From a virus, in IMG/VR virus record IMGVR_UViG_3300028298_000010, positions 1 through 46,619 of that record: 46,619 nt of DNA; one strand, written 5' to 3'. Below the pieces are notes generated by a model. The model ran no database searches. It was given only the letters and a program-made list of their open reading frames with translations, and was not told where the DNA came from. The number at the start of each line of letters is the position of its first letter. Within the stretch, counting starts at the first letter, position 1. A program made the position numbers and the translations under genes. Below, piece after piece: positions 1 to 46,619 of this stretch.

Positions 1-66
1 TTTTATACTAGGATATTTTAACTTACTGTCCGTACAATATCTATCGAGCCAAATTGGAATATTCAT
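1..66 (-). CDS. int: Tyrosine recombinase, partial (second copy of the 5' end)
   Basis: This is the redundant copy of the first 22 codons of the recombinase at 45220-46059, cut by the window edge. It begins with ATG at position 66 and encodes MNIPIWLDRY and following residues. It is not a separate gene; it marks circular closure. Confidence 0.9.
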   Translation of the reverse strand, partial: MNIPIWLDRYCTDSKLKYPSIK

Positions 67-74
67 TTTTAAAG

Positions 75-121
75 TATTGATTTTATTAGTGATTAAAAAG
101 GGTTCTTACATAGTATAGTTA
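75..121. other. attI-like site 1, left copy (cassette 1 absent)
   Basis: This 43 bp block ends in the core GTTA at 118-121 and is identical to 46068-46114. Here it runs directly into cassette 2 (GTTAGCT at 118-124), whereas at the right end it runs into cassette 1 (GTTATGC). It is therefore the junction expected after cassette 1 is excised, or before it is inserted. Confidence 0.85.
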
Positions 122-547
122 GCTTCAATTGCCTGCCAACGCCCACTAAATCGTATCATAGCTATTCTCAAAAATATCGGGCTTACAAGGGTAGTGGCTT
201 ATACCATTCGGCTCGGTAATTATCCAATCTCCTTCTATAACTTTTGTCTTTTGGTTGTGTATAGTTACAACCTCTCCAAACCAAGCCGAAATGGTTCTGT
301 TTTCTTTATGGTAAGAAGCACTTGTCATTTGTAAGCCCTTTGGATATGGTTGCCCGTCAAACAAAATTGCTTCTAATAATTCTCTTGTAATTTGGTAAGC
401 CTCAATTTCAACGGGCTTTTTTCTAAATTTTTGTATCATATTTTTGTTTTTAATTTTCGTTAATAAATCCACGCAAGGCAACTAAAGCTAACACCACCTT
501 TGTAGTCAGTTTTGCGAAGGGCAAAACCGAACGCAAAGCTGTAAACG
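119..547. mobile_element. Integron-like cassette 2
   Basis: The 429 bp unit runs between two G|TTA core points. It starts GTTAGCT (118-124), and its own attC-like palindrome starts with the exact complement AGCTAAC (486-492). It carries one gene (146-439) on the minus strand. A truncated second copy sits at the right end of the window (46511-46619). Confidence 0.88.
146..439 (-). CDS. Small phage protein, cassette 2 cargo
   Basis: A 97-residue protein. The start at MIQKF (ATG at 439) is preferred over an upstream ATG at 481 because the common family start is an M-x-K-F-R-K-K-P pattern and the longer form would run toward the attC-like site. The C-terminal part contains GDWII and YPCKPDIFE, a pattern I recognise from widespread small phage hypothetical proteins; no biochemical role is known to me. 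It is the only gene in its cassette and is read from the attC end toward the previous core site. I can state family resemblance but not function. Confidence 0.8.
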   Translation of the reverse strand: MIQKFRKKPVEIEAYQITRELLEAILFDGQPYPKGLQMTSASYHKENRTISAWFGEVVTIHNQKTKVIEGDWIITEPNGISHYPCKPDIFENSYDTI

Positions 548-553
548 TTAGCT
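486..553. other. attC-like site of cassette 2
   Basis: A 68 bp imperfect palindrome from AGCTAAC (486-492) to GTTAGCT (547-553). The inner stem is GTTTTGC (509-515) against GCAAAAC (521-527) with a 5 nt loop, and a further stem pairs CTTTG with CAAAG. The architecture matches R''-L''-loop-L'-R' of integron attC sites. Confidence 0.85.
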
Positions 554-1402
554 GTAATTTTAAATTTTAAATATTTATTTTTTTTTCCACCGCACCTAAG
601 TAAATAAAGTAGGGTTAACTTTTTCTAATCGAGTTTTATCAAATCCGAACTCTGCAATATCTCTTTTAACTTGCTTTTCTTCTTCAAGCCATTTATTAGC
701 TGCTAATGCAAAATCCTTTTTAATCTCAAATCCATAACCTTTTCTATTCAATCTTTCTGCTGCTATAATAGTTGAACCACTCCCAGCGCAAGGATCAATT
801 ACTACATCTCCTTCATCTGTAAAAATTGAAATCAAAGTTTTTAAAAGTTCAACTGGCTTTTGTGTAGGGTGTATTCTCACATCCTTATCCTTCATATTTT
901 GCTGTATAAATCCGTGCCAAGTCCATTTTAATCGCCTAACAGCAGTATCAAAACTTGTCCAAGCCAGTTCACAATCAGCAAAATATCCACCTACTTTATC
1001 CTTATCCCAAACCAACCAACAAGGGCTATCGTAAGGCAATCGGCTTATAAAGTGGTTTGCACCCCACACAATTTGGTTCTTGCTTACCCTTATCAGCTCA
1101 TCAAAATATGCCTTGTCAGGTGCGTTTTTATCCCAATCTTTTTTAGTGTAAGTTTTAGCTTCAGCTGCCCCATCAATTCCGTATTTGCCACCATCCATAT
1201 TTATTCCATACGGTGGGTCAACTATCGCAGGGTCAAAATACTTATCAGGGTATCTTGCCATTAATTCCATACAATCTATATTTTCTAAAAGCATTTTAAA
1301 AACAAATTTTAAATTTAAAAATCTCCCCTTCTTTTTTTTACAGCTTATAACAGCACCTAAATCGCAAGGCTCGTGCCTCGCCCAGCGTTTAGCTGCAAAC
1401 CG
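548..1402. mobile_element. Integron-like cassette 3 (adenine/N4 methyltransferase)
   Basis: An 855 bp unit starting GTTAGCT (547-553) and ending at the core GTTACCA (1402-1408). It holds one methyltransferase gene. The left arm of its palindrome is TTATAAC (1345-1351). Only GTTA matches the cassette start, so this is one of the two cassettes without a full-length match. Confidence 0.78.
596..1294 (-). CDS. DNA methyltransferase, N6-adenine or N4-cytosine type (beta class)
   Basis: A 232-residue SAM-dependent methyltransferase acting on an exocyclic amino group of DNA. Catalytic motif IV DPPYGI is at residues 26-31, HPTQKPVEL at 142-150, and SAM-binding motif I DPCAGSGST at 167-175. The order catalytic motif, target region, SAM motif is that of the beta class. 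There is no restriction endonuclease partner, so it looks like an orphan phage enzyme. Protection of phage DNA from host restriction is the likely role (inference). It is the sole gene of cassette 3. The motif order and spacing look intact, so it should be active. The recognition sequence cannot be predicted. Confidence 0.93.
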   Translation of the reverse strand: MLLENIDCMELMARYPDKYFDPAIVDPPYGINMDGGKYGIDGAAEAKTYTKKDWDKNAPDKAYFDELIRVSKNQIVWGANHFISRLPYDSPCWLVWDKDKVGGYFADCELAWTSFDTAVRRLKWTWHGFIQQNMKDKDVRIHPTQKPVELLKTLISIFTDEGDVVIDPCAGSGSTIIAAERLNRKGYGFEIKKDFALAANKWLEEEKQVKRDIAEFGFDKTRLEKVNPTLFT

Positions 1403-1408
1403 TTACCA
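1345..1408. other. attC-like site of cassette 3
   Basis: The 64 bp palindrome runs TTATAAC (1345-1351) to GTTACCA (1402-1408). Inner pairings are CCTAAA with TTTAG near 1355-1393 and AGGC with GCCT around a short loop. It is weaker than its neighbours because the left arm does not match the cassette's own start beyond GTTA. Confidence 0.7.
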
Positions 1409-2471
1409 GCAAGCACTACGGACGTTCTTCGATTAAGCATTTCGGTTCAGTTTTAAATAATTTTTTTTCCTTCCCTTTTAAAAAAGAAAAGATGTGTTCA
1501 ACTATTCCAACACTCCATCCATCCCCAATTAAATTACCAGCTTGTGCTTTGTTTAGGTTTTTTGTATATCCTAAAGGTATATTGTGTAATTTTTCTAATT
1601 CTGTTTGTGTGCAATATCTCACTCCTTTACTTTCATCCATAGTTTCATCAGTGTAAATTATGGTTGTCATTCCAGTAGTAGCGTATCTATGCAACATATA
1701 TCTTTGGTTTGCATCTCGGCCACAACTTGTATTTAAACAAGTGTGTTTCTTTTTATCTGAATATCCGTATTCTAAAACATCATTCAGCATTATTTTTTTA
1801 TCTCTCGGTTGTGGTATTGCACTTTTCCTATTTCCAAATAAATCAAAACTTTCAGGCCCGATATTAGTCCAAAATAATCTATCCCTTAAAGCTCCACTTA
1901 CTTTTGAACCACACAATCTTACAGGTTCAGTTCCTAATAATTCAGTAATGGTATTGTAACCTAAATCATCCATAATCACATTTTCAAGTAAATAGTAGTT
2001 GGGTTTCGTTTCTTCCAATAATCTTATGTATTCATAAAACAACATTGATTTCATTCCTTTTAATCCATCCCTTACACTATTTGCCCTGCTAAAATCTTGG
2101 CACGGACTACCTCCAATTAATAAATGTATTTTTGGTAAATCTTGGCCTTTTACTTTGGTTACATCTCCAATCTGTATTGTATCAGGGAAATTGTCTAATG
2201 TGCATTGTATGGCGTGTTTCTTTATTTCAGCAGCATAATATCTTGTAGGTTTCAATCCTATGTTATTAAGTGCAATTTGTCCGCAACTCATACCATCAAA
2301 TAATGATAATACATTAAATTCTTCGGTCAAGCCGTTTTTGCCATCCCTCAAAAAATTATTTAAAACTGTTTCGTTCATCTAATTAGCTTTTGTTGTTAAT
2401 AATCCGTGCCAGCTGGTAACAACGGGTATAAGCAAGCGGCAGAAAAAGCCGCCAGCCCATACCCGCAACCG
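1403..2471. mobile_element. Integron-like cassette 4 (C5-cytosine methyltransferase)
   Basis: A 1069 bp unit that starts GTTACCAGC (1402-1410). Its palindrome starts with the exact 9-base complement GCTGGTAAC (2412-2420). It ends at core GTTAGCC (2471-2477) and holds one gene. It is the last recognisable cassette of array 1; the replication genes follow. Confidence 0.9.
1416..2378 (-). CDS. DNA C5-cytosine methyltransferase
   Basis: A 320-residue Dcm-type enzyme that methylates carbon 5 of cytosine in DNA. SAM motif I LSLFDGMSCG is at residues 24-33, the catalytic loop GGSPCQDFS has Cys93, motif VI ENV is at 132-134, an arginine-rich motif VIII equivalent is around 163-169, and a C-terminal GNLIGDGWSV motif corresponds to motif X. 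All key residues are present. There is no cognate nuclease nearby, so it is probably an orphan anti-restriction enzyme (inference). It is the only gene of cassette 4 and lies next to another methyltransferase cassette of an unrelated class. Confidence 0.94.
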   Translation of the reverse strand: MNETVLNNFLRDGKNGLTEEFNVLSLFDGMSCGQIALNNIGLKPTRYYAAEIKKHAIQCTLDNFPDTIQIGDVTKVKGQDLPKIHLLIGGSPCQDFSRANSVRDGLKGMKSMLFYEYIRLLEETKPNYYLLENVIMDDLGYNTITELLGTEPVRLCGSKVSGALRDRLFWTNIGPESFDLFGNRKSAIPQPRDKKIMLNDVLEYGYSDKKKHTCLNTSCGRDANQRYMLHRYATTGMTTIIYTDETMDESKGVRYCTQTELEKLHNIPLGYTKNLNKAQAGNLIGDGWSVGIVEHIFSFLKGKEKKLFKTEPKCLIEERP

Positions 2472-2477
2472 TTAGCC
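2414..2477. other. attC-like site of cassette 4
   Basis: A 64 bp near-perfect palindrome: TGGTAAC, then ACGGGTAT pairing with ATACCCG, GCGGC pairing with GCCGC around an A-rich loop, then the core GTTAGCC at 2471-2477. It is the clearest attC-like fold in the window. Confidence 0.92.
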
Positions 2478-2636
2478 CGAATCCGCTTTATCAAGTCCAT
2501 GATTGTTGTAATTTGGAGATATGTTTATTTCAACGCTTCTAATCACTTTAATATACTTTATTTTACAAGGTTTTAATGACATTATAAATATTATTGGTAA
2601 CGATAAAAGTAAGGTATATTTTATTAGTGTTTTCAT
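2472..2636 (-). CDS. Small membrane protein at the array 1 border
   Basis: A 54-residue protein starting MKTLIKYTLLL with one hydrophobic segment (about residues 7-20) and a polar tail. Its stop codon TAA is the TTA of the array-end core GTTAGCC (2471-2477), so the 3' end of the gene abuts the last core site. It starts 2 nt downstream of the helicase stop, which suggests translational coupling. Function unknown. Confidence 0.6.
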   Translation of the reverse strand: MKTLIKYTLLLSLPIIFIMSLKPCKIKYIKVIRSVEINISPNYNNHGLDKADSG

Positions 2637-2637
2637 A

Positions 2638-4047
2638 TTAGAAAGGTAAATCTTCTTTATCTGTTAATTTTAAATCAAAGGATGCTTCTGTTTGAGTTGG
2701 CATACTTTCCGGCAAGTTATAAAATTCTGTAAACTCTCCCCTGAACCCGACAAGTTTTGTTTCAATTACTCCATGTCTATTTTTAGCGTAAGATATAAAA
2801 CACTTGCCTTTTGTGTACATTTCTCTGCCATGCAGAAAGAACTTATCAACTCCATAATAATCTGGCCTAAAAAGAAATATTACTTGATCCGCATCCTGTT
2901 CAATACTTCCTGAATCTCTCAAGTCCGATAATCTTGGAAATCTTTCCTCAATCTTTCGTTCTTCGATGCCTCTACTTAATTGAGCCAAACATATAACCGG
3001 AATATCGAGGTCCTTTGCCAAGCCTTTGAGCTTTCTGGATATGTGGGTTATTTCTCCGTTTTTGTTGTTTAAAAAGCCTTTTGCGGTTATAAATCCTAAA
3101 TAGTCGATAACCAACTCCTCAATTTTATAATCACGTTTCATTTTCTTAGCCTTTGAAATAAGCATGTCGATATCGGTTGTTTTATCATCGATATAAAGGG
3201 GGGCCTTTTTTAACTCATTAACTCGTTTATGAATTTCATTTATTTGGTGGTCGGTAACGTTTCCTGTTCGCAAGTCCTCTCCATTAATTTGACACTCCGC
3301 AGAAGCAATCCTTCTCAATAATTGGTAAGAGTTCATCTCCAAACTAAAAATTCCTGCAGGCTTATTAAGTTCAAATACACAGTTTCTTAGTGCTTTTATT
3401 ACAAAAGCAGTCTTACCCATTCCCGGACGAGCGCCAATATAAATCAAATCTGAATTATTCGCTCCACCGTATTTATCAATCTCAATCAGTCCGTAAGTAA
3501 TCGCAGGAGATATGACTTTATTCTTTTTGTCGTTAATATCCTGCATAAACGGCCCTGCTAAGTTCTCAATAGTATCAAAAGCCTTATTGCCAGAAACATC
3601 AGAAATTGAATTCTCTAATTTTGTCTTTAATTCCTCAAAAACATCAAATACATCCAATCCCCGATCAGAAAGTTTAATTAATCCATATTGGCAAATTTCC
3701 TTTACTTTTCGCTCCAGGTGCCTTTGAATAATTAAACGAGCGTGGGTTTCAATATTTGCAGCGGAGGCAACCTTGTCAGTTAAATTAGCAACGTGGGACA
3801 TACCACCAACCGCCTCATAATGCCCTGCGCTTTTTAATTCTTTTGCGATGGTTAAATAATCAACTCCATCCTTTCGCTCCTTCAAAGAAAGGATTGCTTT
3901 GTAGATTAATTGGTTCTTTTCATCCTCAAAACAATACCATTTTAAATCTCCGTTTACTAAATCAAAAGCCCATGACTCCAAAATAATGGCTCCCAATACA
4001 GCGTTTTCTAATTCAATATACTCTTTGCTATCATCATATTCTAACAT
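2638..4047 (-). CDS. dnaB: Replicative DNA helicase, DnaB family
   Basis: A 469-residue hexameric 5'-3' helicase of the replication fork. The N-terminal DnaB domain (about 12-115) includes E-x-AVLGAII; the RecA-like ATPase domain has Walker A GARPGMGKT (205-213) and Walker B-like LVIDYLGF (about 312-319). SDLRDSGSIEQDAD is the conserved C-terminal DnaB motif. Its start overlaps the preceding stop by one base (TAATG), so it is coupled to the initiation protein gene. The length is typical of the family. Confidence 0.95.
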   Translation of the reverse strand: MLEYDDSKEYIELENAVLGAIILESWAFDLVNGDLKWYCFEDEKNQLIYKAILSLKERKDGVDYLTIAKELKSAGHYEAVGGMSHVANLTDKVASAANIETHARLIIQRHLERKVKEICQYGLIKLSDRGLDVFDVFEELKTKLENSISDVSGNKAFDTIENLAGPFMQDINDKKNKVISPAITYGLIEIDKYGGANNSDLIYIGARPGMGKTAFVIKALRNCVFELNKPAGIFSLEMNSYQLLRRIASAECQINGEDLRTGNVTDHQINEIHKRVNELKKAPLYIDDKTTDIDMLISKAKKMKRDYKIEELVIDYLGFITAKGFLNNKNGEITHISRKLKGLAKDLDIPVICLAQLSRGIEERKIEERFPRLSDLRDSGSIEQDADQVIFLFRPDYYGVDKFFLHGREMYTKGKCFISYAKNRHGVIETKLVGFRGEFTEFYNLPESMPTQTEASFDLKLTDKEDLPF

Positions 4048-4715
4048 TATCTTGATCCTATTTTAATGGTTTGTTGAGTTGGTTCCTGCGGTTCAGTCTT
4101 TTTATTGCCAAAATTATTACGGCTCCATGTTTCTAATCTTCTTGATGCATCCCATGTTTTTAACATTTCCTGTTTAAATTTAGTTCCTGATTTATTTGGT
4201 TCTGTCCAATAAAGATAAAAATCCTTAACCATATCCCTTCCATATTTTTCAATATAAGGTTTTAGGGTGTCCGCAAATTTTAATTTGCGCGCATCTATAT
4301 TATTTACTTCTTCTTTACTTTTATTCTTATTCTTATTTGTTGAACTTTCGTTCAACGGTGTTTCAACGCTCGTTGAATTTTCTTTTAATCTCAAGGCTTT
4401 CAGGGCAGCACTTTTTTTACCGTTTTCTGAATTAGTTCGAGAAATATGATTTGCTGCATCCAACTGCTCGTTTAAAAAATCAATTGAAATCAGGTCGTTT
4501 TCAACTTTAACAAACCCTCCAGAAAGTAAAGAATCGATTAAATTTTCTTTTTTATACCTCCTTTTTATATCCTCAATTGATAAGTTTCCGTCCCTTTGCC
4601 AATAGATAGAACAAACATTTATAAAAAGGCCCTGTATCTCTAAATCTTCATAAGCGATGTTTCCAGTGAGCCATTCTGTAGGAAAAAACTTAAAATAAGG
4701 GAAATTTTTAGCCAT
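4047..4715 (-). CDS. Replication initiation / helicase-loader-like protein
   Basis: A 222-residue protein. The N-terminus (KNFPYFKFFPTEWLTGNI, residues 3-20) resembles the YdaU/DUF1376-type winged-helix start of phage replication proteins. A charged linker (about 105-140) is followed by a C-terminal block FYLYWTEPNKSGTKFKQEM typical of DnaD-like loader proteins in Bacteroidota phages. Position directly upstream of the helicase and the TAATG overlap support a role in helicase loading. This is inferred from family and context; no catalytic motif is expected. Confidence 0.72.
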   Translation of the reverse strand: MAKNFPYFKFFPTEWLTGNIAYEDLEIQGLFINVCSIYWQRDGNLSIEDIKRRYKKENLIDSLLSGGFVKVENDLISIDFLNEQLDAANHISRTNSENGKKSAALKALRLKENSTSVETPLNESSTNKNKNKSKEEVNNIDARKLKFADTLKPYIEKYGRDMVKDFYLYWTEPNKSGTKFKQEMLKTWDASRRLETWSRNNFGNKKTEPQEPTQQTIKIGSR

Positions 4716-4866
4716 TTTTTATTACCTCCAATCCTTGTTTTTCGACATATTCTTTTGAAAAGAAATTAGTAACAATGTAAAGCCCTGTTTGTTTATTTAA
4801 ACATAAAAGAGGCTTAAACCTTTCTGGTGTTTCGTGAAATTCGATTAATGCGAAAAAATAGTCCAT
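4708..4866 (-). CDS. Small hypothetical protein
   Basis: A 52-residue protein starting MDYFFALIEF at ATG 4866. Its 3' end overlaps the start of the next gene by 8 nt, typical of a coupled operon. There are no recognisable motifs. It is the first gene after the structured RNA segment 4882-4977, so that structure would sit in its leader. Confidence 0.6.
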   Translation of the reverse strand: MDYFFALIEFHETPERFKPLLCLNKQTGLYIVTNFFSKEYVEKQGLEVIKNG

Positions 4867-4881
4867 ATTATTAAATTAAGA

Positions 4882-4977
4882 AACCCAATTAAAAGCGGTC
4901 ACGAGTCGCTTAAAATTGGGTTAATTTAAGGTAAAACCTTAAAGCCTTTATTATCTGTCGTGACTCAGATATAAGGC
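4882..4977 (-). ncRNA. Structured RNA element with two complementary hairpin loops
   Basis: Hairpin 1 pairs 4882-4897 with 4907-4922 (14 of 16 positions). Hairpin 2 pairs GCCTTTATTATCTG (4944-4957) with CAGATATAAGGC (4966-4977) with small bulges. Loop 1 contains GTCACGA (4898-4904) and loop 2 contains TCGTGAC (4958-4964), exact 7-base complements, so the loops can kiss. A third small hairpin TAAGGT/ACCTTA lies between. It sits between the exonuclease stop and the start at 4866, in the leader of the replication genes. Whether it is a separate RNA or a cis element is unknown. Confidence 0.5.
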
Positions 4978-4989
4978 AAATATCGATTA

Positions 4990-5571
4990 TTATTCCTGAA
5001 TAACAAGCAATTTTTGTCTTTTTAACTCAAAAAAACACTTTGCTGTGGCAGCAACATCGTCCGAGGCATCGTGAGCACCCTCAAAATCGGCTCCAAATAG
5101 AAACTTATGTAATTCTTGTAAGGAAGGCCATTTGAAACCATACTTCCCTGGTAACTTGCAAATTTCAGTTGTTGACTGCATCGTGCATATTTTTTCTGGC
5201 TTATTTTTGGCATTAAATCCCAATCTGTACATTTCGGATGCCGTTACAGGTAAATCGAAGTTCATATTATGGGCCAGGAGGTATTTACAGCCCTCCAGTT
5301 CGCTTAAAAATTGCTCAAGCATGGGTTTTATAGGTTTGCCATCTTTCTCGCAGCGTTCGGTGCTCATATTGTTTTTTATAAAAAACTCCTCTTTAGGAAC
5401 CTCCCAACCGTCTGGCTTAACCAAACCTTGAAAAGATTTAAAAAGTTTGCCTTCCGAATTATAAACATGCCAAGCAAATTGTGTGATCCTTGGAAATTTC
5501 TCCACTTCCTTAAAAGAGGCTTTATAATCGGTAATTTTCCCGGTGGTTTCTGTGTCGAAGAATAAATACAT
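4990..5571 (-). CDS. DnaQ-like 3'-5' exonuclease (DEDDh)
   Basis: A 193-residue exonuclease of the DNA polymerase epsilon-subunit type. ExoI FFDTETTG is at residues 4-11 (D6, E8), ExoII HNMNFDLP at 101-108 (D106), and ExoIII HDASDDV at 167-173 (H167, D172). All metal-binding acids and the histidine are present. There is no polymerase gene in the genome, so it probably acts in proofreading by a host polymerase or in DNA processing (inference). Its start overlaps the upstream stop by one base. Confidence 0.92.
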   Translation of the reverse strand: MYLFFDTETTGKITDYKASFKEVEKFPRITQFAWHVYNSEGKLFKSFQGLVKPDGWEVPKEEFFIKNNMSTERCEKDGKPIKPMLEQFLSELEGCKYLLAHNMNFDLPVTASEMYRLGFNAKNKPEKICTMQSTTEICKLPGKYGFKWPSLQELHKFLFGADFEGAHDASDDVAATAKCFFELKRQKLLVIQE

Positions 5572-6095
5572 TAAATTTTGCTTTTAGCGTAAATAATAGT
5601 TTTATCAAGCAGGTCGTTTACCGAGCTTTGAACTGTTTTATATTTGGCAGCCTTAAACTCATATTTTGTTTTTATGTCCTCAATCGCTTGAAGCATTTTT
5701 TCAAATTTAGGTTTATCGCTCAAAGTTAACTCTGATTGAATTTTAGCTTCCGCTTCCTGCTTTGCCTTAAACTCTGCTAATTGTTTTTGATGCAGTTGTT
5801 ACTGTAAGGCTTTCTCCTTAGTTTCTGCTTCGGCTTTCTCTTTTGCAATCCAGTCTTTTTGAATTTTAACAGAATCCTCTCGACCTGCCTTACAGATTTT
5901 TGTTGCTAGTACTCGAATGGCTTTACATTCTTTTCGGGCTTTCTCAACGGCATCAAAGCCTTCCCTGTCATCAATGCCGTTAATAGTTAAGTTCGAATAA
6001 TCAGCTTTTAATTTAGCAATTACTTGAGCCGTTACATTTTCTTTTGCCAATGCGGTTTCAATTGGGCTCTCTTGGGTTACTTCTTTGTTTTCCAT
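5571..6095 (-). pseudogene. DUF1351-like coiled-coil gene interrupted by an in-frame TAA
   Basis: The 5' part (6095-5799) encodes 98 residues rich in Lys and Glu, with EKARKECKAIR resembling the DUF1351-type phage recombination-operon proteins. Reading stops at a TAA at 5801-5799. The same frame then stays open for 75 more codons to a stop at 5571, with matching coiled-coil composition, and the final stop overlaps the exonuclease start as TAATG, like all other junctions here. The simplest reading is a single nonsense change (CAA to TAA). Sequencing error, strain variation or readthrough are alternatives. The family tends to sit beside YqaJ nuclease and annealing genes, as it does here. Confidence 0.7.
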
Positions 6096-6100
6096 TTTGT

Positions 6101-6832
6101 TTATGAATTTAATATAATACCTGCTTCGATAACTTTGCTCTCCAGGAGTATCGAATCTCCTTTATCTAATGGGAATCTAAAAACATTTAAGTTCTTATAT
6201 TCTGAATCGTCTGGAAAGTATGCCAACTCACACTTTAATGATTCTGTAATGAAGCGATATTTCCAAGGCTCCTCCAAGTCAGCATTTTCAACCGATTGTC
6301 TAATCTCATCTAATTCGCTTTCGTATGGCATATAGATAATTGGAACAATATAGTTTAATCCTAAAATACAAGCATTGCTCGTTAATTGCCAGTACTTGTC
6401 TGGGTGCTCATCTCTAAAAAGACTAATATCATTTAACTCTTGACATTTTGTTAAGCAATCAACAACCTCACAAAACTTTTTAGGCTGCAAGCATTTTGTA
6501 TCTCCAACCGCATCCTCTTGTCTGTTTACGTTATCCATACTTCCAGACCAAAAGTTGTATTTTGGGTGAACAATAGTTTCATCAAATTTATGTTCCCATC
6601 CTAAAGGCAGCATATCATGAACTCGGCTCTCTAGGAATTTTCCCCATAACATAGGCTTACTTGATGCCTCAACATCTAATGAGCGTTTTAATTTACGCTC
6701 ATATATTTTTTCCTGTATGTATGTTAAAGCAGGCTTTCCAAATATTCCTTTTGTTTTCCCTTCTGTCATTAATTTGTAAATTTCTGAGGAAGTAAAATTT
6801 CCAATACGCTGTTTATTTTCTGTAATGCTCAT
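6101..6832 (-). CDS. YqaJ-type phage recombination nuclease (lambda exonuclease-like)
   Basis: A 243-residue PD-(D/E)xK nuclease. Visible elements are an early helical region with E68, then D100 in SGSMDNV and D111-x-K113 in VGDTKC, the metal-binding core of lambda Exo/YqaJ enzymes. It digests double-stranded ends to load the annealing protein encoded by the adjacent gene at 6832-7491. The two genes overlap by one base, forming a Red-like recombination pair. Confidence 0.88.
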   Translation of the reverse strand: MSITENKQRIGNFTSSEIYKLMTEGKTKGIFGKPALTYIQEKIYERKLKRSLDVEASSKPMLWGKFLESRVHDMLPLGWEHKFDETIVHPKYNFWSGSMDNVNRQEDAVGDTKCLQPKKFCEVVDCLTKCQELNDISLFRDEHPDKYWQLTSNACILGLNYIVPIIYMPYESELDEIRQSVENADLEEPWKYRFITESLKCELAYFPDDSEYKNLNVFRFPLDKGDSILLESKVIEAGIILNS

Positions 6833-7491
6833 TATATTTTAGTTAAGTTATTAATTGCTTTTTTGTAACTTTTTGTTTCTTTGCAGGAAATAATGCGATC
6901 AAAATGCGTCTGCTCATCAGGAGGTAACATTTCCTTTTTTAGCTCATAAAGGTGCTTTAATTCCTCAAGCATTTCATCCTTATTTAATGCCTTGTCAGTT
7001 GTATAATTTAAAGTATCTTTTCGGTTTAAGTCTGCCCCGAATAATTTACCAAACATATCTGCCGCATCTTTAATAGCTAATGTTTTAGCAATAGGAAACG
7101 CCATTGAAACAGCTCCATTATTAATATTGATTAAATCAGCTGGGCTTGTTCCTGCTTTGGTTTGTAATTGCATCGCTCCAATACCATCGTGGTAATCCCA
7201 TGCCCCATCAATTGGGTTTTGATAGTGTAATCGGATTGTAACCCAAACTCCGTTAAAAGCAATCCCCTGCCCTGTAATTTCAATTCTGTAACGCTTAAAA
7301 ATACGCTTAAGCATTAACTCAACCTTATCAATTGGAAGGTAATTGTGTCCTTTAATATACGGGTGCGTTTTAACCCAATTTTGAGGAGGGGCCTGATTTA
7401 ATAATAAATTTAACTGGTCGTTTTTCAATGCCAGTTCAACATCTCCGGTTAACTCCGCGATGGTTGGTAAATTTTGTTTCTCGTCTTGCAT
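6832..7491 (-). CDS. Single-strand annealing protein, Rad52-like superfamily
   Basis: A 219-residue protein with an N-terminal region that includes NWVKTHPYIKGHNYLPI and a core with DYHDGIGAMQLQTKAG followed by AIKDAADMFGKLFGADLNR. The A-x-K-x-A-A-x-x-x-G-K-x-x-G helix is typical of ERF/Rad52/DdrA-like annealing proteins. Adjacent to the YqaJ-type nuclease, it forms the expected exonuclease-annealase pair. The exact family (Sak, ERF or other) is not certain. Confidence 0.75.
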   Translation of the reverse strand: MQDEKQNLPTIAELTGDVELALKNDQLNLLLNQAPPQNWVKTHPYIKGHNYLPIDKVELMLKRIFKRYRIEITGQGIAFNGVWVTIRLHYQNPIDGAWDYHDGIGAMQLQTKAGTSPADLININNGAVSMAFPIAKTLAIKDAADMFGKLFGADLNRKDTLNYTTDKALNKDEMLEELKHLYELKKEMLPPDEQTHFDRIISCKETKSYKKAINNLTKI

Positions 7492-7492
7492 T

Positions 7493-7759
7493 TTATTTTT
7501 CTTTTAATTGTACATAAATATCTGAGTGCTCGCTTCTGATTAACAAGTAAGAAGGGTTAATCTCATCTTTGGGCCTGATAGAAGTTTGAAAATATACTGA
7601 TAAATAATCAAGCGTAAATTCATCAACTTCCTCAATCCAAACATCAATTCTTTTTTTAGCTCCAAAGGATGCCATTTGTAAGGCTAATCTTTGAATATTT
7701 AAAACACTATTAGTAATATTAATATGTGGTTTATTTGCGATTGAATCTGTTATGCTCAT
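7493..7759 (-). CDS. Hypothetical protein
   Basis: An 88-residue protein with no recognised domain. It contains a WIEEVDEFTLDYLSVY stretch. It is tightly packed in the replication operon: one base separates it from the annealing protein gene, and its start overlaps the upstream stop as TAATG. A role in recombination is possible by context only. Confidence 0.7.
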   Translation of the reverse strand: MSITDSIANKPHINITNSVLNIQRLALQMASFGAKKRIDVWIEEVDEFTLDYLSVYFQTSIRPKDEINPSYLLIRSEHSDIYVQLKEK

Positions 7760-7980
7760 TATCTTTTATTTAAGAATTGAATTAACTCGTTAAAGGACAT
7801 TTTTTTGTTTTGAAGGGCATTGTCAAGCTCGAAGCGTTCCTCAATCATAATACCTAAATGGCGCTTGCGGTCAATAGGTTTCTCATCAAGCTTCTTTTTC
7901 AAAGCCAATTGTGTTTTAATCTTCTCGTTAACTTCGAAGTCAACTTCTGCATTTACTGGGGTTGTGATTTCTTTTGCCAT
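7759..7980 (-). CDS. Hypothetical protein
   Basis: A 73-residue, highly charged, mostly helical protein (repeated Lys/Glu, DEKPIDRKRHLGI). No domain recognised. It lies in the recombination operon with TAATG coupling to the next gene. Confidence 0.65.
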   Translation of the reverse strand: MAKEITTPVNAEVDFEVNEKIKTQLALKKKLDEKPIDRKRHLGIMIEERFELDNALQNKKMSFNELIQFLNKR

Positions 7981-7985
7981 TTTTT

Positions 7986-8228
7986 TTATGTTGTTTTGAT
8001 TTTTAATATTTGATTTAAAGCCTTGTTATGCGTGATTGTGGGCTGCCATTTAAAGGCTTGATGAAACTTACCAATCGTTAATTCATTCGCACAGAAACGG
8101 CAAACAAACTTACTTATAACGGTAATGTCTATTAAATCAAGGCCTAATCCGCTACGTTTGCAGAACATACAAGCGCCTATCTTATATTTTCCAAAGTTGG
8201 GCTCTCTACCACTCATTTTCCCAATCAT
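7986..8228 (-). CDS. Small zinc-ribbon-like protein
   Basis: An 80-residue protein with two CxxC pairs, C20/C23 (CMFCKRSG) and C43/C46 (CRFCANE), spaced as in a four-cysteine zinc ribbon. It probably binds zinc; a nucleic-acid or protein partner is not identifiable. It overlaps the following small CxxC protein gene by 23 nt. Confidence 0.72.
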   Translation of the reverse strand: MIGKMSGREPNFGKYKIGACMFCKRSGLGLDLIDITVISKFVCRFCANELTIGKFHQAFKWQPTITHNKALNQILKIKTT

Positions 8229-8397
8229 CTACTTCGATTATACCTTCTCCTCCACATTCTTCACAATTTTCGTATTCGGGAGTCTGCTCTCCTTCATCGT
8301 CATCCCAAACAATTACTTTTCCTGTTCCTTTGCAGGATAAGCAGTCTTTTGTTGGCTTATCGTCATCGGGTGTTATTTGTTGGTCTGGTGTCCACAT
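8206..8397 (-). CDS. DnaJ-type zinc-finger mini-protein
   Basis: A 63-residue acidic protein with two C-x-x-C-x-G-x-G motifs, CLSCKGTG (C19, C22) and CEECGGEG (C45, C48), as in the DnaJ cysteine-rich domain. It lacks a J-domain. Such stand-alone fingers are common in phages; function unknown. It overlaps genes on both sides. Confidence 0.72.
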   Translation of the reverse strand: MWTPDQQITPDDDKPTKDCLSCKGTGKVIVWDDDEGEQTPEYENCEECGGEGIIEVDDWENEW

Positions 8398-8542
8398 CGT
8401 TTTTAAGTTTTAATTGTCCGAAATAAGACTTGTCAAAAGCCTCTTTAATTTTTGTTTGTCTGCTATTTACTTTTATGTACCATTCGATATTTTCTAAAGT
8501 CTTAGCCCTTCCGTTTTTAGCACTCGCTTTTTTAGTTGCCAT
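8363..8542 (-). CDS. Small basic hypothetical protein
   Basis: A 59-residue lysine-rich protein starting MATKKASAKNGR at ATG 8542, TAATG-coupled to the upstream gene and overlapping the zinc-finger gene by 35 nt at its 3' end. The start of the protein is basic and could bind nucleic acid, but no domain is recognised. Confidence 0.5.
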   Translation of the reverse strand: MATKKASAKNGRAKTLENIEWYIKVNSRQTKIKEAFDKSYFGQLKLKNDVDTRPTNNTR

Positions 8543-8814
8543 TATATTTTAAATGCCTCCTGCATCCACTCCTTTGTCTCCTGGTGCTCTAACTTTATCC
8601 TAAAGTAACCATGCAGGGAGTTTATCACTTCCCCTTTAAAAAGGGAGTTAAAATCACTTATTTTTATGGCAGTTGTTACCGAATTGCTTCTGGCAATACC
8701 TTTGACTGAAATGGAACCACTATTTTTATATTGATTCACTTCTACTTTAATAATACTGCAAACCTTCCAATTATCTTTGGCCTCGTTTGGCGTTTGGATT
8801 GATATAAAATTCAT
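8542..8814 (-). CDS. Hypothetical protein
   Basis: A 90-residue protein with alternating polar and hydrophobic residues suggesting beta structure (IKVEVNQYKNSGSISVKGIA). No family recognised. It is in the replication/recombination operon and TAATG-coupled. Confidence 0.65.
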   Translation of the reverse strand: MNFISIQTPNEAKDNWKVCSIIKVEVNQYKNSGSISVKGIARSNSVTTAIKISDFNSLFKGEVINSLHGYFRIKLEHQETKEWMQEAFKI

Positions 8815-8816
8815 AA

Positions 8817-8996
8817 TTATAGTTTTGAAAAATCGATTACAAATACTTTTCCTTTCAATATTTTATATACTAAAAGTGTCTTGTTAAAGGCATCAACTGA
8901 GTATTGTTTTTTCTTGAAGAACAATAAAAACTTTTCTTTTCGAGTGATATGGGTTGCCTTTCTGAAAGCCTCCTCGTTAATATATATCTGCTCCAT
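8817..8996 (-). CDS. Small hypothetical protein
   Basis: A 59-residue basic protein starting MEQIYINEEAF at ATG 8996. TAATG overlap with the preceding gene and no gap to the next support reality. The C-terminal half is hydrophobic-basic (LLVYKILKGKVFVIDF). No domain recognised. Confidence 0.55.
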   Translation of the reverse strand: MEQIYINEEAFRKATHITRKEKFLLFFKKKQYSVDAFNKTLLVYKILKGKVFVIDFSKL

Positions 8997-9265
8997 TAGC
9001 TTATTTGTTTTAGTAAATCCTTTTTTAAATCAAAAATTCCATTCGTTAAGGAGTCGGTTAAAAGTTGCAAGGTTTCCTTATTATGCTCGCTTAATCCGCT
9101 TTCCACTTCCTTTATAAAGTTGTCCGAGGCTCGAACAGTTGTATTAAACCAATGCTTTTTATCCTTGTGAAGCTCTCCTATCAAATAGGTTGAGGTGTCG
9201 CTAAATAGCTTTAAAATAGCCAAATTTATTAATACGTTTGCTTGGTGTTCTTTACTTTGTGTCAT
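8996..9265 (-). CDS. Hypothetical helical protein
   Basis: An 89-residue protein predicted mainly helical (SGLSEHNKETLQLLTDSL). No domain recognised. It belongs to the run of small overlapping genes 7493-9781. Confidence 0.65.
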   Translation of the reverse strand: MTQSKEHQANVLINLAILKLFSDTSTYLIGELHKDKKHWFNTTVRASDNFIKEVESGLSEHNKETLQLLTDSLTNGIFDLKKDLLKQIS

Positions 9266-9428
9266 TATCTAAAATTATGGTGTTTGCTTTAATTGACGAT
9301 TTTAAAAACTCAAAACAAGGTTTAACCTTTACGGCCAAATCCAAGTCTTGCTTTATTGCTAAAAGCGAAACCCTTAACCGTTTATTTTCAGTTAAGAGTT
9401 CGTTCCGTTTCTTATATATGGTTGCCAT
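9252..9428 (-). CDS. Small hypothetical protein
   Basis: A 58-residue protein starting MATIYKKRNELL at ATG 9428 and ending inside the start region of the next gene. It is charged at the N-terminus with a central helical heptad pattern (LLTENKRLRVSLLAIKQDL), possibly a short coiled coil. No domain recognised. Confidence 0.5.
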   Translation of the reverse strand: MATIYKKRNELLTENKRLRVSLLAIKQDLDLAVKVKPCFEFLKSSIKANTIILDNDTK

Positions 9429-9781
9429 TACTCAATAAGTGAAATTTGATAACTTCTATTATTTATTGAATGTTCGCAATCTCTCCAAGACATTAAATAT
9501 CTTGCAGCCTCATCAGCGTATTGGTCTGTTTCTGCATCATCATCATTTAAAAACCACCAATCATAGTCTGCATCTACTATTCTTTTAAGGCCTTTTTCTG
9601 GAACCTTATCAACTTTTTCAAATGAATGGAAAGTAAAAGTGTGAAAAGGAGCAATTGCTTTTTCCTTTTCTAACCACTTCACTTCTCCATAAAAAGTAAA
9701 TTTTTTACCGTTTGAAATTTTAACGATATCGCCTTGTTTTAATTCAACACCGTTTCTGTCGTGTAATGTAAGTTTGAACAT
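9428..9781 (-). CDS. Hypothetical protein with YopX-like opening
   Basis: A 117-residue protein. The opening LHDRNGVELKQGDIVKI resembles the first beta hairpin of YopX-type small phage proteins, but the rest (rich in Asp, Phe and Trp) is not clearly that family. No catalytic features seen. Confidence 0.65.
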   Translation of the reverse strand: MFKLTLHDRNGVELKQGDIVKISNGKKFTFYGEVKWLEKEKAIAPFHTFTFHSFEKVDKVPEKGLKRIVDADYDWWFLNDDDAETDQYADEAARYLMSWRDCEHSINNRSYQISLIE

Positions 9782-9784
9782 ATT

Positions 9785-10666
9785 TTAAAAATTAATTTTG
9801 AATAATAGTTGCATTGAATAAAGAGCATTGTTTGTTATTTGGCGCTGCCAACATTTATTATATGCGGACCATCTTAAACCGTGAGATTTATAAGAGGAAA
9901 TAATATCTCTGCTTGGTATTTCATCGTTAAAAATTTGTATTCTGTCGGCCTTGTAATTAAGTTCAAGTCTGCCTCCAGGAATATCAAATTGTTTATTTTC
10001 TTTACTAGCAAAATATTCTTTATTTTCTAATTCCTTGACTCTTGCTTCTGTATTCTTTATTTTAGCGAGGTTATTTGTAAGTTCAAACTGTTGAAAAGGC
10101 TTTGCATAGTAACTTGCTTTAGGAAACCACTTAATAACGTAGTCTTTCTCATCCTCCGTTAAATTTGCCTGAAGTATTGAATTTGGATTTTTAAAATAAG
10201 CAGCGTGAGCTTTATTTATTCGCTTCATATACTCTTGTCGAAGAAGTAAGAATGAAAGTTTATTTTTAGCAATTTCAAGTTCTCCTCCTGCATCTTCAAT
10301 CGCTTTCTTTTTTGCTTGGCGCTTAAATGATAAAAATATTTTATCTCTCCAATCCCTAAAATCTTTGTATCTGTTCTCCTCGTTTCTGTTTGCTTTTTCT
10401 GCTCTCCTTACTGGAAAGTTTGCAGGGCCAGTAATCATTGATGAAATACAGTTACTTTTTGAGCGTAACCAATGTGAAATAAGTTGTGTGTATTTTTGTT
10501 TGTATTTCTCAGCGTAATGTGGAGCTACTTTTTCAATTTCAATCAAATCTTCATCAAGTTCCGCAGAATAATCGTTTACTATGCTTTCAGCTCGTTTTTC
10601 AGGGCTAAAAGAAACGTTGCTGTGGGCTCTGTAAGCCTGTTCTCTTAAATGCTCAAGGGTTTTCAT
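9785..10666 (-). CDS. Conserved phage protein, DUF3560-like C-terminus
   Basis: A 293-residue protein. I place the start at MKTLEHLREQ (10666) because an upstream ATG at 10696 would overlap the gene 10677-10853. The N-terminal half is helical and basic (about 1-230, coiled-coil prone). The C-terminal 55 residues carry GGRLELNYKADRIQI, GLRWSAYNKCWQRQIT, a motif shared with DUF3560-type and related mobile-element proteins. Function unknown. Confidence 0.72.
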   Translation of the reverse strand: MKTLEHLREQAYRAHSNVSFSPEKRAESIVNDYSAELDEDLIEIEKVAPHYAEKYKQKYTQLISHWLRSKSNCISSMITGPANFPVRRAEKANRNEENRYKDFRDWRDKIFLSFKRQAKKKAIEDAGGELEIAKNKLSFLLLRQEYMKRINKAHAAYFKNPNSILQANLTEDEKDYVIKWFPKASYYAKPFQQFELTNNLAKIKNTEARVKELENKEYFASKENKQFDIPGGRLELNYKADRIQIFNDEIPSRDIISSYKSHGLRWSAYNKCWQRQITNNALYSMQLLFKINF

Positions 10667-10676
10667 AAGTGTTTTA

Positions 10677-10853
10677 TTATAGGTTATCAAATTCAATGTC
10701 TGTCCATCCCATGCTATTAACCATATATTTATGGTTTATCAAGTCAAAGACTATCATTCCGGTTTCCGAATTAAAGTTGTTTTCAATATCGAACCATTTA
10801 GTGTAAAATGATTTTCGAAGGCCATTTTCTGTATATGTTACTAAATACTGCAT
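10677..10853 (-). CDS. Small hypothetical protein, first gene of the early operon
   Basis: A 58-residue protein starting MQYLVTYTENGLRKSF at ATG 10853, with an even spread of hydrophobic and polar residues. It is the first coding frame after the long leader that begins near 11327 and lies about 20 nt below the hairpin 10874-10918. No domain recognised. Confidence 0.6.
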   Translation of the reverse strand: MQYLVTYTENGLRKSFYTKWFDIENNFNSETGMIVFDLINHKYMVNSMGWTDIEFDNL

Positions 10854-11327
10854 AAGGGTTGTTTTAAATTAAGTTGGGGCAGCGCAATCAAATGCTACAG
10901 TCAAGCTGTCTGCCCCAAGGTAGTTGTCAATTGTTTATTTTTGCTAATAGCCTCGGTTCTTTTGCAACGGGTTAAAATCTGAAAACTTCACCGAAAGGAA
11001 GCCCGTTATATACGCTACGTTTGTTAAACCCGCATATTTTTTTTGATTATCTAGCCGTATAATCCGCCACTCGTTTACAGTCCTGATCCTGTTTCTGTAG
11101 TTGTTAGGTTACTTCCAAAGTCTGGTCCTTTTAAATGCCCTTCTCTTGTCTTGTTGATTCGTCTTTACCTTCGCCAAACGGGTGACAACCAAAATTGTCC
11201 CTATCAAACTGGCAATACCTCGCTTCGTATTCATAACCTGATGCTAATCCAATATGTCAAGGAACTTTTATGATTTTTTTCTTTGTGGGAAATCTATCAA
11301 GGTTTAATGTAGAACGGTTGTCGAGGT
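10854..11327 (-). promoter_or_regulatory. Long structured leader of the replication operon
   Basis: About 470 nt between the promoter at 11328-11360 and the ATG at 10853 with no convincing gene. It holds a 9 bp stem TTGGGGCAG/CTGCCCCAA (10874-10918) directly upstream of the ATG, and a compound hairpin in which AACGGG pairs with CCCGTT around an inner CTTC/GAAG stem (about 10966-11017). Two short protein-like reading fragments occur near 11110-11260 in different frames. Leader regulation or a separate RNA are both possible. Confidence 0.45.
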
Positions 11328-11360
11328 CAAAGATAATTTAAATTATTTAAAACACCAAAA
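11328..11360 (-). promoter_or_regulatory. Bacteroidota-type promoter for the early operon
   Basis: On the minus strand: -33 TTTTG (11360-11356), 20 nt, -7 TATCTTTG (11335-11328), matching TTTG-N~20-TAnnTTTG. Transcription would start near 11320 and run into the replication operon. Confidence 0.7.
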
Positions 11361-11416
11361 TTATTTTCATAATTTATGTAATTTATTTTAAATAATGACA
11401 CATTTGCCAATGTTTA

Positions 11417-11821
11417 CTAGCATTTTGAGGATAAAAATAATTCGAAATTTTTTATAAATTTTTGGTATTCAGCCTCATTTCTTGGCTCAATTTCTATTTT
11501 AGCAGTAATTTTAGGGGTTCTTTTTGTGTATTTTCTTACTGGCTTAACACCGTTTTTTATTAAAGCTTTTTTTAATTTATTAGATTTTGCTTGGGTTGTT
11601 GTTCCTTTATATTTATTTACTAAAGGATATCCACTTTTGAAATATGAATTAATATAGTGGCTTTCTAAATCAACGGATTCAGCATAATCACAAGAGTCTA
11701 TCTCATTTATTGATATATCTATTCCATATTTTTTCTTATGTGTAGCTAATCTATTCTTTAAATTAGAGGTTCTCCCAACATAAAAAGGGGTGTTGTTTTT
11801 TAATAAAATATAAATATACAT
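11417..11821 (-). CDS. GIY-YIG family endonuclease
   Basis: A 134-residue protein. The N-terminal domain has YIYIL (2-6) as the GIY strand, FYVGRTSNLKNRLATHK (13-29) with YVG and the conserved Arg residues, and HYINSYF further on. The basic C-terminal tail (RKYTKRTPK) would bind DNA. It is most likely a free-standing homing-type endonuclease: it sits alone between a terminator on its 5' side and the promoter region of the early operon. It starts right after a strong terminator hairpin, so expression depends on leakage or an unseen promoter. Confidence 0.82.
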   Translation of the reverse strand: MYIYILLKNNTPFYVGRTSNLKNRLATHKKKYGIDISINEIDSCDYAESVDLESHYINSYFKSGYPLVNKYKGTTTQAKSNKLKKALIKNGVKPVRKYTKRTPKITAKIEIEPRNEAEYQKFIKNFELFLSSKC

Positions 11822-11827
11822 ATCAAT

Positions 11828-11874
11828 AAAAAACCCTTACAAAATCAATGATTGCAGCATTGACTTGTAAGGGT
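11828..11874 (-). terminator. Rho-independent terminator of the tail/glycosyltransferase operon
   Basis: Stem ACCCTTACAA with TTGTAAGGGT plus an inner TCAATG/CATTGA stem (11833-11850 with 11858-11874), followed on the minus strand by a run of T (11833-11828). It closes the operon ending with the gene at 11943. Confidence 0.85.
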
Positions 11875-11942
11875 ATCAAAGGTTTAACCTTTAATTTCTT
11901 AAATTTGTAGCTGCAATTCTACAGCGTTAAATATAATAAAAT

Positions 11943-12359
11943 TTAATCAATTTTCATTATTTTTCTAAGGATAAACGAAGCCGAAAGTAAATATATAGGC
12001 ATATACCAAAACGAAACGCCTAATAAAAGGTAAATTAAAGGAAATGTAGCAAAGCCGATCCATATATTTAAACAAATAGAACAACCGCCTAAAACTTTGA
12101 ATAAAGGGCTTTCTCCTGCCTCGTCTATAAATAACCCCTCTTGTTCTTTTTTATCGCTCTGCTTTAAAATATATGCGTATTTCAAAGGGTTTTTACGCTT
12201 TACAATACTCTTGGCCACAAATGGAAGCCAAAAACCGAAAACGTTACCCCTCCAGAAACAAAAGTCAAGGAAGTAAGAAAATAAAGCAAGGAATAAACCT
12301 AAAATACTAACTACCGTAATAAGGGGTAGTATTGTCATCACAAGGGTCAGAGCATCCAT
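11943..12359 (-). CDS. Membrane protein with CxxC motif
   Basis: A 138-residue protein with an N-terminal hydrophobic stretch (about 5-34) and a C-terminal one (about 97-130). The motif GGCSICLNIW with C93/C96 precedes the second segment, as in small phage membrane proteins of the DUF1360 type. It overlaps the upstream gene by 53 nt; later starts at Met8 or so would reduce this. Function unknown, possibly envelope-associated. Confidence 0.7.
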   Translation of the reverse strand: MDALTLVMTILPLITVVSILGLFLALFSYFLDFCFWRGNVFGFWLPFVAKSIVKRKNPLKYAYILKQSDKKEQEGLFIDEAGESPLFKVLGGCSICLNIWIGFATFPLIYLLLGVSFWYMPIYLLSASFILRKIMKID

Positions 12360-12648
12360 CTAGTTGAGAATTTATAATTGTTTGTAATCTGAAATTTTCG
12401 CAATCGTCCACTTTTAAATTTGTTCCGTCCGGTTGGCCCACTTTAAAGTTATAAACCATTGATTCGTTTAACTGTCCGATTTCAATGGTAATCTCCTCTC
12501 CAATTGCCAGGCTTTTAGTAAGAGTAAAAGTGCCTCCCGTAGCTGAGTTCATAAATAAATAATGCTCTCCAACTTGGGCAGCTAATACTCCTGTTTCTAT
12601 TTTTAGGTTATGTGAGAAGCGCCCTAAATCATTAATACAACAATCCAT
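12307..12648 (-). CDS. Hypothetical protein, probable virion-associated
   Basis: A 113-residue protein rich in beta-forming segments (GGTFTLTKSLAIGEEITIEI) with cysteines at both ends (CC near residue 3, CSDPC near 99). No family recognised. Context between the glycosyltransferases and the end of the structural operon suggests a virion or tail-decoration role (inference). Confidence 0.62.
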   Translation of the reverse strand: MDCCINDLGRFSHNLKIETGVLAAQVGEHYLFMNSATGGTFTLTKSLAIGEEITIEIGQLNESMVYNFKVGQPDGTNLKVDDCENFRLQTIINSQLDGCSDPCDDNTTPYYGS

Positions 12649-12649
12649 T

Positions 12650-13558
12650 TTATATATTTAAAAGTGTTTTTAATCTGTTTCCTGTTGCTTGATAAGAATG
12701 TTTTTTTACAATCCATTCTCTACTTTGCTCCTGTAAATTTACAACATCTTTTTCATTTAAAGATAAAACCCACTTCATTTTATTAATAAAGTCATCTTCT
12801 GTATTTGCGATAATAAGAGCACAATCGCCATAAGCATCGGAGTAAGCCTTTTGGCCTATATTATTTGTGAAAACTATTTTACCAAGAGCAGCTGCTTCAA
12901 AAGCAGTAACTCCAAAACAACCGTAATTTTTACCTCGTTGAGTTGGAGCAAATAGTTCCACATAAATATCGCATCCTTGCATCCTTTCTATTTGTGCCTT
13001 GTGGTTAACTCTATCTGTATTTATAATAAAGTTAGCTGTTTCAATCTTCTGTAACATTTTAACTATTTGAGCAGTTCCCTTTACAGTTTGATCGCTTGGG
13101 AAGTGAGCGATTAAATATGGATTTACCGTTTCCCAATTACCGGGCTTAAACTTTTCTGCATTTACTGCAGTAGCAATATAAGTTTCATTTTTCATTCCCA
13201 GTCCAATAAACTCGCATTGGTCAGTAAAGCATCTTTCTACTTTATCATTAAAAATAGTATTACAGTTTTCAGAAGCTTGACGGTAACCCGTCCCAGTATG
13301 ATAAACAATTATTCTTTTACCTAAATTATAAGCAAAATCCAACCAAGTGTGATCCGAGTGAAAAAGTTGAATAATATCGGATTTTATTATGCTTGATTTT
13401 ATTCTTTCAGTTGTTGCAACTAAAGATTCGGAACCGTACGAAAATGGGTGTGCAATCCTTTTTAAATCTAAGCAGTCAATGCCAATACTTCTTAAAGCAT
13501 TGGCGTTTTCATGTGCAAAGTTTGCATAATCATCGTAACTAAGGTTTAATACTTTCAT
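12650..13558 (-). CDS. Glycosyltransferase, GT-B fold (GT4-like)
   Basis: A 302-residue protein. The C-terminal half has the nucleotide-sugar-binding pattern GCFGVTAFEAAALGKIVFT followed by a conserved acidic segment, typical of GT4-like retaining glycosyltransferases. The N-terminal domain is short. It overlaps the GT2 gene 13555-14256 by 4 nt, so the two are co-translated. Likely sugar transfer to virion proteins or to host surface glycans; the acceptor is unknown. Confidence 0.82.
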   Translation of the reverse strand: MKVLNLSYDDYANFAHENANALRSIGIDCLDLKRIAHPFSYGSESLVATTERIKSSIIKSDIIQLFHSDHTWLDFAYNLGKRIIVYHTGTGYRQASENCNTIFNDKVERCFTDQCEFIGLGMKNETYIATAVNAEKFKPGNWETVNPYLIAHFPSDQTVKGTAQIVKMLQKIETANFIINTDRVNHKAQIERMQGCDIYVELFAPTQRGKNYGCFGVTAFEAAALGKIVFTNNIGQKAYSDAYGDCALIIANTEDDFINKMKWVLSLNEKDVVNLQEQSREWIVKKHSYQATGNRLKTLLNI

Positions 13559-14256
13559 AAAAATAGTCCTCCATAAATAGTTTTTAACTTAGCTCTCATT
13601 AATTTGTTCTCTGGGTCAAGCTTGCCCTCCCTTCTTGCCCTGTTTGTTTCCTGTGCCGGATGGATTGTATAATCCATTACAGATTCTTCAATACAAGTCA
13701 TGGTGCACTCCATCGCACAACGTATTTTGAACATATAATCAACCTGAAAATACAAGTCCTCATCAAACATAAATTTCTTTTTAAGTTCGTTCTTCCACAT
13801 CATTGTAGTAAAATTTATGTATTCGTTTTGCAATATTCTGGCAGGATTTGATTGTTGTCCTTTATAAAAGCCTAAATCTTTAAAATCTATATTTCGATTA
13901 TTCCAACCCCCGTAACACACCTCCAGAAACTTATCTTGCTTAAACTTCTCAACTCTTAATGAAATACTGTTTTTTGTTAGCATATCATCATCGTGGACCT
14001 GGCAAATTAACTCTCCCGAACATTCGTTCCAAAGTTTATTTAAAGCCCCTAAAATCGAGTTCTGTTCGTTTCTAATAATTTTAATATTAGGATGCATTTC
14101 AGATATTTGTTTTAGGAACTCTGTCGAGCCATCGGTGCAACCATTGTCTAAAACAATTAATTCTGAATTTTTATAATCCTGATTGATGAAGGATTGAACG
14201 GCTCTTTTTAACAGATTTATTCTGTTATGACTTAGTGTAATTACTGATACTTTCAT
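13555..14256 (-). CDS. Glycosyltransferase family 2
   Basis: A 233-residue GT-A enzyme. The start at MKVSVITLSHNR (14256) is chosen over an upstream ATG since GT2 domains begin with this strand. LDNGCTDGS (36-44) binds nucleotide and HDDDM (88-92) is the DxD-type metal site. It overlaps genes on both sides by 4 nt, forming a glycosylation cluster with 12650-13558 and 14365-15009. Confidence 0.87.
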   Translation of the reverse strand: MKVSVITLSHNRINLLKRAVQSFINQDYKNSELIVLDNGCTDGSTEFLKQISEMHPNIKIIRNEQNSILGALNKLWNECSGELICQVHDDDMLTKNSISLRVEKFKQDKFLEVCYGGWNNRNIDFKDLGFYKGQQSNPARILQNEYINFTTMMWKNELKKKFMFDEDLYFQVDYMFKIRCAMECTMTCIEESVMDYTIHPAQETNRARREGKLDPENKLMRAKLKTIYGGLFL

Positions 14257-14390
14257 GTGCAAATAAACAAATAAATTAATATAAACCAAAAAATAACACT
14301 AAGGACGGTTATTAATGACCATGCAATAATCACATCCCAATTTAATCGTTTTTTGAACTTCCGTTTAAATGCCTGCTTTTCTCCATGCAT
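14253..14390 (-). CDS. Small membrane protein between two GT2 genes
   Basis: A 45-residue protein: basic N-terminus (EKQAFKRKFKKRLNW) and one membrane segment (about 19-43). ATGA overlap with the GT2 gene supports translation. It may tether the glycosylation machinery to the membrane (inference), or be an unrelated small envelope protein. Confidence 0.55.
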   Translation of the reverse strand: MHGEKQAFKRKFKKRLNWDVIIAWSLITVLSVIFWFILIYLFICT

Positions 14391-15009
14391 AACAAATACT
14401 ATTTAAGGTTCTTATTTTTTTGCCTGCTATGGCCATTCGCTTCCATAAATCAACGTCCTGATATCTTCCTGGTAAAGTATATCCTCCAACCTCATTAACG
14501 GCAGATAGCTTATAAATTACCGTTCCATGATTGGTTAACCATCCGTAAGAACTATCTTCAAGTGTCCGTTCATATTTATGTGAAGTGGTGTATATTGGTT
14601 TTCTGTCCCTATCGCTTTCTTTGAAGGAGTAAAGTTGAGTTCCTAAAACGTCAATGGAAGGATTTTTTAAAAGGTGCTCAACTTGTAATTTAAAACGATT
14701 AGACGTTGATATATCTGAACTACCCATAATAGCAGCCCACTCGGTTCCTGCTAATTCGTGGCCCTTGTTTAAAGCAGAAGAAGTCCCTCCGTTTTCTTTT
14801 TTATAATGAACCCGAAAGCCATCTTGCAACTCTAATTCTTTTAATGCTTTTAAAGTATCTTCATTTGTGGAACCATCATCAATCAATAAAACATCGTACT
14901 CTTGATTAATGGATTGTTTGCTTTTATGAACGCTAAAGGCTGCCTCGATTAACTCAGCAGCCTTTGTGTTAAATACAGGTATTAAAACAGTAAAATCAAT
15001 TTTTTTCAT
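14365..15009 (-). CDS. Glycosyltransferase family 2
   Basis: A 214-residue GT-A protein. TVLIPVFNT (7-15) and LLIDDGST (41-48) form the nucleotide site; SSDIS (97-101) replaces the usual DxD with SSD, a relaxed metal motif. RYQDVDLWKRMA near the C-terminus matches the GT2 catalytic ED motif region. Probably active but of uncertain donor. A -7 box TACATTTG lies 4 nt before the ATG. Confidence 0.85.
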   Translation of the reverse strand: MKKIDFTVLIPVFNTKAAELIEAAFSVHKSKQSINQEYDVLLIDDGSTNEDTLKALKELELQDGFRVHYKKENGGTSSALNKGHELAGTEWAAIMGSSDISTSNRFKLQVEHLLKNPSIDVLGTQLYSFKESDRDRKPIYTTSHKYERTLEDSSYGWLTNHGTVIYKLSAVNEVGGYTLPGRYQDVDLWKRMAIAGKKIRTLNSICYAWRKAGI

Positions 15010-15013
15010 GTAT

Positions 15014-15021
15014 CAAATGTA
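15014..15021 (-). promoter_or_regulatory. -7 promoter box upstream of the glycosyltransferase cluster
   Basis: TACATTTG on the minus strand, matching TAnnTTTG, 4 nt before the ATG at 15009. No -33 TTTG at ideal spacing. If used, the mRNA would be nearly leaderless. Confidence 0.4.
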
Positions 15022-15046
15022 ATAAATTACATCAAGATTTGAAAAT

Positions 15047-17875
15047 TTATGCTTTACTACCAAAATTCAAATAAACAAAATGTTGAACATTTGTCGGATT
15101 AGTTGCAAAGGTTGGCATATTTACTTCAATTTCAAGTGAATCATTTGCATTGACCGAAAAAGGACTCCCAAGAGTAAATGCAAAACCTGCAGCAATAACA
15201 TCATATTTAACTGTTGCTAACATAGTAACTGTTGTGCTTTGCGTTTTATTATTTATTTTAAGCGTTGCTGTTTCTGATGTACCTAATGTTGAAGCAACTT
15301 GAACCTGAATTAAACCGCCATAAATAAATCCATTGAATGGTGCAAACCCTCTCCTTAATGCAGTTGTTGAAGTATTGGCAGCATTCGATGAAACAGCACC
15401 AAAAAAATATGTTATTCCATCTGCGGGATTAAGTTGTGAATGTGTAAATAAAATTGTACTTGATAAACTCAACTTGCTGTCTAACTGTGGTTGAATTGCA
15501 CTTGTCAATCCTTTAACAAATGCTAATTCAGGTAAACTTGGATATATTGAAATATCTGCGCTTTTTAAATTTTTACTTGCATCAATTATTGCTAACCTTG
15601 AAGAAGTTTCTGAACTTACAATAATAGCAGGAGTTGTAACCGTACCTGTAAACGTTGGCGATGCAGTGTTTGATTTCAGTCCAATAGCCGTTGTATTGAC
15701 CGTAATTTGAGCTTGAATATATCCAAATGACAAAATAACTGTATCTGTTGCCGCAATTGTTTGCGATGTTGCCAAACTTAATCCTGTTAATACTTGTCCT
15801 AAAATTGCAGAACCTAAACCTTGCCATGATTTATCGCCCCGCCAATATTGCGCTGTAGTTCCTGTTGCAATTGCAGGTTCTTTTGCGTTCCAACTTGTTT
15901 TTTCTGTATCAGTAGCAAAACGATGTGTTGAATCTTGTGTAACGTCGGTAGCAGGTATTGCGGCAACGCTTATCAAATTTTTTGACGCATCTGTTTTCAT
16001 ATATTGTGAAGCTGTCAGTGATAAATTTTTAATTAAGCCTAAAACATCTAAATTTCCATTTCCATATAACTTAAACAATTTTGTTGACGTTGGTGTGTAT
16101 TCGATGTCAATTCCTATTCCATTTACATCGCTTATGTTTCCTCTAAACGCAATACCTGTTGACACCTCTGATTTATTTGCAATTCCGCTTGTCTCAACTG
16201 CGTTTAAACCAATACTACCAGCTGTTTGGATGTAAATACCTTGATAAGCCCCTCCCATTATTTCAATTCTCGCATATCCTAAACCTTGTGTTCCAATATT
16301 TATTCCGCTTGCGGATTCATAAACCATACTATTTCCAACCGTATCTGATGCAGTTGCTTTTTGTAAATAATTAGTTGTGAGCGTTCCTTTCTTTACGAAT
16401 ACTGATTGTATAAAAGCTACAAAGAAATTCCATAATTTCAACGCTGTAACCGCTTTTGTATTTTCTGTTCCTGCTTGAACCTCAACATCTGTTGCCAGTT
16501 GAATATAACCTGAAACAGTTTCTGTTGCTCTTTCCAAATTTCCCTGGACAACATAAAAATTTGCTCCAACAGCTGCCTGATCCCCTGATATGCTTGTTGT
16601 TTTACAAACAATCTCATCATAAACCTGGACATAAATTCCTAACGCTCCACCAATAATACCTGCAACAGTTACCTCCCATCTGTCCCCTTTATTTGATGCA
16701 GGATAATTTGGATTCGCTGAACAATCAATATCACCCCTTTGACCTCCAACAGAAGATACATAGGTATCGAACTGCATTTTTGTAATAGGTTCTTGTGGAT
16801 TAACAGCGTCTTTTAAATTTATTATTGTATTAGTATTTGCGTTTATGTCGCCATTCAATGAATTATTTTGATTTCTCGCTTGTTCTAACGTAACTTGATG
16901 AGGATTGCTTGTATTCGATGTGTGATTGCTTAAATCTGTTGTTAATGTCCCTAAATCTGTAATTAATTGAGATACTTGTCCTTGTATTGTTGAAATGTCT
17001 GTTGAATTGGTTCCAACCTGACTTTGTATTGATGAAATATCAGAAACAATGTCAATAATATATTGGCAAAATTCCAAATCAGCACATGTGAAATATGATG
17101 ATGGCAAATTTGAAATGATTGAATTGATTGATGCTAATATATCAATGATTGTTTGACAAGCAGGTAAATCATCACATGTCAATCCTCCTGTTGGCAAATT
17201 GTCAATCTGCTCCTGCAATGATTCTGTCTCTGCTTGCAAATCTTTCACAACTTGACATCCTGCAACAGCCTCACATATTGCCTTTGTCTCACAGTTTTCT
17301 GGAGTCAGATCAGGAGTCCAAGTAACAACCGTTTCTCCTTCTTCAATATCACAAGTATTACAATTTGTATCAACGTAGCTTAAAGTAAAATCAACGCTTA
17401 CAAATGTCGGCCACACATTACCTTCAAATTGTTTTCCTGTCTCCTCTGTGTAAATCTTCTCCATATCTAAGGAGGTAGCATTCACATCAATTTTAATCTC
17501 GGTTGATGAACCAGTATAATGCGAGAAGTCTAATCGAGCTAAAGTATTAACAATTTTACTTTTTACTTTATCCGGACTTACTGTGAAATCATTACCTCCA
17601 AAAGTATAAAACACTACTTTGCAGCGTGCCGAGATATTGTATTCTTTATCGCAAGAACTTAAAGACTTCCTTTGGTTAATACTTTCTGGTTGGGTTTGTC
17701 GAATATAAAGGCTGTTTCCGTTTAAATCGTTGATTGTAACAACTTCTTTTTCCTGTCCGTTGCCTTTTATCATCTCGCCATTAGAAACGCGAAAAACAGG
17801 GCTGTCAACCCTGTTCAAAAATTGCATATAAGCCTTTAATTGTGGCTCAATATATTGTAAGATTGAATTTACCAT
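15047..17875 (-). CDS. Tail fibre / receptor-binding protein
   Basis: A 942-residue protein. The N-terminal region (1-160) is unlike known anchors; about 165-300 contains cysteine-bearing repeats (CDDLPACQTIID and CADLEFCQYIID) separated by coiled-coil heptads. Then follows the fibre motif NPHQVTLEQARNQN, a glycine/serine/threonine-rich shaft with a TAQYWRGDKSW motif common in Bacteroidota phage fibres, and a C-terminal beta-rich domain (about 810-942) probably bearing the receptor site. It is immediately followed by the glycosyltransferase cluster. No enzymatic motif is seen. Confidence 0.85.
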   Translation of the reverse strand: MVNSILQYIEPQLKAYMQFLNRVDSPVFRVSNGEMIKGNGQEKEVVTINDLNGNSLYIRQTQPESINQRKSLSSCDKEYNISARCKVVFYTFGGNDFTVSPDKVKSKIVNTLARLDFSHYTGSSTEIKIDVNATSLDMEKIYTEETGKQFEGNVWPTFVSVDFTLSYVDTNCNTCDIEEGETVVTWTPDLTPENCETKAICEAVAGCQVVKDLQAETESLQEQIDNLPTGGLTCDDLPACQTIIDILASINSIISNLPSSYFTCADLEFCQYIIDIVSDISSIQSQVGTNSTDISTIQGQVSQLITDLGTLTTDLSNHTSNTSNPHQVTLEQARNQNNSLNGDINANTNTIINLKDAVNPQEPITKMQFDTYVSSVGGQRGDIDCSANPNYPASNKGDRWEVTVAGIIGGALGIYVQVYDEIVCKTTSISGDQAAVGANFYVVQGNLERATETVSGYIQLATDVEVQAGTENTKAVTALKLWNFFVAFIQSVFVKKGTLTTNYLQKATASDTVGNSMVYESASGINIGTQGLGYARIEIMGGAYQGIYIQTAGSIGLNAVETSGIANKSEVSTGIAFRGNISDVNGIGIDIEYTPTSTKLFKLYGNGNLDVLGLIKNLSLTASQYMKTDASKNLISVAAIPATDVTQDSTHRFATDTEKTSWNAKEPAIATGTTAQYWRGDKSWQGLGSAILGQVLTGLSLATSQTIAATDTVILSFGYIQAQITVNTTAIGLKSNTASPTFTGTVTTPAIIVSSETSSRLAIIDASKNLKSADISIYPSLPELAFVKGLTSAIQPQLDSKLSLSSTILFTHSQLNPADGITYFFGAVSSNAANTSTTALRRGFAPFNGFIYGGLIQVQVASTLGTSETATLKINNKTQSTTVTMLATVKYDVIAAGFAFTLGSPFSVNANDSLEIEVNMPTFATNPTNVQHFVYLNFGSKA

Positions 17876-18438
17876 GTGTTAAATAGTTTTTGTAATTTGT
17901 CTTGTAAATAATCTCTTGCTGCTTGTTCAGCTTGCGCTTTTTCCTCAACCGTTGGTTCGTAGATTTTCTTTTTAAAATGAATCTCTAAGTTTTGGGCTTT
18001 TTTTGCTTGAATTAAAGAGTTAAAGCCCAATACAAAATGTCCGTTTAAATTTCCAACTTGTATTGAGCGAAATAAGTCCCCTCTAAATTCAGTATCAACG
18101 AATGCGTTTTGTAATCCATTTAATGTTCTAAATTCAGAATATCCACCTTTAACAATAGCTAAGGCTCTGTTTCCTGATGGCGTTTTAACCCTTCTAAACT
18201 CTGGTTTACTTTTAAAAAAAGCGTTTGCTTTTGCTTGGGTTCTGAAATTCTTTGAACCTGTAAGCATTGGTTTTTTCGAGTAATTTCCAATCCTTGATTC
18301 ATCTGTTGCAGCCCCTCTGTTAAATATTCTCTCTGTATATTTTGCAATAAGCTGTCTCATTGCCACTTCCTCGGCATTTATCATTTCCTTATTTAAAAGG
18401 TCAATGATTGAATCCATTTTATTTATCAGGCTGCTCAT
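17869..18438 (-). CDS. Probable tail-completion / virion morphogenesis protein
   Basis: A 189-residue protein. The helical start and YSEFRTLNGLQNAFVDTEF, FRSIQVG, HFVLGFNS segments resemble phage virion-morphogenesis (gpS/HK97 gp10-like) connector proteins. The acidic-basic C-terminal helix is KAQAEQAARDYLQDKLQKLF. It overlaps the fibre gene by 7 nt. A connector role is inferred from this similarity and from position near the capsid genes. Confidence 0.6.
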   Translation of the reverse strand: MSSLINKMDSIIDLLNKEMINAEEVAMRQLIAKYTERIFNRGAATDESRIGNYSKKPMLTGSKNFRTQAKANAFFKSKPEFRRVKTPSGNRALAIVKGGYSEFRTLNGLQNAFVDTEFRGDLFRSIQVGNLNGHFVLGFNSLIQAKKAQNLEIHFKKKIYEPTVEEKAQAEQAARDYLQDKLQKLFNTW

Positions 18439-18718
18439 TTCTAATCTCTGTTTTTTCAGATTGAATTGCTTTTAACGTAAATCCACAAATCAAAAGTTCT
18501 GCTGATGCCCACATTAAAAATTGCTCAATACTGTGGACGTGATTATAAAGAGCATATCGAGAGCCTATTTGAAAAGTTAAAAAAGCTGTTCCAACTTGGA
18601 AGCGTTTATAACTGAAAAACGAAGGCTCATGTGAGTACATTTTTACAAATTCTCTCACAATCCATTTGAAATTTTCCCATCCAAAGAAATATTTTTTATC
18701 AGATTTAAACAAATTCAT
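18419..18718 (-). CDS. Membrane-associated hypothetical protein
   Basis: A 99-residue protein with an aromatic, basic N-terminus and a hydrophobic region with probably one to two membrane segments (about 40-58 and 66-85). It overlaps genes on both sides. With the next gene it could form a holin-like pair, but it lies in the structural operon and not with the lysis genes, so this is tentative. Confidence 0.55.
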   Translation of the reverse strand: MNLFKSDKKYFFGWENFKWIVREFVKMYSHEPSFFSYKRFQVGTAFLTFQIGSRYALYNHVHSIEQFLMWASAELLICGFTLKAIQSEKTEIRNEQPDK

Positions 18719-18930
18719 TTTTTCTCTTTTTTAGGGAATAATATATGCCAGGCTTTTTTCCAATTTATGATGATCATCAGGATCAAAGAGAAAAGAGTCA
18801 ATGATCTAAATGTCCATGTGTAGATTTCATCTGCAGTTGCGCTCTCAATCAATGTAAAAAATCCAATTAAGCCTGACAAAATCCAATTTATTATTGTGCT
18901 GTTTTCAGTGTTTTCATTTGAATGTTCCAT
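18715..18930 (-). CDS. Small membrane protein, two segments (holin candidate)
   Basis: A 71-residue protein with hydrophobic segments at about 14-33 and 43-60 and a basic tail (KKAWHILFPKKEKK). The size and topology fit a class II holin, but no family match is evident. It overlaps its neighbour by 4 nt. Confidence 0.55.
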   Translation of the reverse strand: MEHSNENTENSTIINWILSGLIGFFTLIESATADEIYTWTFRSLTLFSLILMIIINWKKAWHILFPKKEKK

Positions 18931-18933
18931 AAT

Positions 18934-19062
18934 TTATCTCCATCCTTTAGGTCTGATTGGCGCACTTGTTGATTTTGTTCCTTTGGGTTTCGGTTTCGGC
19001 TTTGAGCCTTTAGAACCACAGTATGAACAACCCTTTCTGTTTTCAATGTTAAGGTAAAGCAT
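18934..19062 (-). CDS. Short CxxC, proline/lysine-rich peptide
   Basis: A 42-residue peptide starting MLYLNIENRKGCSYCG at ATG 19062, with one CxxC and a KPKPKPK tract. It overlaps the end of the upstream gene by 14 nt. No family; the cysteine pair echoes other cysteine-rich proteins of this virion module. Confidence 0.45.
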   Translation of the reverse strand: MLYLNIENRKGCSYCGSKGSKPKPKPKGTKSTSAPIRPKGWR

Positions 19063-20026
19063 AAGTTGATTTAGTTCCAATACAAGTGAAACACTCGCCT
19101 TTGGTAGTTTTTAAATAGTTAGTAATATTTTTTGCAAACTGAGCTTCTTCTTCTTTTAAATCATTTTGCAAGTCCACAAGCGTTTCTTTTGCCTGCTCCT
19201 TATTGAAAGTAACAACCGCATTTACTCTCCCGGAAGCAACATGCTCTTTTAGGATTTCAATTCCTGACTGATACCATATCATAAAAGCCATGCGAGGCAA
19301 TACTTGACACAATATATTCTCCTCGTAACATTGAACGCTTGCTAAAACACCCATTCCATAACAGTCATAAACCTCTTTAGAGCCGTCCCAACCCATAACC
19401 TCAAGGTTATGTTTAACTGAGCGAGAAGAACCGCAAGACGAGCACCCTGTTTCGGAATTTAGCTTACATCCGTAGGTCGTAAAGTCTGTCTGATCAAAAG
19501 TTATGTAAACGTGCTCCGATTTTGCTTTGTAACGAATTTCCACTTCGTTTATAATTCCACCTCCCAATAAAGATGCTCGGTAAACTTTCTCTAAATCGTT
19601 GTCCTTGATAATAATGGTTGCAATACCACTCTCTGCAACTCTGATGTATAATTTCTCGATGTAAATCTGAGCAACTTCACTTCTCCATCGTCTTAAAACA
19701 AGCCCTCTTTCTGTTGCAGAAGGAGCGTGAGTTGTTGAGTTAAAGTTTATAATTTCGCGAGATTCAATAATTGAATTAAAATCAAATTGATTTGAAACCA
19801 TACCAGAAAACTTATTGAAAACCATTCTGGTTGCCAATTTTATCTTCTCGTTCATTAAATTAAACCCTGTTCTTTGCTCATCGTTAGCAATTGCAGAAGC
19901 CGATTTTAAAGTAATACCAGGAATATCATTTACATAAAGTATTGTTTCAGGATGGGCACAATTAACAAAGTCTCGTATTCCTACAAGACTATATTCCCCA
20001 CAAAGTATCTTATTTAAGCACTCCAT
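19049..20026 (-). CDS. Cysteine-rich structural protein next to the capsid
   Basis: A 325-residue protein of unknown family. There are ten or more cysteines, including CSSCGSSRS and CFTCIG. It lies directly downstream of the major capsid gene and its terminator, where head-completion or neck proteins usually are. Disulfides or bound metal are plausible. No sequence-based function. Confidence 0.65.
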   Translation of the reverse strand: MECLNKILCGEYSLVGIRDFVNCAHPETILYVNDIPGITLKSASAIANDEQRTGFNLMNEKIKLATRMVFNKFSGMVSNQFDFNSIIESREIINFNSTTHAPSATERGLVLRRWRSEVAQIYIEKLYIRVAESGIATIIIKDNDLEKVYRASLLGGGIINEVEIRYKAKSEHVYITFDQTDFTTYGCKLNSETGCSSCGSSRSVKHNLEVMGWDGSKEVYDCYGMGVLASVQCYEENILCQVLPRMAFMIWYQSGIEILKEHVASGRVNAVVTFNKEQAKETLVDLQNDLKEEEAQFAKNITNYLKTTKGECFTCIGTKSTYALP

Positions 20027-20041
20027 AATTAAAAAAATTTA

Positions 20042-20070
20042 AAAAGGCCAACCGGATTGATTGGCCTTTT
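20042..20070 (-). terminator. Terminator after the major capsid gene
   Basis: A perfect 10 bp stem AAAAGGCCAA / TTGGCCTTTT (20042-20051 with 20061-20070), loop 9 nt, followed on the minus strand by T-rich sequence. It may be bidirectional. It probably reduces transcription of genes below the capsid gene. Confidence 0.8.
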
Positions 20071-20078
20071 AATTAATA

Positions 20079-21293
20079 CTAAGCAGTTGTTGCTTTGTAG
20101 TTTAGTGTGTAATTAACACCATCTAAAGGATCAGCCGAAGCGAACGCATCAGTTGGTAAGAACCATAAGTTATACCATAAAGAGAACGTTAAAATCCAAA
20201 CCTCATCACAATCATCATATTTCCAACGCATATCAAGCTCTAAGCCTGTGAACGGGTCCATGATAGTTGTTTTTGCGTAATTTCCATTAAATGGCTTACG
20301 GTAAGTGCCTTTATACTTATTGTAAGTTAATAACTGAACGTTTCCTGGAGCTAATCCAATAAATTCGTCTGTATCTCCTAAAATAGAACCCACGTGACGG
20401 TCATTGAAATAATCAAATTGTCCTGCATCGCCCATGTTAATACCTTGATCATTACAACATCCAATTCCTTGGATTCGAACATAGTCTCTTAACTTACCAG
20501 ACCCAATTAACATTGGACGTCCAGTTGCATCGATATCCTCAAAGTCGTTTAAGATTTGATTTTCTCCGTAATAGTTAGCAGAGTGGTCAGCAGTATTTAA
20601 CAATTGACGAGATTTTACAGTTGATGTACCGTTCGCAAAATTACCAAAGCTAGTTGACTGTAATGTGATTAACTTTTTGTTTAAAGCAACCATAAAAGGG
20701 TCAAGTTTAGAATTGATAATGCGTGCAATCCATGTTTGATCAGCTTCACATAATTTACGCATTTCATCTTCCGAGAAAGCAATACCTAATGTTGACTGAA
20801 CGTCTGTAATTGAAACCTCATCTTCGTAAGGCACGCTTGATGTGTCCGCATTACAACCATTATTATATGTGTCCTGGATATCACTTTCAGTTCCGCGCTT
20901 TGCATACTTAACAGTTACTTTGTGTTTTTTACCATCGTTTGTATCGATTGGAATAACATTTAAGCCTGATGTATTTGTTGGGCTTGTAATAGCTTGTAAA
21001 TATCCAACAGGTGTACGCTTCATTTCTGGGCTGTTTGGTCCCATTAATTCGTTTAACGATGTTTGGATATTCGCACAAATACCTGCAGTAAATTCAAATG
21101 GTGCAGAGAAAGCGAAGTTTGTTGGTGTACTAAAATTGGTAACTAAAGCCAAAGAGTAGATTCCTGCTCCAATAACTGGAGCGAATTCTAAATGACCCAC
21201 TAAAGCGGATGTTGCTACGCCTCCGACAGCGCTTACTACTAATGTCATTGATAACATCGAGAATAATGAAAGCAGGGTTTTAAACTTTTTCAT
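20079..21293 (-). CDS. Major capsid protein (probable)
   Basis: A 404-residue protein. Supporting facts: position after a coiled-coil scaffold-like gene, portal and minor head genes; its own promoter and terminator; a mid-region with AFSEDEMRKLCEADQTWIAR, IINSKLDPFMVALNKKL and ATGRPMLIGSGKLRDYV, typical of HK97-like capsids of Bacteroidota phages. An oddity is that the first 50 residues look like a signal peptide plus hydrophobic segments (MKKFKTLLSLFSMLSMTLVV). No protease gene is seen. Confidence 0.8.
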   Translation of the reverse strand: MKKFKTLLSLFSMLSMTLVVSAVGGVATSALVGHLEFAPVIGAGIYSLALVTNFSTPTNFAFSAPFEFTAGICANIQTSLNELMGPNSPEMKRTPVGYLQAITSPTNTSGLNVIPIDTNDGKKHKVTVKYAKRGTESDIQDTYNNGCNADTSSVPYEDEVSITDVQSTLGIAFSEDEMRKLCEADQTWIARIINSKLDPFMVALNKKLITLQSTSFGNFANGTSTVKSRQLLNTADHSANYYGENQILNDFEDIDATGRPMLIGSGKLRDYVRIQGIGCCNDQGINMGDAGQFDYFNDRHVGSILGDTDEFIGLAPGNVQLLTYNKYKGTYRKPFNGNYAKTTIMDPFTGLELDMRWKYDDCDEVWILTFSLWYNLWFLPTDAFASADPLDGVNYTLNYKATTA

Positions 21294-21396
21294 AATTGAA
21301 ATTTAATAATTGATTTTAAAATTGAATAATTAGACTTGGTAATTTTCTGTGATTAAAAAGCCTTTTTATGCTGTTTTGCTCTTATAGGAAAGCGCC

Positions 21397-21460
21397 TCAA
21401 TTATTTTTAGAAAGGAATAACGTAACCTCAAATTATTTTTTATACCGGAATAAAGTAACC
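21397..21460 (-). repeat. Tandem repeat in the capsid mRNA leader
   Basis: Two adjacent imperfect copies, 21397-21427 (31 bp) and 21428-21460 (33 bp). On the minus strand both read GGTTAC-TTATTCC followed by AAAAATAATT. They sit directly after the predicted start of the capsid transcript. Possible mRNA-stability or binding sites. Confidence 0.65.
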
Positions 21461-21470
21461 GTTTATGATA

Positions 21471-21501
21471 CAAATGTAATTATTTATTTGACAAAACAAA
21501 A
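21471..21501 (-). promoter_or_regulatory. Promoter of the major capsid gene
   Basis: -33 TTTTG (21501-21497), 18 nt spacer, -7 TACATTTG (21478-21471) on the minus strand. It overlaps the T-run of the upstream terminator, giving a compact terminator-promoter unit. The leader to the ATG at 21293 is about 170 nt. Confidence 0.75.
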
Positions 21502-21524
21502 AAACCTCACGATTTCTCGCGAGG
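21498..21524 (-). terminator. Terminator after the scaffold-like gene
   Basis: Stem 21505-21512 with 21517-21524: CCTC/GAGG plus CGA/TCG joined by a pair that is G.U only in minus-strand RNA. Seven T follow (21504-21498). The strand-specific wobble indicates it serves leftward transcription. Confidence 0.8.
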
Positions 21525-21559
21525 CCCTTTACTGGTTAATTAAAAAAACAAGATAAAAA

Positions 21560-22426
21560 TTAACTAGCTTTTTCTGCTTCGGCTCTTAATTTAGCCGCAT
21601 GTTCTTCAGCTTTAGTCATATTAGAATTAATAACTCTGCCCTGTTGCTTTTTATCTCCTTCTTTTCCTGTAGAAATAATTACTTTTTTCTTTTCTGGTTC
21701 ATCAACATCAGCATTTGACTTTTCAATAAACCCTTCTAAAAAAGAATTATGTATCGAAGTTGTATCAAGGAACCCTTTTTTATCTTCCGTCATAATACGG
21801 CCTCCATCAGTAGTTGTATAAGACAACTCTCCTTTGTCTGAAATAGTTGCTTTATACCCTGCTTTGTTAGCCTTTATCTTAATCATTTCTAAAGCATCAT
21901 CTTGAGCAATACCCTTACGTAATTTAATACCTGATAAAGACTTCATTAAAGCCGATTCTGATTTGAAGTTTAATATTTGGGTTTCAACTTCCGATTTAAT
22001 ACGAGGAATCTCCTCCTCTTGTAAACGTTTTAATTCAGCATCCTTTTTAATTAATTCAGCTTGCACCTGCTCGGTTGTTTTATCCCCCATTTTCGCCGCC
22101 TTGGCCCATGCTAACTCAAGTATCTCATCCGCTTTTTTACCTACAACTTCATCAGAAGTTAATTGAGCTAAAGCAATGATTTTCTTTTCAAATTTCTTTG
22201 ATACTTCTCCAAGTTTAGCATCGTTTATTCCCTTCAAAGTAGTTTTATAATCATCGCTGTTTGTGTAAAGCTCCCTTTGGTGTGAAATAACAGCTTCAAC
22301 AGCCGTTGTAATTTCATCCTCTGGAGTTTCTGTTGCATCCGTTGGGATGTTAGCACTCATTTTTTCAGCAATTGCTTTTGGATAACCTAAGTCGGTTAAC
22401 ATTTTTACGTTTTGGGCTCTTGTCAT
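21560..22426 (-). CDS. Putative capsid scaffolding protein
   Basis: A 288-residue acidic, helical protein. A central coiled coil (about 115-160, AELIKKDAELKRLQEEEIPR) and a basic C-terminal region (KKKVIIS to the end) that could bind capsid subunits fit a scaffold. It lies just upstream of the capsid gene. No protease active site seen. Assignment by composition and context. Confidence 0.65.
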   Translation of the reverse strand: MTRAQNVKMLTDLGYPKAIAEKMSANIPTDATETPEDEITTAVEAVISHQRELYTNSDDYKTTLKGINDAKLGEVSKKFEKKIIALAQLTSDEVVGKKADEILELAWAKAAKMGDKTTEQVQAELIKKDAELKRLQEEEIPRIKSEVETQILNFKSESALMKSLSGIKLRKGIAQDDALEMIKIKANKAGYKATISDKGELSYTTTDGGRIMTEDKKGFLDTTSIHNSFLEGFIEKSNADVDEPEKKKVIISTGKEGDKKQQGRVINSNMTKAEEHAAKLRAEAEKAS

Positions 22427-22427
22427 T

Positions 22428-22643
22428 TTACTTGTTTTTTAGGTGTTTTTTATGGCCCCAAGAATCCCTTAAAGAGACTCCCTTTGGTGGAGCAGGTTTA
22501 TTTAAAATTGATTGATCAGGCTTTTGTTCTTTTGCAGGAACAACATCCGCTTTTTTACTTACTGAAATTTCATCGATTGGAGTGTTTTCAGTATTCGAGT
22601 TAGATTTAGCTTCCTCGTTTTCTAAATTATGCTTCTTTGCCAT
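22428..22643 (-). CDS. Hypothetical protein of the head operon
   Basis: A 71-residue low-complexity charged protein (KHNLENEEAKSNSN, KADVVPAKEQK) probably disordered. It overlaps the next gene by 17 nt. No family recognised; possible head-assembly accessory. Confidence 0.6.
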   Translation of the reverse strand: MAKKHNLENEEAKSNSNTENTPIDEISVSKKADVVPAKEQKPDQSILNKPAPPKGVSLRDSWGHKKHLKNK

Positions 22644-23004
22644 TTTTCTCAGCTAATTTTTTTTTATCATTTTCCAATTTTTTTAATTGGGCAGGAGTTA
22701 ATTCTTCGTTTTCATCTTCAATTATAGTTGATTTTTCATTCAAAGCATTAATCTCCTCTTGAGATAATTCTTTTACTTTTGCCTTGGCTTTTTCAACTAA
22801 TGTTTTATTTTCTTTTGTTGATTCCGACAATGGGATTGGTTTAACCGCATTTGCTATTTCTTTAGCTTTATCTTCTGTAGAAATAATACCAATGTATTTT
22901 AAATCGGCTAATTTACTTGTACGCTCCAGTTGTCTTTTACCTTCTTCTCCAAGGTAAACAACTTTTCCTGTTGTGCGGTGCACAAATTTGTGTGAGTTTT
23001 GCAT
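22627..23004 (-). CDS. Hypothetical lysine/glutamate-rich protein of the head operon
   Basis: A 125-residue protein. The N-terminal 45 residues look folded (HRTTGKVVYLGEEGKRQLER); the rest is a charged helix (AKAKVKELSQEEINALNEKS). A -7 promoter box lies 32 nt upstream of its ATG. Function unknown. Confidence 0.6.
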   Translation of the reverse strand: MQNSHKFVHRTTGKVVYLGEEGKRQLERTSKLADLKYIGIISTEDKAKEIANAVKPIPLSESTKENKTLVEKAKAKVKELSQEEINALNEKSTIIEDENEELTPAQLKKLENDKKKLAEKNGKEA

Positions 23005-23035
23005 AATCTGTTTTTTTTAAGGTTTATTTATAAAA

Positions 23036-23043
23036 CAAATATA
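23036..23043 (-). promoter_or_regulatory. -7 promoter box before the head-accessory genes
   Basis: TATATTTG on the minus strand matches TAnnTTTG; a possible -33 TTG lies 22 nt upstream. It would add transcription of the 22627-21560 genes. Confidence 0.45.
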
Positions 23044-23056
23044 TGACTTTTTTTAA

Positions 23057-23911
23057 TTACTTAACCAAGATTGGAAAAGCACGATGCCGACATCTGTAAC
23101 CTCCTCGATTAATACAAAAAGTATCAACGGTTGTGTTTTCAATCATACCAGAACACTTTTTATTAGAGAAACGACCACCATTTAAAGCCCAATTTATTTC
23201 CTCCTCCAAATCCGAATCTTTAATAATTGACATCCCAACCCATTTCATACATTGAGCGCGCGAATCTTCGATAAGAGAACCAACGTATTGAGTGGCATTT
23301 AATCCCAAGGACTGCTTGGCAACTTGGTTAACAGAGCCATCATATTGATGAAGGGCATCCGTTGCAACCTGGCCCACATAACGCGTTAATTTGCTATCTT
23401 TCTGCTTGGTGGATATAACATAAGATTTAATAAATGCCTCTGTATCTCCAACGGTTGCTCCAAACATTATGTTTCTATATAAACCTTGTCTGATTGGCCC
23501 AATAAACTCATTATACATCCCTTGTTGGGTTAAGTTAGCAATGGTTTTTTGAACTTCCAACCTTTTAATTGAACTGATATCCTTTGCAGGAATTAAGCCG
23601 TTCCCAAGGGCCTTATGCAGGTCCACAACGTTTGATGTAATTTTATCATAATTACCAATAAAGTCAGAAACGTTTGTTGCATATCCTGAGTTCTTTAAAG
23701 CCTGATAAATTTTATAATCTAACATCGCCAGGAACTCCTCGGCTTTTGGGTTGGTTGCAAGTTTACCGTTTGTGATATCTACATTGTCAAATAACTCCAT
23801 CAAAGCAGCATAAATAATTAACTCAATGGAGTACATTCCGTTAACTAAATCGGAACTTCCATTGAGTAAAATCTTATCTCCTGAATTTATTATTGACTGT
23901 ATTTTAGCCAT
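23057..23911 (-). CDS. Minor head protein, Mu gpF / SPP1 gp7-like
   Basis: A 284-residue protein. The C-terminal module has LIEDSRAQCMKW, a Gly-rich WALNGGRFSNKKC and NRGGYRCRHRAFPI, the cysteine/histidine pattern of the Mu-F-like minor head domain. It is encoded directly after the portal gene (1 nt gap), as in most tailed phages. It probably joins the portal to the capsid interior. Confidence 0.82.
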   Translation of the reverse strand: MAKIQSIINSGDKILLNGSSDLVNGMYSIELIIYAALMELFDNVDITNGKLATNPKAEEFLAMLDYKIYQALKNSGYATNVSDFIGNYDKITSNVVDLHKALGNGLIPAKDISSIKRLEVQKTIANLTQQGMYNEFIGPIRQGLYRNIMFGATVGDTEAFIKSYVISTKQKDSKLTRYVGQVATDALHQYDGSVNQVAKQSLGLNATQYVGSLIEDSRAQCMKWVGMSIIKDSDLEEEINWALNGGRFSNKKCSGMIENTTVDTFCINRGGYRCRHRAFPILVK

Positions 23912-23912
23912 T

Positions 23913-25619
23913 TTATACTATAGTATTGCCGTTTGCATCTACCATTTTAGTATTCACAATTAAATACTGTTTTACTTTCTCCTCAAATAAAGCCTGCAAT
24001 TTATCGTTTGTAATATCTAAAAACGCTGCTTGGCCTTTTTCCTTAGAAATATTTAAAAGTAAAGAGTAATAATAAGCTGATTTTGTTGCATCGTCTTTTG
24101 TTGCAACCCCACTCATTACCATGCTCTGCTTTTCTCCAATTGAATAAATAAATAAAGGATCATAAGTTGCAATTACTTCGAATATTTTTTGATTAACCTC
24201 ATCGCCAGAGAAACGTAAAGCGGCTAATTCACGAGCTACCGCAGAAACAATCATTGAAGGAGCGTTTGCCGTTTTAAGTTTCCCTAATTCATCAGTTATT
24301 TCACTCTCTGATTTTATTCGGAATGAAGATGGTTTTACTAATTTAATAGAAGTATCCTCATAAGGGATATTTTTAACGTAAGCAGTAATAAATCTTAAAG
24401 ATTCCTGCTTTGCCGAAAGTAATTGACTTGCTATTTTACCAAGCATATCTTCATGGCTTTGTAAATCAAGCTCCTTGGCATATCCTGATAAATCTCCCTG
24501 GCCTAAATTTAAGTGAAGGGAATCTTCTGCAGTAGTTAATAAAGCAGTATAAGACTCTTGCGCGTTTTTTACATATTCCACACCCGGATTGATAAAACGA
24601 ACGCTTGGTATTTCTGCTGCCAGAATCCCCTCTCCGATTTGCTCTTGGTTTGGCGCTGTTCTTTGTATTGTATTATACATTGAACGTCCCATTGGTTTAA
24701 CTTGAACTGAGCGAGAATACGTTAAATTATCATCATCGTTCGGCTCTCCTTTTTTCTTTTTAACTTCCGTTACATCACATTGAGTATAAAACTCCTCTCT
24801 GATAGGAAAAGAAGCAGTTGTTGAAATAGCCTGCCAATCTGAAAATTGTCTGATTGCTTCGTTTCCAAATGCTAAATAAGGAGCAAAGAAAGACTCATAA
24901 AGTCCGTCAGCGTTAAAATCGCCTCCCAAAACTATCATTGGAAATTCATTCATATTATGGGCATAAACAAGCTTTAGTTCGTATCTGCCACCGGATAACT
25001 CGGTGTAAGTATAAAACTCATCCCTTGTTAAAATATAATATATATTTCCTTTTTTTATAATCGCATCCCCTTTTTCGTCTACAATCTCGCTTTTTTTATC
25101 GCTTAAGAATGTAACAAAATCATCGCTCCAATCAATTAAATTAAATGAAAAGATTAACTCTGGATAAGGAACAACAGATGTTCCACTATCCTCTATTCCC
25201 TTGCCTCCCGGAAGCCATAAAAGGAAGCCATTAGCATCCTCAATCATTCTTTTTAAATATATCTTTTGAAAAAACTGATCAATCGTTGATCCCTTAAATT
25301 TCTTTTGGTTAATCAACTTTAGAACTTCCTCGTCTACATTGGAAATACTATAATTTGTTCTGTTTAAAATACGGTTAATATTATCAAACGCCTGGTTCAT
25401 CGAACCGTAAGTAATAGGCTCATAATTTTTTATCCGGTAATCATAAACGTCTTTAGGTTCATTCGGCCTTCTATCTAAAAGGAGCTCTTTAGGCTTTCTT
25501 TTGCGTGTATGGACAGCCATTTCATTAAAGGCTTTCTCGAAGGTTTCCTTTAGTGGATAAGTTGCTAATTTTGTGATTTTAGCAGCATAATTTTTTACGT
25601 CTTTGTACTTGATTGCCAT
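23913..25619 (-). CDS. Portal protein
   Basis: A 568-residue protein of portal size. Supporting context: it lies between the minor head gene and tail genes. Supporting sequence: an acidic-aromatic N-terminal region, IKKGNIYYILTRDEFYTYTE beta-strand region, and a long helical C-terminus (LDLQSHEDMLGKIASQLLSAK) typical of SPP1/HK97-like portals of Bacteroidota phages. It forms the DNA-entry dodecamer. Confidence 0.82.
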   Translation of the reverse strand: MAIKYKDVKNYAAKITKLATYPLKETFEKAFNEMAVHTRKRKPKELLLDRRPNEPKDVYDYRIKNYEPITYGSMNQAFDNINRILNRTNYSISNVDEEVLKLINQKKFKGSTIDQFFQKIYLKRMIEDANGFLLWLPGGKGIEDSGTSVVPYPELIFSFNLIDWSDDFVTFLSDKKSEIVDEKGDAIIKKGNIYYILTRDEFYTYTELSGGRYELKLVYAHNMNEFPMIVLGGDFNADGLYESFFAPYLAFGNEAIRQFSDWQAISTTASFPIREEFYTQCDVTEVKKKKGEPNDDDNLTYSRSVQVKPMGRSMYNTIQRTAPNQEQIGEGILAAEIPSVRFINPGVEYVKNAQESYTALLTTAEDSLHLNLGQGDLSGYAKELDLQSHEDMLGKIASQLLSAKQESLRFITAYVKNIPYEDTSIKLVKPSSFRIKSESEITDELGKLKTANAPSMIVSAVARELAALRFSGDEVNQKIFEVIATYDPLFIYSIGEKQSMVMSGVATKDDATKSAYYYSLLLNISKEKGQAAFLDITNDKLQALFEEKVKQYLIVNTKMVDANGNTIV

Positions 25620-25622
25620 GGC

Positions 25623-26501
25623 TTAAAATTTTGAGCGTTCTTTTATTACGTCTTTTTTGTCAATGTGATAATGTCTTGTTGGTACTTCGTGTTTTTCGCA
25701 TAACAAATTTACTCTTTTATTGAATAAGTGTTGTAATTTATGTGAAACCGCATTCCCTCCTGTTGCAAAACCCCAAAATAAATTGGGTAATGCCTCGTCT
25801 CTAATATTTAGATTTATCCTATCAAAATAGAATATGTGTTTAATTTCCTGTTTATAATCAATCAATCCCAATGCGATATTCATACAATACTCATCAGGCT
25901 TACCTCCTGCCCATGTAATCGTTGGAGCGTTCGGATCATCGTAAACTTCTCTTGCTTTTTTAAATATAGCATCTGCTTCTGGTCCGTTTTTAAAATAAAC
26001 GAATCCGCTTACAGTTTGAGGAAGCGTTTTAGTTATGTTATGGTATTTACAAACATCCTTTTCGCTTTTTTGTGCCCAATATGTGTATCTTCTGTCGGTC
26101 CTTTGTTTTGTAATAACATTGTAATCGCCATTATATCCAATGTAAAATTGTTTTTTACTCATCATTTCGAACAATAATGAAACGGGTTTATCAAACCAAA
26201 GATTGTCAGCATCCATGTACATGGTTTCAGTCCAACCTAATTTATTACCGATTAAGTTAACGCATAATTTAGAGCGCTGATATTGTTTTGAACCGTTTAT
26301 TGTGTAAAACTTTTCATCCAACTTAATAAACTCATCAAAAAAAGCAAGCTCTCGTTTGGAGAGCTCGCTTACAGATTGAGTTTCATAAACTAAGGCAATA
26401 GGTATTTCGGGGGATGTATGTTTTAAACTTAGCGCCAAATTAAAGGCTGCGTTTCCATAAAGTGGATATCCTAAAGCGATAATAACTATTCCTTTGCTCA
26501 T
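25623..26501 (-). CDS. Nucleotide-sugar glycosyltransferase (GT-A, DxD)
   Basis: A 292-residue protein with IVIIALGYPLYGNAAFNLA at the N-terminus and TMYMDADNLWFDKP, in which DADN (97-100) is the metal/nucleotide-sugar motif of GT8-like enzymes. A C-terminal HYHIDKKD could complete the metal site. It lies 3 nt from the portal gene within the virion operon, away from the other three glycosyltransferase genes, and may modify a virion protein. The acceptor is unknown. Confidence 0.78.
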   Translation of the reverse strand: MSKGIVIIALGYPLYGNAAFNLALSLKHTSPEIPIALVYETQSVSELSKRELAFFDEFIKLDEKFYTINGSKQYQRSKLCVNLIGNKLGWTETMYMDADNLWFDKPVSLLFEMMSKKQFYIGYNGDYNVITKQRTDRRYTYWAQKSEKDVCKYHNITKTLPQTVSGFVYFKNGPEADAIFKKAREVYDDPNAPTITWAGGKPDEYCMNIALGLIDYKQEIKHIFYFDRINLNIRDEALPNLFWGFATGGNAVSHKLQHLFNKRVNLLCEKHEVPTRHYHIDKKDVIKERSKF

Positions 26502-26510
26502 GTTTTGATT

Positions 26511-27125
26511 TTAGTAGTAATAACAACTATTAACAGCATTGAAAGATTTTAATAAATCTAACAAACCATCCACTTTAATTGGAGTGATGATTTCATCCGT
26601 TTGCATGGTAATAACACCGTCAAAGAAACGGCTGTCATCATTAGTTGCTTCTGTAACCGGAGATACCTCTGGAGCAAAAGAACCATCATACATATACAAT
26701 AAATCATCACAAGTAATCCAACCAAATGACATTAAGTTGTAATTCTTCATAATAAAATCCCAAAATACATATTCTTCCAAATCATCGCCTGTATTGAAGT
26801 CCTGGAAAGTAATTGTTTGGCTTCCACCAACAATCTGTTCAGGATCGCAACTTGACATTCTTTTTTTGGTTAAACTTGATTTTGGTTGTTGCCCTAATAC
26901 TGGTCCTGTAAAGTATAATAAACCTGCGCACATGGCCGCTTGTATATTAGCTAAACTTGACCAAGGACTTAAACCATCTGCAACCGTTACGGGGTGCACA
27001 TGGTCAGGGTCGCAAACTAAGAAAAGTAAACGTGGAATACCACCCTTTGCCTTCTTGATTCCGCAACCATTAAAAGCTCCCACTACAGGGGCTGTTCCGC
27101 TTACGCAGCTTGGTAAACAAATCAT
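26511..27125 (-). CDS. Structural protein, possible major tail subunit
   Basis: A 204-residue cysteine-containing protein (CLPSC, CDPDH, SSCDPEQ) with beta-rich C-terminal half (FDGVITMQTDEIITPIKVDG). Its position after the portal region and before the tail tip genes fits a tail tube protein, but no family signature is visible. Confidence 0.55.
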   Translation of the reverse strand: MICLPSCVSGTAPVVGAFNGCGIKKAKGGIPRLLFLVCDPDHVHPVTVADGLSPWSSLANIQAAMCAGLLYFTGPVLGQQPKSSLTKKRMSSCDPEQIVGGSQTITFQDFNTGDDLEEYVFWDFIMKNYNLMSFGWITCDDLLYMYDGSFAPEVSPVTEATNDDSRFFDGVITMQTDEIITPIKVDGLLDLLKSFNAVNSCYYY

Positions 27126-27191
27126 GGTTTTAATTTTTTAAAGTTAAACATTGGTTTTTGGGGGCATATATTGGTTTTAATCACAGACATT

Positions 27192-28160
27192 TTAATTATC
27201 ACAAGTAAAGTCAATCTCATCGCACTCTTGCACCAAAGTAGTTGAAACAATCCACATCGAACCTTCATCATTGTTCTTTGCCATGTTTAACGACCTTTGG
27301 TATTCAACTCCATCTACTGTAATAGATTTACTTGCAAATATATTACTTAATTGTTGAGCAACATAATAAGGTATTCGATTTGTTCTAAACAGGAAGGTCT
27401 CTAATTTTTTAGCTGACTTCCTTTTTTTGTTTATAACAACTTCTTCAACATCAAATTGCGTGCTCTCAATATTGCCAAATAAGCGCACTTGCGCCTTATA
27501 TGAATTAGTTGCCGAGCCACTTGTAAAAGTACCGTAAAAATTGCCATAGCAGTCGAAATTCGGGTATTCTCCTTCTACTAATATTGTGTTCTGGCATTTT
27601 ACTTTACAGAAAGGTTCAGAATAAAATCTCTCCTCTCCATCCGGACAAAAAGATTGTAAACAAATCTCTCTTGCTTCGTTTGTTGTTTTACCTCCTGCAA
27701 CTAAAGCAGCAACACAAGCATTGAACTCTGTTAATTCTGTCCCCGCAAAAAAACAAGTGTAACCAGTAAAATAAAAATAGAAACATTCAATATTATCTAA
27801 TTTACTTGTGTCAATTATTACGTTTCTAAACTCATCAAAATTACTGGAAATTCCTTTTTCTGATGTAACTGGATTTAATACTGTAACAATATCAACACCT
27901 GTTGAAACATCAACAACATGCAAGAATACATAAGAGTAATAATTTTTAGGAACAAAGAATTGTCGATAAATAATATCTCCTTTAACGAACGGCTGACAAT
28001 ATGCTGAATCCGAAGGGCATTTGTTATAATTCCAAAGCCCACAAAGTTCGTTCTGATCTACATTATTTGCACAATCCAAAACCCTGATAAGTTTTTTTCC
28101 TATCAGGGTGTGGTTTGTTTCTGCTACGCTCGGAAGCGGATAAATATATTGACAACTCAT
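27192..28160 (-). CDS. Structural protein, cysteine-rich
   Basis: A 322-residue protein of unknown family. It is rich in cysteines (CNNVDQNELC, CPDGEERFY, CKVKCQN) and aromatic residues, which suggests a disulfide-stabilised tail or baseplate component. It is 1 nt from the next gene. Confidence 0.55.
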   Translation of the reverse strand: MSCQYIYPLPSVAETNHTLIGKKLIRVLDCANNVDQNELCGLWNYNKCPSDSAYCQPFVKGDIIYRQFFVPKNYYSYVFLHVVDVSTGVDIVTVLNPVTSEKGISSNFDEFRNVIIDTSKLDNIECFYFYFTGYTCFFAGTELTEFNACVAALVAGGKTTNEAREICLQSFCPDGEERFYSEPFCKVKCQNTILVEGEYPNFDCYGNFYGTFTSGSATNSYKAQVRLFGNIESTQFDVEEVVINKKRKSAKKLETFLFRTNRIPYYVAQQLSNIFASKSITVDGVEYQRSLNMAKNNDEGSMWIVSTTLVQECDEIDFTCDN

Positions 28161-28161
28161 T

Positions 28162-28680
28162 TTATGGGAATATTGTGAATTCTATTGGTAAATGATTATC
28201 TGCCCCCAAAATTGTGCTAATGTCTGCAGCTGCAAATGCTGCATCAAAGCATTTTAATAATAAGGCATCTGAGCTTGAATAATACAAAGTATAATATCCA
28301 ACAATGGCTCCTGCATTATATACGGGAATTAATGTTGTTTTTCCATCCTCTCCGTTTACAAAACCGTGAATTATCAACTTAGCCGTGTTAGTAAACAATC
28401 CAATAAACTCTAATTTGTATGACCCCGTGCCTGGTCGAGATAACGTTGGATTAACTGTTGTTGTATTAATCAATTCCGTAACAGTTGGAGTTGACGTTCC
28501 TGTTTGTTTCAAAGTAGATTTATAGCTTTTACCGGGAGCCAAGCCTAAAGAAGATAACAAAACTTTACAAGTTGTATATCCTGTTGCACTTGCTCCGTCT
28601 GGAACAGCCACTTCAACATAAGAAGCTAAATTAATTGGGCTTGGTGCGGTTGTTGGGATTAAAGGTATTTGAATATCCAT
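28162..28680 (-). CDS. Structural protein, beta-rich
   Basis: A 172-residue protein with repeated short beta-type segments and a proline-rich start (MDIQIPLIPTTAPSP), resembling tail-fibre-associated or decoration proteins. No family recognised. Operon neighbours are all structural. Confidence 0.55.
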   Translation of the reverse strand: MDIQIPLIPTTAPSPINLASYVEVAVPDGASATGYTTCKVLLSSLGLAPGKSYKSTLKQTGTSTPTVTELINTTTVNPTLSRPGTGSYKLEFIGLFTNTAKLIIHGFVNGEDGKTTLIPVYNAGAIVGYYTLYYSSSDALLLKCFDAAFAAADISTILGADNHLPIEFTIFP

Positions 28681-28684
28681 TTTT

Positions 28685-30793
28685 TTATATATTATCGGTT
28701 ATACGTTTATCTGATTCTTCTGTTATTCTTTGTTCACTTACCGTTGGGTTTCCTTTTTCTGTCATTCTATATCCCGTATCAACAAACTTCTTTGACATCG
28801 CAGAAACTTGATACGAATTTACAGATAATTTTGATGTGTCAATACAAAAATCTGCCCTAATAACAATTCCAGAAGTAACATAATCTTCATCCTCATTTGT
28901 AATTGAATCGGTGGTTAATTGTTCTAATTGACTGCCTGCCCATGATTCGGCTTCATCCAACGCATTTATTCCTGCATTTTCTGGTACAATATTAACAATT
29001 AATTTTCTATCTGTTAATACACTTCCAACTTCCGAAGCAAAGCATGGTGTTTCCCCTTTACAAAAATCAACAACTTCATCAAAGCCAGAACGCGCTCCAC
29101 CGTCATAATGTTTAATAGTAACGCTTCCGTAATCTTTAACTCGTATTTGCTGATTAAAAACAACCTCATCGGTAAAAGGAGTATTATAATCGTCATAAGT
29201 GAAAAACAACTTCCATGAAACTGCTAATGTTTTGCCTCCCCAATACTGGTCTGATTGTGGTGGAGTTACTGGCACTCCATTTACTAAAGTTCCAATGCAA
29301 GGAATATTTGTTTCAAATCTGTTTCTCCATTCATAAATAAACTCGGCCCAAGTATTACCAAAGTTTAATGTCAATCCATCTTGAGTAGTATAAGAGTTTA
29401 TTCCGTATTTAGTCGAGCTTTTATAATCATAAACGTTTTGAATAATACCAAATGAAGGGTCGTAATTAGTATCATAAATTGTAATAATAACGTTAGTTAA
29501 ATACCTTCTGATATCGTTACCTACTGTAAGCCCCAAACGATTATAAATATCGTTTTTCCACTTATCGAAAGGGTAATATAATTTTAATTTAGAACGCATC
29601 CTCTCCTCAATAACACATTCTAAATCATTACCTAAAAACTGCTGATTATAATCATCTAAAGAAGCAATTGCCTCAAATCCTTCTCCGTCAAAGCAAGGTT
29701 CAGAATCAACAGAATACTCATCAGAGATAAAGCTGTTTACTTGTGTATTTGCATCATCATAAACTATTGATATTAGTCTGTATTTACCAAGGTTTGTGAG
29801 TTTTGTTGCATCTAAAACAAATCCACATTTATAAGTTGTTCCTGATACTAAAGCGATGTCAACAACAGGAGCAATAATTTTATCAACTCCGATTCCAATG
29901 CCTCCTGTTTCAACTTCCACAAGATTTGCCTCGTAGTTGTCAAACATCGTCACATTATCATCAAATTTATCTGTTCTAATTATCCAAGATAAAATTTTTG
30001 TTGGCGTTGTAGGACAATCAACTTTGAATAAAACTGTTGTATTTCCTGTTGCGGATAAATTTGTAACCGCTGTTGCTGATCTTGTTAATTCCCATATAGG
30101 ATTAGAGAAATAAGGAGAGCCATTAATTTCATTTTTATTATAAAATCTTGATGTCCATTGAGCTCCTATAATTGGCATCGCATGATCAGTATAAAGATAA
30201 GTTGATGGGGCGTGAATTTGATTAGGTTTCTCAATTAAAAGATTGATTGTAAAATTACCTGCTACATTATTATAAAAATTTATGACGCTACCAACCGTTA
30301 ATTCAGTTGTTGCGGTTTTCATATCCATTAATAATTTATTGTGGTTGTTTTGATATGCCACATTTTGATAGGTCGTTTCATCATATATCTGATAAAACTC
30401 AACTATAATATTAAAAGTTGTTGCAGTTAATACTTCGAGAAACACTTGACAGTTATTGTTTAGGTTCGGATTCGCACCAACAGGAACTGTCATTGCTAGT
30501 TGATAGGTTCCTGCAGTAAAAGCTCCGATAATAGGGATTGAATGATAAATTGGCACTTTTATATTTGCGCCCGAAATAACACCCTGGACTTCCATTCCAA
30601 CTTGCACCCACCAATTAGTGTCATCTAATCCTGGTACATAGCCAGCAGTTGAATATGATATCTTTACCCTTTTGCGCTCTCCAATAGAACGTGGAAAAGA
30701 GCCAATGCCTCCCGTTATATAAACACTCCCGTCAGGAAGTAAGGTTTCTTCTGTTGACCCTGTTATTGAAATTGGTATATCTAATAAGCCCAT
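28685..30793 (-). CDS. Large tail/baseplate protein
   Basis: A 702-residue protein, mostly beta-rich in the first 340 residues (repeated Ig-like patterns around TYKCGFVLDATKL) with a more helical/charged middle. Position between the distal-tail-like gene and the fibre-side genes suggests baseplate or side fibre. No recognised domain. Confidence 0.6.
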   Translation of the reverse strand: MGLLDIPISITGSTEETLLPDGSVYITGGIGSFPRSIGERKRVKISYSTAGYVPGLDDTNWWVQVGMEVQGVISGANIKVPIYHSIPIIGAFTAGTYQLAMTVPVGANPNLNNNCQVFLEVLTATTFNIIVEFYQIYDETTYQNVAYQNNHNKLLMDMKTATTELTVGSVINFYNNVAGNFTINLLIEKPNQIHAPSTYLYTDHAMPIIGAQWTSRFYNKNEINGSPYFSNPIWELTRSATAVTNLSATGNTTVLFKVDCPTTPTKILSWIIRTDKFDDNVTMFDNYEANLVEVETGGIGIGVDKIIAPVVDIALVSGTTYKCGFVLDATKLTNLGKYRLISIVYDDANTQVNSFISDEYSVDSEPCFDGEGFEAIASLDDYNQQFLGNDLECVIEERMRSKLKLYYPFDKWKNDIYNRLGLTVGNDIRRYLTNVIITIYDTNYDPSFGIIQNVYDYKSSTKYGINSYTTQDGLTLNFGNTWAEFIYEWRNRFETNIPCIGTLVNGVPVTPPQSDQYWGGKTLAVSWKLFFTYDDYNTPFTDEVVFNQQIRVKDYGSVTIKHYDGGARSGFDEVVDFCKGETPCFASEVGSVLTDRKLIVNIVPENAGINALDEAESWAGSQLEQLTTDSITNEDEDYVTSGIVIRADFCIDTSKLSVNSYQVSAMSKKFVDTGYRMTEKGNPTVSEQRITEESDKRITDNI

Positions 30794-30794
30794 T

Positions 30795-32525
30795 TTATAT
30801 TGTTCCTTTAATGATTAATGTTCCGTTTGCTGTATTTTCTGTTATTATTAATGGTCCTTGTGAATTGCCCAACGAAGTCTTAACAACTCCATCAATATCC
30901 ATTGCATTTCTCAAAGCGCAGTCGTATTCAACCTCTGCCTCGAATTCTTTGCCCTGATAATTGCTTAATCTTGGGTTTTCTATTTCATGGAAGCGATCTA
31001 ATAAATTACCCGGCACACCTTCCTTAAACCACATCGGATAATTGTAATATTGGTTTGCTGAAACAACTCCAACTAAAGAAGGGAAATAAATGTTTGTAAA
31101 CTTATTCGCAAATGCATTACCCACTCCACTGTCAGGGTCCCATATAACTAACATCGGTAAATAACTTGTATTTTGGTTCATTATCATTGAGTTTTTGTAT
31201 CTCAAAATTAATGTATTTATTGTCGGTTGGGTTTCATAAAATGTAAGAATATCCCTATCAATACCATCATCCCTGAAACGGCAAGCTGCAAATGGTATCA
31301 ATGGCTCATAAGTTCCTTTTTGTAAAGGAGAATATGTCGCAGCAGGATTCCATTCAACAATCTCTCCCCATCTTGGTACGGCTTCACTTCCTACTGTATT
31401 AATTGCATCTTTTTGGTAGTGCAAATTGGCATAAGAATATCTGTTTTTATGGCTCCAGTTCCAACAAATCTTAACTACTTTATCATAAGTCGTTAAATCC
31501 AACCATGGCGTTTTAGGTACAAAGTAATCTCTGCGCTCGAATACTAAAGTGTTGTTTGTAACTTCAAATTTGGCGTTAAATACTATTGCAAGCTGATCAA
31601 AGAATTGAAGTCCCGATAATATTGGAGCATTTTCATCAATCCAGTAAGTTGTGCTGTCTGATTCATCGACTCCTTTATGAACAGGAGCGTTTACATAAAC
31701 TAAGTTCCAATATTCATTTGCAGAGTTGTTTAATATTGTAGAAACGAAGCTAATCCCACAAACCTTACATACGTTTTCGGCATAATCTCTTACTAATGGA
31801 GATGGGTGCTTACGGCCACATCCAACACCTAAAGCCAATATGCTGTCAATCCAACTTGAAAACTGTTGAAAAGTTGTTGTGGAAGGGTCCCCATCTAAAT
31901 CAATCGGGTCAACCTCATCCATGAAAGGACCACCAGGAAAACCGTTAATAATTCCTATTATTTGGTTGTTTATATTTATAATTAGGTTAATACCATCTAT
32001 TATTAACGCAATAAGAGCCAACACAGGCCCCATCGTTAAGAAAGCAGTATAAAGAGCCAATGTTATAATAATCATCAAATCTCCAAGCCAATTTGGTCGT
32101 AATTCGTTGCAATAAGACATTCGCGGATGGTTGATGCTTTTAAATCCAAAGCGGTCATCCCATATTAGGGTATTCTTTAAGCATGTATATTGATCATTCG
32201 CTAAGCTTTTTTCAATTGCTGCAGCTGTTAAGTCACAAGAATTCTCGCACCAAGTTAGCGATTCGTGATTTATGTAAAATTCCCTTACCAATGGTGTTGA
32301 ACAACAATCATCAACAAATTTCAATACAACTTTATTTTCTAAAGCGTTTATACTTGTAACTAACTGAGCATATAAATAATCATAATCAACTCCAGTAAAT
32401 GTTAACTCCCCTGTAAATGAGAAAGCCCTGTCTCCTGTTTCATCCTGTCTCCTAAACGTAAAAGACGGCTTTCTCAAACCGTCTGAAACATTAACTACAG
32501 GAATATTATCTAAGTAAACTTTCAT
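30795..32525 (-). CDS. Tail-tip protein downstream of the tape measure
   Basis: A 576-residue protein directly after the tape-measure gene, where distal tail or tail-associated proteins are encoded. It has a beta-rich N-terminus, cysteine pairs (CCSTPL, CENSCDL, CKVCG) and a long hydrophobic block at about 148-195 (LALYTAFLTMGPVLALIALI). The block is unusual for a tail protein and could insert into the host envelope during DNA entry (inference). Confidence 0.62.
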   Translation of the reverse strand: MKVYLDNIPVVNVSDGLRKPSFTFRRQDETGDRAFSFTGELTFTGVDYDYLYAQLVTSINALENKVVLKFVDDCCSTPLVREFYINHESLTWCENSCDLTAAAIEKSLANDQYTCLKNTLIWDDRFGFKSINHPRMSYCNELRPNWLGDLMIIITLALYTAFLTMGPVLALIALIIDGINLIININNQIIGIINGFPGGPFMDEVDPIDLDGDPSTTTFQQFSSWIDSILALGVGCGRKHPSPLVRDYAENVCKVCGISFVSTILNNSANEYWNLVYVNAPVHKGVDESDSTTYWIDENAPILSGLQFFDQLAIVFNAKFEVTNNTLVFERRDYFVPKTPWLDLTTYDKVVKICWNWSHKNRYSYANLHYQKDAINTVGSEAVPRWGEIVEWNPAATYSPLQKGTYEPLIPFAACRFRDDGIDRDILTFYETQPTINTLILRYKNSMIMNQNTSYLPMLVIWDPDSGVGNAFANKFTNIYFPSLVGVVSANQYYNYPMWFKEGVPGNLLDRFHEIENPRLSNYQGKEFEAEVEYDCALRNAMDIDGVVKTSLGNSQGPLIITENTANGTLIIKGTI

Positions 32526-35083
32526 TATGGTTTTGCTAGATTTTTAATAAAATTATTGCGTTCAATTCTCTTTGACACAAATGTAGTAAATCCATCCTCA
32601 TCCACATTCAATCCTAATTTTAAACTTTTAAAGGATTGGTTTAAGTTATCCAACTTACCTTCCAAAGATTTAAGCTCGATGATATTGTTTATTTGTGGAT
32701 TCATTTTATAAGGGTTTGATGTATTGAAAGCCATGCCTCCCATGCTATCAAACATGTGTACCTTTTGCTTCCACTCCTTCAAATCTATTTTACCACCATG
32801 TATATCCTCAAAAATATCTCTGAATTGACGTGTTTTTTTGTGATCCATTACAAATTCCGCTTTATGGTAAGTATAAGGACGGCCTCCAACCGCGTTTGAT
32901 TCATCCCTTGGATTACCATCACCTGTATATCCACCTTCATAGTACGCTGCCTGACTTGCAATACTTCTCGCGCTTGCCAACCCTGCTATCAATGCGATTA
33001 ATGCTGCAGCAATAGTAACACCGGCAGCAACTCCACCTTGAGCAGCTGCTTTTGAAACTGCAATTGCTGTATTTGCAACTAATTCAATGGCAGCAAGCCC
33101 TTGTTGTTGACGAACATATTTTTCACGCTGTTTGTTTAAGTCATCCAGTCGCTTTTGTTCCAACTCCAATAACTCAGCGTTACCTCTGTCAGCGATTCCT
33201 TTGGCTGCCTCAACTCTCCTTTCCTGGTTTGCTATCAATGTATCAGTCTCCTTTATCTTGATGGCTAACATTTGCTGTGCGGCATCAATTAGAGCTTTTA
33301 ATAGATCAGCAAAATACTTGATGTTATCTTGCATCCTGTCCTTATTTGACTTTTTCGTTTTCTCGGTAACTGAATCCAATAAATCAAACTCTAATTTTTT
33401 ACGCTTGTTAGCAAACTCGGTTTCTATTTGGAATCTTTCTGCTTCGTTTGTTTGGCCCTGCTCGTTTTGCTTTAAATTAGCGATGGCTTCCGATTCCTGT
33501 AAGTCAAGTAATATCTTTTTCCTTTCATATACCTGAACTTTAAGAGCGCGAATCTCATCTTCGTTTGCTTTTTTGTTTTGGGCTTTTAACTTAGTTATTT
33601 TCTTTTCCAAAAGGAATATTTCAGTCGTTGCATTATCTTCGGTGACGGCATTTAAAGCATCGGCTGTTTCTTTTGCCTGCGTTCTGCTCTCATCGTCTTG
33701 TTTATCCCGGTACTTCTTATCAATAGACTCCAACTTATTAATCAAATCGTTTTTTAAGCCGATTTCGAGTTCTTTCTTTTGTTTAGCTGTTGCATTTATG
33801 CCTGCCAAATCCCTGATCGCTCTTTCGGTGTCAAACTTAGCTTGCTCTCTCTCTTGTTCTTGTGCCACTTTTATATCTTCAATGGCCAACTGTCGGATTC
33901 TATCAGATAAGTCGACCAATTCCTTCAATTTTACTTTAGCTGCTTTTTTAGCGCCTCCGTTGCCCTCAAGTTTATCGAGCTTACCCTGTAAATTATATTT
34001 CTCGTTGATGTAACCGTTTTCTATTCTGTAAAGGTTGTTTATTTCCTGTTGACCCTTTATGAATTTATTAACTCTCGCTTGTTCTGCAGAGCTTAAAATG
34101 TTGATTTCGTTTACCTCTCCACCCTGGGTAACAACGGTCCTTTTTTTGCCGTTATTCGCAAGTAATTTATCTGATATCTCAAGCTCCTTTTTTAAATCAT
34201 CGAGTGATTTTTTACGAAGCTCCTTATTCGCATTCAAAGCTGCAGTTCTTGAGTTCTCGTTTCTTAACAACTCTCCTTCTGTTTTTGTAAGCTCGCCTTG
34301 CTGAACTTTTAACCGGATTGTTAAATCAACAATCTCCTGACTTGTTTTTACAATACTTTTATTGAAAGCATCATTTGCATCAGTAATTGATTTAAGTTGT
34401 TTTTCCCCTTCGAATAAAGCCGTTGCCCATTCAATTATTTTTCCACCGTATATTGTTAATAAAGTTACTCCAAGTGATAAAATAGTGCCGACTGAAAATA
34501 AAGCACCTCCTAATTGAGACATTACACTTGTGGTTTGCTTTCCTTGAGCAGCAAGAGCAGCATTCTCTTTTTTAACCTTTTCCAACGCATCGAAGAAGAT
34601 TGGTAAGTTATTAGAGATAGCCAAAAACCCGACATTAGCAGAAACAGCAAAAGCAGGAAGTTCCCTGCTTATCTGATTTACTGAGTTACCAAGTGAATCG
34701 AATTGTACTTTTGCGTTCTTGACTGCATTTACTTGAGTCCCATTAAATGCGTTTCTCGTTGCAATCGAAACAGCGTTAATCTCGTCCTTAACCCTTACGT
34801 TCGATTGGCTAAGTCTATCAGTTGCTTCTTTTAGCGAACCAATCTGTTTAACTGTTTCGTTCAGTTCCTTGTTATATTTTATAATCAGGGATGGGTTTGC
34901 TGATTTGTTTCTGGCAGCTAATAACTCCTTTTCCTTTTGCTCAAGGATTGTTAACTCTGCGACCTGCTTTACTTGTTCATCGGTAAGTTCTTTATAAACT
35001 CCCTTCACTTGTTGCAGCCCCTTTACGATGCTATCTGTGTCGGCCTTAAGCCTAAATATTTCTTCTGCGATGCCGTTTGCCAT
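32525..35083 (-). CDS. Tape measure protein
   Basis: An 852-residue largely coiled-coil protein (long runs such as EQKEKELLAARNKSAN and NLIDKLESIDKKYRDKQ) with two hydrophobic segments, about 190-220 and 690-735, as usual for tape measures. It is preceded by the tail-chaperone pair with a slippery site. The modest length suggests a short to medium tail. It sets tail length and may help DNA injection. Confidence 0.88.
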   Translation of the reverse strand: MANGIAEEIFRLKADTDSIVKGLQQVKGVYKELTDEQVKQVAELTILEQKEKELLAARNKSANPSLIIKYNKELNETVKQIGSLKEATDRLSQSNVRVKDEINAVSIATRNAFNGTQVNAVKNAKVQFDSLGNSVNQISRELPAFAVSANVGFLAISNNLPIFFDALEKVKKENAALAAQGKQTTSVMSQLGGALFSVGTILSLGVTLLTIYGGKIIEWATALFEGEKQLKSITDANDAFNKSIVKTSQEIVDLTIRLKVQQGELTKTEGELLRNENSRTAALNANKELRKKSLDDLKKELEISDKLLANNGKKRTVVTQGGEVNEINILSSAEQARVNKFIKGQQEINNLYRIENGYINEKYNLQGKLDKLEGNGGAKKAAKVKLKELVDLSDRIRQLAIEDIKVAQEQEREQAKFDTERAIRDLAGINATAKQKKELEIGLKNDLINKLESIDKKYRDKQDDESRTQAKETADALNAVTEDNATTEIFLLEKKITKLKAQNKKANEDEIRALKVQVYERKKILLDLQESEAIANLKQNEQGQTNEAERFQIETEFANKRKKLEFDLLDSVTEKTKKSNKDRMQDNIKYFADLLKALIDAAQQMLAIKIKETDTLIANQERRVEAAKGIADRGNAELLELEQKRLDDLNKQREKYVRQQQGLAAIELVANTAIAVSKAAAQGGVAAGVTIAAALIALIAGLASARSIASQAAYYEGGYTGDGNPRDESNAVGGRPYTYHKAEFVMDHKKTRQFRDIFEDIHGGKIDLKEWKQKVHMFDSMGGMAFNTSNPYKMNPQINNIIELKSLEGKLDNLNQSFKSLKLGLNVDEDGFTTFVSKRIERNNFIKNLAKP

Positions 35084-35085
35084 GA

Positions 35086-35427
35086 CTATTTTTTATTTAG
35101 TTTTTCGTTTTGTTTGTTTATTCTATCAACCTTCTCCAGATAATTATCACAAAAATCTAAGAAGTCAATAAAATGTTTTTTGTTTTCCAGGGCTTCAACT
35201 TGCGAGGCATCGCCGGAGCATGCATTATAAGTTAGCTTGCTCAAGTACTCCATAAAATCGTTATCTACTGCCGAGGAATAAACTTGTAAATTCTCTCGCT
35301 TACCTCTTGTGTCATCGTGCTCTTTAAAAATGAAATTAAATCTTCCTCTGGCGTATTCGAAAACTTTGTTGTGAGCGCTAATCCCATGTGCAAAAAAAAA
35401 CCTCTGCAAATTTCGTCTTTGCTCCAA
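35086..35427 (-). CDS. Tail assembly chaperone T-domain, reached by -1 frameshift
   Basis: This frame overlaps the upstream chaperone gene by 163 nt and lies in its -1 frame. Slippage on the T9 run (35400-35392) after codon 135 would join 135 residues of G to 102 residues of this frame, making a 237-residue GT protein. The reading frame ends 3 nt before the tape-measure start. Independent initiation at its ATG is less likely than frameshifting. G/GT arrangements upstream of tape measures are standard in siphoviruses. Confidence 0.78.
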   Translation of the reverse strand: MEQRRNLQRFFFAHGISAHNKVFEYARGRFNFIFKEHDDTRGKRENLQVYSSAVDNDFMEYLSKLTYNACSGDASQVEALENKKHFIDFLDFCDNYLEKVDRINKQNEKLNKK

Positions 35428-35798
35428 ATCTCCCGCTTCTTTTGGTTATGTGCTTCACTTGGGAAGTCTGGGTCCTCATCTTTTAGGAAATAATAGATGC
35501 CTGCTAAATCTAATATACTGTTCTCCTCGCAAAGAAATTCTTGACGGTGCTTTAACTCATGAAGAATTGAAATAGCCTGAACAATATTCTGGTCCTTGTT
35601 AAGTCCATCTATTGCAACGTTCAGCAAATCCTTTAAATTATTTTCACTAATCTTTAAACCAACGTATCTATCAGCGCGTGCCGCGGATAATCCCCTTGCA
35701 GGACTTATCTCTAAAATATTACTGTGGCAGTACCATATATTGCCCAATGCATCGGTATAAACCTCTTTTAATTTAATGTTTTGTGAGTTGTCAATCAT
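35265..35798 (-). CDS. Tail assembly chaperone G
   Basis: A 177-residue protein; the start at MIDNSQNIKL (35798) is preferred to an earlier ATG because a -7 promoter box lies just upstream (35825-35818). It is helical and acidic with DEDPDFPSEAH. It carries the slippery run at codons 133-136. The 0-frame product is G, and the -1 product is GT. It binds the tape measure during tail assembly (family knowledge). Confidence 0.75.
   Translation of the reverse strand: MIDNSQNIKLKEVYTDALGNIWYCHSNILEISPARGLSAARADRYVGLKISENNLKDLLNVAIDGLNKDQNIVQAISILHELKHRQEFLCEENSILDLAGIYYFLKDEDPDFPSEAHNQKKREIWSKDEICRGFFLHMGLALTTKFSNTPEEDLISFLKSTMTQEVSERIYKFIPRQ
35392..35400 (-). promoter_or_regulatory. -1 ribosomal slippery run (T9)
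   Basis: On the minus strand the codons GGT TTT TTT TTG contain nine T in a row, allowing X-XXY-YYZ type slippage into the frame of 35086-35427. The run lies at the overlap of the two tail-chaperone frames. Confidence 0.75.
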
Positions 35799-35817
35799 GT
35801 TTCCTGTTTTTATGAAA

Positions 35818-35825
35818 CAAATGTA
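35818..35825 (-). promoter_or_regulatory. -7 promoter box of the tail-chaperone/tape-measure operon
   Basis: TACATTTG on the minus strand, 19 nt before the ATG at 35798, directly after a T-rich hairpin (35828-35861). No good -33 element. Confidence 0.5.
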
Positions 35826-35827
35826 AT

Positions 35828-35861
35828 AAAAAAAGTCCCACATTTCTGCAAGACTTTTTTT
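35828..35861 (-). terminator. Terminator-like hairpin, possibly bidirectional
   Basis: Stem AAAAAAAGTC / GACTTTTTTT (10 bp, mostly A-U) with a 14 nt loop. It ends in T-runs on both strands. It separates the region under the 35926-35933 box from the tail operon. Confidence 0.5.
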
Positions 35862-35925
35862 ACTAACTAAAAAGTAACCCTTAACGAAACTTTTTAACTT
35901 AACCTACATTGGCATATTGGTTGAG

Positions 35926-35933
35926 CAAATATA
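35926..35933 (-). promoter_or_regulatory. Additional -7 box in the terminase-tail gap
   Basis: TATATTTG on the minus strand. Transcription from here would meet the hairpin 35828-35861 after about 60-90 nt, so it may make a short RNA. The rest of the gap (35862-36052) contains an inverted segment pair CATTGG/CCAATG and no gene. Confidence 0.35.
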
Positions 35934-36052
35934 CAAATTATATAATTGCTTCGGAATATTGTATATAATTTTATTAAAATATTGTGCTTTTTAAAAACCT
36001 GGTGCCGTTTCTCCATCGGCTCAATACCAATGTTTTAGGGATTTTCTTATTT

Positions 36053-37300
36053 TTACCTCAACTTAATAAATGATTTGAAAAAAGCGTTTAAATAATAACG
36101 GTAAGTATCAAGTAAATGGGTAAGGGTTGAGTCCGTTTTTTTATCAATATCTCCGCTTGGTAATACTTGCACGCGCTCCATATCCTTTATCAAGTACTCA
36201 CAATCGGGGTGCACCATTACCTTCGGATGCCTGTAAAGGATTGAGTTACACAACACCCTGTTGTTTTCTATTGAAGGATTGGATGCAGGAACTTTGAATT
36301 GGTGGGTCTGTAAATCAAGCTTGTTTTTAATTACAGTATAATAGTTTATGTTTTTGCCTGCTAATCCGCTTCTGCTCTGGCCCGATGCATCCCCGGTAAC
36401 GATAAAGTAATGCTTGTCTAATTTAACCCTGATGGCATCGCACATCTCGTAAATGTCGCTGTTCATCAATCGGAACTCATGCCTTGTATAAATATAACTA
36501 TGATCGTCTGGGTGCTGAGAAGCGATGCATGTCATTGGGCTTATATTAAAGTCAAATGATAAATAAACAGGTAAATCTGTTCTTAACTCTCCAAAGTCCT
36601 TAACGTGTTTGTCACGCTTGAAAGTATACATAAAGGCCAACCCTGTTAAATTAACGAACTGAGCAAGGTATTCTTGTGCCCACGTTAAAGGGTCGGTTGT
36701 TTCCTCAATCTCTTTTAACTCCTCACTTGATATATATGGATTTGTTGAGGTTGGCATTTGGAAGGATGCCCAATTTGAATACTTTTTAAAATAGTCAAAT
36801 ATCTCGTGGAAGAATGTACCAAAGGCGGGAGAGGAAAAGAAAAAAGCATCTCCTCTATAATCGGTAAGGGTTGCTCTGATACATTTCTCCCATTGGTATT
36901 TTAGATTTTTAGCAAAGGCAGCTTCATCAACAATAACTCGGTGGTATTTTTTAGAACGGCCTGCATTCTTTTTCTCCAAGGACCACAACTTTATTTCTCC
37001 TCCAGTATTTATTCGGATTGTGTGCTTGGACTCTGATTTATAAATCGTGATTGGTTCCAGTCGCTCTTTTAACTCCTCCCAAAAGTCCTCAAACAAAGCA
37101 GGGTCCGGTGCAAAATAACCAACATTCTGTCCTTTGAGCATAGTTTCCATTGAAAGCTTAACCGCAAGGATTGTTTTGCCCCACCTCCTTCCGTTGGCAA
37201 TAACATTAAAACGCTTTGCACCTTCTATTATTAGAGTCTGTCCCTTGTGAGGCTTTGGCTTAAAAATCTTTACTATTTTCTCAATTACCGTTCCTATCAT
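36053..37300 (-). CDS. terL: Terminase large subunit
   Basis: A 415-residue DNA packaging motor. ATPase Walker A GRRWGKT is at 37-43, with Walker B/catalytic carboxylate VIVDEAAFA in the first half. The nuclease domain includes SFDFNISPM and VTGDASG acidic motifs in the second half. It overlaps the small subunit gene by 4 nt. The length is within the family range. It cuts and translocates phage DNA into the head. Confidence 0.94.
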   Translation of the reverse strand: MIGTVIEKIVKIFKPKPHKGQTLIIEGAKRFNVIANGRRWGKTILAVKLSMETMLKGQNVGYFAPDPALFEDFWEELKERLEPITIYKSESKHTIRINTGGEIKLWSLEKKNAGRSKKYHRVIVDEAAFAKNLKYQWEKCIRATLTDYRGDAFFFSSPAFGTFFHEIFDYFKKYSNWASFQMPTSTNPYISSEELKEIEETTDPLTWAQEYLAQFVNLTGLAFMYTFKRDKHVKDFGELRTDLPVYLSFDFNISPMTCIASQHPDDHSYIYTRHEFRLMNSDIYEMCDAIRVKLDKHYFIVTGDASGQSRSGLAGKNINYYTVIKNKLDLQTHQFKVPASNPSIENNRVLCNSILYRHPKVMVHPDCEYLIKDMERVQVLPSGDIDKKTDSTLTHLLDTYRYYLNAFFKSFIKLR

Positions 37301-37788
37301 TTTTTAGGGCTTTCTGTTTCATCCTCAACAACAACAACCTTGGTCACTTCTTCTGCTTTTGCAACTTGGTTTGGTTTAGCCATTACATTATCTCCTGTCA
37401 TTTTATTATCGAGTTCAATAGCCTTCATTATATCGCTTAAATCAGGTGCTACTTTTACCTTTGTTTTTTTTCCATCTACAAATATGGTTTTTTCGGTGTA
37501 GTATTTACCAGAAGCGATTTTAGCAAGTATCTCACGTTTACGAGCAACTGTTAAAATGTGCCCTACTTTCTCTTTTGCTAAAGCTGTTGTTAATTTAGTG
37601 GTAATTTTTGCCTCAATTCTTTCCTGACTTTCCCGAATATAATCGTTTATTCCCGAATCTTTCGCTAAAATCCCGACTTTGTTTTGGGCTGTTTTTTTTG
37701 TAATCCCTTGCCACACAATCATTATGGCATCAATCGGGAGTTTTCCCTCTAAAATTAAATTTGCATACCGTTTTTTTTGCTCATTCAT
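37297..37788 (-). CDS. terS: Terminase small subunit
   Basis: A 163-residue protein with an N-terminal helix-turn-helix-like region (YANLILEGKLPIDAIMIVWQG) and helical oligomerisation core. It recognises phage DNA for packaging together with TerL, with which it overlaps by 4 nt. A consensus promoter ends 5 nt before the ATG, so the message is nearly leaderless. Confidence 0.85.
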   Translation of the reverse strand: MNEQKKRYANLILEGKLPIDAIMIVWQGITKKTAQNKVGILAKDSGINDYIRESQERIEAKITTKLTTALAKEKVGHILTVARKREILAKIASGKYYTEKTIFVDGKKTKVKVAPDLSDIMKAIELDNKMTGDNVMAKPNQVAKAEEVTKVVVVEDETESPKK

Positions 37789-37793
37789 CGTAA

Positions 37794-37824
37794 CAAATGT
37801 AATTAATTTTAATTAAAAGCAAAA
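37794..37824 (-). promoter_or_regulatory. Consensus promoter of the terminase operon
   Basis: -33 TTTTG (37824-37820), 18 nt, -7 TACATTTG (37801-37794). The ATG begins at 37788, 5 nt after the box, which predicts a leaderless transcript. Confidence 0.75.
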
Positions 37825-37829
37825 TAAGG

Positions 37830-38333
37830 CTATTTTTGGATTGACTTTAGGGCTTGATTATCTATTGAAAATAACCTATTATCTTTTGATAAATACATTC
37901 CCTCAAATAGTAATTGAGAGTTTTTTATTTCAGTTAGTAAGGCTTTCTTATCAACTTCATATAATTTTACAGATTCATAATTTACTGATTCGTAAGCCTT
38001 ATCACATAATCTTTCTTTTTTTGGGATTGAAATATTGGTTAATCCTTTTAATGCTTGTATAAAAGCCATTTCAGTATTATAAGCTTCTTCTTCTATTAGG
38101 TTTTCAGAATGAATCTTAATTATTGGGGATAAACCGTTATTGTATATTTTTTTAATAGTGTTTATCTTTTTTAGGTTTTAGCCCTTCATTTTAAGGTGCT
38201 GCCATGCTCTTTTGCCTATTCCTTTGCCAACATAAAAAACCTTATTATTTAGTGGATTTATTAGAAAATAAACGTAAAAACCACTTGGATTGATTGATAA
38301 GTAAGCGCTATCTATTTCTTTTTTTATATCCAT
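37830..38333 (-). pseudogene. GIY-YIG endonuclease gene broken by an in-frame stop
   Basis: The first 51 codons (from ATG 38333) encode a GIY-YIG domain of the LEM-3 type: FYVYFLI at 19-25 and KVFYVGKGIGKRAWQHL at 31-47. A TAA at 38180-38178 interrupts; the same frame stays open from there to 37830 with EEEAYNTEMAFIQALKG, the expected helix following the fold. One alternative frame near the break also reads protein-like, so a small indel in the A-rich stretch may have occurred as well. It is probably a decaying homing endonuclease. Confidence 0.72.
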
Positions 38334-38338
38334 TATAG

Positions 38339-38346
38339 CAAATGTA
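38339..38346 (-). promoter_or_regulatory. -7 promoter box before the broken GIY-YIG gene
   Basis: TACATTTG on the minus strand, 5 nt before the ATG at 38333. The T-run of the upstream terminator lies 16 nt further up. No canonical -33. Confidence 0.4.
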
Positions 38347-38362
38347 GGAAAAATCCCAAACT

Positions 38363-38391
38363 AAAAAAATCCTCCCATTGCTGAGAGGATT
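38363..38391 (-). terminator. Terminator upstream of the broken GIY-YIG gene
   Basis: Stem AATCCTC / GAGGATT (38368-38374 with 38385-38391) followed on the minus strand by seven T (38369-38363). Confidence 0.8.
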
Positions 38392-38518
38392 AAAACTTGG
38401 CTTTGACGAGTCGAACGTCCCCTTTCTGTATGTCTTATGAGATAGGTAAATCAACACCTAGTTTTATAGCAACCACGCTCAGAATGTAAACCTACCGCCT
38501 TCACTATCGGCCTTGTTT
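38392..38518 (-). other. Non-coding gap with a tRNA T-arm-like hairpin
   Basis: No gene is visible. On the minus strand GACG-TTCGACT-CGTC (around 38408-38422) fits a tRNA T-arm with the conserved GTTCGANTC loop, but no acceptor, D or anticodon arm can be paired with it. A TAGGT/ACCTA hairpin follows upstream. Possibly a structured leader or a tRNA remnant. Confidence 0.35.
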
Positions 38519-38698
38519 TTATTTTGTTTTTGGTATTATTGAAACGAATTTATAGTTTGCGCACTTGGGAGAGTTTGCCTTATCAATTAGTCTTTTTTCG
38601 TATTTCCAATATGCGGCTCTTTTTTCTAAAGCTTTATTGCTTGGTCTTCCAACCTTCCATACTTCGTAATAAGGGTTTTCAATGTTAAATAATTCCAT
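38519..38698 (-). CDS. Small hypothetical protein
   Basis: A 59-residue basic protein starting MELFNIENPYYEVWKV. A longer reading from 38827 would cross the terminator at 38722-38753, so the downstream ATG is preferred. It contains GRPSNKALEKRAAYWKYEK, a helical basic patch. Function unknown. Confidence 0.6.
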   Translation of the reverse strand: MELFNIENPYYEVWKVGRPSNKALEKRAAYWKYEKRLIDKANSPKCANYKFVSIIPKTK

Positions 38699-38721
38699 TG
38701 TTTTTGTTTTTGTAAATTTAT

Positions 38722-38753
38722 AAAAAAACTCCCACCAATTTATAGTGAGAGTT
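38722..38753 (-). terminator. Terminator or attenuator before the 38519-38698 gene
   Basis: Stem 38727-38735 with 38745-38753, complete on the minus-strand RNA thanks to a U.G pair, followed by seven T (38728-38722). It lies between a -7 box (38832-38825) and the ATG at 38698. Confidence 0.75.
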
Positions 38754-38824
38754 ATTTTTTGCGGATAAGTTGACAACCTTAAACCTTGGGGCATTTTAAA
38801 TGCTATTTGGAATAATCCGCGAAG

Positions 38825-38832
38825 CAAATGTA
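38825..38832 (-). promoter_or_regulatory. -7 promoter box
   Basis: TACATTTG on the minus strand, downstream of the gene 38840-39265. With the terminator at 38722-38753 it would delimit an RNA of about 95 nt. Confidence 0.4.
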
Positions 38833-38839
38833 TTAATTT

Positions 38840-39265
38840 TTATTGATTAAGTAATTTTTGAATAGTTGGTATTGACTTTGAAATTAATTGAGCATATTCT
38901 TTTTGGAGCAGGTCGATTTTATATTGATGAAACTTTGCCATGTGCTCAAACATTACCAAGGCTATATCTGGAGGCATATAGTTTACTGAAAACATTACCG
39001 CTTCATCTTTTTTTACATCGACCATATTTGCAACTTGTTGATTTGAGAACCCGAATATTGGCATTACAATTACTTGTTCTTTTACCTCCTCGCAAAACAA
39101 ATCTGGCTTCTTTACTCCAAGGTTCACTAATTCCATTTGAAGCCTTACGTTCAAAACTAAGTGCCTTTGATTTAGCAGGATTTTAGCATACTTTTTTAAG
39201 GCTTTTAGCTCTGTTTGATGCGCCACTATTTCATCGCTTATGTCTGATAGTTTTTTGTAGTTCAT
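38840..39265 (-). CDS. Hypothetical protein
   Basis: A 141-residue helical protein (KKLSDISDEIVAHQTELKAL; EHMAKFHQYKIDLLQKEYA). No family recognised. It is downstream of the attI-like site 2 and terminates before a promoter box. Confidence 0.65.
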   Translation of the reverse strand: MNYKKLSDISDEIVAHQTELKALKKYAKILLNQRHLVLNVRLQMELVNLGVKKPDLFCEEVKEQVIVMPIFGFSNQQVANMVDVKKDEAVMFSVNYMPPDIALVMFEHMAKFHQYKIDLLQKEYAQLISKSIPTIQKLLNQ

Positions 39266-39266
39266 T

Positions 39267-39350
39267 TTAGATTATCTCTTTGGTGGTTTCTTTTTGAATA
39301 ATTCTAGTTACATTTTCCAATTTTAAAATAGTGACTTTAGAATTTAACAT
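39267..39350 (-). CDS. Very short reading frame beside attI-like site 2
   Basis: 27 codons, MLNSKVTILKLENVTRI and on, ending right at the start of the next gene. The ATG is 8 nt from attI-like site 2, just as the recombinase ATG is 9 nt from attI-like site 1. It may be only a leader peptide. Confidence 0.3.
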   Translation of the reverse strand: MLNSKVTILKLENVTRIIQKETTKEII

Positions 39351-39357
39351 TTTAGAT

Positions 39358-39404
39358 TATTGATTTTATTGGTAGTTTGAGAGTTTTCGTACATATACTA
39401 GTTA
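39358..39404. other. attI-like site 2
   Basis: 43 bp before core GTTA (39401-39404). It aligns without gaps to attI-like site 1 (46068-46110) at 31 of 43 positions, including the first ten bases TATTGATTTT and TACATA near the core. Four cassettes follow it. Confidence 0.8.
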
Positions 39405-39439
39405 CCTGCAAGCGGTGGCGGTGTTATTTATATTTTTGA

Positions 39440-39673
39440 TTATATAAGTTCACTTAATTTATACTCTTTTGAAACCCACCCGTTTTGTGCTTCCGTCGTA
39501 CTATACCAAACAGTAGCTCTTGCTGTTTCTTCACTAATATATAAACCATTCCAATCCATTCTTAGATTAACGATTGCACCTTCTCCATCGGGTGTTTTTA
39601 CTAATTGTCCTAAACTGAATTTAGGCATTTGCTCTAATCTTTCTAAGATTGCTTTATTATATTCTGTTTTCAT
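39440..39673 (-). CDS. Small hypothetical protein, cassette A
   Basis: A 77-residue protein with FSLGQLVKTPDGEGAIVNLR followed by a Trp-rich WNGLYIS and VWYST pattern, similar to small beta-barrel (KOW/SH3-like) phage proteins. Function unknown. Confidence 0.7.
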   Translation of the reverse strand: MKTEYNKAILERLEQMPKFSLGQLVKTPDGEGAIVNLRMDWNGLYISEETARATVWYSTTEAQNGWVSKEYKLSELI

Positions 39674-39683
39674 ATGATTTTTA

Positions 39684-39902
39684 TTATTTATTACAAATTA
39701 TACTTCCTATACTATTACAATGATTCAGTATAATATTTCCTTTACCTTCCATTTTTAGTTCATCATTCTCATACATATCTTTCAATTCAGCAACGTGTCT
39801 TAAAATCTCATGTTGTTCTTGTTTATTAAGTATGACAGAATCCTTTAATCTGCTTACCGTATGCTTATTAAAAGCATCAATGTTGTAAGTTGTTTTTTTC
39901 AT
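39684..39902 (-). CDS. Small hypothetical protein, cassette A
   Basis: A 72-residue helical charged protein (LNKQEQHEILRHVAELKDM). It lies 10 nt upstream of the other cassette A gene, with its start next to the attC-like site. No family recognised. Confidence 0.6.
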   Translation of the reverse strand: MKKTTYNIDAFNKHTVSRLKDSVILNKQEQHEILRHVAELKDMYENDELKMEGKGNIILNHCNSIGSIICNK

Positions 39903-39951
39903 ATCTATGTTTTTTATATTAAAGTCTTATAGCAACATTCAGTCCGCCAGC

Positions 39952-40006
39952 AGGTAACACAACCTTGTAGCCATAAAGAAACGGCTACAAGCTTCGTTCG
40001 TTATAA
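39952..40006. other. attC-like site of cassette A
   Basis: A 55 bp palindrome from AGGTAAC to GTTATAA (40000-40006), with a perfect 9 bp inner stem CTTGTAGCC (39964-39972) / GGCTACAAG (39983-39991). Confidence 0.88.
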
Positions 40007-40148
40007 GCCATTGGCGAAAAGCCAACGGTTCGCTTCGCCTTATAACACAGGCTTGGCAAAAGGCTTACATTCGTTCTTCGTATTATCATTTCGTTTCAAA
40101 AATTTAATAAATAAAAAGCCATCGCACTTTATAATTTTTTGCAAAAAT

Positions 40149-40391
40149 TTAAGAGGTTTCGTTAATTATCAATTCCCATTTATCGGGTGTAAAAACTTCT
40201 ACTATAATTTTACCTTTCTCGCCAATTACTTTTCTTTGAAAACTGTCGCCAACATTTGTGTCCATAGTCCAAACGGCTATCCCAATATAAACACCTTCTC
40301 TCCAACATTTATATTTTGCTCCAAAAACCAAAATATGTTTTTCGCTTTCGCTTGGATTAAGCGATTTTAAATAATCTTGTAGTTCACACAT
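40149..40391 (-). CDS. Small hypothetical protein, cassette B
   Basis: An 80-residue protein with beta-type segments (KHILVFGAKYKCWREGVYIG, AVWTMD). One-base overlap with the upstream gene (TAATG). No family recognised. Confidence 0.62.
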   Translation of the reverse strand: MCELQDYLKSLNPSESEKHILVFGAKYKCWREGVYIGIAVWTMDTNVGDSFQRKVIGEKGKIIVEVFTPDKWELIINETS

Positions 40392-40642
40392 TATTCTTGC
40401 TTTTTATTAAATTGTTTATTAAAATCGTAAATAGCTTTCATTAACGTTTCTCCCTCTCCAAATACCGTTCTGCTATAAACAACTTGCCATTTTTTACCAT
40501 AGTTTGTTACTGTTGGTTTTAGCAACCTGAATAGGTTCATTTCTTCCTCTTCAATTAGCACATTCATTTTTGATTGATGCTCTAATCTTTCGTGCAGTAT
40601 TTTTTCGTTTGAAAGATTTACATAATATTCTGATTCATTCAT
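40391..40642 (-). CDS. Small hypothetical protein, cassette B
   Basis: An 83-residue protein with a charged N-terminal helix (EKILHERLEHQSKMNVLIEE) and a beta-rich C-terminal half (WQVVYSRTVFGEGETLM). It starts next to the attC-like site; TAATG-coupled to the downstream gene. Confidence 0.62.
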   Translation of the reverse strand: MNESEYYVNLSNEKILHERLEHQSKMNVLIEEEEMNLFRLLKPTVTNYGKKWQVVYSRTVFGEGETLMKAIYDFNKQFNKKQE

Positions 40643-40688
40643 TTTTTCCTCCCTTTTTTTATTTATTAAATTTTTGTTCAGTTCTTCG

Positions 40689-40741
40689 TAGTAACATTTT
40701 CGGTTAATAATCGCCCTTCGCCAAGCCCGAAACCGTTAGTA
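40689..40741. other. attC-like site of cassette B
   Basis: 53 bp: TAGTAAC to GTTAGTA (40735-40741) with stem TTTCGG / CCGAAA. Its right half GCCAAGCC (40719-40726) also pairs with GGCTTGGC at 40050-40057, 660 bp away. Confidence 0.62.
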
Positions 40742-41057
40742 CCAATAGCCTTTATCGTTTACGCTTCGGTTGTTGATATTAGCAAGATATACCCTCTAAA
40801 TCTTTTAGCATTTGTTCAACATTCATTCCCTTTTCTTTTAATCCTAAAATTATTTCTCTTGTTTTTTTCTTAGCTCTTACCCTTGCCGATAATCTTTCTT
40901 CTTTTAAAAGAATGCTAAATAATTTATAGGCATCTGTATGTTTTGATATATCCATGTTTTTAAATTTTAATTTGGCTACTAGTACTAACACAACCCTTGC
41001 TCAATTTGGCAAGTGCTATGTGTGTTAAAAAGCCAAACTAAGCAAGGCTCGATAACG
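40736..41057. mobile_element. Integron-like cassette C
   Basis: A 322 bp unit that starts GTTAGTAC (40735-40742). The palindrome starts with the exact complement GTACTAAC (40982-40989). One small gene. Confidence 0.86.
40779..40955 (-). CDS. Small basic protein, cassette C
   Basis: A 58-residue basic, helical protein starting MDISKHTDAYKLF (ATG 40955), chosen over an upstream ATG that lies in the attC-like site. It contains RLSARVRAKKKTREIILGL. DNA binding is possible; no family recognised. Confidence 0.6.
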   Translation of the reverse strand: MDISKHTDAYKLFSILLKEERLSARVRAKKKTREIILGLKEKGMNVEQMLKDLEGISC

Positions 41058-41063
41058 TTATAA
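40983..41063. other. attC-like site of cassette C
   Basis: An 81 bp palindrome: TACTAAC, CCTTGCT with AGCAAGG, TTTGGC with GCCAAA, ending in core GTTATAA (41057-41063). Confidence 0.87.
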
Positions 41064-41482
41064 GCAATAAAATTAATTTTGCCCACGCACGTTATTCATT
41101 ACATCACAAATACTATTCGCATTAGCAATCACTTCCTCAAAAGCGTGTTGCCTTCCTCCTGTGCCTTTTAGATATGAATAATAATTATCTTCCTTTAGGC
41201 AACCGTTCTCAACATCTTGCTCAGTAATTCCTAATGATGGTTTCAGGTCGGCAATAATGCAACCCTTGTAATCTCCCATCAAATTATTATTCTCCCATTC
41301 CTTTACTCTTATTGTAAGGTCGCTCATTTCAAGCACCCATTTTCCTTTTGTTGTTTTTGGTCTTAATAATTCCATCGCTAAAATTAATTTTACAGCTTTA
41401 TAACAAAGGCTAAAAAGCAATTGCCACTAAGCGTGTTATCAAGCAGTATTTGTTAATAGGCAACTGCTTTTAGCCTCAACCG
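41058..41482. mobile_element. Integron-like cassette D
   Basis: A 425 bp unit that starts GTTATAAGC (41057-41065). Its palindrome starts TTATAAC (41398-41404), the exact 7-base complement. One gene. Last cassette of array 2. Confidence 0.85.
41073..41375 (-). CDS. Hypothetical protein, cassette D
   Basis: A 100-residue protein starting MELLRPKTTKGKWVLEM (ATG 41375), preferred to 41420, which lies in the attC-like site. It contains KEWENNNLMGDYKGCI and two further cysteines. No family recognised. Confidence 0.65.
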   Translation of the reverse strand: MELLRPKTTKGKWVLEMSDLTIRVKEWENNNLMGDYKGCIIADLKPSLGITEQDVENGCLKEDNYYSYLKGTGGRQHAFEEVIANANSICDVMNNVRGQN

Positions 41483-41488
41483 TTATTT
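41398..41488. other. attC-like site of cassette D
   Basis: 91 bp: TTATAAC, then AGGCTAAAAAGCAATTGCC (41406-41424) pairing with GGCAACTGCTTTTAGCCT (41459-41476), ending in core GTTATTT (41482-41488). Loop of about 34 nt. Confidence 0.9.
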
Positions 41489-42193
41489 GTAGAAGTTTTT
41501 AACCCCGAATCTCGCAGTTTCAACCCAAAGAGAATCGGTTGTTATTTTAGAAATACCAAAACTAAAATTGTAGGCAGCGTTTGTTTGGCTCGAAACAGAA
41601 ACTATTGAGCAACCGTTCCAAGTATATTTTGCCTTTATTGTTCCGTTTTCGTAATAATTCCCAAAGGTATCAAAGCCTGGATAATCATATCCGTTATAAA
41701 TTGGATGCCAAATAACCCCTTTTGCGAGCTCAAAATTAAAACAGGGTTGAATGTATGGCTCTGGAGATAAAACCTTCTCTTGTGCCTTTTTTGTGCACCC
41801 TATTAGCAAATAAACCAAGATAATCATTCCCAATAAAGCTAATACTTTTACCATTTGGCTTTTTAACTGAGTTGGTAAAGCCCAATTATTCATCGCTCGT
41901 TTAGTTAGCTTTTCCCTTCTAAAAGTTTGCTTTTCCTCTTTTTTACTTAGCTTATGAATGGCAAGCATCACAATAATATAACCTATTGACGCTAAAACAT
42001 AAGCCAATAAAGGAACAAAAAAGTAACCCCAGGAGTAATCCTCAAAGTACAGCTTGCAGGCTTTTAATACCAAGAAGGCAAATGAATATCCAATACTCAA
42101 CGCTAAGAAAGCGGAGTAAAATCTTGTGAAGAAGTCTTTTTTTGGCTTGCTTGAGCCGTACATTTCTTCAATTCTTTGTTGTTCTGTTTTCAT
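41483..42193 (-). CDS. Membrane protein at the array 2 border
   Basis: A 236-residue protein with three membrane segments (about 27-47, 58-81, 113-133), the last preceding IGCTKKAQ, and a soluble aromatic C-terminal domain (YNGYDYPGFDTFGNYYENG). Its stop codon TAA is the TTA of the array-end core GTTATTT. Function unknown; an envelope-located accessory by topology. Confidence 0.7.
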   Translation of the reverse strand: MKTEQQRIEEMYGSSKPKKDFFTRFYSAFLALSIGYSFAFLVLKACKLYFEDYSWGYFFVPLLAYVLASIGYIIVMLAIHKLSKKEEKQTFRREKLTKRAMNNWALPTQLKSQMVKVLALLGMIILVYLLIGCTKKAQEKVLSPEPYIQPCFNFELAKGVIWHPIYNGYDYPGFDTFGNYYENGTIKAKYTWNGCSIVSVSSQTNAAYNFSFGISKITTDSLWVETARFGVKNFYK

Positions 42194-42294
42194 TATTTTT
42201 GGTTTAAAGCGATTATTACTAATACTAAAATAGAAAACCCGATGATCATTCGGGCTTCTTTGGTTTGGATGAAATTTATTAATTTATCTCTCAT
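42193..42294 (-). CDS. Single-span mini membrane protein
   Basis: 33 residues, MRDKLINFIQTKEARM then a hydrophobic segment to the end. TAATG and ATGA overlaps with both neighbours strongly suggest translation. It may take part in lysis with the spanin-like protein. Confidence 0.55.
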   Translation of the reverse strand: MRDKLINFIQTKEARMIIGFSILVLVIIALNQK

Positions 42295-42872
42295 GGCTTT
42301 ATTTTGGTTAAAACATCAACTCCTTTACTTGCAGCTGCTCCGCTTCCGAAACCGTAAAAGAACCCTTTTAAAAATCCTTTCCTTTTTACTTTTGGCAGAG
42401 TATCATTCAATTGCACTATTCTGGTGCTGTCCCGTTTAATACGATCCTGCTTAACCGAAACCTTGTGCTTTAAAACTGCCATTGAAGTGCTGTCTTTTTC
42501 TTTTTGCTCTTGGAGGTTTGAAATAAGCCAATTATTTACAGAATCAACCTTATGACATTCATAATAAAGAATATTTATTGATTTCCTGCAAGTGCTATCA
42601 GAAATGTAAATAAGACTGTCCCGGACGCGCTCTTTTCCTTTGAGCACTCTTTGTTTTACCAAAGCTAAACTATCATATTTTTTTTGGAGCAAGTGATTAT
42701 CCTTTGCCATTTCATTTAAAATTGAATTGTCAACCGTTTCAGAAATGTATTGCTGAACGTTTGTGCTTTGCTTTGGTGGGCTTTTTATGCCCCTTAAACC
42801 TATGCATGTAGGTATAAGTAGCAGGGCCAGTACAAAGGTTATTATTATGCCTGTTTTTAGGTATTTATTCAT
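42291..42872 (-). CDS. Spanin-like membrane protein (inner-membrane spanin type)
   Basis: A 193-residue protein with an N-terminal membrane segment (8-27) and a long coiled-coil periplasmic domain (about 55-160). The C-terminal region has a basic KRKGFLKGFFYGFG segment. Topology and the adjacent DUF5675 gene suggest an envelope-disrupting role at lysis. No clear outer-membrane partner is seen. Confidence 0.6.
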   Translation of the reverse strand: MNKYLKTGIIITFVLALLLIPTCIGLRGIKSPPKQSTNVQQYISETVDNSILNEMAKDNHLLQKKYDSLALVKQRVLKGKERVRDSLIYISDSTCRKSINILYYECHKVDSVNNWLISNLQEQKEKDSTSMAVLKHKVSVKQDRIKRDSTRIVQLNDTLPKVKRKGFLKGFFYGFGSGAAASKGVDVLTKIKP

Positions 42873-43377
42873 GATCGATATATGTTACTTTAACAACTCC
42901 TGATTTAATGGCCATAAAAATTAAAGGGTAAATTTCAGTGTATTTTTTACGAGAATTAAGAACCCCGTCCCTGCCTTTTGTTTTTCCAAATACAGAACCA
43001 ACTATGTAACAACCATACGTGTCGAGGTCGGTATTGCCCCAGTGCCAGAGAATTGACTCGAAATTATCGACCTTCTTAACGTGGATTGCTTCGTGCTGCC
43101 ATTTATAAACAGCTTGCACTTCTGGCTTTGCTAAATTCCAATCTTTAGCAAGCATCAAGTTTCCGTTCACATCCCTGTAATACTCATGCGAGAATTTAGG
43201 AGAGTTTACTAATTCGAGTTCGTAAGTTCCTGCTCCAATTCGGGTTTCTCCAAATACCTTAACGGCTCGTTTTTCATCCTCAACCCCAACTCCTTTTATA
43301 GAATTATCATCGGAATTAAAAGTTGATAAAGTCCAATCCTTTTGTCCTTTTTGTCTGTTTACAAATATTTCTTTCAT
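42865..43377 (-). CDS. DUF5675 family protein, probable endolysin
   Basis: A 170-residue protein with GVEDEKRAVKVFGETRIGAG near the N-terminus and HWGNTDLDTYGC at about 117-128, the pattern of DUF5675 proteins. These are common in Bacteroidota phages and often positioned as the cell-wall-lysis enzyme. No enzyme assignment is proven. It overlaps the spanin-like gene by 8 nt. Confidence 0.75.
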   Translation of the reverse strand: MKEIFVNRQKGQKDWTLSTFNSDDNSIKGVGVEDEKRAVKVFGETRIGAGTYELELVNSPKFSHEYYRDVNGNLMLAKDWNLAKPEVQAVYKWQHEAIHVKKVDNFESILWHWGNTDLDTYGCYIVGSVFGKTKGRDGVLNSRKKYTEIYPLIFMAIKSGVVKVTYIDHE

Positions 43378-43386
43378 AAGCCAAAT

Positions 43387-43728
43387 TTAGGATTCTTTTT
43401 TTGCTTCCACAACTCTTGAAACTAAACCTCCTTTTTTAACATACTCTCTGTGGCTTTGAATTTGGGTTTCGGTAAGGCTCAAAGAGTGGCTTTGAATCTC
43501 CGATTCCGTTGGTTTAAACCATTCAACTGTATGGCCAAAGTTTTGATTGACTTGGTACATCATTGAACTTGCAACGCTTTCACATTGTGGGCATTTTATT
43601 TGTGTTGGAATAAAGCCGTTGTCAATATTCTTTGTTAAAATATTGTGAAGGTTCTCACAAATATATGCGTTAATCATTCCTTTGGTTTGGCCTTTTTTAA
43701 TCTTTTCGACTAATTGTTTTTTATCCAT
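43387..43728 (-). CDS. Small zinc-binding-like protein
   Basis: A 113-residue protein with C46/C49 (KCPQCES) and another Cys at 24, a partial zinc site, and a Gln/Ser-rich C-terminal segment with repeated Q-I/L-Q-S-H motifs. It lies in the lysis region. Function unknown. Confidence 0.6.
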   Translation of the reverse strand: MDKKQLVEKIKKGQTKGMINAYICENLHNILTKNIDNGFIPTQIKCPQCESVASSMMYQVNQNFGHTVEWFKPTESEIQSHSLSLTETQIQSHREYVKKGGLVSRVVEAKKES

Positions 43729-43729
43729 T

Positions 43730-43843
43730 TTAAGGTTTTCTATGAAGTAAATAATCTATAAATTCTAAAAGTAACACAAATATCATATAGTAAAAAGGAA
43801 TTGATAAAATGTGTTTTAGTGTTTTTGAAATAATGGTTAACAT
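43730..43843 (-). CDS. Mini membrane protein
   Basis: 37 residues with one hydrophobic segment (about 12-30; FYYMIFVLLLEFI). It overlaps the NinG-like gene end by 7 nt and abuts the next gene. Possible holin-like or regulatory peptide. Confidence 0.45.
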   Translation of the reverse strand: MLTIISKTLKHILSIPFYYMIFVLLLEFIDYLLHRKP

Positions 43844-44475
43844 AAGTGAAATGTACAATATTCGTTTTCGTAAACACCAAGATCTAAATTGATTTCGTTC
43901 CTTAGTTCAATTCTTTTTTTTAAACTATAAGTTAAATTAGCTTTAATTAATTTATTAGCTATTTTACAGGCTTTTTTATAGACAGCTCCATATTCTAAAG
44001 GTGCTATTTCTGGGCATGGTGTACGTCTTAAATCTGAAATAAACTCCAAATATTCCTCGCCATATTCATTTTTAATCCCTTCTTTCATTAATCCATCATC
44101 ATTTTGAAAATGGTTTGATTGAGCAGATTGTCTATGAATATTATGTAAATTCATTGCCATATAAGAATTACCGCCCCTAGCAAAAACATGACCTCCATGA
44201 ACTTGTTTAGGAAAAACATTTGTAGCAATACATGGCAATCCTTTGTCAATTAACCTTGTTATTTCTTGAATCTTTGACTGCAATCTTTCCTTAAAAACTC
44301 CACTATTTTCAATTTCTAATTTAATTTGTTTATGTCTTTTTTTTATTTCTTTTTCAGAATTATAGTTTAAAACATGATTAGTTGCAGCATTTATACAAGT
44401 TTCATTCGACAAACAAAACTTTTGTAAAAAGAATTTAGGTTTGAATTTTATGTTACACTCTATACATCTTGGCAT
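43837..44475 (-). CDS. ninG: NinG/Rap-like recombination nuclease
   Basis: A 212-residue protein. The N-terminus has cysteines CIECNIKF and CLSNETC; the core LQSKIQEITRLIDKG, CIATNVFPKQVHGGHVFARGG, MNLHNIHRQSAQSNHF and YGEEYLEFI matches the NinG/Rap HNH-related family. In lambda, NinG acts in branch-structure cleavage and the late phase of recombination. It overlaps the adjacent gene by 16 nt. Confidence 0.85.
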   Translation of the reverse strand: MPRCIECNIKFKPKFFLQKFCLSNETCINAATNHVLNYNSEKEIKKRHKQIKLEIENSGVFKERLQSKIQEITRLIDKGLPCIATNVFPKQVHGGHVFARGGNSYMAMNLHNIHRQSAQSNHFQNDDGLMKEGIKNEYGEEYLEFISDLRRTPCPEIAPLEYGAVYKKACKIANKLIKANLTYSLKKRIELRNEINLDLGVYENEYCTFHLC

Positions 44476-45020
44476 AATATTAAGCTTGTGTTGTTTTTAT
44501 AAATACCTCTTAAAACTCTACTTAAATGGCTTTGTGATATATTAATATCTTTTGAAGCATCTCCAATGGTATCATATATTTTGCCTGTTTTTAAGCATTT
44601 AATTTTTTTACTATTAAAACAATCTTTTCCTTTTTTTATAGTTACTAAATTATTTTTTACTGCATGAATCATGTTTTCACTTGGAGTAACCCATTCTAAA
44701 TTAACTGCTCTATCATCAGTTTTAATTCCATTAATATGGTTTACGTGTGGCTTATTTTCTGGATTTGGAACAAATAATGTAGCGATAATTCTACAACATC
44801 TTTTAGTACTAGGTTTATCATTTAAACTTAAATTAATACTATTATATCCTTTGCAATTTCCAATATAGCGTTTAGATTCTTTTTTTAATCTAAAATGCCT
44901 TTTATTATTTGATGAATGATTGAATCCAATTACTCTTTCTAATGATTTAAAATTACCTAAATTACTCGCTTGATATAAACCTTCATAACCAATAATATCT
45001 TTCCAAATTTCTGTTTCCAT
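44460..45020 (-). CDS. HNH homing endonuclease with NUMOD domains
   Basis: A 186-residue protein. NUMOD4 is at about 5-30 (IWKDIIGYEGLYQASNLGNF), HNH_3 at 90-115 (HVNHINGIKTDDRAVNLEWV), and a NUMOD1-like C-terminal DNA-binding repeat. It is a free-standing homing endonuclease inserted at the 5' end of the NinG/lysis operon. Catalytic His and Asn are intact. Confidence 0.88.
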   Translation of the reverse strand: METEIWKDIIGYEGLYQASNLGNFKSLERVIGFNHSSNNKRHFRLKKESKRYIGNCKGYNSINLSLNDKPSTKRCCRIIATLFVPNPENKPHVNHINGIKTDDRAVNLEWVTPSENMIHAVKNNLVTIKKGKDCFNSKKIKCLKTGKIYDTIGDASKDINISQSHLSRVLRGIYKNNTSLILCQDV

Positions 45021-45129
45021 TTTATTAAAACGCCCATTCAGAACAAAGGCTTATCCGACTGCTAAGTGTTAGCAAATGGCAATGTAAAGAATGGGATTTT
45101 TTAAATGTTTTCATATCGAATAAGCATTG
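45021..45129 (-). promoter_or_regulatory. Structured leader before the HNH/NinG/lysis genes
   Basis: About 110 nt from the promoter box to the ATG at 45020. It contains CCCATTC/GAATGGG and TGCTAA/TTAGCA stems. A GTTAGCA motif with partly attC-like surroundings (ACAAAGGCT) lies here, but complementarity is poor. Confidence 0.4.
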
Positions 45130-45137
45130 CAAATATA
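45130..45137 (-). promoter_or_regulatory. -7 promoter box before the lysis/NinG operon
   Basis: TATATTTG on the minus strand matches TAnnTTTG. Transcription would proceed through the HNH, NinG-like and lysis genes. No clear -33. Confidence 0.5.
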
Positions 45138-45148
45138 CAATTATTTTT

Positions 45149-45220
45149 TTAAACTTGAGAAATTAGTTTAAATTGGCTTTCGCAGATTGGACATATTTTG
45201 TCCTTTATTTTTTTTGCCAT
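45149..45220 (-). CDS. Short CxxC peptide coupled to the recombinase gene
   Basis: 23 residues, MAKKIKDKICPICESQF and on, with a CxxC and basic start. It starts in the recombinase stop codon as TAATG. It may be a remnant or a small regulator. Uncertain. Confidence 0.3.
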   Translation of the reverse strand: MAKKIKDKICPICESQFKLISQV

Positions 45221-46059
45221 TATAGTTGAATGTTTGAAAGTGGGCTTTGAATTTTACTAATGTGATTGTCAGAAATATGCAAATAAATATTTGTTGTTTT
45301 TACTGAGGAGTGACCTAATAACTTTTGAAGTAAATTAATATCAGTTCCATTTTCCACGTGATGCGTGGCAAAGCAGTGTCTAATAAGATGAGTATGTACT
45401 CTTTTTGTAATGCCAGCTTTTTCAGATAACTGTTTAACAACCTCTCCAATACTTCTATCTGTATATCTTAATTCTTTATCAGGAAACTGACCATTAAGAA
45501 CATATTTAATTGTTTTATATTCATTATAGTAATTTTCTAGCAAAGGAATAATCTGTATTGGCAAACCGACTTGTCTATCTTTTTTACCTTTTCCTTGAAT
45601 AATATTAATTATTTTACGACTCCTATCAATATGTTTCCATTCTAAATTTATCAACTCAGAAACCCTAAATCCACAAGAGTACAATAAGGATAAAATTACC
45701 TTATGTTTCTTATTCTCACATACATTAAACATTCTCTGAATCTCGTCAACTGACAAGACAATTGGTAGCTTTTTATCTTTTTTACTAAATGGTATTTTAT
45801 CCACCTTTAAAGGCATCCCAACGGTAATTTCATAGAACGATTTGATAGCACATAATTTATGGTTACGAGTGTTAATAGTATCAAAAGTACATAAGTATTC
45901 TTTTATTTCTTGTGTTGAAATTCGGGATGGTTCTTTTGAATCCTTAAATTTATAAAGAAAGGATTTAACAGAGGATTGATAATTTTCCTGAGTTTTTATA
46001 CTAGGATATTTTAACTTACTGTCCGTACAATATCTATCGAGCCAAATTGGAATATTCAT
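45220..46059 (-). CDS. int: Tyrosine recombinase, presumed cassette integrase
   Basis: A 279-residue enzyme of the XerC/D-phage integrase type that cuts and rejoins DNA by a covalent tyrosine intermediate. The N-terminal SAM-like domain is at about 1-85. Catalytic residues are R132 (GFRVSEL), K157, H224-x-x-R227 (HLIRH), H250 (LLGH) and Y259. It ends in SPL, as do many IntI and Bacteroidota integrases, but lacks the extra IntI-specific segment between the lysine and the HxxR motif. Its ATG is 9 nt from attI-like site 1. The cassette arrays imply it acts on attI and attC; this is an inference. Confidence 0.88.
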   Translation of the reverse strand: MNIPIWLDRYCTDSKLKYPSIKTQENYQSSVKSFLYKFKDSKEPSRISTQEIKEYLCTFDTINTRNHKLCAIKSFYEITVGMPLKVDKIPFSKKDKKLPIVLSVDEIQRMFNVCENKKHKVILSLLYSCGFRVSELINLEWKHIDRSRKIINIIQGKGKKDRQVGLPIQIIPLLENYYNEYKTIKYVLNGQFPDKELRYTDRSIGEVVKQLSEKAGITKRVHTHLIRHCFATHHVENGTDINLLQKLLGHSSVKTTNIYLHISDNHISKIQSPLSNIQL

Positions 46060-46114
46060 TTTTAAAGTATTGATTTTATTAGTGATTAAAAAGGGTTCTT
46101 ACATAGTATAGTTA
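45994..46114. repeat. Terminal repeat, right copy, segment 1
   Basis: Identical to 1-121. After it, 46115-46509 is unique to the right end, and 46510-46619 equals 118-227. Confidence 0.97.
46068..46114. other. attI-like site 1
   Basis: 43 bp followed by core GTTA (46111-46114), between the recombinase ATG and cassette 1. The same sequence without cassette 1 is at 75-121, and a similar site heads array 2 (39358-39404). Confidence 0.85.
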
Positions 46115-46402
46115 TGCAACATTAAAGAAGCAATCACTTAAACCTTGAATTTTCCAACTACAATGAATATTTTCCATTGATTCCTCAACAGGTGTTTTAT
46201 CTGCCCATCCATCAGCATAATATTTAATTCTATTACCTTCTAAATACTCAGTAATTACCCAAGAAGGTTTATTTTCTGAATATTGACTATTAAATATTTC
46301 TTTAGGTCTAAAAGCATTTAAGGTATTGCAAAACCTTATTAAATCGAAAGAAATTTTGTCTATTATAATTCTTTCTTTAGTTGTGTGAAAATGTTGTTTC
46401 AT
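46112..46402 (-). CDS. Hypothetical protein, cassette 1
   Basis: A 96-residue protein starting MKQHFHTTKERIII (ATG 46402), preferred over 46456, which lies in the attC-like site. It contains a WVITEYLEGNRIKYYADGWA segment. Its stop TAA is the TTA of the core GTTATGC. No family recognised; the polymorphic cassette carries only this gene. Confidence 0.65.
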   Translation of the reverse strand: MKQHFHTTKERIIIDKISFDLIRFCNTLNAFRPKEIFNSQYSENKPSWVITEYLEGNRIKYYADGWADKTPVEESMENIHCSWKIQGLSDCFFNVA

Positions 46403-46510
46403 ATTATAATTATTTAATTGTTTGAAAAATAAAACGTCGCATAACAACGCATACAAAACAAAGGCTGAATAAACAAGATACAGAAGCCTTCGTTCCGTAT
46501 CCGCAAAACG
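46112..46510. mobile_element. Integron-like cassette 1 (present/absent polymorphism)
   Basis: 399 bp. It starts GTTATGC (46111-46117), and its palindrome starts with the exact complement GCATAAC (46439-46445). It is missing, cleanly at GTTA, from the left-end copy of the locus. Confidence 0.93.
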
Positions 46511-46516
46511 TTAGCT
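46439..46516. other. attC-like site of cassette 1
   Basis: A 78 bp palindrome: GCATAAC, ATAC with GTAT, AAGGCT (46461-46466) with AGCCTT (46485-46490), ending in core GTTAGCT (46510-46516). Confidence 0.9.
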
Positions 46517-46619
46517 TCAATTGCCTGCCAACGCCCACTAAATCGTATCATAGCTATTCTCAAAAATATCGGGCTTACAAGGGTAGTGGCTTATACCATT
46601 CGGCTCGGTAATTATCCAA
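46510..46619. repeat. Terminal repeat, right copy, segment 2
   Basis: Identical to 118-227. It is the start of cassette 2, cut by the window end. Confidence 0.97.
46538..46619 (-). CDS. Cassette 2 gene, partial second copy
   Basis: The C-terminal part of the gene at 146-439, repeated because the genome is circular. Not a separate gene. Confidence 0.9.
   Translation of the reverse strand, partial: WIITEPNGISHYPCKPDIFENSYDTI

Follow-up and report, generated by a model that had tools for sequence, protein, structure and literature searches.

Organisation of the locus

The window analysed here is an entire IMG/VR virus record of 46,619 bp (IMGVR_UViG_3300028298_000010), whose two ends, positions 1-227 and the last 626 bases (45994-46619), are one locus, with 100% BLAST identity on both sides of a single difference. 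The phage genome behind the record is therefore probably circular or terminally redundant, with a population, or two assembled ends, that differ by one block. End-to-end comparison gives an exact match of 121 nt and then one of 110 nt, which overlap by 4 nt, GTTA, while the right-end copy contains 399 nt without counterpart in the left-end copy. The breakpoints of the filled form read TATA/GTTATGC at 46111 and AAAAC/GTTAGCT at 46510, and the joined (empty) form reads TATA/GTTAGCT at 118. The first-pass annotation had reported the shared locus with its 399 extra bases, a break inside GTTA, an attC-like palindrome opening with GCATAAC in a block that starts with GTTATGC, and an adjoining tyrosine recombinase gene; each of these observations is reproduced here, and the start codon of that gene lies 52 nt from the break. 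The arrays extend beyond the region then recognised, both in cassettes 2-4, which reach position 2471, and in a second array behind an attI-like site of its own (39353-41488). The features of the window are the following:

1-121, plus strand: left-end copy of the locus, lacking cassette A1; crossover G at 118
119-547, plus strand: cassette A2, 429 bp; ORF 146-439 (minus strand); attC 486-553, z -4.8
548-1402, plus strand: cassette A3, 855 bp; N6/N4 DNA methyltransferase 596-1294 (minus strand); attC ~1345-1408 with a degenerate R''
1403-2471, plus strand: cassette A4, 1069 bp; C5 cytosine DNA methyltransferase 1416-2378 (minus strand); attC 2414-2477, 9/9 complement, z -5.4
39353-39407, plus strand: attI-like site 2; crossover G at 39401; 74% identity to site 1 over 62 bp; no recombinase beside it
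39402-40000, plus strand: cassette B1; ORFs 39440-39673 and 39684-39902 (minus strand); attC 39952-40006, 9/9 complement
40001-40735, plus strand: cassette(s) B2/B3; two ORFs (minus strand); weak attC ~40689-40741; boundary less certain
40736-41057, plus strand: cassette B4; ORF 40779-40955 (minus strand); attC 40983-41063
41058-41482, plus strand: cassette B5; ORF 41073-41375 (minus strand); attC 41398-41488
45220-46059, minus strand: tyrosine recombinase, 279 aa; R132/K157/H224/R227/H250/Y259 present; lacks the IntI-specific (I2/patch) domain
46064-46117, plus strand: attI-like site 1, TTACATAGTATAG^TTA; crossover G at 46111; no single-strand folding
46112-46510, plus strand: cassette A1, 399 bp, right-end copy only; ORF 46112-46402 (minus strand), 96 aa
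46439-46516, plus strand: attC-like site of A1; R'' GCATAAC, R' GTTAGCT; bottom strand folds, z -4.4

At least eight cassettes are thus arranged in two arrays, each behind its own attI-like site (crossovers at 46111 and 39401), and the two sites are alike. Array A (A1-A4) follows the recombinase gene and includes one N6/N4 and one C5 DNA methyltransferase, while array B (39402-41482) follows the second attI-like site; a search of the window for other tyrosine recombinases found none besides that at 45220-46059. All cassette genes of the window lie on the minus strand and point toward attI and the recombinase gene, in the same direction as the surrounding phage genes. Two of the eight cassettes (A3 and B2/B3) have degenerate or unmatched R'' boxes, and the start of B2/B3 is perhaps a gene-less cassette. 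Moreover, an attC-like remnant (AACGCCCATTCAGAACAAAGGC...GTTAGC) is found at 45030-45075, downstream of the recombinase gene and beside a NUMOD4/HNH endonuclease gene (44460-45020).

Recombination sites

The attI is short and AT-rich and has GTTA as its core, and the single-strand folding tested for both attI-like sites of the window is absent (z 0.25 and 0.66). The bottom strands of the attC-like sites, on the other hand, fold better than shuffled sequences (z -3.0 to -5.4), and these sites combine the R''/R' and L''/L' inverted repeats of canonical attC sites with a cassette start complementary to the cassette's own R''. In A1, eight of the first nine bases (GTTATGCAA) are complementary to the start of its own hairpin at 46439-46516. 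Across seven cassettes of the window, the matches between the start of each and its own attC amount to 8, 8, 7, 9, 9, 8, and 7 of nine, a sum reached in 3 of 5040 label permutations and in none of 20,000 random-start sets.

A possible difference from canonical sites concerns the one-sided extrahelical base at L'', the docking point of I2, which folding predictions place in only 10 of 102 attCs of the phage clade described below, compared to 14 of 21 in a canonical set containing many related sites. Instead, a 1x1 mismatch is commoner in the predicted folds of the clade. As far as such folds can be trusted, this scarcity would fit an enzyme without I2.

A tyrosine recombinase without the IntI-specific domain

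The recombinase encoded beside attI-like site 1 retains all six catalytic residues, while the insert that defines IntI proteins is absent from its alignment. The spacing between D161 and H224 is 63 residues in this protein and 60-63 in nearly all clade members, whereas it reaches 101-103 in seven IntIs; the same interval measures 55-63 in nearly all domain-less relatives and 64-68 in E. coli XerC/XerD. The missing domain thus corresponds to roughly 40 residues. The integron-integrase model TIGR02249 matches 24 of 24 clade records in two pieces, skipping positions ~180 to 240, and none of the 24 exceeds the cut-off. Such a match does not make the recombinase an IntI, since ordinary Xer proteins of control genomes also match the model below the cut-off.

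The predicted structure (pLDDT 88) is nearest to archaeal XerA and then to VchIntIA. In the recombinase tree, the phage clade forms one group (SH-aLRT 100) and the domain-bearing IntIs another (SH-aLRT 100), the former being placed among or near Bacteroidota XerA-like proteins, outside the IntI group, in what is a quick maximum-likelihood search with several long outgroup branches. Judged by its sequence, therefore, the recombinase is not a canonical IntI.

Relatives in viral and bacterial collections

An alignment-based scan retrieved about 50 IMG/VR contigs with recombinases at 47-72% identity, and the same kind of scan in 84,980 bacterial and archaeal genomes gave only four matches above 50%, all of them in MAGs and possibly phage contigs. 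The alignment query was needed to reach these relatives, as a single recombinase sequence found none in the viral and bacterial collections; likewise, an attI pattern built from the two copies of the window alone had no matches, and scans with the DnaB and TerL of the window gave nothing useful. Just upstream of the recombinase, an attI-like motif (consensus ...ttACATATA.tAGTTA) is present in 52 of 55 loci tested, usually at roughly 50-70 nt from the start codon and at about 110 nt in two loci, and a clear attI is missing in the other three. The attC that closes the first cassette is complementary to the start of that cassette at nine of nine positions in 34 of the 52 loci (mean of randomised-start controls 0.1) and at eight or more in 43 (control mean 2.1). 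Only matches of these two grades were used, because loose settings of the cassette finder close 11-23 of 43 by chance; the L-arm test was partly a selection criterion of the finder.

The PHROG family phrog_2 was matched in 5 of 26 contigs, which is too narrow a marker to show phage nature, and four contigs were therefore read further. One of them (G002) contains genes for TerL, portal, and major head protein together with a 99-bp exact end repeat, and virion proteins are encoded on other clade contigs as well. The hosts would be Bacteroidota, to judge from the similarity to Flavobacterium phages and the Bacteroidota matches.

Several observations were made alongside. The contig of locus L063 (G027) contains a second recombinase, apparently inside its 2066-bp second cassette, and the recombinases of two further IMG/VR contigs (L083 and L087) have a full IntI-specific region (102 residues) and are probably canonical IntIs in viral contigs. 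Domain-less bacterial relatives in Roseivirga, Allomuricauda, Tannerella, Pedobacter, and Spirochaetes (L116, L123, L117, L129, and L173, respectively) possess a GTT site of the attI-like kind at 114-344 nt upstream of the recombinase, together with one to three cassettes, each closed by its own attC, and the ORFs of these cassettes keep the usual orientation, pointing away from attI. Furthermore, related domain-less recombinases adjoin tet(X3) on plasmid pHH1107 (L014) and blaVEB-3 on K. michiganensis p2 (L015); one search for a cassette chain in the former was negative.

Cassette turnover in nature

Eight contigs from eight different metagenomes (L018-L025) carry recombinase genes that are 100% identical in DNA sequence, and are near-identical up to attI, where they diverge 4-7 nt past its G. 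Among related phages with identical recombinase and attI, the first cassette repeatedly differs exactly at G^TTA. L020 and L022, the latter on the contig G002 mentioned above, have three cassettes in common (326, 306, and 334 bp) that are 100% identical and stand in different order (1, 4, 5 versus 5, 4, 3), with a far flank common to both, which is cassette reordering. The downstream backbone of near-identical contigs was compared without gaps, which is informative only for identical cases. Moreover, the attC end of cassette B5 of the window, about 113 bp, is 94.7% identical to L019 in a different phage with a recombinase of the 72%-identical group, and this likeness suggests exchange between phages.

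The gain or loss of a single integron-type cassette at attI, as proposed in the first-pass annotation, remains the best reading of the 399-bp difference, and the same event recurs in related phages. The coexistence of filled and empty forms would be read from the two ends of the contig and from its relatives. The term integron used in that annotation holds for this movement of cassettes, but has to be qualified, as the recombinase is not a canonical IntI and the cassette genes are reversed.

Cassette orientation and cargo

The longest ORF points toward attI in 95 of 97 distinct clade cassettes, and in all 80 with ORFs of at least 80 aa, whereas the same finder applied to Vibrio, Shewanella, and class 1 arrays recovers the usual direction, away from attI, in 13 of the 14 cassettes that have an ORF. 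The clade ORFs are therefore co-oriented, yet opposite to those of canonical integrons. The 91 cassette proteins scanned include 15 DNA methyltransferases (six N6/N4, five C5, and four Dam), two TET-associated glycosyltransferases, one Lar-type restriction-alleviation protein, and one PAPS reductase, while the majority has no family; a counter-restriction role of this cargo may be proposed from the protein families. In addition, the furthest-upstream ATG falls inside attC in 36 of 95 clade cassettes (e.g., L047, L053, and L063), so that many cassette proteins start with a recurring attC-encoded N-terminal peptide of the type NGN..KPLL.AV.

Comparison with known systems

The first-pass annotation knew of no standard phage with a working integron, and in this respect it is superseded by published work: integrons and attC clusters have been described in phages, with IntI1 shown to be active on phage attCs (Qi 2023, PMC9892861). 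Since such phages are already published, location in a phage alone is not new. The variant that appears to be new is an integron with a domain-less recombinase, of which no earlier report was found in the open-access journal literature searched. The phage integrons and CALINs of that study are those of Vibrio phage p16, Shewanella M16-3, P1 L-II, and Polaribacter P12002L, the latter a virulent phage with methyltransferase cassettes. They share with the system described here the presence of integron parts in phage genomes and DNA methyltransferase cassettes, and M16-3 also has a second array with its own attI. However, their integrase-bearing members carry a bacterial-type IntI, detected with IntegronFinder, and the parts in the Vibrio phages derive from the host integron, while a domain-less phage-clade recombinase defines the present system. 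In P12002L (L005), further attC-like hairpins were noticed at 38876-38939, 38032-38093, and 32220-32284, the first of which adjoins another DNA methyltransferase, a long way from the cluster of such enzymes at 29248-32126.

Compared to chromosomal and mobile integrons (IntI1, VchIntIA), the phage system has the same attI beside the recombinase gene, the G^TTR crossover, attC hairpins that fold from the bottom strand with R and L boxes, cassettes of ~0.1-2 kb, and their turnover and reordering. Unlike them, its recombinase lacks the ~40-residue IntI-specific domain, its cassette ORFs run toward attI, the one-sided L'' extrahelical base is seldom predicted in its attCs, and the clade is known here almost only from phages. 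XerA/XerC-like recombinases (PDB 5hxy, 4a8e) are nearest in fold and sequence and equally lack the I2 helix, but they act on dif-like double-stranded targets, Xer enzymes serving to resolve dimers, and are not known to have cassette arrays. Finally, the variable genomic islands (MGIs) of cryoconite phages (Bellas 2020, PMC7468147) resemble the present case in that near-identical phages differ at fixed points and methyltransferases are the most frequent variable genes, five islands being annotated there as 'integron gene cassette'; unlike in the present system, neither a mechanism nor a recombinase family was assigned to them.

Proposed mechanism and alternative explanations

Taken together, these sequences very probably represent a cassette-capture system that phages carry and that functions in the manner of an integron, with a Xer-like recombinase lacking the IntI-specific domain. 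The recombinase would act on the double-stranded attI beside its own gene and on attC sites as folded single-stranded hairpins, and promoterless gene cassettes would be inserted, excised, and reordered at G^TTA by attI x attC recombination. Since the cassette genes are co-directional with the transcription of the phage itself, the array is probably expressed from a phage promoter located upstream, on the phage side. The likely benefit would be a quick exchange of counter-defence genes, given a cargo of DNA methyltransferases and other DNA-modification and anti-restriction genes. A domain-less enzyme in cassette capture is unexpected, because deletion of I2 abolishes IntI1 in the literature (eLife 2020, PMC7790495).

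Alternatively, the arrays might be moved in trans by a canonical IntI, encoded by the host or by a co-infecting element, and the phage recombinase would then be a bystander, for instance a dimer resolvase or a lysogeny integrase. IntI1 indeed recombines attC sites from integrase-less phages (Qi 2023, PMC9892861), and Polaribacter phage P12002L has attC sites and no annotated recombinase. We nevertheless regard this explanation as unlikely for the clade, where the attI-like site lies just upstream of the phage recombinase in 52 loci and evolves together with it, where a domain-bearing integron integrase is matched above the cut-off in none of 24 records, and where the predicted attC folds mostly lack the L''-side extrahelical base (see above).

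It is less probable still that the recombinase, as a tyrosine recombinase, is a phage lysogeny integrase and that the variation of the arrays stems from ordinary homologous recombination. Homologous exchange is common in phages. However, the exchanges seen here start exactly at the G^TTA of attI, entire cassettes recur with 100% identity in another order, and at least one clade contig (G015) has another, unrelated integrase. Least credible is an assembly artefact at the contig ends, or a chance deletion at a microhomology of 4 bp. Either would account for a contrast located at two ends of a metagenome contig, but not for a block that is an entire cassette, terminated by an attC of its own, and whose two breakpoints coincide with a crossover site that 52 other loci show independently. 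The exact sharing of crossover points was the reason for rejecting both an assembly artefact and homologous recombination.

Implications

The IntI-specific domain is held to be necessary for integron recombination, and its profile is required by IntegronFinder (PMC9668308); I2 in particular is considered to be needed for cassette capture and has been called exclusive to integron integrases (PMC7790495). We consider it reasonably likely that a Bacteroidota phage lineage runs integrons with a recombinase that either never had or lost I2, so that single-strand attC recombination would be independent of I2, and that an I2-less system with the usual gene orientation may sit unnoticed in Bacteroidota and spirochaete chromosomes, finders requiring the IntI-specific profile. 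If this holds true, standard software misses a whole class of integrons, and the origin of integrons could be tested directly in a natural family that lacks I2 but has attI, attC hairpins, and observable shuffling of cassettes. Moreover, such a system would provide a mechanism by which phages rapidly exchange counter-defence genes, and dozens of public genomes are available for its study.
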